Positions 1 to 64,000 of a stretch of 64,000 nt of DNA are shown here, one piece after another. The notes beneath the pieces were generated by a model, which worked only from the letters and a program-made list of their open reading frames with translations, searched no databases and was not told the DNA's origin. How positions within the stretch are numbered: the first letter of the stretch is position 1; each line of letters begins with the position of its first letter. This DNA comes from Dehalococcoidia bacterium. Its GTDB lineage: Bacteria > Chloroflexota > Dehalococcoidia > SM23-28-2 > HRBIN24. The position numbers were made by a program, and so were the translations under genes. Location: the NCBI GenBank assembly GCA_025062275.1, contig JANXAP010000035.1, positions 1-64,000 of the forward strand. The letters are read 5' to 3'.

Positions 1-135
1 TGGGCCCGCATCGGGCCGCAGGACACTGCCCTGGCCGTCCAGGGCTGGCCCGAGGTGGGCATCGAACGGGAGATGGAGCGGCTGCTGGCCCGGGCCGGAG
101 TACGGGCCCGCCGCTCGGGAGGAGAAGATGCTTAG
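1..135 (+). CDS. C-terminal end of an unidentified protein (partial)
   Basis: An open frame enters from the left edge in frame 1 and stops at TAG 133-135. It encodes the last 44 residues of a protein rich in Arg, Ala and Glu (central part GIEREMERLLARAGV, probably a helix). The piece is too short to name. The stop overlaps the start region of lgt (ATG at 128), so the two genes are probably translationally coupled in one operon. Confidence 0.6.
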   Translation, partial: WARIGPQDTALAVQGWPEVGIEREMERLLARAGVRARRSGGEDA

Positions 136-1030
136 CCTCATGGCCATCCGCATCCCCATCGACCCGGTGATCTTCGAGGTGGGCGGGGTGGAGGTGACCT
201 GGCACGGGCTTTTCGCCGCTCTGGGCGTGCTGGCAGGGGTGGCGGTGGCGGCGCGTTTCGCGCGACGGGCCGGTTTCAGCGACGACCACATATACAACAC
301 TGCCCTGGCCCTGGTGGTGGGGGGCATCATCGGCGCCCGCGCCCTGTTCGTCCTGGAGAACCTGGACCAGTTCCGGGACGACCCGGGCCGCATCTTCGCT
401 CTCAATGCCGGCGGCATCTCCATCTACGGCGCCCTCATCGGCGGCAGCCTGGGGGCCTGGATCTACACCCTGCTGGCGAGGGTGCCCAACAAGTGGCGGG
501 TGGCCGACGTAGCTGCCATGGGCGCGATAGTAGGCATGGCAGTGGGACGCATCGGCGACATCATCAACGGGGAGCACTTCGCCGAGGCTACCTCCCTGCC
601 GTGGGGCGTGCGCTATACCCACCCCGACAGCCCCAGCTTCCTGAGGTACGGCCCCGACCACGTGCAGCATCCGGCGGTGGCATACGAGATGCTGGCCGAC
701 CTGGCCATCTTCGCCGTGCTGCTCTACCTGTGGCGGCGGGGGACCCGCCCGGGCATCATCTTCCTCACCTGGGCATTCCTCTACTCGGCCATGCGACTGG
801 GCATCAGCTTCCTTCGGCTGGACGACATCGTGTGGGCGGGGCTGCGCACGGCGCAGATCATCGCCATCGCCGTCATGGTGGCCTGCCTGCCCACCTTCCT
901 CTACGTGCTGAACACGGTGGAGTGGACTGCCCCCAGGGCCGAGCGGCGACGCCGCATGCTGGAGGAACGGCGCCGGCTGGCCCGCCAGGGCGGTGGCCCC
1001 GAGCTTGACCGAGGCCGGGAGGGCACGTAG
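128..1030 (+). CDS. lgt: Prolipoprotein diacylglyceryl transferase
   Basis: Lgt moves diacylglycerol from phosphatidylglycerol to the lipobox cysteine of prolipoproteins in the cytoplasmic membrane, the first step of lipoprotein maturation. The 300-residue product has the family length and several hydrophobic segments (about 22-42, 58-78, 95-116, 126-142, 186-203, 210-228 and 240-262). The Lgt signature is at residues 140-151 (GRIGDIINGEHF), containing the catalytic-region Arg and Asn-Gly-Glu. A GGAGGAG ribosome site at 118-124 fits ATG 128; ATG 140 is an alternative. The window encodes many lipobox proteins (PEBP, PhnD, three Liv-type binding proteins and others) that are its expected substrates. 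Identification is firm. Confidence 0.93.
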   Translation: MLSLMAIRIPIDPVIFEVGGVEVTWHGLFAALGVLAGVAVAARFARRAGFSDDHIYNTALALVVGGIIGARALFVLENLDQFRDDPGRIFALNAGGISIYGALIGGSLGAWIYTLLARVPNKWRVADVAAMGAIVGMAVGRIGDIINGEHFAEATSLPWGVRYTHPDSPSFLRYGPDHVQHPAVAYEMLADLAIFAVLLYLWRRGTRPGIIFLTWAFLYSAMRLGISFLRLDDIVWAGLRTAQIIAIAVMVACLPTFLYVLNTVEWTAPRAERRRRMLEERRRLARQGGGPELDRGREGT

Positions 1031-1075
1031 CATCGGAGGCGTCCCGACTTCACCCTTCCCGAGAGGTAGTCTGCC

Positions 1076-1483
1076 ATGCCGTTGCGCCTGCCCAAGAGCT
1101 ACCTGGACGAGATGGTAGCCCATGCCAAGGCCGAGGCACCCAACGAGTGCTGTGGCATAATCGCCGGGAGCAACGGCCACGCGGCCCGACTCTACCGCTG
1201 TCGCAACGCCGAGGAAAGCCCCTACCGCTACCAGGTAGACCCCAACGACCTCTTCCGCGTGTATCGCGAGTGCGAACAAAACGGCTGGGACTTTCTGGCC
1301 ATATATCACTCCCACACCTTCAGCGAGGCCTATCCCTCTCCCACCGACGTGCGCCTGGCCTTCTGGCCCGAGGCCTACTATGTCCTCATCTCCCTCAAGG
1401 ACCCGGAGCACCCGGTGGTCAGGGCCTTTCGCATCCGGGACGGCCAGGTGCAGGAGGAGGAGATAGAGGCGGTGGAGGGCTGA
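1076..1483 (+). CDS. JAMM/MPN+ metallopeptidase (M67 family, Mec-like)
   Basis: The 135-residue single-domain protein has a complete JAMM zinc site: Glu24, then His78-Ser-His80, Ser88 and Asp91 with the canonical H-x-H-x7-S-x2-D spacing. Stand-alone bacterial JAMM proteins of this size (Mec/CysO and QbsD type) cut after the Gly-Gly end of ubiquitin-like sulfur carriers. A GAGAGG ribosome site precedes ATG 1076. It lies just ahead of an amidase gene pair with a 1-base gap. Its carrier partner is not adjacent; the only ubiquitin-like sulfur carrier seen here is ThiS at 38730, which carries a tail after its glycines. Peptidase assignment is strong, substrate unknown. Confidence 0.85.
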   Translation: MPLRLPKSYLDEMVAHAKAEAPNECCGIIAGSNGHAARLYRCRNAEESPYRYQVDPNDLFRVYRECEQNGWDFLAIYHSHTFSEAYPSPTDVRLAFWPEAYYVLISLKDPEHPVVRAFRIRDGQVQEEEIEAVEG

Positions 1484-1484
1484 G

Positions 1485-1664
1485 GTGCAGGAGGACCCTG
1501 CTGTCCTGCTGTCGCGGCTCGGCCTGAGACCCCCACCCGAGGACGATGGGCCCCTGCGGGCCTATCTGGGGATGGTGGGGCAGGCGCTGGACATCCTCTC
1601 CTCCCTTCCCATGGGCGAGACGGCGCCGGCCGTGGCCTTCTACGCTCCCGTGGCCGAGGGATGA
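1485..1664 (+). CDS. GatC/AtzG-like small amidase subunit
   Basis: A 59-residue gene starting at GTG 1485, one base after the JAMM stop, and overlapping the amidase start as ATGA (stop TGA 1662-1664, amidase ATG 1661). An AGGTGCAGG stretch around 1461-1475 is the only weak ribosome site, so it probably depends on coupling. The product has a helical N-terminal part (LLSRLGL) and a second helix (YLGMVGQALDILSSLPM), then an extended tail (VAFYAPVAEG). This layout is typical of GatC and the AtzG/DUF4089 subunits that wrap around amidase-signature enzymes. Placement directly upstream of an amidase supports the same role. It is short enough that automated gene calling may miss it. Confidence 0.7.
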   Translation: MQEDPAVLLSRLGLRPPPEDDGPLRAYLGMVGQALDILSSLPMGETAPAVAFYAPVAEG

Positions 1665-3073
1665 GCGCACAGCCCCTGCCCGTCCGCACCCTGGCCGAAG
1701 CTTCGCAGGCCCTGGCCCGCCGCGAGCTGTCGCCTCTGGAGTTGACGGAGACCTGCCTGCGGCGCATCGAGGCTCTGGAGCCGCGGCTGAACGCCTTCAT
1801 CACCGTTACGGCCGAGCAGGCGCTGGCCGAGGCGCGCCGGGCCCAGGAGGAGCTGGCCAGGGGCGAGCACCGCGGCCCCCTGCACGGCATCCCCGTGGCC
1901 GTGAAGGACCTCTTCCACACGGCGGGCGTCCGCACCACCGCCGGCTCGAAGTTCCTGGCCCGGTCGGTGTCCCGAGAGGACGCCACGGTCGTGGCGCGGC
2001 TGCGGCAGGCCGGGGCAGTGCTGGTGGGAAAGCTGAACCTGCACGAGTTCGCCTTCGGTGCCACCAGCGTAAACCCCCATTACGGGCCGGTGCGCAATCC
2101 CTGGGACACGGAGCGCATAGCTGGTGGCTCCTCGGGGGGATCGGGGGCGGCGGTGGCAGCGGGCGAGTGCCTCGCTGCCCTGGGCACCGACACTGGCGGC
2201 TCCATTCGCATCCCCTCGGCCCTGTGCGGCATCACCGGCCTGAAGCCCACATTCGGACGGGTGAGCACTCACGGCGTCATACCGCTGGCCTGGACTCTGG
2301 ACTGCGTGGGCCCCATGTGCCGCACCGCTGAGGACTGTGCCCTGGTGCTTTCCGTCATCGCCGGGCCCGACGGCCGAGACCGGGCGGCGGCCAGGATGCC
2401 GGTGCCCGACTACGCAGCCGGGCTGGATGGCGGCGTGCGAGGGCTGCGCATCGGGGTCCCGCGAGAGCACTTCTTCCAGGGAATATCGGAGGAGGTGGGG
2501 GCTGCCGTCCGTCGCGCCTTGGAGGTGCTGTCGGAGCTGGGGGCCGAGGTGCGGGAGGTGTCCCTGCCCCATATGGATGTGGTGCCCACAGCGGCGGGCG
2601 CCATAACCCTCGTGGAGGCCCTGGCCTACCACCTGACGTGGCTGCGGGAACGTCCCCAGGACTACGGGCAGGACGTGCGCCTGCGTCTGGAGATGGCCGC
2701 CCTCTACCCTGCCGTGGCCTACGTGCAGGCCCAGCGCGTGCGGGCGGCTGTCATCGAGGCCTGGCAGCGCCTCTGGCAGGAGATCGACCTGCTGGCGACG
2801 CCCACCACGCCCATCGTGGCACCGCCCCTGACGGAGGCGGAGCTTTCGGCCACCCTGGCCCTCATCAGGAACACCAACCCCTTCAACGTCAGCGGGCAGC
2901 CGGCCATCTCGGTGCCATGCGGCTTCGACAGCAGCGGCCTGCCCATCGGCCTGCAGCTGGTGGGTCGCTGGTGGGACGAAGGCACGCTTCTGCGAGCGGC
3001 CCACGCCTATCAGCGGGCCACCGATTGGCACCTGCGCCTGCCTCCCCTGGGGTGGGACGAAGGCGGTGCCTAG
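1661..3073 (+). CDS. Amidase-signature hydrolase (GatA/AtzE-like)
   Basis: The 470-residue protein is a full amidase-signature enzyme. The Ser-cisSer-Lys triad is Lys82 (in PVAVKDLF), Ser157 in the GGSSGGSG loop and nucleophile Ser181 in DTGGSIRIP. Such enzymes hydrolyse carbon-nitrogen bonds of amides or biurets, or serve as the GatA ammonia-generating subunit. It is coupled by ATGA overlap to the small GatC/AtzG-like subunit, but no gatB is nearby, so a stand-alone amidase plus chaperone subunit (as in AtzE-AtzG) is more likely than tRNA amidotransferase. Substrate unknown. Confidence 0.85.
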   Translation: MSAQPLPVRTLAEASQALARRELSPLELTETCLRRIEALEPRLNAFITVTAEQALAEARRAQEELARGEHRGPLHGIPVAVKDLFHTAGVRTTAGSKFLARSVSREDATVVARLRQAGAVLVGKLNLHEFAFGATSVNPHYGPVRNPWDTERIAGGSSGGSGAAVAAGECLAALGTDTGGSIRIPSALCGITGLKPTFGRVSTHGVIPLAWTLDCVGPMCRTAEDCALVLSVIAGPDGRDRAAARMPVPDYAAGLDGGVRGLRIGVPREHFFQGISEEVGAAVRRALEVLSELGAEVREVSLPHMDVVPTAAGAITLVEALAYHLTWLRERPQDYGQDVRLRLEMAALYPAVAYVQAQRVRAAVIEAWQRLWQEIDLLATPTTPIVAPPLTEAELSATLALIRNTNPFNVSGQPAISVPCGFDSSGLPIGLQLVGRWWDEGTLLRAAHAYQRATDWHLRLPPLGWDEGGA

Positions 3074-3091
3074 CCTATACTGGCCGACGGC

Positions 3092-3961
3092 ATGTGCGAG
3101 GCCAACCCTCAGCAACCACCGCCCATGACCATCGGGGGGCGCCAGTTCCGCTGGGGCGAGCGCACCTACGTCATGGGCATCGTCAACTGCACGCCCGACT
3201 CCTTCGCCGGCGATGGCATCGGCTACGACGTGGCGGCGGCGGTGCGGCTGGCCGTGCGCATGCGCGAGGAAGGCGCCGACATCATCGACGTGGGGGGAGA
3301 GTCCACGCGCCCAGGCTATGAGCCGGTCCCGGCCGACGAGGAGCTTCGTCGTGTTTTGCCGGTAGTGCGCGCCCTGGCGAAGGAGCTGGATGTGCCCATC
3401 AGCATCGACACCACCAAGGCCGTGGTAGCACGGGCTGCCCTGGAAGCTGGGGCATCCCTTGTTAACGACGTCTCCGGCCTGAAGGCCGACCCCGATATGG
3501 CACGCCTCTTGGCCGAATACGGCGTCCCTGCTGTCGTAATGCACAACCAGCGTGGCCGCGCCTTCACCGACGTCGTGGCTGACGTGCTGACGGGCTGGGA
3601 GGAGTCCTTCCGCCTGGCCGAGACTGCAAGCGTTTGTCGCGATGCCCTCATCGTCGACCCCGGCTTCAACTTCGGCTGGCGGCCCGAGCACGCCCTGGAA
3701 ATGTTGAGACGCCTGGCCGAGCTGCGGCAGAGGGCGGGGCGGCCCCTCCTCATCGGCACCTCCCGCAAGTCCGTCATCGGTCTGGTGTTGGGCGGCCTGC
3801 CGGTGGAGGAGAGGCTGGAGGGGACGGCCGCCACCGTGGCCCTGGCCGTGGCCCAGGGCGCGGACATCGTCCGCGTCCACGACGTGAAGGAGATGGCGCG
3901 GGTGGCCCGCATGGCCGACGCCATCGTCCGCGGCTGGCAGGCCCCCCAGGAGGCACCTTGA
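3092..3961 (+). CDS. folP: Dihydropteroate synthase
   Basis: FolP joins 6-hydroxymethyl-dihydropterin diphosphate to p-aminobenzoate in folate synthesis. The TIM-barrel motifs are all present: MGIVNCTPDSF near residue 30, IDVGGESTRPG near 67, SIDTTK, LVNDVSG and GTSRKS near 220. Length 289 residues is normal. Start ATG 3092 is used; ATG 3125 is an alternative with the same motifs. The stop overlaps a TTG start of the next gene (TTGA at 3958-3961). A TATACT at 3076-3081 could be a -10 element, which would leave almost no leader. folK lies 1.7 kb downstream with thioesterase genes between. Confidence 0.93.
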   Translation: MCEANPQQPPPMTIGGRQFRWGERTYVMGIVNCTPDSFAGDGIGYDVAAAVRLAVRMREEGADIIDVGGESTRPGYEPVPADEELRRVLPVVRALAKELDVPISIDTTKAVVARAALEAGASLVNDVSGLKADPDMARLLAEYGVPAVVMHNQRGRAFTDVVADVLTGWEESFRLAETASVCRDALIVDPGFNFGWRPEHALEMLRRLAELRQRAGRPLLIGTSRKSVIGLVLGGLPVEERLEGTAATVALAVAQGADIVRVHDVKEMARVARMADAIVRGWQAPQEAP

Positions 3962-4371
3962 GCGACCGGAGTCCCCTCCGCAGCCCCTTCGTGGAGGCAA
4001 TGGGCGCCGAGCTGCTGGAGTGGGCAGAGGGGCGCGTGCGCTGGGGCATCACCCTGGGACCCCAGCACACCAATCCGGGGGGCATCATGCATGGCGGCGT
4101 CGTGGCCGCCCTGCTGGACGAGGCGGTGGCAGGCGCCATCACCTCTCTGCGGGGACAGGAAGCCGTCCCCTCGGATCCCCATCTGCTGCTGGAGATGAAC
4201 GTCAGCTTTCTGAGCGCTGCCAGGCCGGGCGAGCGGCTGGAGGTGGAGGGGTGGGTGCTGAGGATGGGCCGGCAGGTGGCCTTCGCCGAGGCGGAGGCCC
4301 GACGCCTCCCCGGCGGTCAGTTGGTGGCCAAGGGACGCTTTACGTTCCTGCTCCCTGCCCGGCGGGACTAG
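3958..4371 (+). CDS. PaaI-family hotdog thioesterase (first copy)
   Basis: The 137-residue hotdog protein begins at TTG 3958, overlapping the folP stop, and ends on a TAG shared with the convergent hydrolase. The PaaI-type motif HGGVVAALLDEA lies near residues 44-55, with the acidic catalytic residue in DEA. Such enzymes hydrolyse aryl- or acyl-CoA thioesters. No ATG start fits as well; the family N-terminus SPFVEAMG sits about 10 residues in. It resembles the second copy at 5253 (both begin with SPFVxxMGAxL), which suggests an old duplication. Substrate unknown. Confidence 0.8.
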   Translation: MSDRSPLRSPFVEAMGAELLEWAEGRVRWGITLGPQHTNPGGIMHGGVVAALLDEAVAGAITSLRGQEAVPSDPHLLLEMNVSFLSAARPGERLEVEGWVLRMGRQVAFAEAEARRLPGGQLVAKGRFTFLLPARRD

Positions 4372-5135
4372 GCCGGCTGGGAGACCCTCTCCAGGAACTC
4401 CACCACCAGGGGCAGCACCTTGCCGCTGTGGCGGAAGCAGCTCAGGTGGTTCTCACCGGCGATGACGTGAAAGGAGCCGGCCATCTTCTCGGCCGCTGCC
4501 TTGGTTCCTGGCAGGATGGGGTCCCGTTCGCCCACATAGTGCAGGGAGGGCGCCTGCAGGTCGGCAGGGTCCACCCGCTCCGAGGCCAGGTTGCCACGCA
4601 TGCAAGCGGCGAGGGCCTGCAGGTCGTTGCGCTCCAGCAGGGCCGCCATGGCCGACTCGGTGGAGTTCCAGGTGGCGGCTATGGCCTTGAGGTCGCCCGA
4701 GGCCAGGGCGTCGGCGCGGGCCTGGGCTGCCGCCAGGTCCCGACGGGGAAAGCCCGTGCCCGAGGCCCCGTTGACGAAGCCCAGCACTCGCTCGGGATAG
4801 CGCTTCAGAAAGTAGAAGCCCGTGAGGCCGCCCATGGAGTAGCCCCAGTAGTGGGCGCGCTCCACCCCCACGGCGTCCAGCACCGCCCGCACGTCGTCGG
4901 TGCGCAGGTCCATAGTGTAGAGCTCGGGGTCATGGGGCTTGTCGCTCTGACCGTGGCCGCGGGCGTCCATCAGGATGACCATGAAGCGCTCGGCCAGAGG
5001 CTCGACGTAGCCGAAGCGGTGCCAGTCCTCGGCGCAGCTGGTGAAGCCGTGGTGCAGCAGTACGGGCACGCCGCGGCCGTGGACCTCGTAGTAGATGCGG
5101 ACGCCGCCGTTTTCGACATATCCTGTGGTCGCCAT
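4368..5135 (-). CDS. Alpha/beta hydrolase
   Basis: The 255-residue protein has the oxyanion segment HHGFTSC, the DARGHGQS turn, the nucleophile elbow GYSMGG and a late GENHLSCF histidine, all features of alpha/beta hydrolases close to haloperoxidase and epoxide hydrolase-like esterases. ATG 5135 is chosen because GGAGGAAG lies directly upstream; a longer frame to 5201 would run through the promoter. A good promoter (TTGACG-17-TAGAAT) with an overlapping inverted repeat lies just upstream. The gene ends on a CTAG shared with the thioesterase. Substrate unknown. Confidence 0.82.
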   Translation of the reverse strand: MATTGYVENGGVRIYYEVHGRGVPVLLHHGFTSCAEDWHRFGYVEPLAERFMVILMDARGHGQSDKPHDPELYTMDLRTDDVRAVLDAVGVERAHYWGYSMGGLTGFYFLKRYPERVLGFVNGASGTGFPRRDLAAAQARADALASGDLKAIAATWNSTESAMAALLERNDLQALAACMRGNLASERVDPADLQAPSLHYVGERDPILPGTKAAAEKMAGSFHVIAGENHLSCFRHSGKVLPLVVEFLERVSQPA

Positions 5136-5172
5136 AGCTTCCTCCGCTTCGATGCCGGTCCCGCTCGCACGC

Positions 5173-5201
5173 ATTCTATGGATATCTGACGTGAACGTCA
5201 A
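5173..5201 (-). promoter_or_regulatory. Promoter of the hydrolase gene
   Basis: On the minus strand TTGACG (5196-5201) and TAGAAT (5173-5178) are separated by exactly 17 bases and sit about 40 bases ahead of ATG 5135. This is a 5/6 plus 5/6 match to the sigma-70 consensus. The -35 half is covered by the inverted repeat at 5187-5200. Confidence 0.7.
5187..5200. promoter_or_regulatory. Operator-like inverted repeat TGACGT-GA-ACGTCA
   Basis: A perfect 6-2-6 inverted repeat lies in the divergent spacer between the hydrolase and the second thioesterase and overlaps the -35 box and spacer of the hydrolase promoter. Position and symmetry are what a dimeric repressor (for example of TetR type) would use. 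No regulator gene is adjacent. Confidence 0.5.
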
Positions 5202-5252
5202 CTGCCTCTGGACTGGCTACCCCAGCGCCGATAACCTGGACCAGGGAGAAGG

Positions 5253-5669
5253 ATGCAGGAGGCCAGCCACAGCCCCTTCGTGGCCAATATGGGAGCGCGG
5301 TTGGAGGAGGCGCGCCCCGGCTACGCTCGCATCGTCCTGGTGGCCGGGCCCTCTCACCTGGACGCCTGGGGGCGTGTGCACCGAGGAGTCCTCGGGGCCA
5401 TCATGGACTCGGCCATGGGGGCAGCCCTGGGCCACCTGAAGGCCCTGGAGGGCCTGGCAGGCGCGCCCCAGGCCACCGTGGCCATGGACGTCCTCTTCTT
5501 GGGGACGAGCGGCCCGGGCGAGCTGGTGGCCGAGGGGCAGGTGCTCCACTGGCAGAGGCCGGTGGCCTTCGGCGAGGCCCGAGTGGGCCTGCGGGATCGG
5601 CCGGCCCTGGCCCGAGCCTCCTTCGTTTTCTTCGTCGGGCATAGGGACGGGTGGCGGAGGTCTACCTAG
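5253..5669 (+). CDS. PaaI-family hotdog protein (second copy, altered motif)
   Basis: A 138-residue hotdog-fold protein with GGGAGAAGG upstream of ATG 5253. It aligns with the copy at 3958 (SPFVANMGARLEE at the start), but the HGG signature is replaced by VHRGVLGAIMDSA, keeping an Asp in the catalytic helix. It overlaps folK by 19 bases. It may be a thioesterase with a different substrate or a partner subunit of the first copy. Function not established. Confidence 0.72.
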   Translation: MQEASHSPFVANMGARLEEARPGYARIVLVAGPSHLDAWGRVHRGVLGAIMDSAMGAALGHLKALEGLAGAPQATVAMDVLFLGTSGPGELVAEGQVLHWQRPVAFGEARVGLRDRPALARASFVFFVGHRDGWRRST

Positions 5670-6163
5670 CCCTCGGCTCCAATCAGGGCGACAGGGCTGC
5701 CAACCTGCGGGTGGCCCTGTCGCGGCTGAGGGGGCTGGGGAACGTAGTTGCCGTCTCCTCCCTCTACGAGACGGAGCCTGTGGGTGGGCCGCCCGGCCAG
5801 CCCTATTACTACAATGCCTGTTGTCTTCTGCAGACAGACCTGGCTCCTGTGGAGCTGCTACGCTCCCTGAAAGGGTTAGAGCGGGAGCTGGGCCGCCAGG
5901 AGGGGCCAAGATGGGGGCCGAGGGTCATCGATTTGGACGTCCTGTTCTACGACGACCTGGCCCTCGAGACGCCGGAGCTGGAGCTGCCCCACCCCCGTCT
6001 CCACCAGAGGCCCTTCGTGCTGGTGCCCCTCAGCGAGATCGCGCCTGGCCTGCGGCACCCTCTGCTGGGCCTGACGGTGGCCGAGTTGATGCGGCGTGCC
6101 GGCAAAGCAGGGGTGCGAAGGGTGGCCGGCCCGGGCTGGGAGGTCGCCGGTGGCGGGGGCTAG
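5651..6163 (+). CDS. folK: 2-amino-4-hydroxy-6-hydroxymethyldihydropteridine diphosphokinase
   Basis: HPPK transfers pyrophosphate from ATP to the pterin, making the FolP substrate. The hallmark motifs are LALGSNQGDR near the start, SSLYETEPVG and NACCLLQTDL in the middle, WGPRVIDLDVLFYDD near residue 90 (the two Asp bind magnesium) and ELPHPRLHQRPFVLVPL. Start is GTG 5651 inside the end of the thioesterase gene, giving 170 residues, the normal length. It ends on a CTAG shared with the convergent membrane protein gene. No folB or folE is visible here. Confidence 0.92.
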   Translation: MAEVYLALGSNQGDRAANLRVALSRLRGLGNVVAVSSLYETEPVGGPPGQPYYYNACCLLQTDLAPVELLRSLKGLERELGRQEGPRWGPRVIDLDVLFYDDLALETPELELPHPRLHQRPFVLVPLSEIAPGLRHPLLGLTVAELMRRAGKAGVRRVAGPGWEVAGGGG

Positions 6164-6384
6164 CCCTCCACCGACAGCTCCAGAGGCTCCTCTTCCTCTT
6201 CGCTCTCGGCGGTGAAGAGGGTCCAGCCTATCCAGAAGGCTAGGGCCGAGACGGTGGCCAGGGCGCCCATGACGGGCAGGGCCACCGCCAGATAGCTGCG
6301 ACGGGCCACCGCCCACAGGAACAGCACCATCTGCAGGACGGAGCCCACCATGATGACAGCACCGGCTAGCTGGGTCTTCTGCAT
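6160..6384 (-). CDS. Small two-helix membrane protein
   Basis: A 74-residue protein with two hydrophobic segments (about 6-26 and 32-57) and a strongly acidic C-terminal tail (SEEEEEPLEL). No family recognised. It lies just downstream of the Trm112-like gene on the same strand and is probably cotranscribed with it. Its stop shares CTAG 6160-6163 with folK. Confidence 0.6.
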   Translation of the reverse strand: MQKTQLAGAVIMVGSVLQMVLFLWAVARRSYLAVALPVMGALATVSALAFWIGWTLFTAESEEEEEPLELSVEG

Positions 6385-6402
6385 CCCCTTGCCACCTCCG
6401 CG

Positions 6403-6594
6403 TTAGGACACCGACTGACGCATGTGGGGCGGCAGGAGGTTGGGGATGGAGTCCTCGATGGGATAACGCTCGCCACATCTGACGCAGGTGAGGTAGCCTT
6501 TGACAACGTCCTGGCCCCGCTCCTCTTCCGAGGTCAGGTCCAGAGGCGCCTTGCACATGGGACAGGCGAGAATGTCCAGAAGGTCCTTGTGCAT
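6403..6594 (-). CDS. Trm112/UPF0434-like zinc-ribbon protein
   Basis: The 63-residue protein has the typical start MHKDLLDILACPMCKAPL, a second cysteine pair CVRCG and the ending YPIEDSIPNLLP, the hallmark of the YcaR/Trm112 family of small zinc proteins that activate or accompany methyltransferases. Start ATG 6594 has GAGAGGT directly upstream; the frame is open further back but that part is promoter. Partner not identifiable here. Confidence 0.85.
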   Translation of the reverse strand: MHKDLLDILACPMCKAPLDLTSEEERGQDVVKGYLTCVRCGERYPIEDSIPNLLPPHMRQSVS

Positions 6595-6627
6595 ACCTCT
6601 CCCCTGCCTCCGCCGCGGTCGACCCGC

Positions 6628-6656
6628 ATTGTAAACCCCTCCACCACTAGTGTCAA
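6628..6656 (-). promoter_or_regulatory. Promoter of the Trm112-like gene
   Basis: Minus-strand TTGACA (6651-6656) and TACAAT (6628-6633) are spaced by 17 bases, about 34 bases upstream of ATG 6594. This is one of the best consensus matches in the window. Confidence 0.75.
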
Positions 6657-6723
6657 CGAAGCTGCAGGCAGCGCCGGCACGGCCTGGCGGCCCCTGGCCC
6701 ACTAACAGGGGCTGAGGGGGTGC

Positions 6724-6915
6724 CTAGCGACCGGGGACTTCCACGGGGATCACCTGGCGGCCGCGGTAGGTGCCGCAGACGGGGCAAGCGTGATGTGGTA
6801 GCCGAGGGCTGCGGCAACGAGGACAGCGCACCAGCGCAGCCGTTTCGGCGTGCCAGTGGGAACGGCGCTGTCGGGTCTTGGCACGAGAGGGCTTCTTCTT
6901 GGGAACGGCGCCCAT
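6724..6915 (-). CDS. rpmF: 50S ribosomal protein bL32
   Basis: The 63-residue basic protein begins MGAVPKKKPSRAKTRQRRSHW, the standard bL32 N-terminus, and carries the zinc-binding cysteine set CPRC...CPVCG in its C-terminal half. It follows the DUF177 gene at a short distance on the same strand, the usual yceD-rpmF order. Confidence 0.95.
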   Translation of the reverse strand: MGAVPKKKPSRAKTRQRRSHWHAETAALVRCPRCRSPRLPHHACPVCGTYRGRQVIPVEVPGR

Positions 6916-6921
6916 CTTCTT

Positions 6922-7455
6922 CTACTCCTCCTCGGGGTCTAGGCGGGCGGCCAGGGCCCGCAGTGCCTCCCAGCGGCTGTCGAAGAGGGGAGCGCAGCGG
7001 CATGCCCCCGCGTTCAGATCGCTGCCGCACTGGGGGCAGAGGCCCCGGCAGTCGGGCCGGCAGAGGGGGTTGATGGGCTCTGCCATCAGGGCGTACTGGC
7101 GCAGCGGCTCGTGCAGGTCCAGCACGAAATCGGCGCCGATGAGGAAGTTGTCGGCGCCCTCGGGTATGCGCAGCGGGGCGCCAGTGAAGACATCGGCCAC
7201 CGGCAGGAACTCCTCTTCGAACTGCAGGCGTACCGGGTAGTCCAGATCGGTCAGGCAGCGGGCGCACTGGCCGTGGCCTCGTCCCGCCACCTGCACCCGC
7301 ACCAGCAGTCCCTTGTTAGTGCGGATGACCTCCACGGTGCCGTCCAGCCGGTCCAGCACCAGCCCCTCCTGGAGGCACACATGCTCCTCCCGCAGGGCGA
7401 ACAGAGTGCGTGCCCCTACTGCCTGCTTCAGCTCGTGGGAAACGTGGTAGCGCAT
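6922..7455 (-). CDS. yceD: YceD/DUF177 family protein
   Basis: The roughly 177-residue protein carries the DUF177 features: a CARCL motif near residue 79, an acidic middle, and the cysteine-rich C-terminal PLCRPDCRGLCPQCGSDLN. YceD accompanies rpmF in most bacteria and is linked to 23S rRNA and ribosome maturation. ATG 7455 is chosen; an in-frame GTG at 7464 would add three residues. Immediately upstream of rpmF with a 6-base gap. Confidence 0.9.
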   Translation of the reverse strand: MRYHVSHELKQAVGARTLFALREEHVCLQEGLVLDRLDGTVEVIRTNKGLLVRVQVAGRGHGQCARCLTDLDYPVRLQFEEEFLPVADVFTGAPLRIPEGADNFLIGADFVLDLHEPLRQYALMAEPINPLCRPDCRGLCPQCGSDLNAGACRCAPLFDSRWEALRALAARLDPEEE

Positions 7456-7494
7456 GGAGACCACCGCCTGTGGCCGGGGGAAGGGCTTTTCGCC

Positions 7495-7524
7495 TTGTCA
7501 GCGTCCCTGTACTCAGTCTATAAT
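7495..7524 (+). promoter_or_regulatory. Promoter of the zinc-ribbon coiled-coil gene
   Basis: TTGTCA (7495-7500) and a perfect TATAAT (7519-7524) with an 18-base spacer lie 38 bases ahead of ATG 7562, in the divergent spacer with yceD. Confidence 0.75.
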
Positions 7525-7561
7525 CCCGTCGCGGGCCCGTCCAGCCCTCCCGTTCCCGCCC

Positions 7562-8263
7562 ATGACCACTGTCGCTGAGCTGTTCGCCCTCCAGGAGACC
7601 GACCTGGCCATAGACTCCCTTCGCCAGCGTCTCGAGGACGTCATCGGCCGGCTGCAGGAACCGCGGGACCTTCTGGAAATGCGGGACGAAGTGGCCCGGC
7701 TGCGCAAGGAGCTGCTGGACCTGCGTCACCGCCAGCGGGAGGCCGAATGGGAGGTCGAAGAGTTGCGCCGCAAGGCCAAGGCGGTGGAGGACAAGCTCTA
7801 CGGCGGGAGCGTCCGCAACCCCAAAGAACTCCAGGACTTGCAGGCTGACCTGGACTCCCTCCGTCGGCAGCTCTCGCGCAAGGAGGACGCGTTGCTGGAG
7901 ATGATGCTGCAGGGGGACGAGCAGGAGTCAGCCCTGAAGGAGAAAGAGTCCCTGCTGGCCCGCCGCGAGGAGGAATGGCGGACCGAGGAAGCCGCCCTCC
8001 AGTCCCAGAGGGAATCGCTGGAGGCGGAGCTGGCATCCCTGGAGGAGCGAAGGCGGGAGCAGGCGGCCCGCATCAATGGCAGCGCCCTCCAGCTTTACCA
8101 GGAGCTGCGGTCGCGTCGCCAGGGTCGCGCTGTGGCCAGGGTGGAGCGGGGCCTGTGCGGGGGCTGTCGCATCACCCTCCCTACCTCGCTGATCCAGCAG
8201 GCCCGCTCCGGCAACTCCCTGGTCCAGTGCATGAGCTGCGAGCGCATCCTCTACGTGGCATAG
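7562..8263 (+). CDS. Coiled-coil protein with C4 zinc ribbon (CT398-like)
   Basis: The 233-residue protein is mostly charged heptad-like helix (about residues 10-175) followed by a four-cysteine zinc ribbon (CGGC near 197, CMSC near 225), the CT398/FlgZ-like domain pattern. It contains the family segment YGGSVRNPKELQDLQ near residue 80. Members are thought to act as scaffolds or nucleic-acid related factors; RNA polymerase or flagellar binding is known only for individual homologues. Start ATG 7562 lies 38 bases after a strong -10. Its neighbour downstream encodes RNase HI, with a recombinase-like gene between them. Confidence 0.85.
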   Translation: MTTVAELFALQETDLAIDSLRQRLEDVIGRLQEPRDLLEMRDEVARLRKELLDLRHRQREAEWEVEELRRKAKAVEDKLYGGSVRNPKELQDLQADLDSLRRQLSRKEDALLEMMLQGDEQESALKEKESLLARREEEWRTEEAALQSQRESLEAELASLEERRREQAARINGSALQLYQELRSRRQGRAVARVERGLCGGCRITLPTSLIQQARSGNSLVQCMSCERILYVA

Positions 8264-8287
8264 CATAGAAGAAGGGGCGGGCAGGCC

Positions 8288-9517
8288 GTGGACGCCGTGG
8301 GCTACTTCCCTGGCGGAGAGGCTGAAGGGGAGAAGACGTTTCGCCGTTTCTGCCGCCAGCGCCGCCTGCGTCCGGTGGCCTTCCTGACGGAGTCCGGCGA
8401 GGAGGGCTTCCGCCAGTTGCTGGCCCAGGCGCGGGGGGCTGCGGTGGTAGTGCCATCGGCCGCCGCCCTGGGCAGAGACGCGGCCGAGGTGTGCCTGCGC
8501 TACTTCCAGCTGCTGGCCCAGGGTGGGCAGGTGCTCTCCCTGGCCAGCGGGGGCGACGTTGGCCAGGAGTTACTGGGCCACCGCTCAGCCAGCCCCATGG
8601 CGGACCAGGTCAGGAGGGCCATGGCCCGGCTGGCAGTGCGGGGCGCTGCCCTGGGCCGACCCCCCTTCGGCTATCGCGTCGGCGAGAGGCGTCGGCTGGA
8701 GGTGGTGCCCGAGGAGGCGGAGGTGGTGCGCCTCATCTTCCGCCTGTATGTGCAGGAGGGGCTGGGGCTGAGGCGACTGGCCCAGCGCCTCAACGAGATG
8801 GGCATCCGTACCCGCACCGGCCGCCTGTGGACGGTGGCCGCAGTGCGGGACATCCTCCGCAACCGCGTCTACCTGGGCACCTATCGCCGCTTCGGGGTGC
8901 GGGTGCCCGCCAACCACCCCCCGCTGGTCTCTGCTCAGGAGTTCGAGCGGGCGCAGCGGCGGCTGGGGGCGGGCCAGGGGGGTCCCCGTCCCCGCTCTGC
9001 CCTTTTCCCCCTGTCGGGCCTGGCCTACTGCGGCTATTGTGGAGGGCGCATGGTGGGGGTGCGGCGCGTCCAGCGCTGGCGCCGCCGCGATGGCGACCTC
9101 CAGCACGGCGAATACCGCTATTACCAATGCGGGTCGCGGGTCAACCGCAGCCTGTGCGATTATCACACCTGGCGCGCCCAGGAGCTGGAAGAGCGAGTGG
9201 TCGAGGCCGTCCTGGCCCAAGGTGCCGACGACGTCGCCTCCCGGCCTGCCCTTCAGGATGCCGAGCTGCCGCGCCTGCGGCGCCGCCTCTCCCGGTTGCT
9301 GGCCGAAGCGGCCCGCGGCGACCTGGACGAGGATCAGTGGCGGCAGGCGGGGGTAGAGCTGGTGCGGCACTACCTGGGGACCGACGGGCAGGAGGCGCGG
9401 CGCACTCTGCAGCGCTGGCGCGAACTGCCGCCGGAGGAGCTGGGGCGCTGCCTCCACGCCCTGGTAGCGCGGGTCACGGTCTACGACGACGAGGTGAAGG
9501 TGGCCCTGCGGCGGTGA
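8288..9517 (+). CDS. Serine recombinase-like protein with degenerate catalytic domain
   Basis: The 409-residue protein has the large serine recombinase layout: resolvase-like N-terminal part (1-100), Recombinase domain starting at GRPPFGYR (about 123-230), a zinc ribbon (CGYCGGRM near 260 and YYQCGSRVNRSLCDYH near 300), and a helical tail. The catalytic part is ruined: where Y-x-R-x-S is expected there is YFPGG (6-10), and where DRLSRD is expected there is SAAALGRD (57-64). The nucleophile Ser and first Arg are gone, one Arg remains. It overlaps RNase HI by GTGA, base composition matches its neighbours and no mobile-element ends are seen. Probably a domesticated DNA-binding protein. Start GTG 8288. 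Confidence 0.8.
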   Translation: MDAVGYFPGGEAEGEKTFRRFCRQRRLRPVAFLTESGEEGFRQLLAQARGAAVVVPSAAALGRDAAEVCLRYFQLLAQGGQVLSLASGGDVGQELLGHRSASPMADQVRRAMARLAVRGAALGRPPFGYRVGERRRLEVVPEEAEVVRLIFRLYVQEGLGLRRLAQRLNEMGIRTRTGRLWTVAAVRDILRNRVYLGTYRRFGVRVPANHPPLVSAQEFERAQRRLGAGQGGPRPRSALFPLSGLAYCGYCGGRMVGVRRVQRWRRRDGDLQHGEYRYYQCGSRVNRSLCDYHTWRAQELEERVVEAVLAQGADDVASRPALQDAELPRLRRRLSRLLAEAARGDLDEDQWRQAGVELVRHYLGTDGQEARRTLQRWRELPPEELGRCLHALVARVTVYDDEVKVALRR

Positions 9518-9930
9518 AGGCGGAGAGGGTGGTGGCCTACGCCGACGGCGCCTCCCGGGGCAATCCTGGCCCTGCGGCCATTGGCGCTGTTTTGCTCGAC
9601 GAGGCGGGCAGGGAGATATACACTATCTCTCGGCCCATCGGCGTGGCCACCAACAACCAGGCCGAGTACAAGGCGGCCATCGCCGCCGTGGAGGCCGCTC
9701 TAGCACTGGGTGCCCGCTCCCTGGAGCTGAGGATGGACTCGGAGCTGGTGGTGAGGCAGCTCCAGCACCGCTATCGGGTTCGGGACCCCGTCCTGCGCCG
9801 CCTGTTCGCCCGGCTGCTGGAGCTGAGGCGCCGCTTCCAGGAATTCCAGGTGAAGGCGATACCGAGGGAGCAGAACCGCCGGGCCGATGCCCTGGCCAAC
9901 CGTGCCCTCGACCAGGCGCCCGAAGGATGA
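9514..9930 (+). CDS. rnhA: Ribonuclease HI family protein
   Basis: The 138-residue enzyme cuts the RNA strand of RNA-DNA hybrids. The four acidic residues are in place: Asp11 (YADGASRGNPG), Glu51 (NNQAEYKA), Asp75 (RMDSELV) and Asp125 (NRRADALAN). Sequence type is the compact archaeal/Sulfolobus-like or YpeP-like class, which lacks the basic protrusion of the E. coli enzyme. Start GTG 9514 overlaps the recombinase-like stop (GTGA), implying coupled translation. A possible in-frame join into the next gene is prevented by TGA 9928-9930. Confidence 0.9.
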   Translation: MKAERVVAYADGASRGNPGPAAIGAVLLDEAGREIYTISRPIGVATNNQAEYKAAIAAVEAALALGARSLELRMDSELVVRQLQHRYRVRDPVLRRLFARLLELRRRFQEFQVKAIPREQNRRADALANRALDQAPEG

Positions 9931-9959
9931 GGTCGCAGCAAGGCCAAGGAGGTGGTGCC

Positions 9960-10748
9960 ATGTCATACGAGACCATCACCTACGAGAAGCGGGACAGGGT
10001 GGCGCTGGTCACCCTCAACAGGCCGCAGGTCCTGAACGCCTTCAACGCCACAATGGGCCGCGAGCTGATGGACGCCCTTCGGCAGGCGGCCGAGGACAGG
10101 GGCGTCGGGTGCGTTGTGCTGACGGGGGCCGGCAGGGCCTTCTGCTCGGGCTACGACGTGCGCGATTTCCGGCGCATGATCGAGGAGGGAGGCCGACGGG
10201 AGCTGGCGGGGGACGACCTGTTCCGCAGCGTCTACGAGTTCCCCAAGCCCCTGGTGGCGGCCATCAATGGCCCGGCGGTGGGCATCGGCGCTACCATCAC
10301 CCTCCCCTGCGACATTCGCCTGGCATCGGACCAGGCCCGTATCGGCTTCATCTTCGCTCGGGTGGGACTCATCTTCGAGTTCGGCAGCACCTTCCTGCTG
10401 CCGCGGCTGGTAGGGATGGGCAAGGCCCTGGAGCTGGGGATGACGGCCCGTATCATCGATGCCCAGGAGGCTTTGCAGATAGGGCTGGTGAGCCGCGTCT
10501 TCCCCCAGGAGTCCTTCATGGACGAAGTGCTGGCCTTCGCCGGCGAGCTGGCCAACGGCCCCACCCGCATCCTGGGCTGGATGAAGGAGGCGGTGCACCG
10601 GGGCGTGGAGTCGGATCTGGAGACGGCCCGCCGCTTCGAGAACGAGGTCATCGAGCGCTGTCGCCGCTCGCCCGAGCACCGGGAGGGTGTGACAGCCTTC
10701 CTGGAGAAGCGGCAGCCCCGCTGGGCCGAGATCGCCCAGGAGGTCTAG
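9960..10748 (+). CDS. Enoyl-CoA hydratase/isomerase family protein
   Basis: The 262-residue crotonase has the oxyanion-hole segments AFCSGYDVRDF and NGPAVGIGATITLP. The Glu expected in the first hydratase position is absent (IGFIFARVGL), while an acidic residue is kept in the IFEFGS turn. This is the pattern of isomerase-type members (PaaG/ECI-like) rather than a classic hydratase. ATG 9960 has a strong AAGGAGG; the frame also opens at 9927. Ends on CTAG shared with fumC. Confidence 0.82.
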   Translation: MSYETITYEKRDRVALVTLNRPQVLNAFNATMGRELMDALRQAAEDRGVGCVVLTGAGRAFCSGYDVRDFRRMIEEGGRRELAGDDLFRSVYEFPKPLVAAINGPAVGIGATITLPCDIRLASDQARIGFIFARVGLIFEFGSTFLLPRLVGMGKALELGMTARIIDAQEALQIGLVSRVFPQESFMDEVLAFAGELANGPTRILGWMKEAVHRGVESDLETARRFENEVIERCRRSPEHREGVTAFLEKRQPRWAEIAQEV

Positions 10749-12163
10749 CCCGAGACGGGGCCAGCCCCCAGGCCCGGCTCCGTCATGCCCGTGGGGTCTA
10801 GCAGGCGGTCCAGCTCCTCCTCCGAGAGGCTGGTCCGCTCTCGGGCCACCTCGCGGATGGTGCGGCCCGTGCGAGCCGCCTCCTTCGCTATCTCCGCGGC
10901 GGCGTCATAGCCGATGGCCGGGGCCAGGGCGGTGGCCAGCATCAGCCCCTTCTCTACCATCTCGGGGCCGCGCTGGGTCGCCTTCAGCCCCTCCACGCAC
11001 TTCTGACGGAAGTTATCGACGGCACTGGCCAGCAGCTCGATGCTCTCCAGAAGGTTGCGGGCGGCGAGGGGCATCATGACGTTGAGCTCGAAGTAGGAGC
11101 CTTGGCCCGCCTGCACCACTGCCTGGTCGTTGCCCAGCACCTGCCCGCAGACCTGGATGAGGGACTCGGCTATGACCGGGTTTACCTTCCCCGGCATGAT
11201 GGAGCTGCCCGGCTGCACCTCCGGCAGCTGCAGCTCTCCCAGGCCGGCCCGCGGGCCGGAACCCATCCAGCGGATGTCGTTGGCGATCTTCATCAGGCTT
11301 ACGGCCACGGTGCGCAGGCAGCCGCTGGCCATGACCACGTTGTCCAGGGTGGCCTGCATGCAGAAGTGGTTGTCCGTTTCCTTCACCTCCAGGCCCAGCT
11401 CTCGGGAGAGGAGTTCACAGACGCGACGGGCGAATTCGGGGTGGGCGTTGATGCCGGTGCCCACCGCTGTGCCTCCCAGGGCCACCTCCGATAGCTCTTG
11501 CTGGGCGTAGCGCAGGCGCTTGATCCCCCGTTCCACCTGCCCGGCGTAGCCCAGGAACTCCTGGCCCAGGCGGATGGGCGTGGCATCCTGCAGGTGGGTG
11601 CGGCCGGTCTTGATGATGGGCCAGAATTCCTCCGCCTTGCGTAGCAGGGCCTGGCGCAGGGCTTCCAGCGCCGGTATCAGCCGCCGCTCGATGCCTACCA
11701 GGGCGGCCAGGTGCAACGCCGTGGGGATGACGTCGTTGGACGATTGGCAGAGGTTCACGTGGTCGTTGGGGTGCACCAGTCGGGACCCCCGCTCGCCCCC
11801 CAGCAGCTCCGTAGCCCGGTTGGCGATGACCTCGTTGGCGTTCATGTTGGTGGACGTGCCCGACCCGGTCTGGAAGACGTCCACCACGAACTGCTCGTCC
11901 CAGCGCCCCTCGGCCACCTCTCGAGCGGCCTGCTGGATGGCCTCGGCCAGGCGCGGGTCCAGAAGTCCCAGCTCGGCGTTGACCTTGGCTGCCGCCCACT
12001 TGATGAGCCCCAGCATCCGCACGAAGGGGCGGGGCATGGGCTGCCCGGACACGGGGAAATTGAGGACGGCCCGCTGGGTGGAGGCGCCGTAGTAGGCGTC
12101 GGCCGGGACCTCCATGGTGCCCATGGAGTCGCGCTCGATGCGGGTCTTGGGGCCGGCAGTCAT
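10745..12163 (-). CDS. fumC: Class II fumarate hydratase
   Basis: FumC interconverts fumarate and malate in the TCA cycle. The 472-residue product has the aspartase/fumarase signature GSSIMPGKVNP near residue 320, the substrate segments GSGTSTNMNANEV and HPNDHVNLCQSSND, and TGRTHLQDATPI. The start ATG 12163 is supported by AGGAGGTG; upstream reading frame is not translated. The C-terminus ends in LLDPTGMTEPG, typical of the family. Identification is firm, although close relatives (aspartase) share the signature. Confidence 0.93.
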   Translation of the reverse strand: MTAGPKTRIERDSMGTMEVPADAYYGASTQRAVLNFPVSGQPMPRPFVRMLGLIKWAAAKVNAELGLLDPRLAEAIQQAAREVAEGRWDEQFVVDVFQTGSGTSTNMNANEVIANRATELLGGERGSRLVHPNDHVNLCQSSNDVIPTALHLAALVGIERRLIPALEALRQALLRKAEEFWPIIKTGRTHLQDATPIRLGQEFLGYAGQVERGIKRLRYAQQELSEVALGGTAVGTGINAHPEFARRVCELLSRELGLEVKETDNHFCMQATLDNVVMASGCLRTVAVSLMKIANDIRWMGSGPRAGLGELQLPEVQPGSSIMPGKVNPVIAESLIQVCGQVLGNDQAVVQAGQGSYFELNVMMPLAARNLLESIELLASAVDNFRQKCVEGLKATQRGPEMVEKGLMLATALAPAIGYDAAAEIAKEAARTGRTIREVARERTSLSEEELDRLLDPTGMTEPGLGAGPVSG

Positions 12164-12203
12164 GGCAGCACACCTCCTGATGGGTTCGCCGAGGCCATGA
12201 TAA

Positions 12204-12231
12204 GGCCCCCGGCCTTGGGCGGCCAGGGGCC
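12204..12231 (-). terminator. Stem-loop after the 12234 gene (candidate terminator)
   Basis: GGCCCCCGGCC (12204-12214) pairs with GGCCAGGGGCC (12221-12231) with one mismatch and a 6-base loop, just downstream of the minus-strand hypothetical gene. No T-run follows, so it may be a folded 3' end rather than a true intrinsic terminator. Confidence 0.4.
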
Positions 12232-12233
12232 AG

Positions 12234-12581
12234 CTAGGGCTGGGGCGGTTGCTGGGCGGCCTCGGCCCGCGCCCGCTCCAGGGCGGCACGCAGACGGGTC
12301 ATGAGGTCGCCCAGGTTGCGGCTCTGAGTGACGCAGGTGGCACGCACCACGTTCAGCCAGGTATCGGTGCTGAGGCCCAGCTCCCGGGCCTTGCTACGGT
12401 GCCATTCCAGAGTGGAGTCGGCCAGGGCGCGGCGCAGGTCCTCCACCGTCAGACCGCTCACGGTGAGCAAGGGGCGCGCCTGATCCACCCGTTCCTCTTC
12501 CTCCAGGGGCGCGTCGGCCAGCTCGCAGAGGATAGTCAGCACTCGTATCACCGGCTCGGATTCGCGCTCCATGTCTCTCAT
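12234..12581 (-). CDS. Hypothetical helical protein
   Basis: A 115-residue charged, mostly helical protein without a signal peptide; no family recognised. Features: an acidic start, the segment LTVSGLTVEDLRRAL, and a C-terminal Arg/Ala/Glu-rich helix ending in Pro/Gln. No good ribosome site precedes ATG 12581; ATG 12572 is an alternative. It is transcribed toward fumC but separated from it by a stem-loop. Confidence 0.55.
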   Translation of the reverse strand: MRDMERESEPVIRVLTILCELADAPLEEEERVDQARPLLTVSGLTVEDLRRALADSTLEWHRSKARELGLSTDTWLNVVRATCVTQSRNLGDLMTRLRAALERARAEAAQQPPQP

Positions 12582-12815
12582 GTTAGTGAAGGGGTGCCGC
12601 CTTAAACAATAGTAGTGTTATCTGGCAAGAAACGGACATGTCATAGACTATGCCTGGATGTCCAGCGTTTTCCCAAAGACTGGAATAGGAATGGGCGGGA
12701 CTGTGCGGCTACGGTCGGCTGCGCTGTACGCCTGCTATGTCCCTGGCGCGGCACGGCGGGGGACGGCGCCGCGACGTTCGCGGGTGGACGAGCGGAGAGG
12801 GCCTGCTGTCGCTGG

Positions 12816-13484
12816 TCAGGCCAGGTCGGCTACCGCCTCTTCCAGCCCCTTGCGTATGCCCAGGATGAAAGGCACCTCCAGGCGGGTGTACCGCCGCGCC
12901 TCGGCGGAGCGCAGGGTGCGAATGCAGTCCACCAGCTTGTCCAGCTCGTCGGTCTCGAAGGCCAGGATCCACTCGTAATCGCCCAGGCCGAAGCCCTGAG
13001 TGGTGTTGGTGAGCACCTGGGGGAAACGGCGTCCCAGCTCGCCATGCTCCCGCAGCAGGCGCGCCCTCTCGTCGGGCGGCAGCAGGTACCATTCGGCGGT
13101 GCGCACGAAGGGATAGACGCACAGGTAGCGTCGGGGTGGCTCGCCCCTGAGAAAGGCAGGCAGATGGTCGGGGTTGAACTCCGGAGGGCGGTGCAAGCCC
13201 AGGAAGGCCCAGGTCAGCTCCAGATGCTGGCCCAGCAGCGTCCGCTGGAAGGCGATTAGCAGCGACTGGACGGCATCGGCCGAGGGCCCGACCCACCACA
13301 TCATCAGGTCAGCGTCAGGGCGGAATCCCACGCCGGAGTAGATCCCCCGCACCTGGATCGGGGACTCGGGGGCCATGAGCAGCGCCTCTGCCTCGGCGGC
13401 TGCCTGCTGCCGCTGGCCCGGGGCCAGCTCCCGCCAACGCGGGCCACGCCGGAACACGGGGTGATAGGAGTAGACCGTCTGCAT
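12816..13484 (-). CDS. hemQ: Coproheme decarboxylase (chlorite dismutase family)
   Basis: HemQ converts coproheme to protoheme in the coproporphyrin-dependent heme pathway of Gram-positive-type bacteria. The 222-residue protein has the Cld-family segments RGIYSGVGFRPDADLMMWW, the catalytic-tyrosine strand CVYPFVRTAEWYLLP near residue 125, and the distal helix ERARLLREHGELGR, followed by TTQGFGLGDYEWILAFE. A true chlorite dismutase is less likely given the HemQ-like length and the YPFVRT strand. 234 bases separate it from the gene downstream; that spacer shows no clear feature. Confidence 0.87.
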   Translation of the reverse strand: MQTVYSYHPVFRRGPRWRELAPGQRQQAAAEAEALLMAPESPIQVRGIYSGVGFRPDADLMMWWVGPSADAVQSLLIAFQRTLLGQHLELTWAFLGLHRPPEFNPDHLPAFLRGEPPRRYLCVYPFVRTAEWYLLPPDERARLLREHGELGRRFPQVLTNTTQGFGLGDYEWILAFETDELDKLVDCIRTLRSAEARRYTRLEVPFILGIRKGLEEAVADLA

Positions 13485-13653
13485 GCGTCCCTGACCTCGC
13501 CTCCATTATGTGCCCACCATCGGCCCAGAGCCAGACCCCACGCCGGATGTCCAAATGGCGAAGCAGAGTGGCCCAATGGCTCAGCGCCTGCCCGTAACAT
13601 ACCCCTTCCCGCCGACGAATACACTGGCAGAACGACGGGATGGGAGGTGTGTC

Positions 13654-14232
13654 ATGAACGCCGCCAGGCTGGGCTTCATCCTTTCCCTGGGCGTGGGGTC
13701 CTTGCTGCTGGGACTGACGGTCTTCGCCGCCAACGATGGCAGCCCCTCTTCGGGCGGGCAGGGAGACCAGGTGCAACTGCAGCAGGAGGAGGCGACGCCC
13801 ACTGTCACCCCGACGGTCACCCCAACCGTCACCCCGACAGTCACTCCCACCGTCACGCCGACAGCCACCCCTACCGCCGCGCCCGAAGATGGCGAGGAAG
13901 AGGCAGCGGGCGGCCCCGCGCGGGTCACCGTTACCAACCCCGATGGCAAGGAAATGCAGCTGCCGTGCGTCTCCAACGTGGTGCGCGACCCTGCCAGGCA
14001 CCCCAAGTGGCAGGTGCCCGAAGGCCAGGGCTGCGAGCCGGGGCGGGGCGAGGGCACCGAAGAGGGCGTCAATGGCAACAGACGCGGCGGCCCTCAGCGG
14101 GTCAGCATGACCAACCCCGACGGCAAGTGCGTGCAGTTGCCGACCACGGCGGGGCCGGTGCGCAACCGGCAGCGCCACCCTGAATGGTCCGAGGGCTGCG
14201 CCTCCACCCCCGAGGCCGGGGAGGAGGAGTAG
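13654..14232 (+). CDS. Secreted protein with Thr-Pro linker and duplicated 40-residue motif
   Basis: The 192-residue protein starts with a signal peptide or anchor (ARLGFILSLGVGSLLLGLTVFA), then a linker of repeated TVTP units, an acidic stretch, and two copies of a short motif. Copy one (from R at 13921) reads RVTVTNPDGKEMQLP and continues to VVRDPARHPKW...GC; copy two (from 14098) reads RVSMTNPDGKCVQLP and continues to PVRNRQRHPEW...GC. No known family is recognised. GGGAGGTGT precedes ATG 13654. Its last 139 bases overlap the antisense end of the PEBP gene. Confidence 0.7.
   Translation: MNAARLGFILSLGVGSLLLGLTVFAANDGSPSSGGQGDQVQLQQEEATPTVTPTVTPTVTPTVTPTVTPTATPTAAPEDGEEEAAGGPARVTVTNPDGKEMQLPCVSNVVRDPARHPKWQVPEGQGCEPGRGEGTEEGVNGNRRGGPQRVSMTNPDGKCVQLPTTAGPVRNRQRHPEWSEGCASTPEAGEEE
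13804..13875 (+). repeat. 12-bp tandem repeat encoding TVTP units
   Basis: Six consecutive 12-base units of the type GTCACCCCGACG, with third-position changes between copies, encode the Thr-Val-Thr-Pro linker of the secreted protein. The synonymous differences show the repeat is old enough to have drifted while the protein repeat was kept. Confidence 0.85.
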
Positions 14233-14789
14233 CGGGCATAGGTGCCGACCAGCTGGCCCCAGGCCAGAACGTGGCCGTTCATGGCCCGGACTAGCTGGTC
14301 CAGCGAGGCGCCCGGCGCCAGCCGCAGGAAGGTGTCGAGGGCATAGAGGGTGAAGCGGTAGCGGTGAGCCGGGCCGCGGGGCGGGCATGGGCCGCTGTAG
14401 CCCACCCGCCCCGCATCGTTCCTGCCCTGGACGGCGCCCCCCTCCACCCGCTCCCCGACAGGCACCGCCTCGGGCAACGAGCCTGTCCGGGAGGGGAGAT
14501 CATAGAGGAGCCAGTGCACGAAGGTCCCCCGCGGCGCGTCCGGGTCGTCCATCACCAGGGCATAGGACACGGTGCCCTTGGGAGCGCCGAACCAGGAGAG
14601 GGGTGGCGACACGTCGGCGCCGTCGCACGTGTATCGTGCAGGGATATCTCCGCCGGGCGAGAAAGCGGCGCTGCGGACCACCAGCGACATGGGGGCTGGT
14701 GGAGTGGGCAGCAGCGAGGGGGCTTCGCCGCGACAGCCCATGGCCAGCAGGGCGGCGGCCAGGGACAGGCCCGCCAGCCGGCGCCCCAT
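14094..14789 (-). CDS. YbhB/YbcL-type PEBP lipoprotein with abnormal antisense extension
   Basis: A phosphatidylethanolamine-binding-protein family lipoprotein. The signal ends in a lipobox (LLAMGC, Cys19). Family motifs follow: IPARYTCDGADVSPPLSW, ALVMDDPDAPRGTFVHWL, GYSGPCPPRG and YRFTLYALD. The family normally ends at the equivalent of LVGTYAR (Arg codon 14232-14234), but here the frame runs on for about 45 residues antisense to the 13654 gene. The extension is low-complexity relative to the domain and starts where seven other convergent pairs in this window have a shared CTAG; here it is GTAG. Follows the peroxiredoxin stop with no gap. Ligand unknown. Confidence 0.8.
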   Translation of the reverse strand: MGRRLAGLSLAAALLAMGCRGEAPSLLPTPPAPMSLVVRSAAFSPGGDIPARYTCDGADVSPPLSWFGAPKGTVSYALVMDDPDAPRGTFVHWLLYDLPSRTGSLPEAVPVGERVEGGAVQGRNDAGRVGYSGPCPPRGPAHRYRFTLYALDTFLRLAPGASLDQLVRAMNGHVLAWGQLVGTYARYSSSPASGVEAQPSDHSGWRCRLRTGPAVVGNCTHLPSGLVMLTR

Positions 14790-15248
14790 TCAGGCCTCCA
14801 GGCCCAGGGCGCGGAACAGCTCCTGATACTGCTGGGGGCTGTTGGGCTGGAAGAAGGGGTTGGCCAGCAGCACCGTGCCGTCCTGGTCGATGACGAAGAT
14901 GGCCCTTCGGCAGCGTTTGCCCGTCTCGTCCACCACGCCGTAGGCTCGAGCGACCGTCAGCGACTCGTCGCTAGCCAGGGGGAAGGGCAGCCCCCCCAGA
15001 CGCTCCTCGAAGCGGCGGTGGGACTCCAGGTCGTCGGCGCTGATGGCCACCACCTGGGCGCCCAGCTCGGCCAGCAGGTCGAAGTCGCCCTTCAGCATCC
15101 CTACCTGGGTGGCGCAGAGGGGGGTCTCGTCCTGGAAGTAGAAGGCCAGCACCACCTTCCCTTTGCTCAGCAGCTCTGACAGGGCCACCGTCCCCCTGGT
15201 GGAAGGCAGGGTGAAGTCGGGGGCGCGGTCGCCCGGCGAGACGCTCAC
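14790..15248 (-). CDS. Thioredoxin-dependent peroxiredoxin (Bcp/AhpC-TSA type)
   Basis: The 152-residue thiol peroxidase has the opening GDRAPDFTLPSTRG and the peroxidatic cysteine in TPLCATQ near residue 46 (T-x-x-C kept). The usual Gly before Cys is Leu, and no resolving Cys occurs five residues later as in E. coli Bcp. A later Cys in GKRCRRA may serve instead. It reduces peroxides in the cytoplasm. Start is GTG 15248, overlapping the methyltransferase stop (GTGA). Confidence 0.83.
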   Translation of the reverse strand: MSVSPGDRAPDFTLPSTRGTVALSELLSKGKVVLAFYFQDETPLCATQVGMLKGDFDLLAELGAQVVAISADDLESHRRFEERLGGLPFPLASDESLTVARAYGVVDETGKRCRRAIFVIDQDGTVLLANPFFQPNSPQQYQELFRALGLEA

Positions 15249-16375
15249 GGCTCGCCCTCCAGCCCCCGCAGACGGCAGGGGCCGATGCCCTTTTCCTGGA
15301 CCAGAACCCGTATGCGTCCCAGCCCCGCCGGGTCCAGCAGTTCGCTGGCCATGCGTCGTCGGGCCAGGGCCTCCTCCATGTCAAGACCTTCCACCCGCAG
15401 GGCGTCCTCTAAGCCCAGACGCTGTAGGAACTCGGCCTGGGATGTCATGCCCAGGCGCTCCAGCCCCGCCTCCCGACCGGCCTCCACCAGCGATGTGAAG
15501 TCCACGTGGCTGGTCATGTCCTGCCAGCCCAGGCGGACGAAAGGATCGCCGCTGGGGCGGTGACGGTGGAAGCAGAGGAGCGTCCCCTCTCGCCGCCACG
15601 GCGCATACAGCTCAGCCGCCTCGTAGCCGTAGTCGAAGGTGAGAACGAACCCCCGGCGCAGCGCTCTTCCCACCGTGCGCATCCAGTCCAGGGCCTCCAG
15701 GTTCACCTCGGCGTAGCAACCCTCGCCGGGCCACAGGCCGAGGCGGCGGAAGTAGGACTCCAGCGCCGGAGTGGAGGGGGGTCCGTGCTCCTCCCGCAAG
15801 GCCTCGCCCTCGCAGGTCACGTAGACCTCCCACAGGCGACCGTCTCGGAAGAGGACGCGATGCACGGGGAAGCTGTCCACCAGTTCGTTGCTGAGGATGC
15901 ACCCCTCCACGCTGGCGGGGGCCAGGCATGACAGGTGCCGCACTCGCAGGCCGGCGCAGGCCAGCGCCTGCTCCTGCGCGGCCCGCAGGGATGCGCTCCG
16001 CTCCATGATGCAGTAGTCCAGGGCCTCCGAGAGGTCGGGGCGGGCGCGCTGGGCCCACAGGAGCACATCGCGGGCGAGGGTGCCGCGTCCAGGCCCCATC
16101 TCCACCACCTGAAAGGGGCGAGGGCGCCCCATGACCTCCCACATCTCGGCCAGCTGGCGGCCTACCAGCGCGCCGAAGAGAGGGCCAGCCTCGGGGCTGG
16201 TCACATAGTCCCCCTGCGGGCCGAAGGGCAGGCGGTGAGCGTAGTAGCCGTGCAGGGGGTGATACAGGGCCATTTCCATGAAGTCGCGAAAGGTGATGCG
16301 GCCCTCCCGGGCTATGCGCTCCACGATGGCCTGGCGCAGGGGCAGGCAGTCCCTTTGCGGGGCGAACTCGTCCAT
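15245..16375 (-). CDS. MidA/NDUFAF7-like SAM-dependent methyltransferase
   Basis: The 376-residue protein matches the DUF185/NDUFAF7 family. It has the N-terminal segment ITFRDFMEMALYHPLHGYY, then YVTSPEAGPLFGALVG, the SAM-binding VVEMGPGRGTLARDVL, and ILSNELVDSFPVHRV followed by LTFDYG. Eukaryotic members methylate an Arg of complex I; bacterial substrates are largely unknown. ATG 16375 is chosen since the family N-terminus begins there, although the upstream ribosome site is weak. Coupled to the peroxiredoxin by a GTGA overlap. Confidence 0.85.
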   Translation of the reverse strand: MDEFAPQRDCLPLRQAIVERIAREGRITFRDFMEMALYHPLHGYYAHRLPFGPQGDYVTSPEAGPLFGALVGRQLAEMWEVMGRPRPFQVVEMGPGRGTLARDVLLWAQRARPDLSEALDYCIMERSASLRAAQEQALACAGLRVRHLSCLAPASVEGCILSNELVDSFPVHRVLFRDGRLWEVYVTCEGEALREEHGPPSTPALESYFRRLGLWPGEGCYAEVNLEALDWMRTVGRALRRGFVLTFDYGYEAAELYAPWRREGTLLCFHRHRPSGDPFVRLGWQDMTSHVDFTSLVEAGREAGLERLGMTSQAEFLQRLGLEDALRVEGLDMEEALARRRMASELLDPAGLGRIRVLVQEKGIGPCRLRGLEGEP

Positions 16376-16520
16376 CTGCCCCCATGGTAGCGGGTCGTCC
16401 TGTGGCTGCCAATGCGGCCACCGCCTGCCCGGGACTGAAGAGGGCGTCCGTACAATTTGTCTGCTCCCCCTCTTGCCAAAAGGGCGGGGGGTGTGCATGA
16501 TATTTGCAGGCTGCGACGGG

Positions 16521-16529
16521 TGTTAGAAT
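16521..16529 (+). promoter_or_regulatory. Candidate extended -10 promoter of the molybdenum hydroxylase cluster
   Basis: TG-T-TAGAAT (TG 16521-16522, hexamer 16524-16529) lies 31 bases ahead of ATG 16561. The -35 region is poor, which an extended -10 can tolerate. A GATAAT at 16536-16541 is a weaker alternative. The 185-base spacer with the MidA-like gene must also hold a minus-strand promoter, which was not recognised. Confidence 0.4.
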
Positions 16530-16560
16530 TGCAGCGATAATCCTACAGGAGCCTGTTTGA

Positions 16561-17445
16561 ATGAAGCCGGCGCCATTTGAATATATACGCTGCACTTCTA
16601 TAGACGAGGCAGTAACAGCCTTAACGGAGCTGGGGGAAGAGGCCAAGCTGCTGGCGGGCGGGCAGAGCCTGGTGCCCATGCTCAATATGCGGCTGGTGCG
16701 CCCCAGGGCGCTGGTGGACATCAACGGCATTCAGTCCCTGAGCTACATCCGAGAGGAGGACGGCTGGCTGGTCATCGGGAGCCTGACCCGCCAGCGCGAC
16801 ATCGAGAAGTCGCCGACGGTGCAGGCGGGGCACCCGCTGCTCCATGAGGCTACCCTTCACATAGGCCACCCGCAGATCCGCAACCGGGGGACCATCGGCG
16901 GCTCCATAGCCCATGCCTTCCCCTCGGCCGAATATCCGGCTGCGGTGGTGGCCCTCAACGGGCGCATCAAGGTCGTGGGCCCTTCGGGGGAGCGAGTCGT
17001 CCCGGCGCGGCAGTTCTTCACCGGGATCATGAGCACGGCCCTGGACGTGGGCGAGATGATAGTGGAAGTCCAGGTGCCGCGACTGGCCGAGGGCAGTGGC
17101 TGGGGCTTCGTCGAGTTTACTAGACGACATGGTGATTTTGCCATCGCTGGGGCCATCGCCATCGTCCAGCGGGAAGGGTCCTCCATCAGGGGCGCCGACG
17201 TCACCGTCTTCGGCGTCGGCCCCGTGCCGGTGGTCTGCCAGGAGACCTCGCACGCCCTAATAGGTGAACAACATGATGACACCGCTGTCGCCAAAGCGGT
17301 CGAGGCGGTGGAGCGGGACCTGAAAGAGGTGGAGGTCATCTCCGACGTCCACGCTTCCGCCGAATACCGCCGGCACCTGGCACGGGTCATGGTCAAGCGT
17401 GCCCTGCTCCAGGCGCTGGGGCGGGCGCGCGGCTCCAGGCCCTGA
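16561..17445 (+). CDS. Molybdenum hydroxylase FAD-binding subunit (CoxM/XdhB-like)
   Basis: The 294-residue medium subunit of a xanthine dehydrogenase-family enzyme passes electrons from the iron-sulfur subunit to FAD. The FAD motifs AGGQSLVPMLNMRL (near 32) and TIGGSIAHAFPSAEYP (near 112) are clear; a CO dehydrogenase flavoprotein C-terminal domain follows (about 175-285). AGGAG at 16547-16551 serves ATG 16561. First gene of the plus-strand catabolic run. Confidence 0.9.
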   Translation: MKPAPFEYIRCTSIDEAVTALTELGEEAKLLAGGQSLVPMLNMRLVRPRALVDINGIQSLSYIREEDGWLVIGSLTRQRDIEKSPTVQAGHPLLHEATLHIGHPQIRNRGTIGGSIAHAFPSAEYPAAVVALNGRIKVVGPSGERVVPARQFFTGIMSTALDVGEMIVEVQVPRLAEGSGWGFVEFTRRHGDFAIAGAIAIVQREGSSIRGADVTVFGVGPVPVVCQETSHALIGEQHDDTAVAKAVEAVERDLKEVEVISDVHASAEYRRHLARVMVKRALLQALGRARGSRP

Positions 17446-17469
17446 AAAAGTCGCCGACAGGGGGATGCA

Positions 17470-17955
17470 ATGTCCGGCAAGCACACCATCAGGCTGACGG
17501 TGAACGGAAGGCAGTACGAGGCGGAGGCGGAGCCGCGGGTCACCCTGGTCGACTTCCTGCGCCACCAGCTGGGACTCACGGGCACCCATGTCGGCTGCGA
17601 GCACGGGGTGTGTGGCGCCTGCACCGTCATCGTCAACGGGCGGGCGGTCAGGTCGTGTCTCATGCTGGCCGTCCAGGCCGACGGCGCCGAGGTGATCACC
17701 ATCGAGGGCCTGAGCGAGGACGGCCGCCTCCATCCCATTCAGGAGGCCTTCGCCGAGGCCCACGGCCTCCAGTGCGGCTTCTGCACCCCCGGCTTCGTCA
17801 TGTCGGCCTACGAGTTGCTCACTCGCGAGCGCGAGGTGGACGAGGAGGCCATCAAGGAGGTGCTGGGCGGAGTCCTCTGCCGCTGCACAGGCTACAAGGC
17901 CATCTACGAGTCCGTGCGATTGGCTGCCCGTAAGATGGGAAAACTGCCTGCGTGA
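17470..17955 (+). CDS. Molybdenum hydroxylase [2Fe-2S] subunit (CoxS-like)
   Basis: The 161-residue small subunit holds two [2Fe-2S] clusters. The ferredoxin-type cluster cysteines are in VGCEHGVCGACTV near residue 44, continuing to a later Cys in RSCLML. The helical-domain cluster is in QCGFCTPG near 103 and LCRCTGY near 138. All eight expected cysteines appear present. Stands between the FAD and molybdopterin subunits in the usual M-S-L order. Confidence 0.93.
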   Translation: MSGKHTIRLTVNGRQYEAEAEPRVTLVDFLRHQLGLTGTHVGCEHGVCGACTVIVNGRAVRSCLMLAVQADGAEVITIEGLSEDGRLHPIQEAFAEAHGLQCGFCTPGFVMSAYELLTREREVDEEAIKEVLGGVLCRCTGYKAIYESVRLAARKMGKLPA

Positions 17956-17964
17956 GGTGCTGCA

Positions 17965-20397
17965 GTGGTTTCGAAGGCTGAGTGGCACCTGCCCCGCTCC
18001 CTGGAGGAGCTGCCCGTCAGCAACCCCCGCTACATCGGGAAGCCCGTCCGCAAGGTGGAGGCGCCGCCGCTGCTGACGGGGAAGGCCCAGTTCGTCGACG
18101 ACCTCGACCTGCCGGGCATGCTCCACTGCGCCATCCTGCGCAGTCCCTACGGCCACGCCCGCATAAAGCGCATCGACGTCAGCGCGGCCCTGGAGCTGCC
18201 GGGTGTGGTGGCGGTGGTGACTGGCCAGGACATGCAGCAGTGGGTGCGGCCCCTGGGCGGCATACCTTCGGGCTGGGGGACCCACTGCCTGGCGGTGGAC
18301 AAGGCCAGGTTCGTGGGGGAGCCGATAGCGGCGGTGGCGGCGGTGGACCGTCACACGGCCGAGGACGCGCTGGACCTGATCGAGGTGGAGTTCGAGCCGC
18401 TGCCGGCGGTGGTCAACGCCCTGGAGGCCAAGGAAGAGGGCGCCCCCCTGCTCTACGAGGACAAGGGCACCAACGTCATGTTCCACCGCCTCTTCACCTG
18501 GGGCGATGTGGACAGGGCTTTCCAGGAGGCGGACCACGTCCTGACGGAGCAGTTCCGCTGGCACCGCCTGGGTGCCAACCCCATCGAGACCTTCGGCGTT
18601 ATCGCCCAGTGGGACCCGGTGGAGAACGCGGTCACCTGCTGGGGAAGCTTCCAGGCGCCCTCCTTCAGCGCCATGGGCATCGCCGGGGCGCTGGGGCTAC
18701 CCCTGAGCAAGGTGAAGCTCGTACCCATGGCTCATGGCGGCAGCTTCGGGGGGAAGGGTAACCCTCGGGGTGCCCTCATCGCCGCCGTCCTCTCGCGCAA
18801 GGCGGGAGGCAGGCCCGTCAAGTGGATCGAGGACAGGCTGGAATACCTGATGGCTGGCGGTGGGCAGGCCTGGGAGCGCTTCTACGAGGCGTCGATAGCT
18901 GTCAAGAACGACGGCACCATTCTGGGCATCCGCATCAAGCTGGTGGACGACATCGGCGCCAGCGGGGAGAACTCGGGGGCCATCAGCGCCATCAAGCCCC
19001 TGGCCGCCTTCACCGGCTGCTACGCCATACCGGCGGCCCAGTATGAGGTCACCATGGTGGCCACCAACAAGAACCCCCAGTCGGCCTACCGCGGGATGGG
19101 GCCGCCCGCCCACTACGTCGTCCTGGAGCAGATGGTGGACATGGCGGCACGCCACCTGGGCCTGGACCCGGCCGAGATCCGCAGGCGCAACTTCATCCCG
19201 CCGGACCGCTTTCCCTACACCATCCCCAGCGGCAACGAATACGACAGCGGCAACTACCCTGCCCTGCTGGACCGCCTCATGGAGATGTCGGGCTATCGAG
19301 AGCTGAGGCGGCAGCAGGAGCAGCTGCGACGGGAGGGGCGGCTGGTGGGGCTGGGCCTGGTGAGCGCCGTGGAGCCGGGCGCCTTCAACATGAACGTCTA
19401 CACCATCCTGGGTGTGCCGGCCGGCACTGCCGTGCCCGAAGGGGCGACGGTGGCCCTGGACCCCTTCGGCAGCGTCCGCGTGACGGTCGGGTTCGCTCTG
19501 GAGGGTCAGGGGCAGTACACCTTTGTCACCCAGCTCATGGCCGACTACTTCTGCGTCTCGCCGGAGCAGGTGAAGGTCACCTGCACCGACACCCTTTCAG
19601 CTCCCGTCCACTTCGGGCCGGGAGGCAGCAGGCTGGCGGTAGCCCTCACGGGGGCCGTCCTGGGCGCCGCCGAGACCCTGCGGAGGAAGCTGGAGACGGC
19701 CGCCAGCTACCTGCTGGGCTGCCAGCCGGGGGACGTGGAGTTGATGGATGGAATGCTGAGGGTGAAGGGCCAGCCCGAGCGGAAGATGAGCTGGCAGGAG
19801 GTGGTGGGGGCCATGTCGGCGCGGCCCGACCTCTTCCCGCCGGGGACGGACCTCAGCACCCAGGCCACCTATGTCTGGGTGCCCCCCGACCGCAACATGC
19901 CCGACGAGCAGGGCCGCGCCAAGAGCTACCTGACGGCTGCCGCTGCCTGCCACCTGGCCCTGGTGGAGGTGGACCCGGAGACGGGCAAGGTGGACGTCCT
20001 CAAGTACTGGGTGGTGGACGACTGCGGCACGCGGCTGAACCCCGCCACCGTGGCCGGTATGACCCAGGGGGGAGTGGCACAGGGCATCGGCGCTGCCCTC
20101 ATGGAGGAATACGTCTACGACGCCGACGGGCAGTTGCTCACCACCACCTTCATGGACTATCTTCTGCCCACCATCTACGAAGTGCCGCCGGTGGAGTCGG
20201 CCGAGATGGTGACGCCCTCGCCCTTCACACCCCTGGGAGTCAAGGGCATGGGCGAGGGGCCCATGATCTCAGCCCCGGCCGCCGTCATCTGCGCCGTGAA
20301 CGATGCCCTGGCCCCGCTGGGCGTGCGGGTGACGGACGTGCCGGCTTCCCCGGCTCGGGTGTGGAAGGCCATCGCACAGGCGCGCGGCCAGAGATGA
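17965..20397 (+). CDS. Molybdenum hydroxylase large subunit (XDH/CoxL family, not form I CODH)
   Basis: The 810-residue molybdopterin subunit has GKPVRKVEAPPLLTGKAQF at the start, the cofactor loop GGSFGGKG, and the catalytic-glutamate motif GVKGMGEGP (Glu codon 20254-20256). The active-site loop that is AYRCSFR in form I CO dehydrogenase and AYRGAGR in most relatives is AYRGMGPP here (19084-19107), so CO oxidation is unlikely and even the common Arg is missing. It probably hydroxylates or reduces an organic ring or CoA thioester; the neighbouring CoA and importer genes fit. Start GTG 17965. Substrate not predictable by eye. Confidence 0.88.
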   Translation: MVSKAEWHLPRSLEELPVSNPRYIGKPVRKVEAPPLLTGKAQFVDDLDLPGMLHCAILRSPYGHARIKRIDVSAALELPGVVAVVTGQDMQQWVRPLGGIPSGWGTHCLAVDKARFVGEPIAAVAAVDRHTAEDALDLIEVEFEPLPAVVNALEAKEEGAPLLYEDKGTNVMFHRLFTWGDVDRAFQEADHVLTEQFRWHRLGANPIETFGVIAQWDPVENAVTCWGSFQAPSFSAMGIAGALGLPLSKVKLVPMAHGGSFGGKGNPRGALIAAVLSRKAGGRPVKWIEDRLEYLMAGGGQAWERFYEASIAVKNDGTILGIRIKLVDDIGASGENSGAISAIKPLAAFTGCYAIPAAQYEVTMVATNKNPQSAYRGMGPPAHYVVLEQMVDMAARHLGLDPAEIRRRNFIPPDRFPYTIPSGNEYDSGNYPALLDRLMEMSGYRELRRQQEQLRREGRLVGLGLVSAVEPGAFNMNVYTILGVPAGTAVPEGATVALDPFGSVRVTVGFALEGQGQYTFVTQLMADYFCVSPEQVKVTCTDTLSAPVHFGPGGSRLAVALTGAVLGAAETLRRKLETAASYLLGCQPGDVELMDGMLRVKGQPERKMSWQEVVGAMSARPDLFPPGTDLSTQATYVWVPPDRNMPDEQGRAKSYLTAAAACHLALVEVDPETGKVDVLKYWVVDDCGTRLNPATVAGMTQGGVAQGIGAALMEEYVYDADGQLLTTTFMDYLLPTIYEVPPVESAEMVTPSPFTPLGVKGMGEGPMISAPAAVICAVNDALAPLGVRVTDVPASPARVWKAIAQARGQR

Positions 20398-20489
20398 GAC
20401 GCCGGCGGCCTGGGGCGAGAGCAACCGGTGCGAGAGAGGGCCAAGGGACAGGAGGCCCGAAAACACACGGATAAGGAGGGAGCAGGGAC

Positions 20490-21485
20490 ATGACCCAGCA
20501 GCAAGGCAAGCAGGACTATTTCGTGGCCTTTACCGAATGCCACATGTTCGACCCCGAAGACCTCTATCACATCGCCTACTTCCCCGACTTCCAGAGATGG
20601 TGGAAGAGCGTCGAGGGCGTCGTCCGCGTATGGTCGGGGCGCAGCCTGCTGCAGGGCGGCTTCCCTACTCCCAGGGCCTCGGAGCTCATCAAGTACATGG
20701 ACGAGGCCGGAGTGGACGTGGCCTTCTGCCTGCGGGAGGTCATGCTGGACATCTCGGGCTACACTCAGCCCATGTCCACCAACGCCTTCATCATCCGCGA
20801 GATCGAGCCCTACAAGGGGCGCATGTACCTGGAGTGCAACGTCGGCCCCATCCTGCACCGGGGCGTGAAGCACGCCATCTGGGAGCTGGAGTACCTGGTC
20901 AAGAACCACGATGCCAAGCTGTGCAAGGTCTACGCCTGCGAGGACGGCCCCCTCAACGACAAGCGCCTGTGGCCCTTCTACGAGGCGGCTGCCGGGCTGG
21001 GGGTGCCCCTCACCATCCACACGGGGGCGGCCTACGTCTGGCCACAGCCCAACAAGTACACCCACCCCGGGCTGCTGGACGACATCATGCTGGACTTCCC
21101 CGACCTGACCATCATCGCTTATCACCTGGGCTGGCCATACCACGAGGAGCTATTCGCCCTGGCTGCCAAGCACGAAAACCTCATCATCAGCCTCTCGGGC
21201 ATAGCCGGCTGGCTGGCGCGGGCGCCCTGGAAGGGGTACCACCTGGTGGGCGAGGCGCTGATGTGGGCCGGCCCCGACAAGATCGTGCTGGGCCTGGACC
21301 TGCCCTTCGATGACCTGAAGCGCATCGTGGACTACTTCCGAAACTTCCAGATCCCCGAGGAGCTGCGGGAGAAGTACGCCTATCCGGAAATCACCGACGA
21401 GATCCGGGCCAAGATACTGGGGCTGAACCTGGCCAGGATCACCAAGATAGAGCCGGTCAAGAGGGTGACCAACAAGCAGGCCTAG
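20490..21485 (+). CDS. Amidohydrolase family protein (ACMSD-like, altered N-terminal metal motif)
   Basis: The 331-residue TIM-barrel protein of the amidohydrolase-2 group carries the later family motifs: HTGAAYVW (His), YHLGWPYHEEL (His) and a final Asp in GLDLPFDD. The usual first-strand D-x-H-x-H is replaced by TECHMFD, leaving one His. It may bind metal differently or act as a decarboxylase or hydratase with a single site. AAGGAGGGAG precedes ATG 20490. It lies between the molybdenum hydroxylase and an enoyl-CoA hydratase, so a ring-degradation role is likely (inference). Confidence 0.75.
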   Translation: MTQQQGKQDYFVAFTECHMFDPEDLYHIAYFPDFQRWWKSVEGVVRVWSGRSLLQGGFPTPRASELIKYMDEAGVDVAFCLREVMLDISGYTQPMSTNAFIIREIEPYKGRMYLECNVGPILHRGVKHAIWELEYLVKNHDAKLCKVYACEDGPLNDKRLWPFYEAAAGLGVPLTIHTGAAYVWPQPNKYTHPGLLDDIMLDFPDLTIIAYHLGWPYHEELFALAAKHENLIISLSGIAGWLARAPWKGYHLVGEALMWAGPDKIVLGLDLPFDDLKRIVDYFRNFQIPEELREKYAYPEITDEIRAKILGLNLARITKIEPVKRVTNKQA

Positions 21486-21514
21486 GGAAGAGAGAACGGG
21501 TCCAGAGGTTGCCC

Positions 21515-22282
21515 ATGGCGCAGGAGATACTCTACGAGAAGCACGGCGACGTGGCCGTGGTGACCATCAACCGGCCCGAGAAGCTGAACGCCTGCACCAT
21601 AGAGATGTTCGACACCATCGAGGAGTGCATGCGGGAGGCAGACCGGGACGACGCCATACGGGTGGCGATCCTGACGGGGGCCGGAGACAAGGCCTTTTCC
21701 TCCGGGGCCGACCTGGAGGAGGCCATACCCATGCTCACCTCGGGAGCGAGGCCGGTGAGCATCGACCCCACCAAGCGCCTCTTCAGCGATGTGTTCAAGC
21801 CCATCATCTGTGCCGTCAACGGCATGTGCATCGCCGGCGGCATGGAGTTGCTGCTGGGCACCGACATTCGCATAGCCGCCGAGCACGCCACCTTCGCCCT
21901 GGGCGAGGTGCGCTGGGGCATCGTGCCGGCCGGCGGCACTCATATTCGCCTAGTCCGACAGATACCCTGGGCGGTAGCCATGGAGATGCTGCTGACGGGC
22001 CGCCCCATCGATGCCAAGAGGGCGTTCGATATCGGCCTGGTGAACCAGGTGGTACCCCTGGGGGAGCTGATGGACACGGCCATGCAGTGGGCCCGGACTA
22101 TCGCCAGGAATGGGCCTCTGGCGGTCCGCACGGCCAAGGAGATCGCCGTGCGCTCCCTGGCCCTGGAGCCGGCTTTTGTGGTGGAGACCCTGCTCGCCGA
22201 GAGGGTGATGCGCTCCGAAGACGCCAAGGAGGGGCCGAGGGCCTTCGCAGAGAGGCGCCAGCCCCAGTTCAAAGGACGGTAG
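21515..22282 (+). CDS. Enoyl-CoA hydratase
   Basis: The 255-residue crotonase has both catalytic glutamates of true hydratases: one in ATFALGEVRWG and one in AMEMLLTG. The oxyanion segments KAFSSGADLEEA and NGMCIAGGMELL are also present. It should add water to an enoyl-CoA intermediate. ATG 21515 with AGAGG six bases upstream is chosen over TTG 21509. It links the oxidation genes to the ABC importer in the same run. Confidence 0.87.
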   Translation: MAQEILYEKHGDVAVVTINRPEKLNACTIEMFDTIEECMREADRDDAIRVAILTGAGDKAFSSGADLEEAIPMLTSGARPVSIDPTKRLFSDVFKPIICAVNGMCIAGGMELLLGTDIRIAAEHATFALGEVRWGIVPAGGTHIRLVRQIPWAVAMEMLLTGRPIDAKRAFDIGLVNQVVPLGELMDTAMQWARTIARNGPLAVRTAKEIAVRSLALEPAFVVETLLAERVMRSEDAKEGPRAFAERRQPQFKGR

Positions 22283-22286
22283 GGCC

Positions 22287-23063
22287 ATGTCCAGGCTGAT
22301 AGTCCAGAACCTGTCCATGAGCTTCGGCGGCACCGTAGCGCTGCAGGACGTCTCGCTGGAGGTGGGAGAGGGCGAGCTGTGCGGCCTCATCGGCCCCAAC
22401 GGGGCCGGCAAGACCACCCTCCTCAACTGCGTCAGCCGCATCATCCAGCCCGATGGGGGACGCATCTACTTTGGCCAGGTGGACTTGCTGCGTTGCGCCC
22501 CCCATCAGCTGGTGGACATGGGCATATCACGCACCTTCCAGAACGTGCACGTGTTCCCGACCATGACGGTGCTGGAGAACGTCCTCATCGGGGCCCATCA
22601 CCTCATCAAGCCCAACCCCGTGGCGGCCATGTTCAAGTGGTCATCCCTCCGCAACCGGGAGAAGGAGGCGCAGAGGCGGGCCTCGGAGATCATGGAGCGG
22701 CTGGGCCTGGCACCCTACGCCTATCAGTTCGCCGGCACCCTCTCTCTGGCCATTCAGAAGAGGGTGGCCATCGCCCGGGTGCTCATGAGCAGCCCGCGGC
22801 TGCTATTGCTGGACGAGCCAGCGGGGGGCCTGAGCCACGAGGAGGTCTACGAGCTGACGGAGCTGATAAGACAGGTCCGACGCGACCACAACGTGAGCAT
22901 GCTGCTGGTGGACCACCACATGCAGTTCGTCATGTCCATCTGCCAGAAGATCGTGGTCCTCAACTTCGGGCGCAAGATAGCGGAAGGAACGCCCGAGGAG
23001 GTGACCAAGCACCCGGAGGTCATCCAGGCCTACCTGGGCGAGGCCAAGTCGCGCGGAGCGTGA
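22287..23063 (+). CDS. livG: Branched-chain-type ABC transporter ATPase LivG
   Basis: The 258-residue ATPase has Walker A GPNGAGKT, the LivG-type loop ISRTFQNVHVFPTMTVLENV, Walker B LLLLDEPAGGL and the H-loop VDHHM. The signature motif is degenerate (TLSLAIQKRVAIAR instead of LSGGQ), and LivG proteins are often loose here. Begins four bases after the hydratase stop. Works with LivF, LivH and LivM; the substrate may be an organic acid rather than an amino acid, given the genes upstream. Confidence 0.9.
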   Translation: MSRLIVQNLSMSFGGTVALQDVSLEVGEGELCGLIGPNGAGKTTLLNCVSRIIQPDGGRIYFGQVDLLRCAPHQLVDMGISRTFQNVHVFPTMTVLENVLIGAHHLIKPNPVAAMFKWSSLRNREKEAQRRASEIMERLGLAPYAYQFAGTLSLAIQKRVAIARVLMSSPRLLLLDEPAGGLSHEEVYELTELIRQVRRDHNVSMLLVDHHMQFVMSICQKIVVLNFGRKIAEGTPEEVTKHPEVIQAYLGEAKSRGA

Positions 23064-23068
23064 GCGGC

Positions 23069-23776
23069 ATGCTGGCGGTACGGGACCTCTATGCTGGGTA
23101 CGGGAACGTCACCGTCCTCAAGGGCCTCAACTTCGATGTGCCCGCCGGCTCCATCGTCGCCCTGCTGGGGGCCAACGGGGCCGGCAAGACCACCACGCTG
23201 CGGGTCATCTCGGGGATGATCCGCCCCAGCCGCGGCCAGGTCATGTACGATGGCCAGTCGCTGGTAGGGCTGCCGGCCCATGCCCTGGTGAAGAGAGGCA
23301 TCGTGCATGTGCCCGAGGGGCGGCGCATCTTCGCAGGCCTCACCGTGGAGGAGAACCTGCTGCTGGGGGCCTTCACCCGTCCCTGGGACCAGCGCACCCG
23401 CGAGTCCCTGGAGCAGGTCTACGCCTACTTTCCGCGTCTGAAGGAGCGCAGGCGGCAGCTGGGTGGCACCCTTTCCGGCGGCGAGCAGCAGATGCTGGCC
23501 ATCGGGCGCGCCTTCATGGCCAATCCGCGCTTCCTCCTGCTGGACGAGCCATCGTTGGGGCTGGCGCCGGCGATCGTCAACGAGCTGTACGAGTCCATCG
23601 TCCGGCTCAACAAGGAGCAGGGGCTGACCATCCTGTTCGTGGAGCAGAATGCGGCCCTGGCCCTGGATGTGGCCCAGTTCGCTTACGTCCTCGAGGTGGG
23701 GAGCATCGTGCTGGGTGGCCCCAGCGGGGACCTGAAGGACAACGAGGAAGTCAAGCGGGTATACCTGGGCTACTAG
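23069..23776 (+). CDS. livF: Branched-chain-type ABC transporter ATPase LivF
   Basis: The 235-residue second ATPase has Walker A GANGAGKTT, the LivF-specific VPEGRRIFAGLTVEENL, the signature GTLSGGEQQMLAIGRA and Walker B LLLDEPSLGLAP. Start ATG 23069 gives the normal MLAVRDLYAGYG N-terminus; GTG 23060, overlapping the livG stop as GTGA, is also possible and would add three residues. Confidence 0.92.
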   Translation: MLAVRDLYAGYGNVTVLKGLNFDVPAGSIVALLGANGAGKTTTLRVISGMIRPSRGQVMYDGQSLVGLPAHALVKRGIVHVPEGRRIFAGLTVEENLLLGAFTRPWDQRTRESLEQVYAYFPRLKERRRQLGGTLSGGEQQMLAIGRAFMANPRFLLLDEPSLGLAPAIVNELYESIVRLNKEQGLTILFVEQNAALALDVAQFAYVLEVGSIVLGGPSGDLKDNEEVKRVYLGY

Positions 23777-23797
23777 TTCGGTGAGGAGACGAGGGGC

Positions 23798-24712
23798 ATG
23801 GACCAGCTAGCGGAGCAGATAATAACCGGCCTCATGAGCGGCACCGTTTATGGTCTTTTCGCTCTGGTGTTGGTCCTCATCTTTCAGAGCACCAACATGT
23901 TGAACTTCGGCCAGGGGGAGATGGCCACCTTCACGACCTACCTGGGGTGGGCGCTGATGGTGCTGATCCCCTACTGGCCCGGCTTCATAGTGGCGGCCAT
24001 CGTGGCCTTCATCATCGGCGCGGCCCTGCAGCGGGGCCTCATCCGACTGGTGGAGGACAAGCCCCCTACCAGCGCTTTCATTGTGGGCCTGGGGCTCTTC
24101 CTCATATTCAATTCGCTGAGCGGAGCCATCTTCGGGCCGGAGCCCAAGTCCTTCGAGCAGCCCTGGACGGGCAGCCCCTTCAAGCTGGGCGACATCACCA
24201 TCGTGCGTTACAACCTGTTCATCTTCTTGGTGTCGCTGGTGGTCATGGCGGTACTGACGGCGTTCATGCGCTTCACCAAACTGGGCATCGCCCTGCGGGC
24301 CACGGCTATGGACCGGGCCGCCGCCGAGCTGATGGGGATCCCCACCTCGCGCATGCTCATGTTGGGGTGGGGGCTGGCGGCGATGCTGGGCGCCATTGCG
24401 GCCATGCTGGTGGCGCCGGTGATCATCCTGCACCCGGGCATGATGTTCTTCGTGCTCATGTTCGGCTTTACGGCTGCGGTGCTGGGCGGGCTGGACAGCC
24501 TGCCAGGAGCCGTGGTGGGTGGACTGATAATCGGTGTGCTCCAGAACCTGGTGGGCGTCTACCTGCCCGATGTCGTCGATGCCCTGCGTCTCCCCTTCGA
24601 TATCCGTGATGGCAACCAGTACCGGGACATAGCCCTGGTGGTGGTCCTGCTGCTGGTGCTCATGTTCCGACCGCACGGCCTGTTCGGTAAGTCCACCATC
24701 GAGCGGAAGTAA
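23798..24712 (+). CDS. livH: Branched-chain-type ABC transporter permease LivH
   Basis: The 304-residue membrane protein has about eight hydrophobic helices and the LivH motifs GLMSGTVYGLFALVLVLIF, LNFGQGEMA near residue 36, LRATAMDRAAAELMGI near 168 and LGGLDSLPGAVVGGL near 228. Length is typical. GAGGAGACGAGG precedes ATG 23798. Confidence 0.93.
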   Translation: MDQLAEQIITGLMSGTVYGLFALVLVLIFQSTNMLNFGQGEMATFTTYLGWALMVLIPYWPGFIVAAIVAFIIGAALQRGLIRLVEDKPPTSAFIVGLGLFLIFNSLSGAIFGPEPKSFEQPWTGSPFKLGDITIVRYNLFIFLVSLVVMAVLTAFMRFTKLGIALRATAMDRAAAELMGIPTSRMLMLGWGLAAMLGAIAAMLVAPVIILHPGMMFFVLMFGFTAAVLGGLDSLPGAVVGGLIIGVLQNLVGVYLPDVVDALRLPFDIRDGNQYRDIALVVVLLLVLMFRPHGLFGKSTIERK

Positions 24713-24721
24713 GGGGCGGCC

Positions 24722-26188
24722 ATGAACGCTTTGCGTGTAGCTACGCCCAAGCCGCTGGAGATCGCTACCGTCATCTTTCTGGCCGTTTTCGTGGCGCTGC
24801 TGTCCTCCAGCGCCTGGGGGTTCGCGATAGGAGCTATCGCCGGACTGGGAGGGCTGGCGCTGCACAGGTTGCTGCAGGGCAGGAACCTGGTCCCCGACTG
24901 GGCCTGGTACCTGATGTGGCTGGGGCTCGCTGCCGGCATGCCCTTCATCGTTTCCGGAGAATACCGCCTGGCCCAGCTGGCGACGATGGGCTACCTGGCC
25001 ATCATCCTGTTGGGCCTGGTGGCGCTGGGCCAGGCCGGACAGCTATCGGTGGGGCATTCGGCCTTCGTCGGCATCGGCGCGTATGCGGCGGCCGTGGCCG
25101 TGAGAGAGTGGGATGTGCCCTTCATTGTGGCCGCCCTCTTCGCGATGGCCTTCTCCGCCATCATCGGCTTGCTGACGGGGATAGCTGCCCTGAGGCTGCA
25201 CGGCCCCTATCTGGCCATCGCCACCCTGGGGTTGGCCATCGTCTTCCAGCCCATCCTGAAGCTGGAGGAGCTGAGGGAGTGGACGGGCGGCCGCACCGGC
25301 ATAAACATGTTCGCCAGGACCTTCGTGCCCTTCTCCGACTGGGACTGGCTGACGGAGACGCGGTGGTACTACTACCTGACGCTGTTGCTGCTGGTAGGGC
25401 TGGTGCTCCTCTCCCACAACCTCCTCCAGTCGAGCATGGGCAGGGCCTTCAAGGCGGTGCGGGACGACGAGACAGCGGCGGCGGCCATCGGCGTGAACGT
25501 CGCCGCCGTGAAGCTCTCCGCCTTCGTCCTCAGTGCCATCTATGCCGCCATCGGCGGCATGCTCCTCTTCCTTCTGAGCAACCGCTTCCTGTCCGCCGAC
25601 AACTTCACCCTGCTCATGAGCATCGAGCTGGTGATGGTGCTGATCCTGGGAGGCATGACCTCCCTGAAGGGCGCATTCCTGGGGGCGTTCCTGCTGGTGT
25701 TCGTCTACAGGGAGGGCCTGGAGACGGTGGCCCGCCAGACCGAGCAGGGAATAGATACGTGGCTGCTGCTGCTCGGCAGCCTGGTGGGATGTTTCCTGCT
25801 GCTGGGCCAACCAGTGGTGAAGCAGGCCCTGGCCCGCTACCTGAACTTCAACCGGCTGACATCCACCTATGGCCCTGCGCTCCTGTGCCTGGCCGGCGCC
25901 GTGGGCATCGGAGTGGGATTCACTGCTCTGGTGCGTCTGGTGGCCGAGCACGTGGAGCTGACAGCCCTGCGGCCCACAGTGGCAGGGGCCTTCCTCATCG
26001 TCGCCATCCTGTCGGTGCCGTACGGGCTGGCGGGCCTGATAGACTACCTGGGCTACATGACCTGGGGTCAGCTGAGAGGCGTCTTCGTGCGCTTCCTCGC
26101 GGCTGAGCCCAAGGAGGCTGCGGTCGCCGAAAGGCGGATGCCTCCGTCCTATGTGCCGATGCCCAGCAGCGGCGATGAGCGGGCGTAG
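24722..26188 (+). CDS. livM: Branched-chain-type ABC transporter permease LivM (extended)
   Basis: A membrane permease with the LivM motifs LVALGQAGQLSVGHSAFVGIGAY near residue 100, LRLHGPYLAIATLGLAI near 157, AFKAVRDDETAAAAIGVNV near 242 and GGMTSLKGAFLGA near 310. At 488 residues it is longer than most LivM proteins. The excess is an N-terminal pair of helices (about 15-50) and a C-terminal hydrophobic section (about 385-450) ending in a cytoplasmic tail. Nine bases separate it from livH. Confidence 0.9.
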   Translation: MNALRVATPKPLEIATVIFLAVFVALLSSSAWGFAIGAIAGLGGLALHRLLQGRNLVPDWAWYLMWLGLAAGMPFIVSGEYRLAQLATMGYLAIILLGLVALGQAGQLSVGHSAFVGIGAYAAAVAVREWDVPFIVAALFAMAFSAIIGLLTGIAALRLHGPYLAIATLGLAIVFQPILKLEELREWTGGRTGINMFARTFVPFSDWDWLTETRWYYYLTLLLLVGLVLLSHNLLQSSMGRAFKAVRDDETAAAAIGVNVAAVKLSAFVLSAIYAAIGGMLLFLLSNRFLSADNFTLLMSIELVMVLILGGMTSLKGAFLGAFLLVFVYREGLETVARQTEQGIDTWLLLLGSLVGCFLLLGQPVVKQALARYLNFNRLTSTYGPALLCLAGAVGIGVGFTALVRLVAEHVELTALRPTVAGAFLIVAILSVPYGLAGLIDYLGYMTWGQLRGVFVRFLAAEPKEAAVAERRMPPSYVPMPSSGDERA

Positions 26189-26260
26189 GCGCATGGCGGG
26201 TAACGCTAAGTCAAATAGACAACTAGTCGTTTCCAATCTCATACGGGAGGAGGTTCAGAT

Positions 26261-27706
26261 ATGCGCCGTTTACTTGCAGCGCTGGCGTTAGCCAGCCTCG
26301 TGCTCCTGCTCGGGGTCGCCTGCGAAGAGGAACAGGAGAGCACCCCGACGGCCGGGGGCACCCCATCGGCAGCCCAGAGGCTGCGGCCCGGGGCGGCGGG
26401 CATCCCCAGCAACCCGCGGCAGGTGCGGGGTCTGGAGGGGATCCTGACGCTGGACGACGGGCTGGCCATCTTCCGCGAGCGGCCGGCCTCGGAGGACAGG
26501 ACGGGCGTCACGCCCACCACCATCAAGCTGGGGCGCTACACCGGCCTCACCAGCCCCCTCATCTCGGCTTACGAGGCGGTGTGGACACCGACGCTGCAGG
26601 CCATCATCAGGCGCATCAACGAGGCTGGGGGCATACATGGGCGGCGGATAGAGCTGGTGCAGCGGGACGACCAGTACAACCCGGCGGTGACGGTGCAGGT
26701 GGTGCGGGAGCTGGTGGAGCGGGACCAGGTCTTCGCCCTCTTCTGGGGGGTGGGGAACCCGTCCCACCAGGCCATCAAGGACTACGTGCTGGCGAGGGGC
26801 GTGCCGGAGCTGTGGGTGTACGACGGCTCCACCAGCGGCCTGGAGCCGACCACTCAGCTCAAGAACACGTTCCCTGGGATCGTGGCCGACATGCTGGAGG
26901 GGATCGTGATGGCCACGGCCATCATGAAGGAGCACCCTCGTGGCAGGGTGGCCGTCGTCTACCAGAACGACCCCTTGGGGGCCGAGTTCATCCAGTCCTT
27001 CCGCTCCACGATACGTTCGCAGGGCGGGACCATCGTGGCTGAGATCGGCTTCGACGTGACGGCCACCGACATGTCCCCCTTCGTGCAGCAGGCCCTCAAC
27101 GCATCGCCCAACGCGGTGGCCTTCTACGGGACGTTCGCCACGGCCCTGGGCTTCATGAGGGCCGTGAAGGAGCGCAACCCTACCATGCCCATCTACGAGC
27201 GCGGGGCCTTGCCCGCTCCGGGCGACATCGGCCGGCTCATGGACGGGGTCGCTTTCAGCTCCCAGGTGAAGGCGGCCTACACTCACCCCAACGACAGGGA
27301 CTTCCAGAACGTCGTCCAGAAGCTGCGGGCACTGGCCCAGGAGGAGGGCATCCCCTACAACGATGCCCTGACGCCCCTGGTGCTTCGGGCGGTGGAGCAC
27401 CTGGTGCGGGCGCTGGAGATGGCCGGGCCCGACCTGACGCGCCAGGGCCTGGTGGAGGCCATCGAGAGCGGCTTCGACGGCAGCTGGACCTGTTCCCTCT
27501 GCGTGGGGCCCACCGTGCTGGGGCCTCAGGACCACTGGACCTACGAGACCTCGGCCTTCATTCGCTGGCGCAACGACACGGGCCTGGCCGAGTTCATCCT
27601 CCCCTACACCAGCTTCGAGACCAGCGAGGGCAAAGGCATCCGCGGCAACGTGGAGGGATTCGAGTGCCGCCCGGGCACCTGCCCGTGGAAGGAGGGAGCG
27701 AGGTAA
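26261..27706 (+). CDS. ABC substrate-binding lipoprotein, copy 1 of 3
   Basis: The 481-residue Peripla_BP_6/LivK-type protein has a signal peptide ending in a lipobox (LLGVAC, Cys21), a Glu/Thr/Pro linker, and the two-lobed binding domain. Key segments are GVTPTTIKLGRYTGLTSPL, INEAGGIHGRRIEL, VRELVERDQVFA and VAVVYQNDPLGAEF. GGGAGGAGG precedes ATG 26261. It is far closer to copy 3 (29224) than to adjacent copy 2 (27710), with stretches identical at DNA level. Binds the substrate for LivFGHM on the outer face of the membrane; ligand unknown. Confidence 0.9.
   Translation: MRRLLAALALASLVLLLGVACEEEQESTPTAGGTPSAAQRLRPGAAGIPSNPRQVRGLEGILTLDDGLAIFRERPASEDRTGVTPTTIKLGRYTGLTSPLISAYEAVWTPTLQAIIRRINEAGGIHGRRIELVQRDDQYNPAVTVQVVRELVERDQVFALFWGVGNPSHQAIKDYVLARGVPELWVYDGSTSGLEPTTQLKNTFPGIVADMLEGIVMATAIMKEHPRGRVAVVYQNDPLGAEFIQSFRSTIRSQGGTIVAEIGFDVTATDMSPFVQQALNASPNAVAFYGTFATALGFMRAVKERNPTMPIYERGALPAPGDIGRLMDGVAFSSQVKAAYTHPNDRDFQNVVQKLRALAQEEGIPYNDALTPLVLRAVEHLVRALEMAGPDLTRQGLVEAIESGFDGSWTCSLCVGPTVLGPQDHWTYETSAFIRWRNDTGLAEFILPYTSFETSEGKGIRGNVEGFECRPGTCPWKEGAR
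26377..26527 (+). repeat. Near-identical 151-bp block, copy 1
   Basis: This segment of the first binding-protein gene (GAGGCTGCGGCC... to ...ACCATCAAG) recurs almost base for base at 27835-27985 and 29349-29499, including third codon positions. The flanking lipobox linker and following codons differ. The pattern indicates recent duplication with gene conversion. Confidence 0.85.
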
Positions 27707-27709
27707 GCC

Positions 27710-29140
27710 ATGAGGAGAGGCCCCGCGTGGGCTCTGGCCATAGGACTCATAGGCCTGGTGCTGCTACTGGGCATCGGGTGTGAGGAGGAGCAGGAGGGCA
27801 CGCCGACGGCCGAGGGAACCCCCGCAGCGGCCGAGAGGCTGCGGCCCGGGGCGGCGGGCATCCCCAGCAACCCGCGGCAGGTGCGGGGTCTGGAGGGGAT
27901 CCTGACGCTGGACGACGGGCTGGCCATCTTTCGCGAGCGGCCGGCTTCGGAGGACAGGACGGGCGTCACGCCCACCACCATCAAGATCGGCCGCTGGTCG
28001 GGCATCTCCAACCCGGCCATATCCGGCTACCTGTCCCTCATCGACCCGATGCTGAACGCGCTGGTGAGAAGGATCAACGAGGCCGGCGGGATTCATGGCC
28101 GCCGTATCGAGCTGATAAGCAGGGACGACCAGTACAACCCGGCGGTGACGGTGCAGGTGGTGCGGGAGCTGGTGGAGCGGGACCAGGTCTTCGCCGTGGC
28201 CATGGGCTTCGGTACCGCGACCCACCAGGCCGTCATGGACTACCTGACCAGCCGGGGCGTCCCCGACATATGGGTGTTCTACGCTTCGGCGGTGGGCCTG
28301 GAGCCGGAGCCCAGGCCCAACGTCTACGCTGGCCTGGTGCCGGACATCATGGAGGGCCTGGTGACCGCCGAGGCCGTCATGAAAGAGCACCCCCGCGGGA
28401 GGGTGTCGGTCATCTACCAGAACGACCCCCTCGGGCAGGAGTTCCTGCAGGCCTTCCGCTCTGCCATCCGCTCCCGCGGTGGGACCATCGTGGCTGAGAT
28501 CGGCTTCGACGTGACGGCCACCGACATGGCCTCGTACGTGCAGCAGGCCCTGAACGCCTTGCCCAATGCCGTCGTCTATTACGGCAGTCTGGCAGCGGGC
28601 CTCGGCACCCTGCGGGCGGTGAAGGAACGGAACCCCAGCATGCCCGTATACGAGCGTGGTGTGCTGCCCAGCCCGGGCGACATCAGTCGGCTCATGGACG
28701 GGGTCGCCTTCAGCGTCCAGATCAAGTCGGACTTCAGCCACCCCGGAGAGCCTGCCCTGGAAAAGCTGAGGGCCATCGCCCGCGAGGAGGGGATCACTTA
28801 CCACCCCTACCTGACGCCGCTGGCCCTGCGTGCCGTCGAAGGGCTGGTCAGGTCGCTGGAGATGGCCGGGCCCGACCTGACGCGGCAGGGGCTGCTGGAG
28901 GCCATGAACAACGGTTTCGATGGCAGCTGGACATGCTCCGTCTGCCTCGGCCCCGTCGTCCTCAGCGCCCAGGACCACTGGCCCTTCGAGACCATGGGCT
29001 TCGTGCGCTGGCGCGACCAGACCCAGAGCCTCGAATGGGTGCTGCAGCCCACCAGCTTCGAGACCAGCGTGGGCAGGGGCATCCGCGGCAACGTGGAAGG
29101 GTTCGAGTGCCGTCCCAATACCTGTCCGTGGCGGCGGTAA
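27710..29140 (+). CDS. ABC substrate-binding lipoprotein, copy 2 of 3
   Basis: The 476-residue paralogue starts three bases after copy 1. It has a lipobox signal (LLLGIGC), a linker and the same two-lobed fold, but is the divergent member. The ligand-side segments read IKIGRWSGISNPAISGYLS and VFAVAMGFGTATHQAVMDYL, where copies 1 and 3 have GRYTGLTSPL and FWGVGN. The hinge and surface segments remain identical at DNA level. This suggests the same membrane partners with a different ligand (inference). Confidence 0.9.
   Translation: MRRGPAWALAIGLIGLVLLLGIGCEEEQEGTPTAEGTPAAAERLRPGAAGIPSNPRQVRGLEGILTLDDGLAIFRERPASEDRTGVTPTTIKIGRWSGISNPAISGYLSLIDPMLNALVRRINEAGGIHGRRIELISRDDQYNPAVTVQVVRELVERDQVFAVAMGFGTATHQAVMDYLTSRGVPDIWVFYASAVGLEPEPRPNVYAGLVPDIMEGLVTAEAVMKEHPRGRVSVIYQNDPLGQEFLQAFRSAIRSRGGTIVAEIGFDVTATDMASYVQQALNALPNAVVYYGSLAAGLGTLRAVKERNPSMPVYERGVLPSPGDISRLMDGVAFSVQIKSDFSHPGEPALEKLRAIAREEGITYHPYLTPLALRAVEGLVRSLEMAGPDLTRQGLLEAMNNGFDGSWTCSVCLGPVVLSAQDHWPFETMGFVRWRDQTQSLEWVLQPTSFETSVGRGIRGNVEGFECRPNTCPWRR
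27835..27985 (+). repeat. Near-identical 151-bp block, copy 2
   Basis: Second occurrence of the block shared by all three binding-protein genes. It differs from copy 1 by only a couple of bases (for example TTTCGC for TTCCGC), although the genes on either side of the block are clearly diverged. Confidence 0.85.
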
Positions 29141-29160
29141 CGGGGGGTCGGGCCGACCTA

Positions 29161-29189
29161 TTGTGAGAACTTTTGCATCCCGATAGGTA
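29161..29189 (+). promoter_or_regulatory. Weak promoter candidate ahead of binding protein copy 3
   Basis: TTGTGA (29161-29166) and TAGGTA (29184-29189) with 17-base spacing lie in the 83-base gap before copy 3, the longest gap in this run. It is followed by a perfect AAAGGAGGTAA ribosome site before ATG 29224. Separate expression of copy 3 is possible; the -10 match is poor. Confidence 0.3.
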
Positions 29190-29223
29190 AGGAGGCAGGC
29201 AGTGGAGTAAAAGGAGGTAAGTC

Positions 29224-30669
29224 ATGGGTCGGCGTATGACGTGGGTCGTCCTAGTGGTCCTGGCAGGGCTGGCGGTCCTGCTGGGGGTCGGCTGTGGCGA
29301 GGAAGAGGAGGAGGGCACCCCGACGGCCGGGGGCACGCCAGCGGCCCAGAGGCTGCGGCCCGGGGCGGCGGGCATCCCCAGCAACCCGCGGCAGGTGCGG
29401 GGTCTGGAGGGGATCCTGACGCTGGACGACGGGCTGGCCATCTTCCGCGAGCGGCCGGCCTCGGAGGACAGGACGGGCGTTACGCCCACCACCATCAAGC
29501 TGGGGCGCTACACCGGCCTCACCAGCCCCCTCATCTCGGTCTACGAGTCCTTCTGGACGCCGACGCTGCAGGCCATCATCAGGCGCATCAACGAGGCTGG
29601 GGGCATACACGGGCGGCGGATAGAGCTGGTGCAGCGGGACGACCAGTACAACCCGGCGGTGACGGTGCAGGTGGTGCGGGAGCTGGTGGAGCGGGACCAG
29701 GTCTTCGCTATCTTCTGGGGCGTCGGCAATGCCCAGCACCAGGCTGTGAAGGACTACCTGCTGGCCCGCAACATACCCGACCTGTTCGTATACGACGGCT
29801 CCACCAGTGGCCTGGAGCCGACCACTCAGCTCAAGAACACCTTCCCTGGGATCGTGGCCGACATGCTGGAGGGGATCGTGATGGCCACGGCCATCATGAA
29901 GGAGCACCCTCGTGGCAGGGTGGCCGTTATCTACTCCAACGACCCTCTGGGCCAGGAGTTCATCCAGTCCTTCCGCTCCACGATACGTTCTCAGGGCGGC
30001 ACCATAGCCGGCGAGATAACCTATGACGTGACGGCCACCGACATGTCCCCCTTCGTGCAGCAGGCGCTGAACCTCAATCCCAACGCTATCGCCTTCTACG
30101 GGACCTTCCCCCAGTCGCTCAGCATGATGCGGGCGGTGAAGGAGCGGAACCCCACCATGCCCATCTATCAGAGGGGCGCCCTGCCGTCTCCGGGGGATAT
30201 CGGCCGGCTGATGGACGGGGTCGCTTTCAGCTCCCAGGCCAAGACTGCCTACACCCACCCCAACGACACGGCCTTCCAGAACGTCGTCCAGAAGATGAAG
30301 GCCCTGGCCCAGGAGGAGGGCATCCCCTACAACGATGCCCTGTCCCTGCTGGTGCTGCGCTCCGTCGAGATGCTAGTGCGGGCGCTGGAGATGGCCGGGC
30401 CCGACCTGACGCGCCAGGGCGTCATCGAGGCCATAGAGAACGGCTTCGATGGCAGCTGGACGTGTTCCATCTGTGTCGGCCCGGTCGTCCTCGGCCCTCA
30501 GGACCACTGGGCCTTTGAACACTCGGCCTTCGTTCGCTGGCGCAACGACACGGGCCTGGCCGACTTCATCCTTCCCTACACCAGCTTCGAGACCAGCGAG
30601 GGCAAAGGCATCCGCGGCAACGTGGAGGGGTTCGAGTGCCGCCCGGGCACCTGCCCGTGGAAGGAGTAG
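29224..30669 (+). CDS. ABC substrate-binding lipoprotein, copy 3 of 3
   Basis: The 481-residue paralogue has a lipobox signal (LLGVGC) and the same domains as copy 1, with which it shares GRYTGLTSPLIS, IFWGVGN, a long identical stretch around LEPTTQLKNTFPGIVADM, and the same C-terminal CRPGTCPWKE. It has the strongest ribosome site of the three (AAAGGAGGTAA) and possibly its own promoter. It probably feeds the same LivFGHM complex; ligand unknown. Confidence 0.9.
   Translation: MGRRMTWVVLVVLAGLAVLLGVGCGEEEEEGTPTAGGTPAAQRLRPGAAGIPSNPRQVRGLEGILTLDDGLAIFRERPASEDRTGVTPTTIKLGRYTGLTSPLISVYESFWTPTLQAIIRRINEAGGIHGRRIELVQRDDQYNPAVTVQVVRELVERDQVFAIFWGVGNAQHQAVKDYLLARNIPDLFVYDGSTSGLEPTTQLKNTFPGIVADMLEGIVMATAIMKEHPRGRVAVIYSNDPLGQEFIQSFRSTIRSQGGTIAGEITYDVTATDMSPFVQQALNLNPNAIAFYGTFPQSLSMMRAVKERNPTMPIYQRGALPSPGDIGRLMDGVAFSSQAKTAYTHPNDTAFQNVVQKMKALAQEEGIPYNDALSLLVLRSVEMLVRALEMAGPDLTRQGVIEAIENGFDGSWTCSICVGPVVLGPQDHWAFEHSAFVRWRNDTGLADFILPYTSFETSEGKGIRGNVEGFECRPGTCPWKE
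29349..29499 (+). repeat. Near-identical 151-bp block, copy 3
   Basis: Third occurrence of the shared block. Against copy 1 it differs by about one base (GTTACG for GTCACG). Further blocks shared between copies 1 and 3 only lie around 26825-26960 and 29800-29925. Confidence 0.85.
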
Positions 30670-30717
30670 GAGGCGTTCCGGCGGCAGCCTGAGCGCTGAC
30701 TGGAAGCGGAGTCACAG

Positions 30718-30748
30718 CCCCGCCGCCCGCGCCTGGCGGGCGGCGGGG
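30718..30748. terminator. Strong GC hairpin between convergent operons
   Basis: CCCCGCCGCCCGC (30718-30730) and GCGGGCGGCGGGG (30736-30748) form a perfect 13-bp stem with a 5-base loop. It lies between the end of the Liv binding-protein run and the convergent phosphotransferase gene. There is no T-run, so it is probably a bidirectional transcription block or RNA 3'-end stabiliser. Confidence 0.65.
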
Positions 30749-30754
30749 CGCCTT

Positions 30755-31783
30755 TCAGGCGCTCTCCAGCAGCTGCAAGATCTCCCACTCGGCCTCGGCC
30801 AGCCGACGGCCTACCGCCAGCGTCGGCAGGTCGCTGCGTAGGGCTGTGAGCGCCCGGTGGGCCTGTAACAGGCAGAAGACGGCCCATTTGAGGTTGCCCA
30901 TCACCTCCCAATAGTGCCAGCGGCCCCAGTCGATGGCCCCGCCTGCCCGCTCGTATTCACGGGCGAACTCCTCCTTGCTGCCCAGGCCCGCGACCGGCCA
31001 CCCTTCGCGGCCCGGCCGCCAGGAGCGCAGACAGAGCCATCCCAGGTCTTCCATGGGGTCGCCAAGGTGGGCACCCTCGAAGTCGATAACGGCTGCCAGT
31101 CCCCCCTCGCCAACGATGAAGTTGCCCAGGCGGAAGTCCCCGTGGACCAGGCGCGGCTCCTGCGGCGGGGGACGATGGATACGGAGCCATCTCAGGGCCA
31201 GCTCCAGCACGGGGCGCTCGCCCAGGGGCTGCTCCCGGTAGAGCCGCTCCCACGTCTCCAGCTGGTGGGAAGCGCCGCCGTCGCCTTTGGCTGGCTGGGG
31301 AAGCTCGTCCAGGCCGAGCTCGCCGGGCGGCAGCGAGTGGATGCGGGCGGCGGCCTGCGCCAGGTCCGATACGAACCGTGCCCGCCAGCCCTCGTCGCTG
31401 GCCCGGGCCAGCAGCCGACGGGGCAGGGACTCTCCCTGAACGAACTCCATGATTATGCCCGGCGGCGCGTCGGGATCACGGTCGGGTGCCAGGGGGACGA
31501 TGGAGGGGACCGGGACTCCCCAGTTCTTGGCGGCCCACATCACCCGCTGCTCCAGGTGGGCAGGGATGGAGAGGGTGCCGGGCGAGGGCGGCTCGCGATA
31601 GACCAGCGCTGCCCTGCGCGCTTGCCCCGACTCCTCGTAAACGGCCTCGAAGCGCCATGCCTTGCGGTAGGCCCCTCCCACCAGCGGCACGACGTCCTCT
31701 ATCTGCACGGGCGCGCCGAACAGGCGGCCCAGGAACGACCTTATCGCGTCCAGGGGAAAGGCCTCAGTCTCCCCGCTCGGCAT
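30755..31783 (-). CDS. APH-type phosphotransferase family protein
   Basis: The 342-residue kinase-fold protein has the catalytic loop LVHGDFRLGNF (H-G-D...N), the metal-binding IDFEGAHLGDPMEDLGW and an N-terminal nucleotide-binding lobe (VPLVGGAYRKAWRF). Proteins of this group often sit next to acyl-CoA genes (ACAD10-like) and probably phosphorylate hydroxylated acyl substrates. Antibiotic modification is not indicated. Overlaps the upstream gene by 20 bases and ends the thiolase module. Confidence 0.82.
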   Translation of the reverse strand: MPSGETEAFPLDAIRSFLGRLFGAPVQIEDVVPLVGGAYRKAWRFEAVYEESGQARRAALVYREPPSPGTLSIPAHLEQRVMWAAKNWGVPVPSIVPLAPDRDPDAPPGIIMEFVQGESLPRRLLARASDEGWRARFVSDLAQAAARIHSLPPGELGLDELPQPAKGDGGASHQLETWERLYREQPLGERPVLELALRWLRIHRPPPQEPRLVHGDFRLGNFIVGEGGLAAVIDFEGAHLGDPMEDLGWLCLRSWRPGREGWPVAGLGSKEEFAREYERAGGAIDWGRWHYWEVMGNLKWAVFCLLQAHRALTALRSDLPTLAVGRRLAEAEWEILQLLESA

Positions 31784-32708
31784 ACTCGTACAGGCCGTAG
31801 GCTTCCCTTTGGCGGTAGCGATAGCGGCACATGGCCACCACGATGATGGTGACGCCCTGGCCGGTCTTGAACCGTGTGGGCACCTGATGGATGATCCTGC
31901 CCTCCACGATGTGGGGGCCGTCGTCCGTGTGCAGGTGAAAGCTCACCGAGCGGTGGAACGGAGGCCTGGTCGTGGGCTGCCAGGCGCAGCCTGCTGCCCT
32001 GGCGGTGCGGATGTGGGCGAAGCCTTCGATTATGGCGCCGAAGGTCTCGGGCGGCTCCTTCAACGTTACCTGGGACATGAATGCAAGCTCCGGCCCCATG
32101 GTGCATGTCAGGGCGCGATAGAGGGGCACCCGGTCCCAGACCCGCGGCCCCCATGAGCGGTCGCGCATGCCGAAGCCGTCGATGGGAAGGCTCTCCCCGT
32201 CCCATTGCAGACGGCCCTGAACCTGCATCGGCTGCTGGTAGTGGTACAGGGCCACGTTGGGGTCGAGGCCTGTCACCAGGAAAGGCGGCCCCACTGCCTC
32301 GTAGGCCAGCTCCAGAGAGACGCGCACCTGCGGCGCTCGGGACAGGGCCTCCCTGGGACGGAGCATGTCTCTCGGCTCGCGGACATGGTGGGCGTACCCC
32401 TCGTAAGTGGCCTGGAAGCGGCTGAGGGGCGTGAGAGGCTCCAGCGCGAGGCCCGCCGCCGAGAAGGCCTTGGGCGCAGGCTCAGGCTCGCTGCGATAGG
32501 AGAAGAGTACGGAGCCGTCCTGCAGGAAAAGACAGAAGGTCATGTCGGCTGCGCCTGCCACCGGGCGGAACCCTACCCGCAGCATGCCGCCCGTGCGGCC
32601 ATCGGCGTCGAAGAAGTTGAGATAGCTGGAATCGTTGAGAAAAGGGGACGCCCCCTCGGGCACGGGCAGAGGCCGCTCGAACTCCGGGGGCATTCCCGCT
32701 TCGGCCAT
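31764..32708 (-). CDS. CrtC/AttH-fold protein (DUF7064/DUF7065-like)
   Basis: The 314-residue soluble protein is rich in beta strand, with the diagnostic GFGMRDRSWGPRVWD near residue 180 and repeated aromatic strands. This is the pattern of lipocalin-like AttH/CrtC-fold proteins found beside acyl-CoA and steroid degradation genes. No enzyme activity can be assigned. It lies between the DUF35 protein and the phosphotransferase on the same strand and belongs to that operon. Confidence 0.65.
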   Translation of the reverse strand: MAEAGMPPEFERPLPVPEGASPFLNDSSYLNFFDADGRTGGMLRVGFRPVAGAADMTFCLFLQDGSVLFSYRSEPEPAPKAFSAAGLALEPLTPLSRFQATYEGYAHHVREPRDMLRPREALSRAPQVRVSLELAYEAVGPPFLVTGLDPNVALYHYQQPMQVQGRLQWDGESLPIDGFGMRDRSWGPRVWDRVPLYRALTCTMGPELAFMSQVTLKEPPETFGAIIEGFAHIRTARAAGCAWQPTTRPPFHRSVSFHLHTDDGPHIVEGRIIHQVPTRFKTGQGVTIIVVAMCRYRYRQREAYGLYEYAERGD

Positions 32709-32724
32709 CGCAGTGCCCGGACGT

Positions 32725-33144
32725 CTATGCCTGCTGGCGCGGCCGGAACTTGACCAGGGCTATCTCGTCGCTGGCCGGCTCGAAGACGGCCTCCACCGGC
32801 ATGCCGATGCGGACCTGCTCCGGCTCGATGCCGACGATGTTGGTGGTGAGCCTGGGCCCCTCTTCCAGCTCCACGATGGCCAGGACGTAGGGCACTTCCT
32901 CCCTGAAGGCCGGGTGAGCGGCGCGGCGGATGACGGTGTAGGTGTAGACATGTCCGCGGCCGCTGGAAGCCACCCAGTCCAGGTCGGACGAGAGGCAGTG
33001 GGGGCACAGGCTGCGCGGGTAGTAGACGTACTGGTGGCAGGACCGGCAGCGCTGCAGCATCAGCTTGCCCTGTCGGGCCGCCTGCCAGAAGGGTCGCGTG
33101 GTATCGGTGGGCTGGGGCAGTGGCTTACGGATTTCCTGGGCCAT
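32725..33144 (-). CDS. DUF35 zinc-ribbon/OB-fold protein
   Basis: A 139-residue acyl-CoA-associated protein. The rubredoxin-like zinc ribbon uses CRSCHQ and CPHCLS (residues about 33-52), followed by the OB domain with GRGHVYTYTVIRRA and YVLAIVELEEGPRL. DUF35 proteins pair with thiolase-like proteins to form a complex in which the DUF35 part positions the CoA substrate. ATG 33144 is used; GTG 33150, overlapping the thiolase stop as GTGA, is equally possible. Confidence 0.88.
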   Translation of the reverse strand: MAQEIRKPLPQPTDTTRPFWQAARQGKLMLQRCRSCHQYVYYPRSLCPHCLSSDLDWVASSGRGHVYTYTVIRRAAHPAFREEVPYVLAIVELEEGPRLTTNIVGIEPEQVRIGMPVEAVFEPASDEIALVKFRPRQQA

Positions 33145-33146
33145 GG

Positions 33147-34313
33147 TCACTCCACTCCTAGCACGAGGGATACCTCTTCGCTCAGGATGCCACCGTTGCC
33201 GTTGACGAAGGCCAGCTGGCAGTCCTTGACCTGACGCTTGTCGGCGCGGCCCTGGAGCTGGCGGGCCGCCTCGGTGACATGGGACATGCCGCCGGCCAGC
33301 CCCGCCTGGCCGAAGGAGAGCTGGCCGCCGTGTGTGTTGGTGGGCAGGTCACCCTTGTAGGTGAGGTCGTGCTCCTCCACGAAGGGGCCGCCCTTGCCCT
33401 TGGGACAGAAGCCGGCGTCCTCCAGCGTTATGATGACGGTAATGGTGTAGCAGTCGTAGACCGACACCAGGTCGATGTCCTTGGGAGTGACCCCCGCCAT
33501 CTCGAAGGCCCTGGCAGCCGTGTAGGCGATGGGCGAGGTGGTGAGGGACGGGGCCTGGGCCAGGCTCATGTGGGTCACCTTCTCGGCTGCCCCCAGGAGC
33601 CACACAGGGCGATGGGGAGCGCGCTTGGCGATGTCGGGCGCGGCCACCACCACTGCCGCCCCGCCAGTGCAGGGCAGCACTATCTCGTAGAGGTGGAGGG
33701 GGTCGCACACCAGGGGCGAGTTGAGAACGTCATCGATGGTCAGGGGGCGGTCGAAGAAAAGGGCATCGGGGTTGGCGTTGGCGTTGATGCGCTGGTCCAC
33801 GGCCACCTTGGCCAGCTGTCGGCTGGTGGTGCCGAACTCGTGCATGTGGCGCATGGCGATCATGGCATAGCCGGAGTTGGCCCCCATGGGGCCATAGGGG
33901 TTCTCGAATTCCCGCAGGGGGAGCTTGGGCGGCCTGCCGCCCATGGAGTAGAAGGCCTCCGTGTCCAGGACGTCGCCGGTGACGCAGACCGCCGCCCGGC
34001 AAAGGCCGGCAGCGATGGCGGCCGCTGCCCGCCAGACCATGCCGCAGGCGGAGGCCCCTCCCAGGTCTACCGTCTCGGCGAAGGCCGGCCGTATGCCCAT
34101 GTATTCGCCCACCATGGTGGGCCACAGCAGGGACTGCTCGGCCAGGGGTGGCCCCACCAGCAGGCCGTCTATGTCCTTTTTGTCCAGGCCTGCGTCCTGG
34201 ATGGCGAGCTTGGCCGCCTCGGCCATGACCTCGATGGCCGCCTGGCCGCGAGTCTCGCGCCTGGGCTTCAGCTCGCCTATGCCGATGATGGCTGCTGCTC
34301 TCTTCAGGTCCAT
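33147..34313 (-). CDS. Thiolase-family protein (SCP2/lipid-transfer type)
   Basis: The 388-residue protein shows a thiolase fold. It has a cysteine in the GGASACGMV segment near residue 85, the YDCYTITVIITLEDAGF helix near 290 and NTHGGQLSFGQAG with the catalytic-type His near 330. Such SCP2-like thiolases with a DUF35 partner carry out C-C bond cleavage or formation on branched acyl-CoA, for example side-chain retro-aldol. Direct coupling to the DUF35 gene supports a heteromeric enzyme. Confidence 0.85.
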   Translation of the reverse strand: MDLKRAAAIIGIGELKPRRETRGQAAIEVMAEAAKLAIQDAGLDKKDIDGLLVGPPLAEQSLLWPTMVGEYMGIRPAFAETVDLGGASACGMVWRAAAAIAAGLCRAAVCVTGDVLDTEAFYSMGGRPPKLPLREFENPYGPMGANSGYAMIAMRHMHEFGTTSRQLAKVAVDQRINANANPDALFFDRPLTIDDVLNSPLVCDPLHLYEIVLPCTGGAAVVVAAPDIAKRAPHRPVWLLGAAEKVTHMSLAQAPSLTTSPIAYTAARAFEMAGVTPKDIDLVSVYDCYTITVIITLEDAGFCPKGKGGPFVEEHDLTYKGDLPTNTHGGQLSFGQAGLAGGMSHVTEAARQLQGRADKRQVKDCQLAFVNGNGGILSEEVSLVLGVE

Positions 34314-34561
34314 GGGTCCCTCCGCGCGCTGGTTTTACCGCTCATGCCTCGCTCTCACCTTTTGAATGACATGTCTTCCATTCCTTCAACCGGCGCACCC
34401 CGTGTGGTTCTGCGTATGACCCGTCGGGAGTGGCGAGGAGCGGATCGCCTGCCATACCGCCAACTATTGCCCGACGTTGAAACGGGCCGCGGTCGCTACG
34501 ATATTACAGCAGCCCCGTCAGGGCGGTCAACATAGCCATCCCGCGAGCGTCCTGACGCCGG
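34314..34561. other. Divergent spacer between the thiolase operon and hsp20
   Basis: About 250 bases without a gene, less GC-rich than the surroundings. It contains the minus-strand promoter candidate at 34501-34530. Near 34363-34392 there is an imperfect inverted repeat (TTGAATG...CATTC-TTCAA) that could be a regulator site for the thiolase operon. Nothing else is recognised. Confidence 0.5.
34501..34530 (-). promoter_or_regulatory. Candidate promoter of the thiolase operon
   Basis: Minus-strand TTGACC (34525-34530) and TAATAT (34501-34506) are spaced by 18 bases. It lies about 190 bases ahead of ATG 34313, implying a long leader, so a closer promoter cannot be excluded. Confidence 0.4.
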
Positions 34562-34590
34562 TTGACGTCCCCTGCTCAGGCCCCTACAAT
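34562..34590 (+). promoter_or_regulatory. Promoter of hsp20
   Basis: TTGACG (34562-34567) and TACAAT (34585-34590) with 17-base spacing lie 34 bases ahead of ATG 34625. No CIRCE element is seen. Confidence 0.72.
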
Positions 34591-34624
34591 GCTGCCATCC
34601 CGAGAGGGGTGGGGAGGAGAGGTC

Positions 34625-35056
34625 ATGGCCGTCTTCCGTGAGCCATACGTGCCCGTCAACCTATACCGCACCGACCGCCGTCTCATTCTGGCGGCGCCGC
34701 TGCCGGGCGTGGAGCCGGAGGACATTGAGGTGGAGGTGGCTCCGGACTCTGTCATCTTCCGCACGCGAATGCGGGGCATCCATCAGAACAACAAGGAATA
34801 CATAGTGCGGGAGTGGGAGATCGGCAGTCACGAACGCACAGTGCTCCTGCCCGAAACGGTGGACCCTCAGCGGGCCAACGTCAGCTACGGCAACGGCGTG
34901 CTGGCGGTGGTGATGCCCCAGGCCCAGTCGGCCCCGCCAGAGGGCCGGCGTCTGTTCCGGTTGCACAAGGTGCGCTGGGCGCGAGGGCAGTTCGTGGGTC
35001 ACCAGGGCCAGGAGCTGCGTCCCGCTCCCTCGGAGACGGCGCACCGGGCGCCGTGA
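34625..35056 (+). CDS. Hsp20/alpha-crystallin small heat-shock protein
   Basis: The 143-residue protein contains an alpha-crystallin domain (about 8-100). Segments include VNLYRTDRRLILAAPLPGV, PEDIEVEVAPDSVIFRTR and a C-terminal GNGVLAVVMPQ, matching the typical G-x-L ending strand. Small heat-shock proteins bind unfolding proteins without ATP. GGAGGAGAGG precedes ATG 34625; the frame extends upstream only through the promoter. The tail after residue 105 is basic and not part of the domain. Confidence 0.85.
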   Translation: MAVFREPYVPVNLYRTDRRLILAAPLPGVEPEDIEVEVAPDSVIFRTRMRGIHQNNKEYIVREWEIGSHERTVLLPETVDPQRANVSYGNGVLAVVMPQAQSAPPEGRRLFRLHKVRWARGQFVGHQGQELRPAPSETAHRAP

Positions 35057-35195
35057 GGGCGGCGTGGCGGCTCGGGCCTGAGGCCTGCCCCGTGGCTCGA
35101 TGGCCAGGAGCGCGCGGCCGCATAGTCCAGAGTCCCGTGGCAGTGGTGGAGGACTCGACCACCTCGCCATCGGAGCGAGGCGGGCCGAATGGCGG

Positions 35196-35224
35196 TTGAC
35201 AGGGCGACGTCGGCGCAATAGAGT
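35196..35224 (+). promoter_or_regulatory. Promoter of the thiamin operon
   Basis: TTGACA (35196-35201) and TAGAGT (35219-35224) are spaced by 17 bases and lead into the TPP riboswitch about 50 bases downstream. The 139 bases between hsp20 and this promoter show no gene. Confidence 0.7.
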
Positions 35225-35245
35225 AGAAACGCCGAAAAAAAGTAA

Positions 35246-37249
<2,004 letters not shown>

Positions 37250-37253
37250 GGGG

Positions 37254-38054
37254 ATGGTGCACGCGATGGACGACTATCTGGAGATAGCCGGCAAGCGCTT
37301 TCGCTCTCGCCTCATAGTGGGAACGGGGCGCTTCCGCAGCATGGAAGAGATGGTGGCGGCCATCGAGGCCTCGGGCGCCGAAATGGTGACGGTGGCCATC
37401 CGCCGCCTACCGCTGGACCGTCCCGACGAGCCCAATCTGATGGACTACATCGACTGGACCCGCTATCAGATCCTGCCCAATACTGCCGGCTGCCGCACGG
37501 CCGAGGAGGCCATCTTCACAGCCCAGCTCGCCCGCGAGCTGACGGGCAGCAACTGGATAAAGCTGGAGGTGGTGCCCGACCCCCGCTATCTGCTGCCCGA
37601 CCCCATCGGCACCCTGCGGGCGGCCGAGAAGCTGGTGGCCGACGGCTTCGTGGTCCTGCCCTACATCCACGCCGACCCGGTGCTGGCGCGGCAACTGGAG
37701 GAGGTCGGCTGCGCCACCGTCATGCCCCTGGGCTCCCCCATCGGCTCCGGCAGGGGCATCTTCACCCTGGAGGAGCTCCAAATCATCGTCGAGAACGCCC
37801 GGGTGCCGGTGGTGGTGGACGCGGGGCTGGGTGCCCCTTCCGATGCCTCCCTGGCCCTGGAGGTCGGCGCCGATGCCGTCCTGGTGAATACGGCCATCGC
37901 CCAGGCCAGGGACCCGGCGCTGATGGCCCAGGCCTTCCGTCTGGGCGTGGAGGCGGGACGGAAGGCGTATCTGGCAGGCCGCATCCCCAAGAAGCCCCTG
38001 GCCGAGGCCTCCAGCCCTACCGAGGGCGTGCCGCGGCCGGCCTCCAGCATGTAG
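37254..38054 (+). CDS. thiG: Thiazole synthase
   Basis: ThiG builds the thiamin thiazole from deoxyxylulose phosphate, dehydroglycine and ThiS thiocarboxylate. The TIM-barrel protein (266 residues from ATG 37254; ATG 37266 also possible) has [12 protein letters not shown], the Schiff-base lysine in [26 protein letters not shown] and [13 protein letters not shown], with [13 protein letters not shown] later. Follows thiC by four bases. Confidence 0.95.
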
Positions 38055-38073
38055 CCGCAGGCGGCGAGCGGGG

Positions 38074-38733
38074 GTGCGAGACCTGGGCCGCCCCTTCTTT
38101 CCAGTCCCCTGCCTCATGCTGGTGACGGACCGCCGCCTGTGCTCCGACCTTCCGTGGGCGGTAGCGCAGGCCGTGGCCGGCGGGGCCAACCTGGTCCAGC
38201 TGCGGGAGAAGGACCTGCCGGCGCGCGAACTGCTGGCGCTGGCGCAGGCCCTGCGACGGGCCACCGCCGGCCGTGCCCTGCTCCTGGTCAACGACCGGGC
38301 TGATGTGGCCCTGGCCGCTGGAGCCGACGGCGTCCACCTGCCCCAGGAGGGGCTGCCTGTGGCTGTGGCCAGGCGCCTGTTGGGGCAGGACAGGCTGGTA
38401 GGGCGCTCGGTCCACTCTCCCGACGAAGCGGCCAGGGCCGAGGCCGAGGGTGCCGACTATGTGGTGGTGGGGCCTGTCTATCCCACCCGTTCCCATCCCG
38501 ATGCCGTCCCGGCAGGCCCGGGCCTCATCGCTCGCGTGCGCGAGTTGGTCCGCATTCCGGTCCTCGCCATCGGCGGCATCACGCCCGGGACGGTGTCCGA
38601 GGTCATGGCCGCCGGCGCGTCGGGGGTGGCCGTCATCTCGGCTATTTTGGGTAGTGGGGAGCCGCAGGCGTCGGCTGCCGCCCTGCGCTCGGCCCTGGAC
38701 GTCGCCTGGGCGGAGGTGGGCAGACGGACATGA
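38074..38733 (+). CDS. thiE: Thiamin-phosphate synthase, first copy
   Basis: ThiE joins the pyrimidine and thiazole phosphates. The 219-residue product has [29 protein letters not shown], the glycine-rich [12 protein letters not shown] and [10 protein letters not shown], all standard. Start is GTG 38074. The last bases overlap thiS as ATGA. A second thiE lies at 40348. The two differ in the pyrophosphate-loop region (YPTRSH here, FPTTSK there); both keep the basic binding residues. Confidence 0.9.
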
Positions 38734-38993
38734 TACGTGTGGTCATCAACGGGCGCGAGCAGTCCCTGGAGCGCCCCCTGACAGTGGCCGAATACGTCAG
38801 CTCCCTGCCCGTCAACCAGCGCTGGCTGGCTGTTGCCAGGAACGGTGAGGTGGTGCCGCGCCATCGCTGGCCGGAAGTCGTCATCCAGGACGGGGACGTC
38901 ATCGAGGTGGTGCGCATGGTGGGCGGGGGCGCCCCCGGAGATGGTAGAATGGTGGAGGCCCAGACACGACCGGCTCGATTCATCAGGGGGTGA
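38730..38993 (+). CDS. thiS: Sulfur carrier ThiS with a C-terminal tail beyond Gly-Gly
   Basis: The ubiquitin-like carrier holds sulfur as a thiocarboxylate on its last glycine and passes it to ThiG. The fold pattern ([45 protein letters not shown]) is clear. The normal protein ends at the glycines (65-67 here), but this frame continues for 20 more residues (starting APGDG and ending RFIRG) before TGA. For activity the tail would have to be removed, or another Gly-Gly protein serves. ATGA overlap with thiE. No thiF is in the window. Confidence 0.88.
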   Translation: MIRVVINGREQSLERPLTVAEYVSSLPVNQRWLAVARNGEVVPRHRWPEVVIQDGDVIEVVRMVGGGAPGDGRMVEAQTRPARFIRG

Positions 38994-39000
38994 CGGGGTA

Positions 39001-39176
39001 TGACGAAGTGGCTTCTGATGGGCTTCCTTCTGGGCATCGCCACCGGTTTCGCCTTGGGCATGCTCACCGCGCCATCGCGAGGCTACGAGGTCCGCCAGCG
39101 GCTACGGGAGCGCGCCCAGCCGGCCGTGGAGCGCATGCGGGAGCGCATCCGCATGATGCGGCAGCGGGCCGCCTAG
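39001..39176 (+). CDS. Small YtxH-like membrane protein
   Basis: A 58-residue gene begins seven bases after thiS. It has one hydrophobic helix (WLLMGFLLGIATGFALGMLT, residues 4-23) then APSRGYEVRQRL and a basic helix, the pattern of YtxH proteins (G-x-x-x-G helix followed by AP-x-x-G-x-E-x-R). GGGGTGACGGGGT precedes ATG 39001. Its stop shares CTAG 39173-39176 with the convergent hydrolase. It is short enough to be overlooked. Confidence 0.7.
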
Positions 39177-40324
39177 CGCAGGCGCTCCAGCAGCGCGTAG
39201 GTCTGCAAGAACAGCCGCAGAAAATCGGCCAGGAAAGAGGCGGGGTTCGTCTCCAGGCGCGGGTTCACGTGCCTGAAGATGGCGATCTCGGCGTAGCGGG
39301 TCGGTTTCCCCTGGGCCATGAGGTCGTGCCGCAGGCGGACCGACTCGGTGTAGGGCACCAGCGGGTCGTGGCGGTCGGCCACGATGAACACTTCGGCCTG
39401 CACCTGGGCCGTGTAGCTGCGGGGCGACAGCAGGTCGAGGGTCCGGGCCAGCTCCGGCGGCGCCTGCGCCAGCAGCTGGTGAGCGCGCGTCGGGTCCCTC
39501 TCCAGCAGCACCGCCTGCACCAGGGACGCCGTCGGCGAGAGGGTGCCGCCGGGGAGGCGACCGCCGGCGTCCAGGGCTGCGGCCAGAAGGTCCCGTTCGC
39601 GTCGGTCGGGCACGAAGTAGAGGAGGCTGGTCTTCAGGACCTCCTCCGCCCATGGGTCGGGCTGCCACGGTTCCCTATGTCCGTCGACCAGGATAGTCCC
39701 TGTGGCCACCGACACGATGAGCTCCCGCACGTCGTGGTAGCCGCCGAAAGACCCGAGGGCGGCCACGTCGTCGCGGATGCGCGGGTCGGCAGCCGCGGCC
39801 ATGGCGATGCCCTCGCCCACCGAAAAGCCCAGAATGGCCACCCGCCCCGGGTCCACGTAGGGCAGGGAACGCAGGTACAGGAAGGACTGGACCACCACTT
39901 CCACGTCCTCCGGCGATAAGACCTTTCGGCTGAGGCGGGGCAGCACAGGCACCATAACCACGATGCCGCTGCGGGCCACCCCCTGGGCCAGCCGGACGGC
40001 ACGGGGGTCGTGGCGGGCCGCCGGCGCCGCTCCGATGACCACCAGCAGGGCCCCCCGAGGCCCGTTGCCCGGGGGACGGTATATGTCCGCCTCGAAAGTC
40101 TCCCCTGACTGGCCTGCCTGCAGGGACACCGTCTCCGTATGGGGCTGGGGGCCGGCCAGGGCCGCTAGCGGCCCCGGCAGGGGGACCAGCACCTGAGGGT
40201 AGAGAAGGGCTGTCTGCAGGGCCAGCCGGGTGGGAGGCGCCAGCCACAGGGCGGCGACCAGGGACGCGGCCAGGGAGGGGATGAGCAGCGCCAGCCAGTA
40301 GCGGCGCAGGAAGCCCTTCACCAC
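39173..40324 (-). CDS. Membrane-anchored alpha/beta hydrolase
   Basis: The 383-residue protein has an N-terminal transmembrane segment (about 10-27) and a dienelactone-hydrolase-like domain with nucleophile elbow GFSVGEG near residue 166 and DRHDPLVPY (acid) near 314. The catalytic His is probably in FRHVNPR. Probably an esterase facing the outside of the membrane. It interrupts the thiamin cluster on the opposite strand; no link to thiamin is evident. Substrate unknown. Confidence 0.75.
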   Translation of the reverse strand: MVKGFLRRYWLALLIPSLAASLVAALWLAPPTRLALQTALLYPQVLVPLPGPLAALAGPQPHTETVSLQAGQSGETFEADIYRPPGNGPRGALLVVIGAAPAARHDPRAVRLAQGVARSGIVVMVPVLPRLSRKVLSPEDVEVVVQSFLYLRSLPYVDPGRVAILGFSVGEGIAMAAAADPRIRDDVAALGSFGGYHDVRELIVSVATGTILVDGHREPWQPDPWAEEVLKTSLLYFVPDRRERDLLAAALDAGGRLPGGTLSPTASLVQAVLLERDPTRAHQLLAQAPPELARTLDLLSPRSYTAQVQAEVFIVADRHDPLVPYTESVRLRHDLMAQGKPTRYAEIAIFRHVNPRLETNPASFLADFLRLFLQTYALLERLR

Positions 40325-40347
40325 GCGGACACCTTCTGTTATTTTAC

Positions 40348-40974
40348 TTGCCGTCGGTGAATCTGCGAGGCCTGTACGTCATAGTCGACCCGGCAGCCGG
40401 CGCCCAGGGACGGGAGCTGGAGGTGGCCAGGGCCGCCCTGGAAGGGGGCGCCCGCTTGCTGCAGTTGCGCGACAAGACCCGCGAAAAGGGCCTCCAGCTC
40501 CCCGTTGCCCGCGAGATGGCCCGCCTGTGTCGCGAGCACGGCGCCCTGTTCATCGTCAACGACCACGTGGACCTGGCCCTGGTCTGTGGGGCCGACGGCG
40601 TCCACGTCGGGCAGAAGGACCTGCCGGTGGCAGAGGTCAGGCGCATCGTCCCTCCCGGCTTCATCGTCGGTTGCTCCACCAACAACGTCCATGAGGCGTC
40701 GATGGCGCAGGCCGACGGCGCCAGCTACGTCTCCGTCGGTCGGCTCTTCCCCACCACCTCCAAGCAGGACACCCGCCCCGCCACCCTGGAGGTGCTGCGG
40801 GCCATCAAGGCTGCTGTGCAGTTGCCGGTCTGCGCCATCGGCGGCATCAACGAGGAGAACATAGATGCCGTGCTGGCGGCGGGGGCGGATATGGTGGCGG
40901 TCATCGCGGCGGTCGTCTCCGCTCCCGATCCACGGGAGGCGGCCAGACGTCTCGCTTCCCGGTTCGCGCCCTAG
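40348..40974 (+). CDS. thiE: Thiamin-phosphate synthase, second copy
   Basis: A second ThiE-family protein of about 208 residues with LLQLRDKTREKG, LFIVNDHVDLALVCGADGVHVGQKDL, YVSVGRLFPTTSKQDTRP and VCAIGGINEENIDAV. The motif set is complete, so it may be the main synthase, with the copy at 38074 specialised, or it may prefer other thiazole substrates. Start is uncertain: TTG 40348 or GTG 40357, neither with a good ribosome site, so a leaderless message is possible. Ends on CTAG shared with thiO. Confidence 0.88.
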   Translation: MPSVNLRGLYVIVDPAAGAQGRELEVARAALEGGARLLQLRDKTREKGLQLPVAREMARLCREHGALFIVNDHVDLALVCGADGVHVGQKDLPVAEVRRIVPPGFIVGCSTNNVHEASMAQADGASYVSVGRLFPTTSKQDTRPATLEVLRAIKAAVQLPVCAIGGINEENIDAVLAAGADMVAVIAAVVSAPDPREAARRLASRFAP

Positions 40975-42080
40975 GCGAGAAAGCGGGCCGGGCTGAAAGG
41001 GTCCAGGGGCAGGTCCGTAGGCTGTCCCGTGAGGGCCTGGGCGAGCAGGCGGCCGGTGATGGGGGCCAGAAGGACGCCGTTGCGGAAGTGGCCGCTAGCG
41101 ACGCTCAGCCCATCCCAGCCGGGCACCGGGCCAATGATGGGGAGGCCGTCGGGGGAGCCGGGCCGTAGCCCTGCCCAGGCCGCTGCCACCTCCGCCCGTC
41201 CCAGGGCGGGCACCAGGGTGCGGGCCATACGCTGCAGCCTCCGCAGTCCCCGCTGGGTGGTCCGACGGCGAAAGCCCACAGCCTCGACGGTGGCGCCGGC
41301 ATACGTTACGCCCGTCGCCTTGGGGGCGAGATAACCTTCCGGGCCCCAGACGATGCGCCCCACCGGTCGGCCGCGGTAGGCCAGCATCTGCCCGCGCCGG
41401 GGCGGGGTGGGCAGATGGAGGCCGATGCCTGCCAGCAGCCGCCCGGTCCAGGGGCCGGCCGCCACTACCACCTGCCGCCCGCGCACGATGCCGCTGGGCG
41501 TCCGCACCCCGTAGACCCGACGGCCTCGGCGGACGATTCCCAGCACGGGCGTCGAGAGAAGGACGCGGGCACCCCGGGCCTGGGCTGCCCGGGCCAGGGC
41601 GTGGGCCAGGAGCTGCGGCTCCACCTGCCCCTCGGCCTCCGAGAGGACGGCGGCCCTCACCCCCGGCGACAGGGCCGGTTCCACCGCCCGGGCCTCTTCG
41701 CCCTCCAGCCAGGTCAGGGGCAGGCCCGTGTCGAGCTGCCAGCGGTAGCGGCGGCGCAACGACTCCTCGTCTTCGTCGGTCAGGGCGACCCGCAGCAGCC
41801 CGCAGCGCGACAGGCCGATGTCCAGGCCGGTAGCCTCCTCCAACTCGCGGGCGAGCGACGGGAACAGGGCGAGGCCGGCCAGACACAGCTCCAGGAAAGG
41901 GCCGGGGCCATGGGCCTCGGCCAGGGGGGCGAGCATCCCCGCCGCCGCCCCCGATGCCTCCTCGGCCAGCCCGCCCCGCTCCAGAAGCAGCACCTGGAGG
42001 CCGCAGGAGGCGAGGCTGTAGGCAACGGCGCAGCCGACGACGCCTCCGCCGATGACGATGGCGTCGCTCTCGTCGTCCAC
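40971..42080 (-). CDS. thiO: Glycine oxidase
   Basis: ThiO oxidises glycine to the dehydroglycine needed for thiazole formation, using FAD and oxygen. The 369-residue product has the FAD motif IVIGGGVVGCAVAYSLA near residue 8, EASGAAAGMLAPLAE, the middle LSEAEGQVEPQLLAHAL and the C-terminal GHFRNGVLLAPITG. Using ThiO rather than radical ThiH implies aerobic thiamin synthesis. It is convergent with the second thiE, sharing CTAG. Confidence 0.92.
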   Translation of the reverse strand: MDDESDAIVIGGGVVGCAVAYSLASCGLQVLLLERGGLAEEASGAAAGMLAPLAEAHGPGPFLELCLAGLALFPSLARELEEATGLDIGLSRCGLLRVALTDEDEESLRRRYRWQLDTGLPLTWLEGEEARAVEPALSPGVRAAVLSEAEGQVEPQLLAHALARAAQARGARVLLSTPVLGIVRRGRRVYGVRTPSGIVRGRQVVVAAGPWTGRLLAGIGLHLPTPPRRGQMLAYRGRPVGRIVWGPEGYLAPKATGVTYAGATVEAVGFRRRTTQRGLRRLQRMARTLVPALGRAEVAAAWAGLRPGSPDGLPIIGPVPGWDGLSVASGHFRNGVLLAPITGRLLAQALTGQPTDLPLDPFSPARFLA

Positions 42081-42133
42081 AGCTCTACTATGCCCCTGCT
42101 GCCCGAGGGCGTCCAGGCGCAGGCCGGCGCCCG

Positions 42134-42162
42134 TTTACCCCTTGCTGGGCCGTTGCTAGAAT
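42134..42162 (+). promoter_or_regulatory. Promoter of the LLM oxidoreductase gene
   Basis: TTTACC (42134-42139) and TAGAAT (42157-42162) with 17-base spacing lie 48 bases ahead of ATG 42211 in the divergent spacer with thiO. Confidence 0.6.
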
Positions 42163-42210
42163 GGGGCCAAGCTGCCCCAAAAGGGCCGAACACCTATCGG
42201 GAGCCGACAC

Positions 42211-43203
42211 ATGCGCTGGGGCATCACATTGCCGCTGGAAGGCATCCCTCTCTCCGCCCACCGCGAGGTGGTCCAGGAGCTGGAGTCCCTGGGCTATACC
42301 GATGCCTGGACGGCGGAGGTGGACGGTGCCGACGCCTTCGTGCCCGCCGCGGCTGCCCTGTGTTGGGGCAGCAGACTGCGCGTGGGGACGGCCATCGCCA
42401 ACATCTACACTCGCGGGCCGGCCGTCCTGGCCCAGACTGCCATGGCCATGTCTGAGCTGGCGCCGGGCCGCTTCTGTCTGGGCATCGGCGTCAGCACCCA
42501 GGTCATCGTCGAGCGGTGGAACGGCCGCAGGATGGAGCGCCCGCTGGCCTACATGCGGGAGACGGTAGCCTTCCTGCGCCGGGTGATGACGGGCGAGCGA
42601 GGCAGCAGCGAGCTTCTGGGCGTGCAGGGGTTCCGGCTTTCGCGGAGGCTGGCCGATCCGCCTCCCATCTTCGTGGCCGCTCTCAGGGAGGGCATGCTGC
42701 GTCTGGCGGGAGAGGTGGCCGACGGGGTCATCATCAACTGGCTGGCCCCCGGGGACGTGCCCAAGGTGGTGGCGGCTGCCAAGGAGGGCGCTCGCCGGGC
42801 GGGACGCGACCCGGAGGCGCTGGAGGTGGTGTGCCGCATATTCGTCCTGCCGCCCCTGCCCGATGCCGTGGTGAGGCTGGTGGGCAGGCGTCTGGCAGTG
42901 GTGTATCTGACCTCGCCTGTCTACGCCGCCTTCCACCAGTGGTTGGGCAGGGGGGAGAGCATCCGTCCGATGCTGGAGGCATGGCAGGCGGGAGACCGGC
43001 AAACGGCGGCGGAGCTGGTGCCCGACAGCCTGCTGGAAGAGCTGCTCGTGTTCGGCTCCCCTCAGGAGTGCATGGACAAGCTGGAGTCCTACTGTCGCAA
43101 CGGAGTGACGGTGCCGGTGCTCCAGCCCATCGTGCCGGCCGAGGACCCCGCTCAGCGGGCGGAGCTGACCCGTGGGCTGCTGCGGGAGCTGGTCAGACCC
43201 TAG
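42211..43203 (+). CDS. LLM-class flavin/F420-dependent oxidoreductase
   Basis: The 330-residue luciferase-like TIM-barrel protein begins MRWGITLPLEGIPLS and has LESLGYTDAWTAEVDG, RLRVGTAIANIYTRGPAVLAQ, LGIGVSTQVIVERWNG and GEVADGVIINWL, all typical of F420-type LLM enzymes. Reaction unknown. It is followed by an SDR 13 bases downstream, and the two probably act on the same compound. Confidence 0.85.
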   Translation: MRWGITLPLEGIPLSAHREVVQELESLGYTDAWTAEVDGADAFVPAAAALCWGSRLRVGTAIANIYTRGPAVLAQTAMAMSELAPGRFCLGIGVSTQVIVERWNGRRMERPLAYMRETVAFLRRVMTGERGSSELLGVQGFRLSRRLADPPPIFVAALREGMLRLAGEVADGVIINWLAPGDVPKVVAAAKEGARRAGRDPEALEVVCRIFVLPPLPDAVVRLVGRRLAVVYLTSPVYAAFHQWLGRGESIRPMLEAWQAGDRQTAAELVPDSLLEELLVFGSPQECMDKLESYCRNGVTVPVLQPIVPAEDPAQRAELTRGLLRELVRP

Positions 43204-43216
43204 CAGGGAGGTGGCC

Positions 43217-44020
43217 ATGGACCCTAAGGGCAAGGTAGCGATAGTCACTGGCGGCGGCTCGGGCATAGGTCGGGCCACCGCACTGGCCCTGGCATCTGCC
43301 GGCGCTGCCGTGGTGGTGGCCGACGTGGACGAGGAGGGCGGACGCGAGACGGTGCGCCTCGTAGAGGATAAGGGCGGCCGCGCCGCCTTCGTGGCGGTGG
43401 ACGTGACCCGCTGGGAGGACCTGGAGCGGATGGTAGCCTTCGCCGAAGAGACCTTCGGCGGTCTGGACATCCTGCACAACAATGCCGGCGTCACCACCGG
43501 ACGCCCGCGTTTTCCCGAGACTCCCAGGCAGCAATGGGAGCGCACGCTGAACGTAGACCTGTGGTCCGTCATTGCCGGTGTGCAGGTGGCGGTGCCGGCC
43601 ATGCGTCGTCGCGGGGGCGGCGTCATCGTCAACACCGCCTCCCTGGCGGGCATCATCGGCTACCAGCCCGACCCGGTCTACTGCGCTGCCAAGCACGGGG
43701 TGGTGGGGCTCACCCGCTCGCTGGTCTTCCTCAAGGACGAGGCCAACATACGGGTCAACTGCGTCTGTCCCGGTGTGGTGGACACGCCGCTAGTGTATCG
43801 CGGCCTGCAGGACCTGGAAGGCCCCGAGGCAGAGCAGTGGCGCGCCTATCTGCAGAACATGCCCAAGCTTAGGCCAGAGGAGGTGGCCGAGGCCGTCATG
43901 ACCTTCGTGCGGGACGACTCCCTCGCTGGCGAGGCGATGGGCCTGCTGCCGGGAAGCGCGCCCAGGCTCATCCCGCCGCCCATCCAGCTACAGCGGGACC
44001 CATCGCAGCGACTGCGCTAG
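43217..44020 (+). CDS. Short-chain dehydrogenase/reductase
   Basis: The 267-residue Rossmann enzyme has TGGGSGIGRA, an Asp (VADVDEE) that favours NAD over NADP, the NNAG motif, and catalytic Ser in NTASLAG with Tyr and Lys in VYCAAKHG. GGGAGGTGGCC precedes ATG 43217. The C-terminal segment after about residue 240 is unusual (LLPGSAPRLIPPPIQL). Ends on CTAG shared with the convergent phosphotransferase. Confidence 0.88.
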   Translation: MDPKGKVAIVTGGGSGIGRATALALASAGAAVVVADVDEEGGRETVRLVEDKGGRAAFVAVDVTRWEDLERMVAFAEETFGGLDILHNNAGVTTGRPRFPETPRQQWERTLNVDLWSVIAGVQVAVPAMRRRGGGVIVNTASLAGIIGYQPDPVYCAAKHGVVGLTRSLVFLKDEANIRVNCVCPGVVDTPLVYRGLQDLEGPEAEQWRAYLQNMPKLRPEEVAEAVMTFVRDDSLAGEAMGLLPGSAPRLIPPPIQLQRDPSQRLR

Positions 44021-45072
44021 GCCTGCTCGCCCCGTAGCTGGGGCATGTTGGAGCGGTTGGCGACCTCCAGGCCGCGGCGGGCCAGGTTGATGGCCTGCTC
44101 TCCGACCAGTTCGAACCCCTCGCCCACCGTGCCACCTGCCAGGTAGCGGGCGTACATGTTCTCCAGGATGACCGCCAGCTTGAAGTGGGCCAGGACGATG
44201 TAGTAGTCCAGGTTCACCAGGTCACGGCCGCTCTTCTGGGCGTAGCGCTGGGCCACTTCTTCCCACGAAGGGAAGCCAGGCAGGGCTGTCAGGCCACCCG
44301 CTGCCACCCGCAGGGCGTCGTCCTCGCCCCGCGCCCAGTACATGCGTAGCATTCCCAGGTCTGCCAGGGGGTCGCCCAGGGTAGCCATCTCCCAGTCCAG
44401 GATGGCGATGATGTGGCCCTGCTCATCCAGAATGGCGTTGTCCAGCCTGTAGTCGCCGTGGACGATGGAATGGTCGCTCTCGGGCATGGTGAAGCTGTTG
44501 AGTCGGCGGCACAGCTCGTCCAGTTCCGGCACCTCTCGGTACTTGATGCGCTGCCACTGCTCGCTGAAACGCCTCACCTGCCGCGCCAGGTAGCCTTCGG
44601 GGCGACCGAAGTCCGAGAGGCCCACCTCATCGGGCCGAATGGCGTGCAGCTTGACCAGGTCGTCGATGAGCTCCTCGGCCATGCGGCGGCGCTGGGCCTC
44701 GTCGTAGCGGCGGGCCACCTCCTGGGGGTTGGAGGGCACGAAGCCGTCCACGAACTCCATGATGTAGAACTGGGCGCCGATGACCTCGGCATCGCCGCAG
44801 AAGGCCAGGGGCCGTGGCACCGGCACCTCCGTGTCCTTGAGGGCCGAGAGGACGCGGAACTCGCGGGCCATATCGTGGGCGGTGGGCTGAACGTGGGAGA
44901 GGGGCGGGCGCCTGAGCACCCAGGCGCGGCCATCGGGCGCTTCCAGCTTGTAGGTGAGGTTGGAGCGTCCGTGACCGATAAGCCGCGCCTCCAGGTCCTG
45001 GACCTCGGCCACGTTGGCCCGAAACCAAGCCACCAGGTTGTCCATCTTGATGCCGGGGACGTCCTTTCCCAT
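44017..45072 (-). CDS. APH-type phosphotransferase (ACAD10-like)
   Basis: A 351-residue kinase-fold protein with IGHGRSNLTYKL, the catalytic SIVHGDYRLDNAIL near residue 203 and ILDWEMATLGDPLADLG. This is the close pattern of the phosphotransferase domain fused to acyl-CoA dehydrogenase in eukaryotic ACAD10, which phosphorylates 4-hydroxyacyl-CoA. The divergently transcribed neighbour is an acyl-CoA dehydrogenase, which strengthens the link. A second, less similar paralogue is at 30755. Confidence 0.85.
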   Translation of the reverse strand: MGKDVPGIKMDNLVAWFRANVAEVQDLEARLIGHGRSNLTYKLEAPDGRAWVLRRPPLSHVQPTAHDMAREFRVLSALKDTEVPVPRPLAFCGDAEVIGAQFYIMEFVDGFVPSNPQEVARRYDEAQRRRMAEELIDDLVKLHAIRPDEVGLSDFGRPEGYLARQVRRFSEQWQRIKYREVPELDELCRRLNSFTMPESDHSIVHGDYRLDNAILDEQGHIIAILDWEMATLGDPLADLGMLRMYWARGEDDALRVAAGGLTALPGFPSWEEVAQRYAQKSGRDLVNLDYYIVLAHFKLAVILENMYARYLAGGTVGEGFELVGEQAINLARRGLEVANRSNMPQLRGEQA

Positions 45073-45122
45073 GAGCGCACCTGCCTGCGCTGGCGTGCCT
45101 CTGTCGCGACGAGGCCACGACC

Positions 45123-45130
45123 ATTATAAT
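45123..45130. promoter_or_regulatory. Shared palindromic -10 of divergent genes
   Basis: ATTATAAT holds TATAAT on the plus strand (45125-45130) and on the minus strand (45123-45128), midway between the divergent phosphotransferase (ATG 45072) and acyl-CoA dehydrogenase (ATG 45197). The -35 regions are weak on both sides (CTGTCG at 45101 on plus; TTCAGG near 45146 on minus). Confidence 0.5.
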
Positions 45131-45196
45131 AGCGCCGATGATAGGCCTGAATACGGTCTCTGGACGGCTCCCATAAACGTTGCAGGAGGTGCAGCC

Positions 45197-46414
45197 ATGG
45201 CCATCGATTTCACCCTGCCGCCGGACATCGAGGAGGTGCGCAGGAAGGTCCGCGCCTTCATCGATGGCGAAGTGACGCCGGTGGAAAGGGAGCTGCAGGA
45301 CGCTCCCCGCGAGGAGTGGGTGAGGGCCATAGGCCGTCTGCGCCAGCGGGCGCGGGAGCAGGGCCTCTGGAACCCTCACCTGCCCCCCGAGTGGGGCGGC
45401 ATGGGGCTGCGGCCGGTGGCCATGGCCTTCGTCCAGGCCGAGGCGGCCCGGGCCGGCATCGGCCCCTTCGTGCTCAACTGTCAGGCCCCCGACGAGCCCA
45501 ATATGCAGACCCTCCTGCACTGGGGCACCGACGAGCAGAAGGAGAAGTACCTGCGCCCCCTGGCCGAGGGGCGCGTCCGCTCCTGCTTCGCCATGACCGA
45601 GCCGGAGGTGGCCGGCTCCGACCCCACCCTCATCCAGACGCGGGCGGTGCAGGAGGGCGATTACTGGGTCATCAACGGACACAAGTGGTTCGCTTCGGGC
45701 GCCAGGGGCGCCTCCTTCGCCATCGTCATCGCCTGCACCGACCCCGATGCCGACCCGCCCCAGGCCCGCAACTCGGCCTTCATCGTGGACATCCCCACCG
45801 AGGGCTGGGAGCTGGTTCGCACCATCAGCACCATGGGCGGCGAGGGGAATCACGGCGAAATCTACTTGCGCAACGTGCGGGTGCCGGCCGCCAACATGCT
45901 GGGCCCCCGCGGCCATGGGCACCTGCTGGGCCAGTTCCGCCTGGGCCACGGACGCCTGGCCCACTGCATGCGCTGGATCGGCCAGGCGGAGATGGCCCTG
46001 GAGATGATGGTCGACAGGGCCCTGAAGCGCTACGCCCACGGCTCCTACCTCTACGAGAAGCAGGCCATCCGCTGGATGATCGCCGAGTCGGCCATGGAGA
46101 TCTACATCGCCAAGCTGATGGTGCTGCACTCGGCCTACAAGATCGAGCAGGGCCTGCCCTTCCGCCAGGAGGTGGCCATGGCCAAGGTCCACGTTGCCAA
46201 CACCCTGTGGCGGGTCATCGACCGGGCCATCCAGGTCCACGGCGCCCTGGGCTACTCTACCGACACGCCCCTCGAGCGGATGATGCGGGGGGCCCGCGCT
46301 GCCCGCCTGGTGGACGGGGCCGACGAAGTCCACATGGACTTCATCGCCCGCCAGGTCATCGACGCCTTCCGCGAGAAGGGGTCCGTCAAGTCAGCCCTGG
46401 GCGACCTCCTGTAG
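45197..46414 (+). CDS. Acyl-CoA dehydrogenase
   Basis: The 405-residue flavoenzyme has FAMTEPEVAGSDPTLIQT, WVINGHKWFASGARGA and the C-terminal IQVHGALGYSTDTPLERMMRGARAARLVDGADEVH. In the last motif the Asp-Glu pair near the end matches the long-chain/ACAD10-11 group more than short-chain enzymes. AGGAGGTGCAGCC precedes ATG 45197. Pairs functionally with the divergent phosphotransferase for 4-hydroxy acid breakdown (inference). Confidence 0.9.
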   Translation: MAIDFTLPPDIEEVRRKVRAFIDGEVTPVERELQDAPREEWVRAIGRLRQRAREQGLWNPHLPPEWGGMGLRPVAMAFVQAEAARAGIGPFVLNCQAPDEPNMQTLLHWGTDEQKEKYLRPLAEGRVRSCFAMTEPEVAGSDPTLIQTRAVQEGDYWVINGHKWFASGARGASFAIVIACTDPDADPPQARNSAFIVDIPTEGWELVRTISTMGGEGNHGEIYLRNVRVPAANMLGPRGHGHLLGQFRLGHGRLAHCMRWIGQAEMALEMMVDRALKRYAHGSYLYEKQAIRWMIAESAMEIYIAKLMVLHSAYKIEQGLPFRQEVAMAKVHVANTLWRVIDRAIQVHGALGYSTDTPLERMMRGARAARLVDGADEVHMDFIARQVIDAFREKGSVKSALGDLL

Positions 46415-46421
46415 ACTTACC

Positions 46422-47201
46422 TCAGCGGCCGCTGAGGAGGTAGCGTCCCCTCACCCAGGCGCTGAAGGCGTCCATGGCCAAAGTCACGGCCAGGATCAGC
46501 AGGAGCAGGGTGGCCAGGCGAGTGTACTCCAGGCTCTGCAGGTAGATGTTGACATAAAACCCGATGCCGCCGGCGCCGGCGAAGCCCAGGATGGACGACG
46601 CCCGCACGTTGTATTCGAGCATGAACAGCAGCTGGCTGATGATGGCGTTGGCGCTCTCCGGCCACAGGACGAAGCGGGCCAGGTGCAGGCGCGAGGCTCC
46701 CACCCCGCGCATGGCCTCCACCACTTCCGGGTCCACCCCGTCGAACAGCTCCGAGTAGAGCTTGCCCAGATATCCCACAGTGTAGAGGGCGAGCCCCAGG
46801 GTGCCGGCCAGGGGCCCCAGCCCCACCACGATGACGAACAGCACTGCCCACAGCAGGGCCGGCACCGTCCGCGTCACCGCCACCACCAGCCGCGAAAGCA
46901 GGACCAGTGGTAGAGGCGAGAGGACACGACTGCCCAGAAAGGCCAGGGGCAGGGCCAGCAAGAAGCCCAGCAGCGTGCCAGCGAAGGCCATCTGCACCGT
47001 CTCCCACAGGGCGCGGCCAGCCAGGGGGAGGATGTCCAGATCGGGAGGCACGGCGTCGCGGGCGAAGGTGACCAGGTTGGTGGCCCCCCTCCCCAGCCGC
47101 TCGGCATCGAAGAACCCCAGCCGCTGGAGCGCGAGGGACAGGAGCACCGCCCCCGCTAGCCATAGCAGAAGGTCACGTCGGCCTACCAGCTCCCATCTCA
47201 T
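46422..47201 (-). CDS. phnE: Phosphonate-type ABC transporter permease
   Basis: The 259-residue membrane protein has about six helices and the PhnE loop VVEAMRGVGASRLHLARFVLWPES, with GYLGKLYSELFDGVDPEV before it and MLEYNVRASSILGFAGAGGIG after it, all diagnostic. Overlaps phnC as ATGA. Forms the channel for phosphonate, phosphite or a similar small anion. Confidence 0.9.
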   Translation of the reverse strand: MRWELVGRRDLLLWLAGAVLLSLALQRLGFFDAERLGRGATNLVTFARDAVPPDLDILPLAGRALWETVQMAFAGTLLGFLLALPLAFLGSRVLSPLPLVLLSRLVVAVTRTVPALLWAVLFVIVVGLGPLAGTLGLALYTVGYLGKLYSELFDGVDPEVVEAMRGVGASRLHLARFVLWPESANAIISQLLFMLEYNVRASSILGFAGAGGIGFYVNIYLQSLEYTRLATLLLLILAVTLAMDAFSAWVRGRYLLSGR

Positions 47202-47929
47202 GTCGGCGTCCCCTCCAGCTCCGCCCAGGTCACTTGGCGCGCCGCCCCCCGATAGGTTATCTGCCCCTCCCGCAGCACCACCACCAGGTCGGCGTAGTCC
47301 TGGACCAGGGGCAGCTCGTGCATGTTCACCACGAAGGTGACGCCCTGGACCTCCCCCAGTCGGCGCATGATGGAGAGCACCTCGGCGGCGCGGGGCAGGT
47401 CCAGGTCCGATACCAGCTCATCGGCCAGGACCACCTGGGGCCGCTGCATCAACGCCCTGGCGATGGCCACCCGCTGGCGTTCCCCGCCGCTGAGCTGGTA
47501 GGCCTTCTCCCGTGCCTTGTGGCCGATGCCCAGCTCCTCCAGCAGGCCCATGGCGTGGGCGGCCTCGGCGCGGGGAAAGAGGCCCAGATAGGGTGCCGGC
47601 CCGCGCAGCCGCCCCAGGGCGCCCATCAGGACGTTCTCCAGGGCGCTCATGTTGCGGACCAGCCCCAACTGCTGGGGTATGTAGCCGACCTGGGCCCGCG
47701 GCCGACGGCCATCGCCCACTGGCCAGCCCAGCACCTCGATGTGCCCACGCTGGGGACGCAGCAGCCCGGCCAGCAGCCGCAGGAGGGTGCTCTTGCCGGC
47801 CCCGGAAGGCCCCATGATGGCCAGGAAGGCCCCGCGGGGCACCTCCAGATGGAGCCCCTTCAGGACCCAGGCCTGGCCGCGATAGGCGAACCAGAGGTCG
47901 TGGGCACGGACGGCCCAGGAAGCCTCCAC
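47198..47929 (-). CDS. phnC: Phosphonate-type ABC transporter ATPase
   Basis: The 243-residue ATPase has Walker [11 protein letters not shown]-loop [21 protein letters not shown], signature [16 protein letters not shown] and Walker [13 protein letters not shown]. The loop after Walker B lacks the usual DEPTS (it is DELVS). Works with PhnE and PhnD. Start 47929 follows phnD by 19 bases. Confidence 0.9.
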
Positions 47930-47948
47930 GCTCTCCCTCAGCCCCGGG

Positions 47949-48902
47949 TCATCTGGACACGGCCAGGGATTCGGTGTACTGCAACCGCGTCAGGCTCAGG
48001 TAGCGCTGCAGGGCACCCAAATGCTCCTCAGCGTTGCTGCGCTGGAACCCCACGAACAGGGCCGAGATGAACTGGCGCATCAGGTCCCGCTGTTCGGGGG
48101 CCCCCAGGGCCTCGACGGCCGCCAGCACCCGCGACCGCAGCGGCTCCTGCAGGCTCTTGCCGAAGACGACGGCGTGGGACGGCAGCGGCCCTTGGCTCTC
48201 CAGCTGGCGGGTGTTGGCCAGGACCTCCCGGTAGAGGGGCTCGGGCACATCGCCGGCGATGATGGTCACGTCCACCTGCCCGCTCTTCAGGGCCTGCCAG
48301 CACTGCTGGTATCCGCCACCGAAGATGTAGTCGGAGAAGAAGGACTTGGGGTCCACCTGCCCGGAAGAGGGCGTCTGCAGGAAGCCCAGCTCCACCAGGC
48401 GCCCCATAGGCCCGACGAAGCCGGAGGTCGACAGGGGGCTGGGGAAACAGGCCTTCTTACCCCTGAGTTGGGCCAGTGAACTGTAGGGGCTGTCAGTGCG
48501 GACCACCCAGTAGGAGTAGTAATAGGGCGCCTCCACCTTCTGGTCGCCATGGATGACCTCTCGCACCTCGGCCAGCACCAGGTCGGCATCGGCCAGCCTG
48601 GTAGCGAGGTAGGAGGGCCAGGCGCTCATGAAGGCCACCTGGGCATGGCCGAAGCGGAGCGCCTCGACGATGCCCGCGTAGCTGGTGGGGACGTAGATCT
48701 CCACGTCCACGTCGCCGAGCCGACCCTCCAGGAACTGCTCCAGGGGGCGGGCCTTCTCGAGCATTTCGCCGGTGGCCAGAGTGGGCTGGACGGCCACCAC
48801 CAGCTTCTGGCTAGCGCCCTGCGGCGTCGACTCCTCGCCGGCGCAGGCGGCGGCCAGCAGGCCGAGGAGTGCCATCAGGGCCAGGGCAACGACGCGGCGC
48901 AT
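47949..48902 (-). CDS. phnD: Phosphonate/phosphite-type substrate-binding lipoprotein
   Basis: The 317-residue binding protein has a lipobox signal (LLAAACAGE), the LVVAVQPTLATGEML start of the mature domain, VPTSYAGIVEALRFGHAQVAFM and the STSGFVGPMG anion-binding turn of the PhnD family. ATG 48902 is supported by GGGAGGTAACC; a longer frame to 48947 passes through the promoter. No phosphonate lyase or phosphite dehydrogenase is in the window, so the real ligand is open. Confidence 0.88.
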   Translation of the reverse strand: MRRVVALALMALLGLLAAACAGEESTPQGASQKLVVAVQPTLATGEMLEKARPLEQFLEGRLGDVDVEIYVPTSYAGIVEALRFGHAQVAFMSAWPSYLATRLADADLVLAEVREVIHGDQKVEAPYYYSYWVVRTDSPYSSLAQLRGKKACFPSPLSTSGFVGPMGRLVELGFLQTPSSGQVDPKSFFSDYIFGGGYQQCWQALKSGQVDVTIIAGDVPEPLYREVLANTRQLESQGPLPSHAVVFGKSLQEPLRSRVLAAVEALGAPEQRDLMRQFISALFVGFQRSNAEEHLGALQRYLSLTRLQYTESLAVSR

Positions 48903-48937
48903 GGTTACCTCCCGCAGCTGTAATTCTCTCAGCCAAA

Positions 48938-48966
48938 TGGATACCATAAGGGGTACCTAATGTCAA
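48938..48966 (-). promoter_or_regulatory. Promoter of phnDCE
   Basis: Minus-strand TTGACA (48961-48966) and TATCCA (48938-48943) with a 17-base spacer lie about 36 bases ahead of ATG 48902. The -35 lies inside the inverted repeat at 48956-48974. Confidence 0.7.
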
Positions 48967-48974
48967 CCATTAGG
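48956..48974. promoter_or_regulatory. Operator-like inverted repeat over the phnD -35
   Basis: CCTAATG-TCAAC-CATTAGG is a perfect 7-5-7 inverted repeat that encloses the -35 box of phnDCE. This is where a repressor would block RNA polymerase. PHO-box-like direct repeats are not seen. Confidence 0.55.
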
Positions 48975-49010
48975 CGACACGAATTTTTTTGCAAAGGCGT
49001 CAAGAACGGA

Positions 49011-49024
49011 AAGTTTATAAACTT
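49011..49024. promoter_or_regulatory. AT-only 14-bp palindrome AAGTTTATAAACTT
   Basis: A perfect 14-base palindrome lies in the 146-base spacer between the PAC2 gene and phnD, about 45 bases upstream of the phnD -35. In a GC-rich genome such an AT palindrome stands out; a regulator or nucleoid-protein site is likely. A T7 run (48984-48990) lies between the two repeats. Confidence 0.45.
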
Positions 49025-49048
49025 CTGACTGTCTAAACCTGCCCAGGC

Positions 49049-49954
49049 CTAGGGCGACGGCGGGGCCGGGGGCGGCGGCCCCTCCCATCGCCGCTCGATG
49101 TCCTCCAGCAGGCGCTCCAGCTCCGGCGAGAGGGGCGGCGGCTCGGGAGACGGCTGGCTCGCTAGCTCCTGATCGTAGGCCCGCTCCAGGTCTTCCACCC
49201 ACGCCTTGAGGCGGGGGTCGCGCCGCACCTGCTCGTCCAGACTGCCGTACTGTCGTTCCGCCTCCTGCCAGAGCCGCTCCAGGGGCAGCGACACCTCCAG
49301 GACCCGCCCCAAGGCCTGCAGCAGCTCCACCAGTCCGCGGTAGTCCCGTTCCAGTTGGGCGTAGGCAGGCACCTGCACCAGCAGCGAAAGGGCCTCTATG
49401 CCGCGGCTGCGGGCCTGCTCCGTGGCCAGGGTGAGGATCGTGGTGGGCCCCTCGTAGCGGCTCTCGCGCACTCCTGCCTGCCGCATCCTTTCCAGCAGGT
49501 ATGGCTCCGAGGAGGAGCCAGTGATGACCAGGGGCCGAGTGTGGGGCACAGGGCCGTAGTAGCTGCCGATGAGGCAGTAGCGGGCCACCCCCAGGCGCGC
49601 CATCAGCTCCACGAGGGACTCCACGTAGTCCTCGCCATGGCTGTGGGGCTCCAGGGCGTGCACTAGGACCCACCCCTGGCCCTGGGAGCGACACCAGCGG
49701 ACGAAGGTGTTGGGCACCGTCACCTCGCGCCGGTCGCCGCGTCGGTACAGGGTCGGACGGTAGCGGGTGAAGTCGTAGAAGTGGCCGGGGCGGGACAGTT
49801 GGGCCAGCGGCTGGGCGCCCCAGGCCTCTTCCAGGAAGGCCAGGGCCATGGTGCCCACCGACCCCACATCTATCCAGGGCTGCAGCGCCAGTATCAGCGT
49901 GGGGCGGTCCAGGTCGGGGAGAGGCTCCACTACCTCGAAGGCGCCCACCTGCAT
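49049..49954 (-). CDS. PAC2-family protein
   Basis: The 301-residue protein follows the PAC2 pattern: LILALQPWIDVGSVGTMALAFL near residue 20, then FYDFTRYRPTLY, VARYCLIGSYYGPVPHTRP and EPTTILTLA-like GPTTILTLATEQARSRGIEALSLLVQVPAYAQ. In other organisms PAC2 proteins help assemble the proteasome; a related group is found widely in Actinobacteria and Chloroflexi. The C-terminal 60 residues are acidic and Pro-rich. No proteasome gene is in the window. Confidence 0.8.
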   Translation of the reverse strand: MQVGAFEVVEPLPDLDRPTLILALQPWIDVGSVGTMALAFLEEAWGAQPLAQLSRPGHFYDFTRYRPTLYRRGDRREVTVPNTFVRWCRSQGQGWVLVHALEPHSHGEDYVESLVELMARLGVARYCLIGSYYGPVPHTRPLVITGSSSEPYLLERMRQAGVRESRYEGPTTILTLATEQARSRGIEALSLLVQVPAYAQLERDYRGLVELLQALGRVLEVSLPLERLWQEAERQYGSLDEQVRRDPRLKAWVEDLERAYDQELASQPSPEPPPLSPELERLLEDIERRWEGPPPPAPPSP

Positions 49955-49981
49955 CTCCCCGGCCTCCTGCCTGCCCCGCCC

Positions 49982-51112
49982 TCAGCAGCGCATGGCCTCG
50001 GGGTCCACGCCCATGCGCTGGCACCACTCCACGTAGGCCAGGGGAAATATCTCCGAGGGCTTGATCTCGCTGCGGCCGCCCCAGAAGACGTTGGTGTAGA
50101 GGACCGGTATGCCCACCTCGGCCAGGTGGCTGTCGATGGCTGCCTTGTGGGCCAGCAGCCAGTCCTTCTCCTGCCCGTGGGCTACTGCCATCAGGTTCAC
50201 GTTGTGGAACTCGGGCCCCGCCTCCCGCCAGTAGCAGTGGGTGAGGATGTGGTGGCGGCCTATCTCCTGGCCCGCCTTCACCTCCAGCCCCGGCGGCACC
50301 GCCCAGTGAAAGAGGGCGTTGTAACGGGCCACCCGCTGGCCGCCCGCCACTGGCTTGTAGTGCTCCAGGAAGGTAGAGAACCGCCCGATGAGGCCACGGC
50401 GGTCCAGGGCCTCGGCCACCCGATAGAAGGTCTCCAGGTCGACGTCCGCCTCGGCCGCTCGCGCCCGCCAGATGTCGGGCACTATCTCTTCGGGGCGAAA
50501 CTCACGCTTGAGGGCGGCGAGCACCCGCCACTCGAGTTGGCTGAGCTGCTCTTCCTTGATCCAGTGCACCCGCGCGGGGGTATCGGACTTGGCCCCCGGC
50601 TGCAGGCCGCGCCGTCGGGTGTGCCCTACTCCCAGCACGAAGAGGGCCTTGGCCGGCATGATGCGGAAGCGCAGGGTGCCCACCCGCTCCGCCAGCAGCT
50701 GGCAATGCTTCTCCAGGGAGAAGCCCTGGGGCACTTTCACCGTCGTCCACAGCTTGTAAGTCGAACCGGGACTGGCCACATCGGTGGTGCGGATGACCAC
50801 ATGTCCGCTGAAGGGGTCTTCGCGGAACATGAAGTCGAACGCTGCATGCAGCCGCTCCTGCGGCACCTCCCAGGCCACCAGGGCACCGTGGGCGAGGTTG
50901 GTGGTGACGAGGGTCTGACGAACGCGACGGATGGTCCCCGCCTCTAGCATGGCGCGGATACGCTCGACGACGGTTTCGATGGGGAGGCCAGTGCGGCGAG
51001 CTATCTCGCCGAGGGGGTCCCGCAGGAAGCCCTGCAGCCTGTCCTCCGAGACGGACAGGATGGCCACGTTGACGGGGTCGTCCACCGTTACGGGGACGTT
51101 GGCGGTGGCCAT
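49982..51112 (-). CDS. Fused AhbA-AhbB/NirDL-like (Lrp/AsnC-fold) protein
   Basis: The 376-residue protein contains two tandem Lrp/AsnC-like units, each with a winged helix followed by an alpha/beta domain. The C-terminal unit has RFSTFLEHYKPV, THCYWREAGPEFHNVNLMAVAHG, the pattern of siroheme decarboxylases (AhbA/B, NirD/L). The N-terminal unit is related but lacks the HCY-R motif at the matching site (GHVVIRTTDV). It may decarboxylate siroheme or act as a heme-responsive regulator. ATG 51112 has AGAGGAGGACT upstream. hemQ at 12816 shows that heme is made here, by a different last step. Confidence 0.6.
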   Translation of the reverse strand: MATANVPVTVDDPVNVAILSVSEDRLQGFLRDPLGEIARRTGLPIETVVERIRAMLEAGTIRRVRQTLVTTNLAHGALVAWEVPQERLHAAFDFMFREDPFSGHVVIRTTDVASPGSTYKLWTTVKVPQGFSLEKHCQLLAERVGTLRFRIMPAKALFVLGVGHTRRRGLQPGAKSDTPARVHWIKEEQLSQLEWRVLAALKREFRPEEIVPDIWRARAAEADVDLETFYRVAEALDRRGLIGRFSTFLEHYKPVAGGQRVARYNALFHWAVPPGLEVKAGQEIGRHHILTHCYWREAGPEFHNVNLMAVAHGQEKDWLLAHKAAIDSHLAEVGIPVLYTNVFWGGRSEIKPSEIFPLAYVEWCQRMGVDPEAMRC

Positions 51113-51200
51113 AGTCCTCCTCTGCGCAAGCGAATGCTTTCCATGCCCATTATAGAACCCCACCCCCGCGGGGGGCGACCGCGGAGGAGTTGGGGGCGCA

Positions 51201-51953
51201 TCAGCCGCCGACGTCCTGGCCCGTGACGCGGCGGGCCGCTTCGCGGAAAAGCTGGCGGTGCTCCTCGCCCTGGCGCAGAGCCTGGTTCACCTCCGCCTCC
51301 CGCAGGAGCGCCTGGCGGTTGTCCAGGGCCAGCTCCAGCACCTCCTTGGCCGCCTTGAGGGCGGAAAGGGAGTGGGCAGCCATCTGCCCGGCCAGGGCCA
51401 GCGCCTCGGTCACCAGCTCGCCCTGGGGCACCAGTCGGTCCACCAGACCCAGGCGCAGGGCCTCCTCCGCCTCCACTACCCGTGCGGTGAAGACCAGCTC
51501 CTTGGCGGCGGGCAGGCCGACGATGCGGGGGAGCTGGGCCGCCCCCACCACCAGGCCGTAGCTGACCCCCACGAAGCGGAAGCGGGCGTTGGGCGAGGCC
51601 AGCCGCAGGTCGCAGTTGATGGCCAGAAGGGCGCCGCCGCCGTAGGCGTAGCCGTTGACGGCGGCGATGATGGGCTTGGGGAAGCGCAGCACCTTGGCCA
51701 GGGCGCGGCCGGTGGCCTGGGGCATGGTCGGATCGGCCACCTGCTCGGACATATCGGCCCCGGCGCAGAAAGCGCGGTCGCCGGCGCCGGTGATGACGGC
51801 CGCCTTCACCTCGTCGTCCGCCTCGAGGGCGTCCAGGGCGGCGTAGAGCTCCTCGGCCAGGCGGCGGCCCAGGGCGTTGTGCTTGTGGGGACGGTCCAGG
51901 CAGAGCAGCGCCACTGCCCCGTGCCGCTCCAACCGCAGCTCCCTGAAGTCCAC
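51201..51953 (-). CDS. Enoyl-CoA hydratase-family protein lacking one catalytic Glu
   Basis: The 250-residue crotonase has DRAFCAGADMSE and NGYAYGGGALLA for the oxyanion hole. At the first hydratase Glu the sequence is FRFVGVSYGLVVG (no Glu), while the second is kept in AAKELVFTA. It is therefore unlikely to be a classic hydratase; isomerase or hydrolase activity is more plausible. Its start at 51953 lies 27 bases below a TATAAT on the same strand. Confidence 0.8.
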   Translation of the reverse strand: MDFRELRLERHGAVALLCLDRPHKHNALGRRLAEELYAALDALEADDEVKAAVITGAGDRAFCAGADMSEQVADPTMPQATGRALAKVLRFPKPIIAAVNGYAYGGGALLAINCDLRLASPNARFRFVGVSYGLVVGAAQLPRIVGLPAAKELVFTARVVEAEEALRLGLVDRLVPQGELVTEALALAGQMAAHSLSALKAAKEVLELALDNRQALLREAEVNQALRQGEEHRQLFREAARRVTGQDVGG

Positions 51954-51979
51954 AGAATTTCTCCCGCGCCTTTGCGTTT

Positions 51980-51985
51980 ATTATA
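51980..51985 (-). promoter_or_regulatory. -10 element of the 51201 crotonase gene
   Basis: A perfect minus-strand TATAAT 27 bases ahead of the start. The -35 region is poor, so activation by a protein is possible. Confidence 0.45.
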
Positions 51986-52091
51986 TGGGAGCATGTGGTT
52001 GGAGCCACGTTCGCCCACCGGCTGTCCTACTTCGAGCTGGAAGCGGACTGTCGGCTGTAACGAACCTGGCAGAGCGCGCCAACTGTGGTGA

Positions 52092-52120
52092 TTGACAACG
52101 CGAGCCCTCTAATATGATAT
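52092..52120 (+). promoter_or_regulatory. Promoter of the 52169 gene
   Basis: TTGACA (52092-52097) is followed by TGATAT at 52115-52120 (17-base spacer) or TATGAT at 52113-52118 (15-base spacer), about 50 bases ahead of ATG 52169. Confidence 0.6.
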
Positions 52121-52168
52121 GAGCCTGACGGCGAGGGCCGTTGCTCGAGCCGGTGGGAGGTGCATGGG

Positions 52169-52861
52169 ATGCGGCGGAAGCTCCTAGTGTTGCTGTTCAT
52201 CCAGCTCATCGTCGCCGCTCTGGTGGCCTTCTTCGTCGTCCGTCTGCTGGCTGGGCCCCAGGAGCCTGCTCAGGCCCAGCCCGCGATTTCGAGTGCGGCA
52301 CTGCCCCCGACCGAGATCCCCTCGGAGGAGTGGCAGGCGGCGGCACGGCAACGGGAGGAGGAGGCCAAGAAGCCACCGTTCGTCGGGACTATCAACGGTG
52401 TAACGCTGGGCATGGGGGAGGGCCTTGAGCGGTGCACAGGAAAGCGGGACTGGCACCACGACTGGCAGCTGGTGCAGGGCACCCCCTTTGAGATCCAGCC
52501 CACCTACCTTCCTCCTGGCGCCGTTGAGATCTGGTACTCGGATCCCATTCCGCCCATCTTCACCTGCGACGGTCGGGTGGATCATGCAACTCGAGCCTGG
52601 TCGGTCGGGGGTGGATTCCGAACCGTCATCATTATCAAGCAGAGGAACTCCGAGAGGCGTTTTGAGGGGCTGTTTCCGGCGGATCGTGTGAAGTCTGCGA
52701 CGGTCGGGGGCAGACCCGCCGTCGTGGTGGAGCCGATGCGGCCGGATGGTCTCATGTCCACGACGGTGGTCTTCTTCCCGGAGCCGTGGGGCCTGACTAT
52801 CGTTGTCGGCGAGTTCCTGCCCTATCCTGAGACCTTGAAGATAGCGGAGGGCCTGAGGTGA
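52169..52861 (+). CDS. Membrane-anchored exported protein of unknown function
   Basis: A 230-residue protein with an uncleaved-looking N-terminal helix (VLLFIQLIVAALVAFFVVRLL, about 7-27), a Pro/Gln/Glu linker to about residue 70, then a compact domain containing two Cys (RCTGK and FTCDG) that could form a disulfide outside the cell. No family recognised. ATG 52169 fits GGGAGG eight bases upstream; GTG 52160 would add three residues. Preceded by its own promoter. Confidence 0.65.
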   Translation: MRRKLLVLLFIQLIVAALVAFFVVRLLAGPQEPAQAQPAISSAALPPTEIPSEEWQAAARQREEEAKKPPFVGTINGVTLGMGEGLERCTGKRDWHHDWQLVQGTPFEIQPTYLPPGAVEIWYSDPIPPIFTCDGRVDHATRAWSVGGGFRTVIIIKQRNSERRFEGLFPADRVKSATVGGRPAVVVEPMRPDGLMSTTVVFFPEPWGLTIVVGEFLPYPETLKIAEGLR

Positions 52862-53151
52862 GGCTGGCCGGCAGTTGGCCGCTGTTGGCCGGGGCGTGCC
52901 AGGTGGGGGTTCTGAGGCGAAAGGCAACACTAGGCAGCCACCAGGAAGGGTGACGACTTTCCCGGGTCAGCACCTCGAACGTTCCCGGCGCTTGCGAGGT
53001 CTGGCCAATCGCAGACTGCCGGGACGACCATCGGCTCCTCCTCACGACAGGCTGCCTCTGGCGCTGGGGGCACCGTTTATGCTCTACTAGGACACGGATG
53101 CCTGCGGCCAATGGCCCGGCGTCCGGTGCCACTACCTCAGGAGGTGCTGCC
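52862..53151. other. 290-base spacer before the CitE-like gene
   Basis: No credible gene. The first part repeats TTGGCCG three times (52869-52895) and could fold as the 3' end of the preceding message. TATGCT at 53078-53083 is a possible -10 for the CitE-like gene, with no recognisable -35. Confidence 0.4.
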
Positions 53152-54177
53152 ATGTATGTGCTGGAGAAGCAGGGGCGCTTCATCATCCCCCGCACCGAGC
53201 TGACCTACCCCTGCCACAACCTGCGCATGCACGAGAACGCCGCGGCTACCAACGCAGACCTGGTCATGGCCGACTTCGAGGACGCCTGCCCCTACGAGTT
53301 CAAGGGAGAGCCCAGCCGCAAGGTCATGGTGGAGGCCCTCAACACGGTGGACTTCGGCAACAAGGTGGTGACGGTCCGCCCCAACAATATTCGCTCTCCC
53401 TTCTTCCTGGGCGACCTGGAGGCGGTGATGCTGGGCGCCCCCGACCGCTTCCACGGCATCATCCTGCCCAAGGTCTACGGCCCCGACGACATCCGCTATG
53501 TGTCGCGCCTCCTGGACGCCCTGGAGCAGCAGGGCGGCTGGAAGACGCGGGTCCAGATGGAGGTGCTCATCGAGACCCCCCAGGCCCTCCTCCATGCCTA
53601 CGAGATCGCCACCGCCTCCGACCGCATGGTAGGCCTCATCTTCGGCATCGCCGACTTCGCCGCCACCCTGGGGGTGGGCGAGTTCGGCGGCGACCAGACC
53701 AACTTTCTCTACGCCAAGCAGGCGGTGGTGGTGGCAGCCAAGGCCGCGGGCCTGCATGCCATAGACTGCGTCTACCCCGACATCGTGCGCCGCGACACGC
53801 CTCCCGAGGAGGCCGAGCGCATCCGTGAGGGGTTGCGCCGCAAGAACCAGATCGCCGCCAGCGTGGGCATGGACGGCGCCTGGGTCATCCACCCCTCTCA
53901 GGTGGACGTGGTGAACGAAGTCTTCACCCCGAGCGATCAGGAGATCGAAAGGGCCAAAGAGGCCCTGGAGGCCTATTACCGCCTGGGCGGCGGCTCCATG
54001 ATCAACCCCGTCACCAACGAGTTCGAGGACGAGGCCTCGGCCAAGATCAAGCTGATGGTGCTGGCCAAGGGGGTGCAGGCGGGCAAGGTCAGCGCCGACT
54101 ACCTGGCCAGCATGGCCGAGAAGTCGCGGGCCATCACCGGCTACGACATCCTGCAGACCTTCCGTCGCCTGGCCTAG
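53152..54177 (+). CDS. HpcH/HpaI aldolase / CitE-like lyase family protein
   Basis: The 341-residue TIM-barrel protein has LVMADFEDACPYEFKGE, VRPNNIRSPFFLGDLE, a metal/CoA-site Glu in VQMEVLIETPQALL and GLIFGIADFAATLG. It resembles the malyl-CoA / citramalyl-CoA lyase group (Mcl, CitE, LarC-type relatives), which cleave or form C-C bonds of acyl-CoA with magnesium. AGGAGGTGCTGCC precedes ATG 53152. Substrate uncertain; a role in acetate or propionyl-CoA assimilation is possible. Confidence 0.83.
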   Translation: MYVLEKQGRFIIPRTELTYPCHNLRMHENAAATNADLVMADFEDACPYEFKGEPSRKVMVEALNTVDFGNKVVTVRPNNIRSPFFLGDLEAVMLGAPDRFHGIILPKVYGPDDIRYVSRLLDALEQQGGWKTRVQMEVLIETPQALLHAYEIATASDRMVGLIFGIADFAATLGVGEFGGDQTNFLYAKQAVVVAAKAAGLHAIDCVYPDIVRRDTPPEEAERIREGLRRKNQIAASVGMDGAWVIHPSQVDVVNEVFTPSDQEIERAKEALEAYYRLGGGSMINPVTNEFEDEASAKIKLMVLAKGVQAGKVSADYLASMAEKSRAITGYDILQTFRRLA

Positions 54178-54208
54178 GTTGTCCTCGCCAGCGTCCTTGC
54201 GAAAGTCG

Positions 54209-54236
54209 TTCATAATTGCCCAGGCCGTTGTATAAT
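54209..54236 (+). promoter_or_regulatory. Promoter of the FtsH-like gene
   Basis: A perfect TATAAT (54231-54236) with TTCATA (54209-54214) 16 bases upstream lies 38 bases ahead of ATG 54275. Confidence 0.55.
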
Positions 54237-54274
54237 CGAAAGGCTCGATAGGGACGGCGGCGGGGGCGCTGGCC

Positions 54275-56932
54275 ATGGCGGATACGGCGACAGCTGGCGG
54301 GGGTGCGCCGAGGGCCCTCTGGGGCCTGGCCCGCCTGCTGACGGTGCCTTTCGTGCTGTCGGTGGGGTTCGGCGCCTTCGCCGTGACCTATTTCCTCGCC
54401 GATGCTCCCCTCTTCGGCGCCCTGGTCTACGGCCTGGTCTCCTTTCTCTTAGCCTGCGCCTCCCTGTTCAGCCTGGGTATCCTCTACCAGCGGGCCGACC
54501 TGGACGCGCTGCTGGAGAGGGCGCCCATCCTCTCGCCCGAGGAGCGACAGGCCCTTTTCCAACGCTCGCTGGAGGACGTGCGCCGCCGCACGGCTGTGGC
54601 CCAGGCCTGGAAGAACCGCCGGGTCTTCTATCAGAACGCCCTTCTCATAGCCCTGACCCTGGTGGGCATCGCCGCCATGGGCCGCCACTTCTTCGGCCTC
54701 TATCCGCGAGAGGTCTTTATCGTTCCCTTCCCGGCCCTGGTGGCCATGGCCGCCCTGGGCGCTCTCTTCCTGCCGCGGCTGTTGCTGATCGTCCTGTTGC
54801 TGGCCGGGGTAGCGGTGGCCCTGATGGCCCTGGGTCTCGGGCCGGAATTCGTGCTATTCCTGCTCCCCTACCTGCTCACCTTCCCCCTGCTCATGGTGAT
54901 CAACTTCCTGATCCTGTTCGGGCCTCTGGCCATCTTCAACCTGATGCAGATCAAGATCATCCGCCCTGGAGAGGCCACCTGGGGCGTCTCCATGGATGAC
55001 GTGAGGGGCCAGGAGGAGGCCAAGAGGCAGATCCTGACCGCCCTGCGCATCTTCGCCTCGGCTGAGGGGCAGAAGCTGGTGGAGCTGGGGGGCCGCCCCG
55101 AGCGGGGCATCCTGATGGTCGGGCCGCCGGGCACCGGCAAGACCCTCATCGCCAAGGCCATCGCCAGCACCTTGAGCGCGCCCATCATCATCACCAACGG
55201 GTCTGCCTTTCTGTCCACCTTCCTGGCCATCGATGTACTGGTGATGCTGTATATGCGGCTGCGGGCCGAGGCCCTGGCCAAGGAGTTCGGGCGGGCGGTG
55301 GTCTTCATCGATGAGGCGGAGCTGCTGCTGCAGCGTCGCGGTGGCATGCAGCCCGCCCCGACCCAGGGCACGGCCGGCCGGGTAGCCAGCATCTGGAGCA
55401 TCTTCGACTACGACGAGATGGGCTGCATATCCCCCTGCGGGCTGATGTTCGACCACTCGGCGGCGCGGGAGGCCTTCTGGGAGCGCAAGTTCCCGCCCCG
55501 CCAGCACGCCGCTCCGCAGATGATTCCCTTCCCCTTCTTCGGCGGCGCCGGCGGGTTCTCCCTGGCCATCTTCCCCTTCCTGGTATGGCTGGACGGCATG
55601 GACTCCCCACCTCTGCTGTCGCGCCTGTTGCGCAGCAAGGTGAACGAGTTGCTGGACGTGCTGTTCGTTCCGCCCTACCTGCACCTGGGAGGGGCCACAG
55701 TCTATCTCCGTCTGCCGCCGGCGCGCCCGCCAGCCCACAACATCTACTTCTTCGCGGCCACCAACCGCCCCCACCTTATCGACCCGGCCATGAGGCGGCC
55801 GGGCCGCTTCGGCAAGACGGTGGTCTTCACCACTCCAGGCGAGGCCGAACGGGAGGACATCGCTGCCCTCTACTTCTCCAAGGTCGCCCACCATCCCAGC
55901 CTTGACGATCCCGAGAAGCGCAGGGAGTTCGCCCGGGTGACGGTGGGCCTGAGTCCGGCCGAGATCGAGCAGGTCATTCGAGACGCGGTCAACTACCGTC
56001 ACGACCACATACAGCGCCTGAAGGAAATAAGGGCAGCGGTGGAGGCGGGCCGGCCCCTGGACCGGGACTCGCAGAAGTTCTGGGAGCGCTACCGTCACGA
56101 GCTGGAGCAGCCCGACTGGGACAAGCCCTGGGTCACCTGGGATGCCCTGATGGAGTCCCTGGCAGCGGTCCGCCACGGCACTGCCAAGCCCACCCGCACC
56201 ACCGAGCGCAACCGCGAGCGGACGGCCTACCATGAGTTCGCTGGCCACTTCCTTCCCCTTCGCTACTTCTGCGGCGAGTGGTACCGTCCCATAGTCCTGT
56301 CCATCATGCCCCGGGGCGAGGCCCTGGGCATGGTGGCCCACGTGCCCATCGAGGAGCACGACCCCCAGCCCCAGCACGTGCTGGAGGGGCTGCTGCGGGT
56401 GAGCGTGGGGTCCATCGTGGCCGAGAGGCTCTTCTTCCAGGACAACGAGCCCGGGGTGTCCAAGGACCTGGAGAACGCCACCCGCATTGCGGCTGCCATG
56501 GTGGGGCTGTTCGGCATGGTGCCGCGCCGCTGCAGTGCCGAAGAGCGCCGCCGCTACCTGCGCATCGGCGAGTCCATCCTCTCGGTGGCCAACACCCACC
56601 CGTTGCTGCCCAGCGAGAGCAACGGCTTCGTCTCCTCAACCCTGGGCTCGCCGCGCAAGCGCGAGGACGTATGCGTGCTGCTGGGACAGGCCTTCGTCGA
56701 CGTCTACCGTCTGCTGCGGAAGAACCGCGACTTGGCGCCGCCGGTGGTCCAGGAGCTGCTGGCCAAGGACGAGCTGGTGGGCCGCGACCTGGAGCGGCTG
56801 TGGGATACCCTGGAGCTGCAGCCGCTGCTGGCCGAGGACAAGGCCGTCTGGCCCGAGGACGAGGTGGCGCCCGAGAATCCCTTCTACCGGCGCGTCGATG
56901 GCTCCCAAGCCCAGGCTGCCGGCAGCGTTTAG
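54275..56932 (+). CDS. Divergent FtsH-like membrane AAA+ protein with disrupted zinc-protease motif
   Basis: The 885-residue protein has several N-terminal membrane helices (about 21-70 and 121-228), an AAA+ domain with Walker A GPPGTGKT (283-290), Walker B VVFIDEAE (342-349) and second region of homology ATNRPHLIDPAMRRPGRF (495-512), then an M41-like domain. A large insertion (about 355-490, rich in Phe, Pro and Gly) splits Walker B from the second region. FtsH has HEAGH; here it is HEFAGH (653-658), one residue too long, so the zinc site is probably lost, although the third ligand (Asp731, GVSKDLENATRI) and PRGEALG remain. The pore motif (FVG in FtsH) is FLA. Likely an ATP-driven membrane chaperone or unfoldase without its own peptidase. 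Confidence 0.85.
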   Translation: MADTATAGGGAPRALWGLARLLTVPFVLSVGFGAFAVTYFLADAPLFGALVYGLVSFLLACASLFSLGILYQRADLDALLERAPILSPEERQALFQRSLEDVRRRTAVAQAWKNRRVFYQNALLIALTLVGIAAMGRHFFGLYPREVFIVPFPALVAMAALGALFLPRLLLIVLLLAGVAVALMALGLGPEFVLFLLPYLLTFPLLMVINFLILFGPLAIFNLMQIKIIRPGEATWGVSMDDVRGQEEAKRQILTALRIFASAEGQKLVELGGRPERGILMVGPPGTGKTLIAKAIASTLSAPIIITNGSAFLSTFLAIDVLVMLYMRLRAEALAKEFGRAVVFIDEAELLLQRRGGMQPAPTQGTAGRVASIWSIFDYDEMGCISPCGLMFDHSAAREAFWERKFPPRQHAAPQMIPFPFFGGAGGFSLAIFPFLVWLDGMDSPPLLSRLLRSKVNELLDVLFVPPYLHLGGATVYLRLPPARPPAHNIYFFAATNRPHLIDPAMRRPGRFGKTVVFTTPGEAEREDIAALYFSKVAHHPSLDDPEKRREFARVTVGLSPAEIEQVIRDAVNYRHDHIQRLKEIRAAVEAGRPLDRDSQKFWERYRHELEQPDWDKPWVTWDALMESLAAVRHGTAKPTRTTERNRERTAYHEFAGHFLPLRYFCGEWYRPIVLSIMPRGEALGMVAHVPIEEHDPQPQHVLEGLLRVSVGSIVAERLFFQDNEPGVSKDLENATRIAAAMVGLFGMVPRRCSAEERRRYLRIGESILSVANTHPLLPSESNGFVSSTLGSPRKREDVCVLLGQAFVDVYRLLRKNRDLAPPVVQELLAKDELVGRDLERLWDTLELQPLLAEDKAVWPEDEVAPENPFYRRVDGSQAQAAGSV

Positions 56933-56946
56933 GTCCGGTGACGGCG

Positions 56947-57546
56947 ATGAAGAAAGCAGTCCCCATCCTCGCCCTGCTGGCGGCGCTCGTGCTGACCGGC
57001 GCCTGCGCTCGCGAGCTGGCCTACGACCGCCCCGAATTCAACATCCGCGGCAACGACAACGACGAGCGAGTGAGGTCCATCGCCTCGGTAGTGCGCAGGG
57101 AGTTCAGGGACGTGGTGGCCGTTCCCAGCGCCGAGATCGTGACCGACGACGAGGGCACACGGGCCGAATATCTGGTGGTCATAACCGTGCCCAGGGAGAC
57201 CTTCTTCGACTCGCCCTCCAGCACCCAGCAGCTCCAGGCCCAGCAGGACGCCCGCAGCCAGGTGAACTCGGCCATTGCCACCCTCCTGCGGCTGAGCATG
57301 AGGCACCTGGTGCCGCGCGACCTCACCATCCGCTCGGTGGTGATGACGCTGGTCCTGCCCGATGGCGAGGTGCTGGAGGCGGTGGGCCAGGTAGACCAGC
57401 TCAAGGGCGTGCCCGACGACGCCCCCGCCGAGAACTGGTTGGAGCGCCTCTCGGTCAACCGTCAGGTGGTGGTGCCGGAGTCGGTCTGGCAGGACCTCCT
57501 CAACCGCAGCGGCCTCCGCACGACCACCCCTACCCCCAGGCGCTAG
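56947..57546 (+). CDS. Lipoprotein of unknown function downstream of the FtsH-like gene
   Basis: A 199-residue lipoprotein with lipobox LVLTGAC (Cys20). The mature part is soluble, with strands LVVITVPRETFF and IRSVVMTLVLPDGEVLEAVGQV, and a Gln/Ala helix between them. No family recognised. It starts 14 bases after the FtsH-like stop and is almost certainly cotranscribed, so it may be an external partner or substrate adaptor of that machine (inference). Confidence 0.65.
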   Translation: MKKAVPILALLAALVLTGACARELAYDRPEFNIRGNDNDERVRSIASVVRREFRDVVAVPSAEIVTDDEGTRAEYLVVITVPRETFFDSPSSTQQLQAQQDARSQVNSAIATLLRLSMRHLVPRDLTIRSVVMTLVLPDGEVLEAVGQVDQLKGVPDDAPAENWLERLSVNRQVVVPESVWQDLLNRSGLRTTTPTPRR

Positions 57547-57669
57547 GGGCCTTCGGGCGAGGAAGCCACCCACCACGTCCTCCGGCCCGGTCTAGCCCGA
57601 GGCTGAGATCCATCCCCGCGTCCCGGGGCGTATCAAGGGCAGGTCGAGTCCCGGGAAAGGAGGGTCCCC

Positions 57670-58167
57670 ATGCTGCGACGTCCCTTGGCCCTGCTCGCCC
57701 TGCTGACGGCTGTCCTGGCCCTGGGCGTGGCCGCCATGGCCTGCGAGGAGGAAGAGGCGACGCCCACGCCGGGACGGACGCCAGCGGCGGGCGCTGCCGC
57801 CACGCCGACCCCGGCCGGCCCCTCGGTGGAGATCGTGTCGCCCAGCGCCGGCGCAACCCTGCCGGCAGGCGATATCCGCGTCGAGGTGCGCGTCAGCGGC
57901 CTGCAGATAGTGGAGCCGACGCTGACGCCGGTACCCGGCCAGGGACACGTGCACTTCTACATCCTGCGGCCCGACCAGCAGGTGCCGACCACCCCGGGCC
58001 AGCCGGCGGTGACGGCCCAGGGCACATATCACGCCACCGCCACCACCACCCACACCTGGACCAACGTCCAGCCCGGCACATACAAGCTGGCCGTACAGCT
58101 GGTCCAGAACAACCACACTCCCCTGCAGCCACCGGTGGTGAAGGAGATAACCGTCACCGTTCGCTAG
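57670..58167 (+). CDS. Small lipoprotein with DUF4399-like beta domain
   Basis: A 165-residue lipoprotein with lipobox VAAMAC (Cys25), a Thr/Pro/Ala linker and a beta domain: VEIVSPSAGATLPAGDIRV, GHVHFYILRPD, HTWTNVQPGTYKLAVQLVQNNHTPL. The H-x-H and N-N-H positions are typical of DUF4399 proteins of unknown function. AAAGGAGGG precedes ATG 57670. Confidence 0.72.
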   Translation: MLRRPLALLALLTAVLALGVAAMACEEEEATPTPGRTPAAGAAATPTPAGPSVEIVSPSAGATLPAGDIRVEVRVSGLQIVEPTLTPVPGQGHVHFYILRPDQQVPTTPGQPAVTAQGTYHATATTTHTWTNVQPGTYKLAVQLVQNNHTPLQPPVVKEITVTVR

Positions 58168-58200
58168 TGGGACTTCTCCTCACACATCCCCCGGCACGTC

Positions 58201-58234
58201 CCGGCCCCCGCCCTGCGGCCCCGTCGGGGGCCGG
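58201..58234 (+). terminator. GC hairpin after the DUF4399-like gene
   Basis: CCGGCCCCCG (58201-58210) pairs perfectly with CGGGGGCCGG (58225-58234) around a 14-base loop. No T-run follows. A TATAAT at 58260-58265 just beyond it is probably the -10 for the next gene (ATG 58298). Confidence 0.5.
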
Positions 58235-58297
58235 GGCGCATCTCGGGGGCACCTTGGGCTATAATGGCCCCTGACCACGCCTCCGAGCGGAGGGACG

Positions 58298-59161
58298 ATG
58301 CCGAGCTTCAGCCTGTTCGACCTGTTCTGGATCTTCATCATCCTCATCTCTCTCCAGCCCCTCCTCCAGCGCCACCGCCTGCAGATGCAGCGCATGCGCT
58401 GCATCCGACAGATGGAGCGAGAGCGGGGCTCCCGCGTCATCACCCTCATCCACCGCCAGGAGACCATGAGCTTCCTGGGCTTTCCGGTGATGCGCTTTAT
58501 CGATATGGACGACTCGGAGCAAGTGTTGCGGGCCATCAAGATGACGGACCCCCAGGTGCCCATCGACCTGGTGTTGCACACGCCCGGCGGTCTCGTCCTG
58601 GCCTCGGAGCAGATCGCCTATGCCCTGGCCAGGCGGCCCGGGAAGGTGACGGTGTTCGTCCCCCACTACGCCATGAGCGGCGGGACCCTCATCGCCCTGG
58701 CCGCCGACGAGCTGGTGATGGACGAGAACGCTGTGCTGGGACCGGTGGACCCGCAGGTGGGGCAGTATCCCGCTGCCTCCATCCTCCAGGCAGTTCAGGC
58801 GAAAGACGTCAACGAGCTGGACGACCAGACCCTCATCCTGGCCGACATTGCCCGCAAGGCCATGCAGCAGATGAAGCGCACGGTGACGGAGCTACTCTCG
58901 GAGCGCATGTCGCCGGAGGAGGCGGAGCGGGTGGCCACTGTCCTCACCTCCGGCACCTGGACCCATGACTATCCCATCACCGTTTCCCAGGCGCGGGAGC
59001 TGGGCCTGAACGTGCGGACCGACATGCCTCACGAGGTCTACCAGCTGATGGAGCTGTATCCTCAGGCCGGGGCCGGGCGCCCCTCGGTGGAGTACATACC
59101 CGTGCCCTATCAGCCTCCCACTCCCCCGGGCCGCAGGCCCCTGGGCCGCGACCAGCGCTAG
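58298..59161 (+). CDS. Membrane-anchored SDH-type Clp-fold serine protease
   Basis: The 287-residue protein has an N-terminal membrane helix (LFWIFIILISL, about 9-22), then a ClpP/SppA-like crotonase-fold domain with LVLHTPGGLVLASEQIA near 91 and the nucleophile in YAMSGGTLIAL (Ser127), followed by DENAVLGPVDPQVG. This is the serine dehydrogenase proteinase (SDH) family layout. It is an ATP-independent membrane protease by family; with the nearby FtsH-like ATPase it may form part of one quality-control system. Ends on CTAG shared with the convergent lipoprotein. Confidence 0.85.
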   Translation: MPSFSLFDLFWIFIILISLQPLLQRHRLQMQRMRCIRQMERERGSRVITLIHRQETMSFLGFPVMRFIDMDDSEQVLRAIKMTDPQVPIDLVLHTPGGLVLASEQIAYALARRPGKVTVFVPHYAMSGGTLIALAADELVMDENAVLGPVDPQVGQYPAASILQAVQAKDVNELDDQTLILADIARKAMQQMKRTVTELLSERMSPEEAERVATVLTSGTWTHDYPITVSQARELGLNVRTDMPHEVYQLMELYPQAGAGRPSVEYIPVPYQPPTPPGRRPLGRDQR

Positions 59162-59592
59162 GGCCCGATGCTGCCCACCGGCTCCCCGTTCACCAGCACC
59201 CGGTAGCGGCGAGTGGCGCTGCCCAGCGACAGGCTGGCCTCGAAGGGCGCCAGCACCTGCGCACAGACGGCGTCGGGCGACACCAGCGAGTAGACCTCCA
59301 CGGCGATGACGCCCTGCGCCTCGTCGCGGGAGACGGTCGCCCGCAAGCGGTGACAGGGGGTGGGCAGGGAGCCCCGCAGCAGCAGACGATGCTGGGGCGG
59401 ATAGGTCTCCATCTCCACCATGCTCGTCTGGTCTATAAAGACAGGCCCCCGCTGCAGGCGCTCGTCGCCCGGTCGGGGCGAAAGGTCGCCGGCGGCGGGC
59501 GTCGGCGATGGGCCGTGCCCTTCGCCGACGCCGCAGGCCAGGGCCGCGCCGACTAGCGCCAGGGCCGTCACGGTCAGGACGAAGGAGCGCAC
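59158..59592 (-). CDS. Hypothetical lipoprotein
   Basis: A 144-residue lipoprotein with lipobox VGAALAC (Cys20), a Pro/Gly linker and a small beta-rich domain (METYPPQHRLLLRGSLPTPCHRLRATVS, later VIAVEVYSLVSPDAVCAQ) with two Cys that may pair. This two-strand pattern is common in lipoproteins of Chloroflexota, but no named family is recognised. Confidence 0.65.
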   Translation of the reverse strand: MRSFVLTVTALALVGAALACGVGEGHGPSPTPAAGDLSPRPGDERLQRGPVFIDQTSMVEMETYPPQHRLLLRGSLPTPCHRLRATVSRDEAQGVIAVEVYSLVSPDAVCAQVLAPFEASLSLGSATRRYRVLVNGEPVGSIGP

Positions 59593-59662
59593 CTCTTCCC
59601 TCCTCGCCCTACAGACGCACGGCTGGCCCGGAAGGTTCCCGGCCGGCGAGCGCTCGGCTCCC

Positions 59663-60244
59663 CTAGCGGGCGGGAGCCGTCATTCCTGCCAGCAGAGACC
59701 GCAGAGGGGCGGCCCGTGCCGCGAACTCGGCGTCGTCCAGCACGGGGTGCCTGGGCAGGCCATCCAGGGCTGCGGCAGGAAGGTCCACCCAGGAGAAGCA
59801 GCCCACGTATTCGGGCAGCAGCGGCAGCGCCACGGGCCGCTCCAGCCGGTAGACGCGAAGCAGCATCACCGTCAGGGGCTGCTTGGGGCGCCAGTGCAGG
59901 CGCTTGAGCAGGTACTCGTCAGCCCAGATGTGGTAGGGCGAGAGGGCCAGGACGTGCTCCTCCTCCCGCAGCTCGTAGAGGTCGGTCACCTGCGCCCAGC
60001 AGGGAACCAGCAGGGTCTCTGGGGGCGGCGCGGCGCGCAGGGTCTCCTCCAGGTTGGGCAGAAACTCGGGCTTCAGCAGCTCGGGTGCCTGGTGCTCGTA
60101 GGTGGGGTAGAGATAGAAGCTCTCGAAGTCCACATCGAAGCGCTTCTCGCGGATGCCTCCCTTGCGCATCACCAGGAGCTGTCGCCCCTCGGCCAGCGCC
60201 TTGACCGTCACTGCCCACTCCTTGAGGGCCTTCACCGTCTCCAT
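59663..60244 (-). CDS. DUF1802 family protein
   Basis: The 193-residue protein begins METVKALKEWAVTVKALAEG and continues QLLVMRKGGIREKRFDVDFESFYLYPTYEHQ, a clear match by eye to the DUF1802 family (YqaJ-neighbourhood type proteins of unknown function). An AGGAGGTGGGCC site is directly upstream of ATG 60244, and TATACT at 60265-60270 on the minus strand is its likely -10. Confidence 0.8.
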   Translation of the reverse strand: METVKALKEWAVTVKALAEGRQLLVMRKGGIREKRFDVDFESFYLYPTYEHQAPELLKPEFLPNLEETLRAAPPPETLLVPCWAQVTDLYELREEEHVLALSPYHIWADEYLLKRLHWRPKQPLTVMLLRVYRLERPVALPLLPEYVGCFSWVDLPAAALDGLPRHPVLDDAEFAARAAPLRSLLAGMTAPAR

Positions 60245-60323
60245 GGCCCACCTCCTGCCTAAAAAGTATAGCCGGGAAGGCCTTCAGGGTCGCCAGTTGC
60301 TCCCAGGCTGCCCGAAGGGGAAC

Positions 60324-61526
60324 ATGGTAGCCGTGGGACGCCTTGCCGAAGCACTGGGCCTCGCCTCCCTGGGGGCATGGTCCTATCTGCTGTTGGGCCG
60401 GGGGCGCTTCTGGGACGCGGGGCCGCGCCTGCCCGAGGACCCGCCGCCTAGGCGGTGGCCGCGGGTGGCCGTGGTGGTGCCTGCCCGCAACGAGGCCTCT
60501 GTCCTCCCCCTAACGCTGCCCACCCTCCTTTCCCAGGACTATCCGGGGGAGTGGCATCTCGTCCTGGTGGACGATGCCAGCGAAGACGATACCGGCGATG
60601 TGGCCCTTCGTCTGGCGCGGCAGATGGGGGCGGAGGGACGTCTCACAGTGCTGCGGGGGAGGCCGGTGCCCCCTGGCTGGTCGGGCAAGGTCTGGGCCAT
60701 GGCCCAGGGGGTGGCAGAGGCTGCAGGTCTGCGACCCGACTACGTCCTCTTCACCGATGCCGACATTGCTCACCCGCCCGTGGGGATGAGGCGACTGGTC
60801 TCCCTGGCCGAGGCCCGCGTCCTGGACCTGGCGTCGGTGATGGTCCTGCTGCGGGCCGATGGCCTCTGGGAGCGACTGCTGATGCCAGCTTTCGTCTACT
60901 TCTTCGCCAAGCTATATCCCTTCCGCTGGGCGGCCGATCCTCGACGGACCACCGCTGGCGCTGCCGGAGGCTGCATGCTGGTTCGCTGGTCGGCACTTCA
61001 GCGGGCAGGAGGTCTGGATGCCATCGCCGACGCTGTGATCGACGACTGTTCCCTGGCTGCTGCCGTCAAGGCCAGCGGCGGGCGGCTGTGGTTGGGCCTG
61101 TCGCGGGACTGGCGCAGCGTCCGCGGTTACGGGGGGCTGGCGGGGGTGGGCCGTATGGTGGCCCGGAGCGCCTATGCCCAGCTACGCTACTCTCCCCTGT
61201 TTCTAGCGGGCACCGTGGCGGGCATGGGGCTGGCCTACGGAGTTCCGCCTGTCCTGGGCCTGTGGGGCCTGGCCCGGAAGCGAAGGGCTGCGGCCGTCCT
61301 GGGCCTGGCGACTTGGGGCCTCATGTCGGCCTCCTATATGCCCATGGTGCGCTGGTTCCGACTCTCGCCCCTGTGGGCGCCTCTGCTGCCCGTGGCCGCC
61401 TTTTTCTACACCCTGTTCACGCTGGACTCGGCCTGGCGATGGCACCGGGGGCACGGGGTGGAGTGGCGCGGCCGAAGGGCGGGGGCGTTTCCCTCCCCAG
61501 GCCCCACCCCTTATAGTGATAGGTGA
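60324..61526 (+). CDS. hpnB: HpnB-like family 2 glycosyltransferase
   Basis: The 400-residue membrane glycosyltransferase starts with a hydrophobic segment, then the GT-A fold: VVPARNEASVLPLTLPTLL, LVDDASEDDT (D-x-D nucleotide region), RPVPPGWSGKVWAMAQGV and DYVLFTDADIAHP, followed by several C-terminal membrane helices (about 275-370). The PGW-GK-WA motif is characteristic of hopene-associated glycosyltransferase HpnB. No squalene-hopene cyclase is in the window, so a hopanoid role rests on family only. ATG 60324 gives the expected N-terminus. Confidence 0.8.
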   Translation: MVAVGRLAEALGLASLGAWSYLLLGRGRFWDAGPRLPEDPPPRRWPRVAVVVPARNEASVLPLTLPTLLSQDYPGEWHLVLVDDASEDDTGDVALRLARQMGAEGRLTVLRGRPVPPGWSGKVWAMAQGVAEAAGLRPDYVLFTDADIAHPPVGMRRLVSLAEARVLDLASVMVLLRADGLWERLLMPAFVYFFAKLYPFRWAADPRRTTAGAAGGCMLVRWSALQRAGGLDAIADAVIDDCSLAAAVKASGGRLWLGLSRDWRSVRGYGGLAGVGRMVARSAYAQLRYSPLFLAGTVAGMGLAYGVPPVLGLWGLARKRRAAAVLGLATWGLMSASYMPMVRWFRLSPLWAPLLPVAAFFYTLFTLDSAWRWHRGHGVEWRGRRAGAFPSPGPTPYSDR

Positions 61527-61565
61527 CAGCCGAGGGACATCGCTGCTCGAGGAGTGGAAGCGGAC

Positions 61566-61811
61566 ATGGATGGTAGGTTGGGAAAGGCGCGGGCCCTGGG
61601 GCGCCGCGTGGTGCTGACAGTGGTGGGAGGGGCGGTGCTGGCGGTCGGGCTCGTCTTTGTCGCTCTGCCCTTCATCCCGGGAGGGAGCCTGCTGACGGTG
61701 CTGGGGCTGCTGATCCTGGCCAAGGAGTGGCCCTGGGCGCGACGCCCCCTGGATTGGGCACGCGCGCGGCTCCTGGGCCGCTTCCAAAGGGCGCCCGAGC
61801 CTACCGAGTGA
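61566..61811 (+). CDS. PGPGW-type small membrane protein
   Basis: An 81-residue protein with one or two hydrophobic segments (VVLTVVGGAVLAVGLVFVALPF and SLLTVLGLLILA) and the family-type motif FIPGGSLLTVLGLLILAKEWPWA, the PGPGW domain with PGG in place of PGPG. Function unknown. ATG 61566 is chosen (GGAAG five bases upstream). Confidence 0.7.
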   Translation: MDGRLGKARALGRRVVLTVVGGAVLAVGLVFVALPFIPGGSLLTVLGLLILAKEWPWARRPLDWARARLLGRFQRAPEPTE

Positions 61812-61840
61812 ACTTCGGTCCCCTCCCCTGAGGTGCCCGA

Positions 61841-62818
61841 ATGGAATATCCCATCTGGCTCTGGACCGCCTTCACCGTCGGCATCATCGTCATCCTCGCC
61901 TTCGACCTGTGGGTGATCCAGAAGGAGGCCCATGCCCCCAGCTTTCGCGAGGCGGCCCTCTGGAGCGTCTTCTGGATCGTCCTGGCGCTGGCCTTCGGCG
62001 GCTACATTTTCCTCCATTACGGGACCCACAAGGGGCTGGAGTACATCACAGGCTACCTCATCGAAAAGTCCCTCAGCGTGGACAACGTCTTCGTGTGGAT
62101 GGTGGTGTTCCAGTATTTCGCCGTGCCGCCCAAGTACCAGCACCGGGTGCTCTTCTACGGCGTGCTGGGGGCCATCGTCATGCGGGCGCTGTTCATCGCC
62201 GCCGGCGTGACCCTTATCAACCTCTTTCACTGGGTCGTCTTCGTGTTCGGCGCCATCCTCATCTTCACCGGCATCAGGCTGGCGGTGCGCCATGGCGAGG
62301 AGGTGCACCCTGAGCGGAACCCCGTGGTGAGGCTGGCACGCCGCTTCCTGCCAATGACGGCCGAGTACCACGGGCAGCGCTTCTTCGTGCGACAGGGCCA
62401 CATGCTGCTGGCCACCCCCATGCTGCTGGTGCTGCTGGTGGTAGAGAGCACCGACGTGGTCTTCGCCATAGACTCCATCCCCGCCATCCTGGCCATCACC
62501 CGCGACGGCTTCATCGTCTGGACGTCCAACGTCATGGCCATACTGGGCTTGCGTGCCCTCTACTTCCTGGTGGTGGGCGTGCTGGGGCTCTTCCGTTACC
62601 TGAACTACGGACTGGCGGCGGTGCTGGTGTTCGTGGGCGTCAAGATGCTCATCAGCGAGTTCTACAAGATCCATGTGGGCATCTCCCTGGGGGTGGTGGC
62701 CACCATCATCGGCGTCGCCATCCTGGCTTCGGTCATCGCCGAGCGGAGGGAGGCGCAGCGCCTGGCCGCTGCCGGTCGAGCTGCCGACCCGCCCGGCGAG
62801 GGCACGACGCTCCATTGA
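61841..62818 (+). CDS. TerC-family membrane protein
   Basis: The 325-residue protein has about eight membrane helices and the two TerC hallmarks LIEKSLSVDNVFVWMVVF (near 75) and VVESTDVVFAIDSIPAI (near 203), whose Asp and Glu bind divalent metal. Relatives such as Alx export manganese, or help load manganese onto secreted proteins. No yybP-ykoY-type manganese riboswitch fits in the 29-base gap upstream. Confidence 0.92.
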   Translation: MEYPIWLWTAFTVGIIVILAFDLWVIQKEAHAPSFREAALWSVFWIVLALAFGGYIFLHYGTHKGLEYITGYLIEKSLSVDNVFVWMVVFQYFAVPPKYQHRVLFYGVLGAIVMRALFIAAGVTLINLFHWVVFVFGAILIFTGIRLAVRHGEEVHPERNPVVRLARRFLPMTAEYHGQRFFVRQGHMLLATPMLLVLLVVESTDVVFAIDSIPAILAITRDGFIVWTSNVMAILGLRALYFLVVGVLGLFRYLNYGLAAVLVFVGVKMLISEFYKIHVGISLGVVATIIGVAILASVIAERREAQRLAAAGRAADPPGEGTTLH

Positions 62819-62825
62819 GCGGGCC

Positions 62826-63839
62826 ATGCCCCGTCCCACTGCTGGTCGCGTCCTGAAGGTGGACCCGGAACGTCCTGCGCCTGAGGCCATCGCTGAGGCG
62901 GCGCGGGTCCTGCGGGCAGGTGGCCTGGTAGCCTTCCCGACCGAGACGGTCTACGGACTGGGGGCCGATGCCCTATCGGCTGAGGCGGTGGCCCGTATCT
63001 ATGCCGCCAAGGGCCGCCCGGCGGACAACCCTCTCATCGTCCATGTGGGCGATCCGGAGGAGGTCTGGCGGGTGGCGCGGGAGGTGCCGCCCCTGGCCCG
63101 GCGTCTGATGGAGCGCTTCTGGCCTGGCCCCCTGACCCTGGTCCTGCCGCGCTCGCCCGTGGTGCCCTTGGCCACCACCGGCGGGCTGGACACGGTGGCG
63201 GTGCGCATGCCGTCCCACCCGGTGGCCCTCGCCCTGGTGCGGGAAGCGGGGACCCCCGTGGCTGCACCCTCGGCCAATCGCTCTGGCCGCCCCAGTCCCA
63301 CCCGTGCCGAGCATGTGTTGGAAGACCTGGGCGAGGCGGTGGACCTGGTGCTGGACGGCGGCCCCTGCCCCGTGGGCGTAGAGTCCACCGTTGTGGATGT
63401 GACAGGGCCTGTGCCGGTTGTGCTGCGCCCGGGGGGACTGCCCAGGGAGGCCATCGAGGAGGCGCTGGGGCGGTCGGTGCAGGTGGGGGCAGGGCCCGAG
63501 CTCGCCCGTCGCTCCCCAGGCACGCGCTACAGGCACTATGCCCCATCCGCCCCTCTGGTCATCGCCTCGACCAATGAGCTGGCGGCCGTCGTGAGCGGTC
63601 TCCTCTCACAGGGCAAGTCCGTGGGCCTGCTGGCCATGCACGACCCCGGCATCCGGCACGAGCGGCTAAGGGCGCGCATCGTCGAGGGTGGCCTGCGGGC
63701 CTACGCTCACGAACTGTTCGACGCGTTGCGAGCCCTGGACAGGGAAGGATGCCAGGTCATCGTAGCTGAGGCGGTGGAGGAGCGGGGCCTGGGCCTGGCG
63801 GTGATGGACCGCCTGCGCAGGGCGGCTGCCTCTCGATAG
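62826..63839 (+). CDS. tsaC: L-threonylcarbamoyladenylate synthase (Sua5/YwlC type)
   Basis: This enzyme makes threonylcarbamoyl-AMP for the t6A modification of tRNA. The 337-residue product has an N-terminal YrdC domain (LVAFPTETVYGLGADAL, KGRPADNPLIVHV, SANRSGRPSPT) and a C-terminal Sua5 domain joined by RRSPGTRYRHYAPSAPL near residue 225. That full-length architecture distinguishes it from short TsaC. ATG 62826 sits seven bases after the terC stop, so they are probably cotranscribed. Confidence 0.93.
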   Translation: MPRPTAGRVLKVDPERPAPEAIAEAARVLRAGGLVAFPTETVYGLGADALSAEAVARIYAAKGRPADNPLIVHVGDPEEVWRVAREVPPLARRLMERFWPGPLTLVLPRSPVVPLATTGGLDTVAVRMPSHPVALALVREAGTPVAAPSANRSGRPSPTRAEHVLEDLGEAVDLVLDGGPCPVGVESTVVDVTGPVPVVLRPGGLPREAIEEALGRSVQVGAGPELARRSPGTRYRHYAPSAPLVIASTNELAAVVSGLLSQGKSVGLLAMHDPGIRHERLRARIVEGGLRAYAHELFDALRALDREGCQVIVAEAVEERGLGLAVMDRLRRAAASR

Positions 63840-63847
63840 CGGTGCCA

Positions 63848-63862
63848 GGGCGGGACCCGCCC
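63848..63862. repeat. Short GC palindrome after tsaC (possible REP-like unit)
   Basis: GGGCGGG-A-CCCGCCC followed by CTACAGGGCG lies nine bases after the tsaC stop. It resembles half of the GTAGGGGCGGGT...ACCCGCCCCTAC type of intergenic repeat seen in some high-GC and Chloroflexota genomes. A terminator role is also possible. Only one copy is in the window. Confidence 0.35.
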
Positions 63863-64000
63863 CTACAGGGCGCAAATGTGGCCCCGATAGAGGCCTCGCC
63901 GTCGGTGGTGCCGAGACCAGCGGCCTCACGTCGTCGCGCTTTTCGTTGCGCCGTTGCGGCCGTTCGCGAGGGGAGCGAGTGTGCTCGTTCAGAGACATGT
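63863..64000. other. Window end without a recognisable gene
   Basis: Mixed GC sequence with no credible coding frame. The only long frame (minus strand) is antisense to tsaC with unnatural composition. Nothing else is identified. Confidence 0.4.

Follow-up and report, generated by a model that had tools for sequence, protein, structure and literature searches.

The ThiS/MoaD-like sulfur carriers HcyS-Ala of Wolinella, QbsE of Pseudomonas and CysO of Mycobacterium have the residues that follow their Gly-Gly, or a cysteine, removed by the JAMM peptidases HcyD, QbsD and Mec, respectively, and all three pairs serve pathways other than thiamin synthesis. In the MoaD-MoaE and SAMP1-MoaE fusions (Deinococcus DR0402, Haloferax HvJAMM1) and in mycobacterial MoaX, a molybdopterin carrier is fused to MoaE, its Gly-Gly is blocked by the C-terminal sequence, and it is freed by a cut after the last Gly. 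Release of MoaD-type carriers by JAMM peptidases is proven, namely for HvJAMM1 of Haloferax and DRJAMM of Deinococcus (PMC4443979, PMC8832034), and MoaX is cut after the Gly-Gly, before a Ser (PMC4326299). As regards ThiS, its Gly-Gly is internal in the ThiS-ThiG fusions of Proteobacteria and others, and Iyer et al. predicted in 2006 that fused ThiS or MoaD is released by JAB peptidases (PMC1779556); no earlier report of a pro-ThiS, or of a ThiS cleavage experiment, was found in the open literature, most subscription papers lying outside the search.

The locus described here lies in a window of 64,000 nucleotides from a Dehalococcoidia bacterium (genome G000), and it shares with these fusions a Gly-Gly that is followed by further sequence. 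It differs from the MoaE fusions in that the carrier is a ThiS with a tail that belongs to a set of short, variable, non-domain extensions, and in that cleavage is a prediction from sequence; from the HcyS-Ala, QbsE and CysO systems in that the pathway is thiamin synthesis and that the JAMM and thiS genes are 37 kb apart; and from the ThiS-ThiG fusions in that the extension is a tail predicted to be disordered rather than ThiG, while relatives also possess ThiS-ThiO and ThiS-YdcZ fusions. The relevant features of the window are as follows.

128-1030, lgt, neighbour of the JAMM gene (named by eye)
1076-1483, + strand, stand-alone JAMM/Prok-JAB peptidase, the proposed trimming enzyme (PF14464, 89.6 bits, 1.6e-25)
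1661-3073, amidase gene, neighbour of the JAMM gene (named by eye)
35363-37249, + strand, thiC (NF006763, 1016 bits)
37182-38054, + strand, thiG, thiazole synthase (PF05690, 372 bits)
38074-38733, + strand, thiE, thiamine phosphate synthase, stop overlapping the thiS start (TIGR00693, 176.9 bits)
38730-38930, + strand, carrier part of thiS, residues 1-67, up to and including VRMVGGG (TIGR01683; AlphaFold; dN/dS against G001)
38931-38993, + strand, C-terminal tail APGDGRMVEAQTRPARFIRG plus TGA (reading of the open reading frame; low pLDDT; fast divergence from G001)
38943-38951, + strand, extended -10-like element TGGTAGAAT within the tail, TGGTACAAT in G001 (by eye only)
39000-39176, + strand, YtxH-like small protein directly 3' of thiS (PF12732, 37.3 bits, slightly below the cut-off of 37.5)
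40348-40974, + strand, second thiE/TenI-like gene (TIGR00693, 211 bits)
40971-42080, - strand, thiO, glycine oxidase (TIGR02352, 310 bits)

The thiS gene (38730-38993, 87 codons before a TGA stop) thus stands among thi genes that include thiG, in the order thiC-thiG-thiE-thiS, and the overlap between its ATG and the stop of thiE (ATGA) makes start and frame firm. Residues 4-67 match the thiS equivalog profile TIGR01683 end to end (positions 1-64 of 64; 74.9 bits, cut-off 37.45), and the VRMVGGG motif ends at residue 67 (nucleotide 38930). The encoded polypeptide does not terminate in Gly-Gly, as would be expected of a ThiS: GGG is followed by 20 more codons (38931-38990). The AlphaFold model gives pLDDT values of 94-98 in blocks of ten over residues 1-60 and values below 50 at residues 66-84, so that the tail, if translated, is predicted to be disordered and accessible. 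That this ThiS carries a 20-residue tail had been proposed from the window itself, with coordinates (38925-38993) correct to within two codons, and the tail proves real when judged by the open reading frame, by profile coverage up to residue 67 and by the presence of tailed relatives. The same-genus Bacterium HR24/HRbin24 (G001), an independent assembly, has a tail of 23 residues, APRDGTMVVESRGPDQPTGGERV, which excludes a sequencing error or frameshift as the source; read by eye from GGG onwards, neither the +1 nor the -1 frame has a stop directly at the Gly-Gly. Family members carry 18 (G002) and 2 (G003) extra residues, and an order member 5. A genome-wide profile search for a second thiS in G000 returned one thiS-equivalog match in total. 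Separately, it can be observed that the thi region contains two thiE-family genes (38074-38733 and 40348-40974), of which the latter may encode either a TenI-like protein or another ThiE.

The extension is by no means confined to this genus. A class and phylum survey, supplemented by some genome contig loci and comprising 178 genomes of known JAMM status, mainly Chloroflexota, contains 74 genomes in which ThiS is extended past Gly-Gly, either by tails of 1-39 residues, mostly 1-2, or because the frame continues without a stop into ThiG, ThiO or a membrane protein resembling YdcZ; the Gly-Gly itself is kept in every ThiS match. On the ThiG tree, the state of extension, scored as binary, changes at least 25 times (46-59 for shuffled labels), four extension classes require 33 changes, and a single close clade spans tail lengths between 2 and 39. 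The ThiS-ThiO fusions (L137, L152 and L154, in G166, G238 and G211; ThiO by TIGR02352) are in frame and joined by variable repeat-like linkers, and the ThiS-YdcZ fusions (PF04657; L249, L250, L251, L260 and L311, in G009, G006, G008, G023 and G021) have no stop between the two parts. Their linker, A..(R/I)T.KEPL(V/A), is conserved in the five genomes and contains an AAGGAG-type ribosome site ahead of YdcZ's own ATG. Several tails resemble read-through of repeat-like intergenic DNA (L152, L258).

A non-random residue after the Gly-Gly (P1'), such as a pro-carrier should display, is found in the 120 unique extended ThiS sequences: Ala occupies this position in 47 and Ser in 24, and Pro, which accounts for 74/531 residues (14%) over the next seven positions, in 0/120. 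When the non-fusion tails are clustered at 65% core identity, Ala remains enriched at P1' (16/33 against 6/87, p=1e-6), an excess that shared ancestry may inflate. A single substitution of a stop codon can yield S, Q, R, C, L, Y, K, E, W or G, never A or P. Part of the lack of Pro may thus have a mutational cause, and one-step stop loss would not account for the excess of Ala. Such a bias fits the site of a peptidase with a preference for small residues at P1'.

Taken together, ThiS in this bacterium and in many of its relatives probably carries residues that block its working end and have to be trimmed first. The reading we favour, with a probability of roughly 0.6, is that of a pro-ThiS with a read-through tail. 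The original thiS stop would have been lost, adding 20 residues encoded mostly by DNA that was formerly intergenic or part of the next gene's leader; the translated tail would be cut off after Gly67, most likely by the stand-alone Mec/JAMM-type zinc peptidase of the genome, which would serve several Gly-Gly sulfur carriers; and the freed Gly-Gly would be adenylated by the single E1, a carrier-MoeB fusion, before ThiS is used by ThiG. A peptidase tolerant of many post-Gly-Gly sequences would leave the stop position free to drift, thus accounting for both the tails of 1-39 residues and the stop-less fusions.

The candidate peptidase, whose metal ligands had been described as complete, indeed satisfies the JAMM+ pattern of E, HxH and SxxD in its translation (E24, H78-S-H80, S88, D91), and it matches solved JAMM-type proteins (2kks, 2.9e-27; JAMM1 5lda, 5e-10; also 2kcq and 5ld9). 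No JAMM gene was found in the flanks of thiS at any locus examined, whether in relatives of the window, in the class survey or on genome contigs. In 14 relatives, no more than 5 kb separate a JAMM gene from the E1 gene, the cluster of which in G000 contains a cysteine synthase gene and carrier genes; owing to this proximity to an E1/CysO-type carrier cluster, the main role of the JAMM is probably in a cysteine or general carrier pathway. With respect to co-occurrence, all 25/25 Pseudomonadota genomes with extended ThiS have a strong JAMM match and all 27/27 JAMM-less ones stop at the Gly-Gly (Fisher 4.6e-6, not corrected for phylogeny). On the ThiG tree this association stems mostly from one ThiS-ThiG clade and shrinks to about two independent contrasts, none of which runs counter to expectation; L436 and L451, a lineage that branches within the fusions, lack both the fusion and the JAMM. 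Within the Chloroflexota set, a strong JAMM match is present in 69/74 genomes with extended ThiS; as JAMM is near-universal there, the comparison is without statistical power (Fisher p=0.78).

The five exceptions, G211, G487, G548 and G550 (88-94% complete) and G580 (of unknown completeness), speak for removal of the tail by a protease other than the JAMM, either by general C-terminal trimming or by another dedicated peptidase, as do the lack of linkage between JAMM and thiS, the accessibility of the tail predicted by AlphaFold and the precedent of MoaX, the protease of which was reported as unidentified (PMC4326299). We nevertheless regard this as unlikely, since none of the five assemblies is known to be complete, cutting behind the terminal Gly of such fusions is proven for JAMMs (PMC4443979, PMC8832034), and ThiS is untailed throughout the JAMM-less Pseudomonadota.

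That one trimming enzyme might serve several substrates is also suggested by the other carriers of G000, read here from the seven listed of its nine PF02597 matches. The single full-length E1 consists of a MoeB-type part joined to a SAMP1/MoaD-like carrier, with AGG where the two meet (G000:C9:52868-53860; L117:4857-5948), and this fusion is conserved in relatives. Beside the cysteine synthase gene, a SAMP1/MoaD-type carrier (G000:C9:54009-54266; L117:6010-6279) ends AGG-EGGR, its counterparts in relatives ending QSGP, DVGG, ACGP (three family relatives) or R, and another carrier of G000 ends AGG-Q. Running past the Gly-Gly is thus a habit that ThiS shares with other carriers of this lineage, a point in favour of a trimming enzyme of general use. 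Extended to much of the Chloroflexota, the favoured reading would have a promiscuous JAMM, linked primarily to the cysteine-carrier system, mature ThiS and other carriers, so that the thiS stop is weakly selected, tails and fusions to ThiO, YdcZ or ThiG recur, and thiamin synthesis depends on JAMM; we give this wider version even odds.

In G000 there is also a free SAMP1/CysO-like carrier ending AVAGG (G000:C9:51107), and with nine PF02597 matches in the genome it could be imagined that such a protein supplies ThiG while the tailed ThiS is inactive or poor and its gene decays. This is quite improbable, given that purifying selection acts on the ThiS core (dN 0.10 and dS 0.56 between G000 and G001), that the Gly-Gly is kept in all extended ThiS, that extended ThiS is retained in thi operons across a class, and that the two further C9-cluster carriers for which a type was assigned are of SAMP1/MoaD type and not thiS-equivalog. 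As a side observation among the carriers, a nitrite/sulfite reductase-like protein (G000:C7:81485-81733; L120:47-1237) has at its C-terminus a SAMP1/MoaD-like carrier with MSGG as its last residues; in actinobacteria, sulfite reductase has been reported in fusion with a ThiS-type carrier (PMC1779556).

Relative to what was already known, the present analysis adds short, variable ThiS tails on the scale of a class, repeated stop loss, fusions to ThiO and YdcZ, a signature at P1' and, in Pseudomonadota, an association with JAMM. The 2006 prediction for ThiS fusions thereby gains a concrete and widespread case with a testable cleavage-site signature. If the pro-ThiS reading is true, thiamin synthesis in many bacteria would depend on a deubiquitinase-like peptidase, and proteolytic maturation would allow free drift of the stop codon, a possible route to the origin of fused ubiquitin-like precursors.

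The tails themselves are relaxed and diverge fast. Between G000 and G001 the tail shows a dN of 0.48 and a dS of 0.89, on only 20 codons, and in the pair L388/L394 the corresponding values are 0.52 and 0.30, non-synonymous changes being the faster, against 0.08 and 0.51 in the core; no shared motif beyond P1' was found among the compared relatives. A regulated pro-ThiS whose extension is directly functional, for instance through translational coupling to, or targeting by, a downstream YtxH-like or YdcZ protein, is very improbable: the tail stop of G001 overlaps the start of the YtxH-like gene (ATGA) and the YdcZ linker is conserved together with its ribosome site, but length varies among close relatives, dN/dS is relaxed and a common motif is lacking. 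The original prediction of a pro-ThiS activated by JAMM cleavage stands with respect to the real tail, the single thiS and the complete JAMM, to which widespread extension and a constrained P1' can be added, but the control point that it ascribed to thiamin synthesis is unsupported, because tails that vary in length and sequence among close relatives, include intergenic repeat or promoter-like DNA and show relaxed dN/dS look like unconstrained read-through. Fast divergence, the appearance of read-through and a promoter-like piece indicate that the tail itself holds no conserved signal. A consensus promoter and terminator scan of the tail called no element, the -10-like one included; the best conserved piece between G000 and G001, matched by eye, is TGGTANAAT, which, with the -10-like element, could belong to a promoter for the YtxH-like gene that follows.
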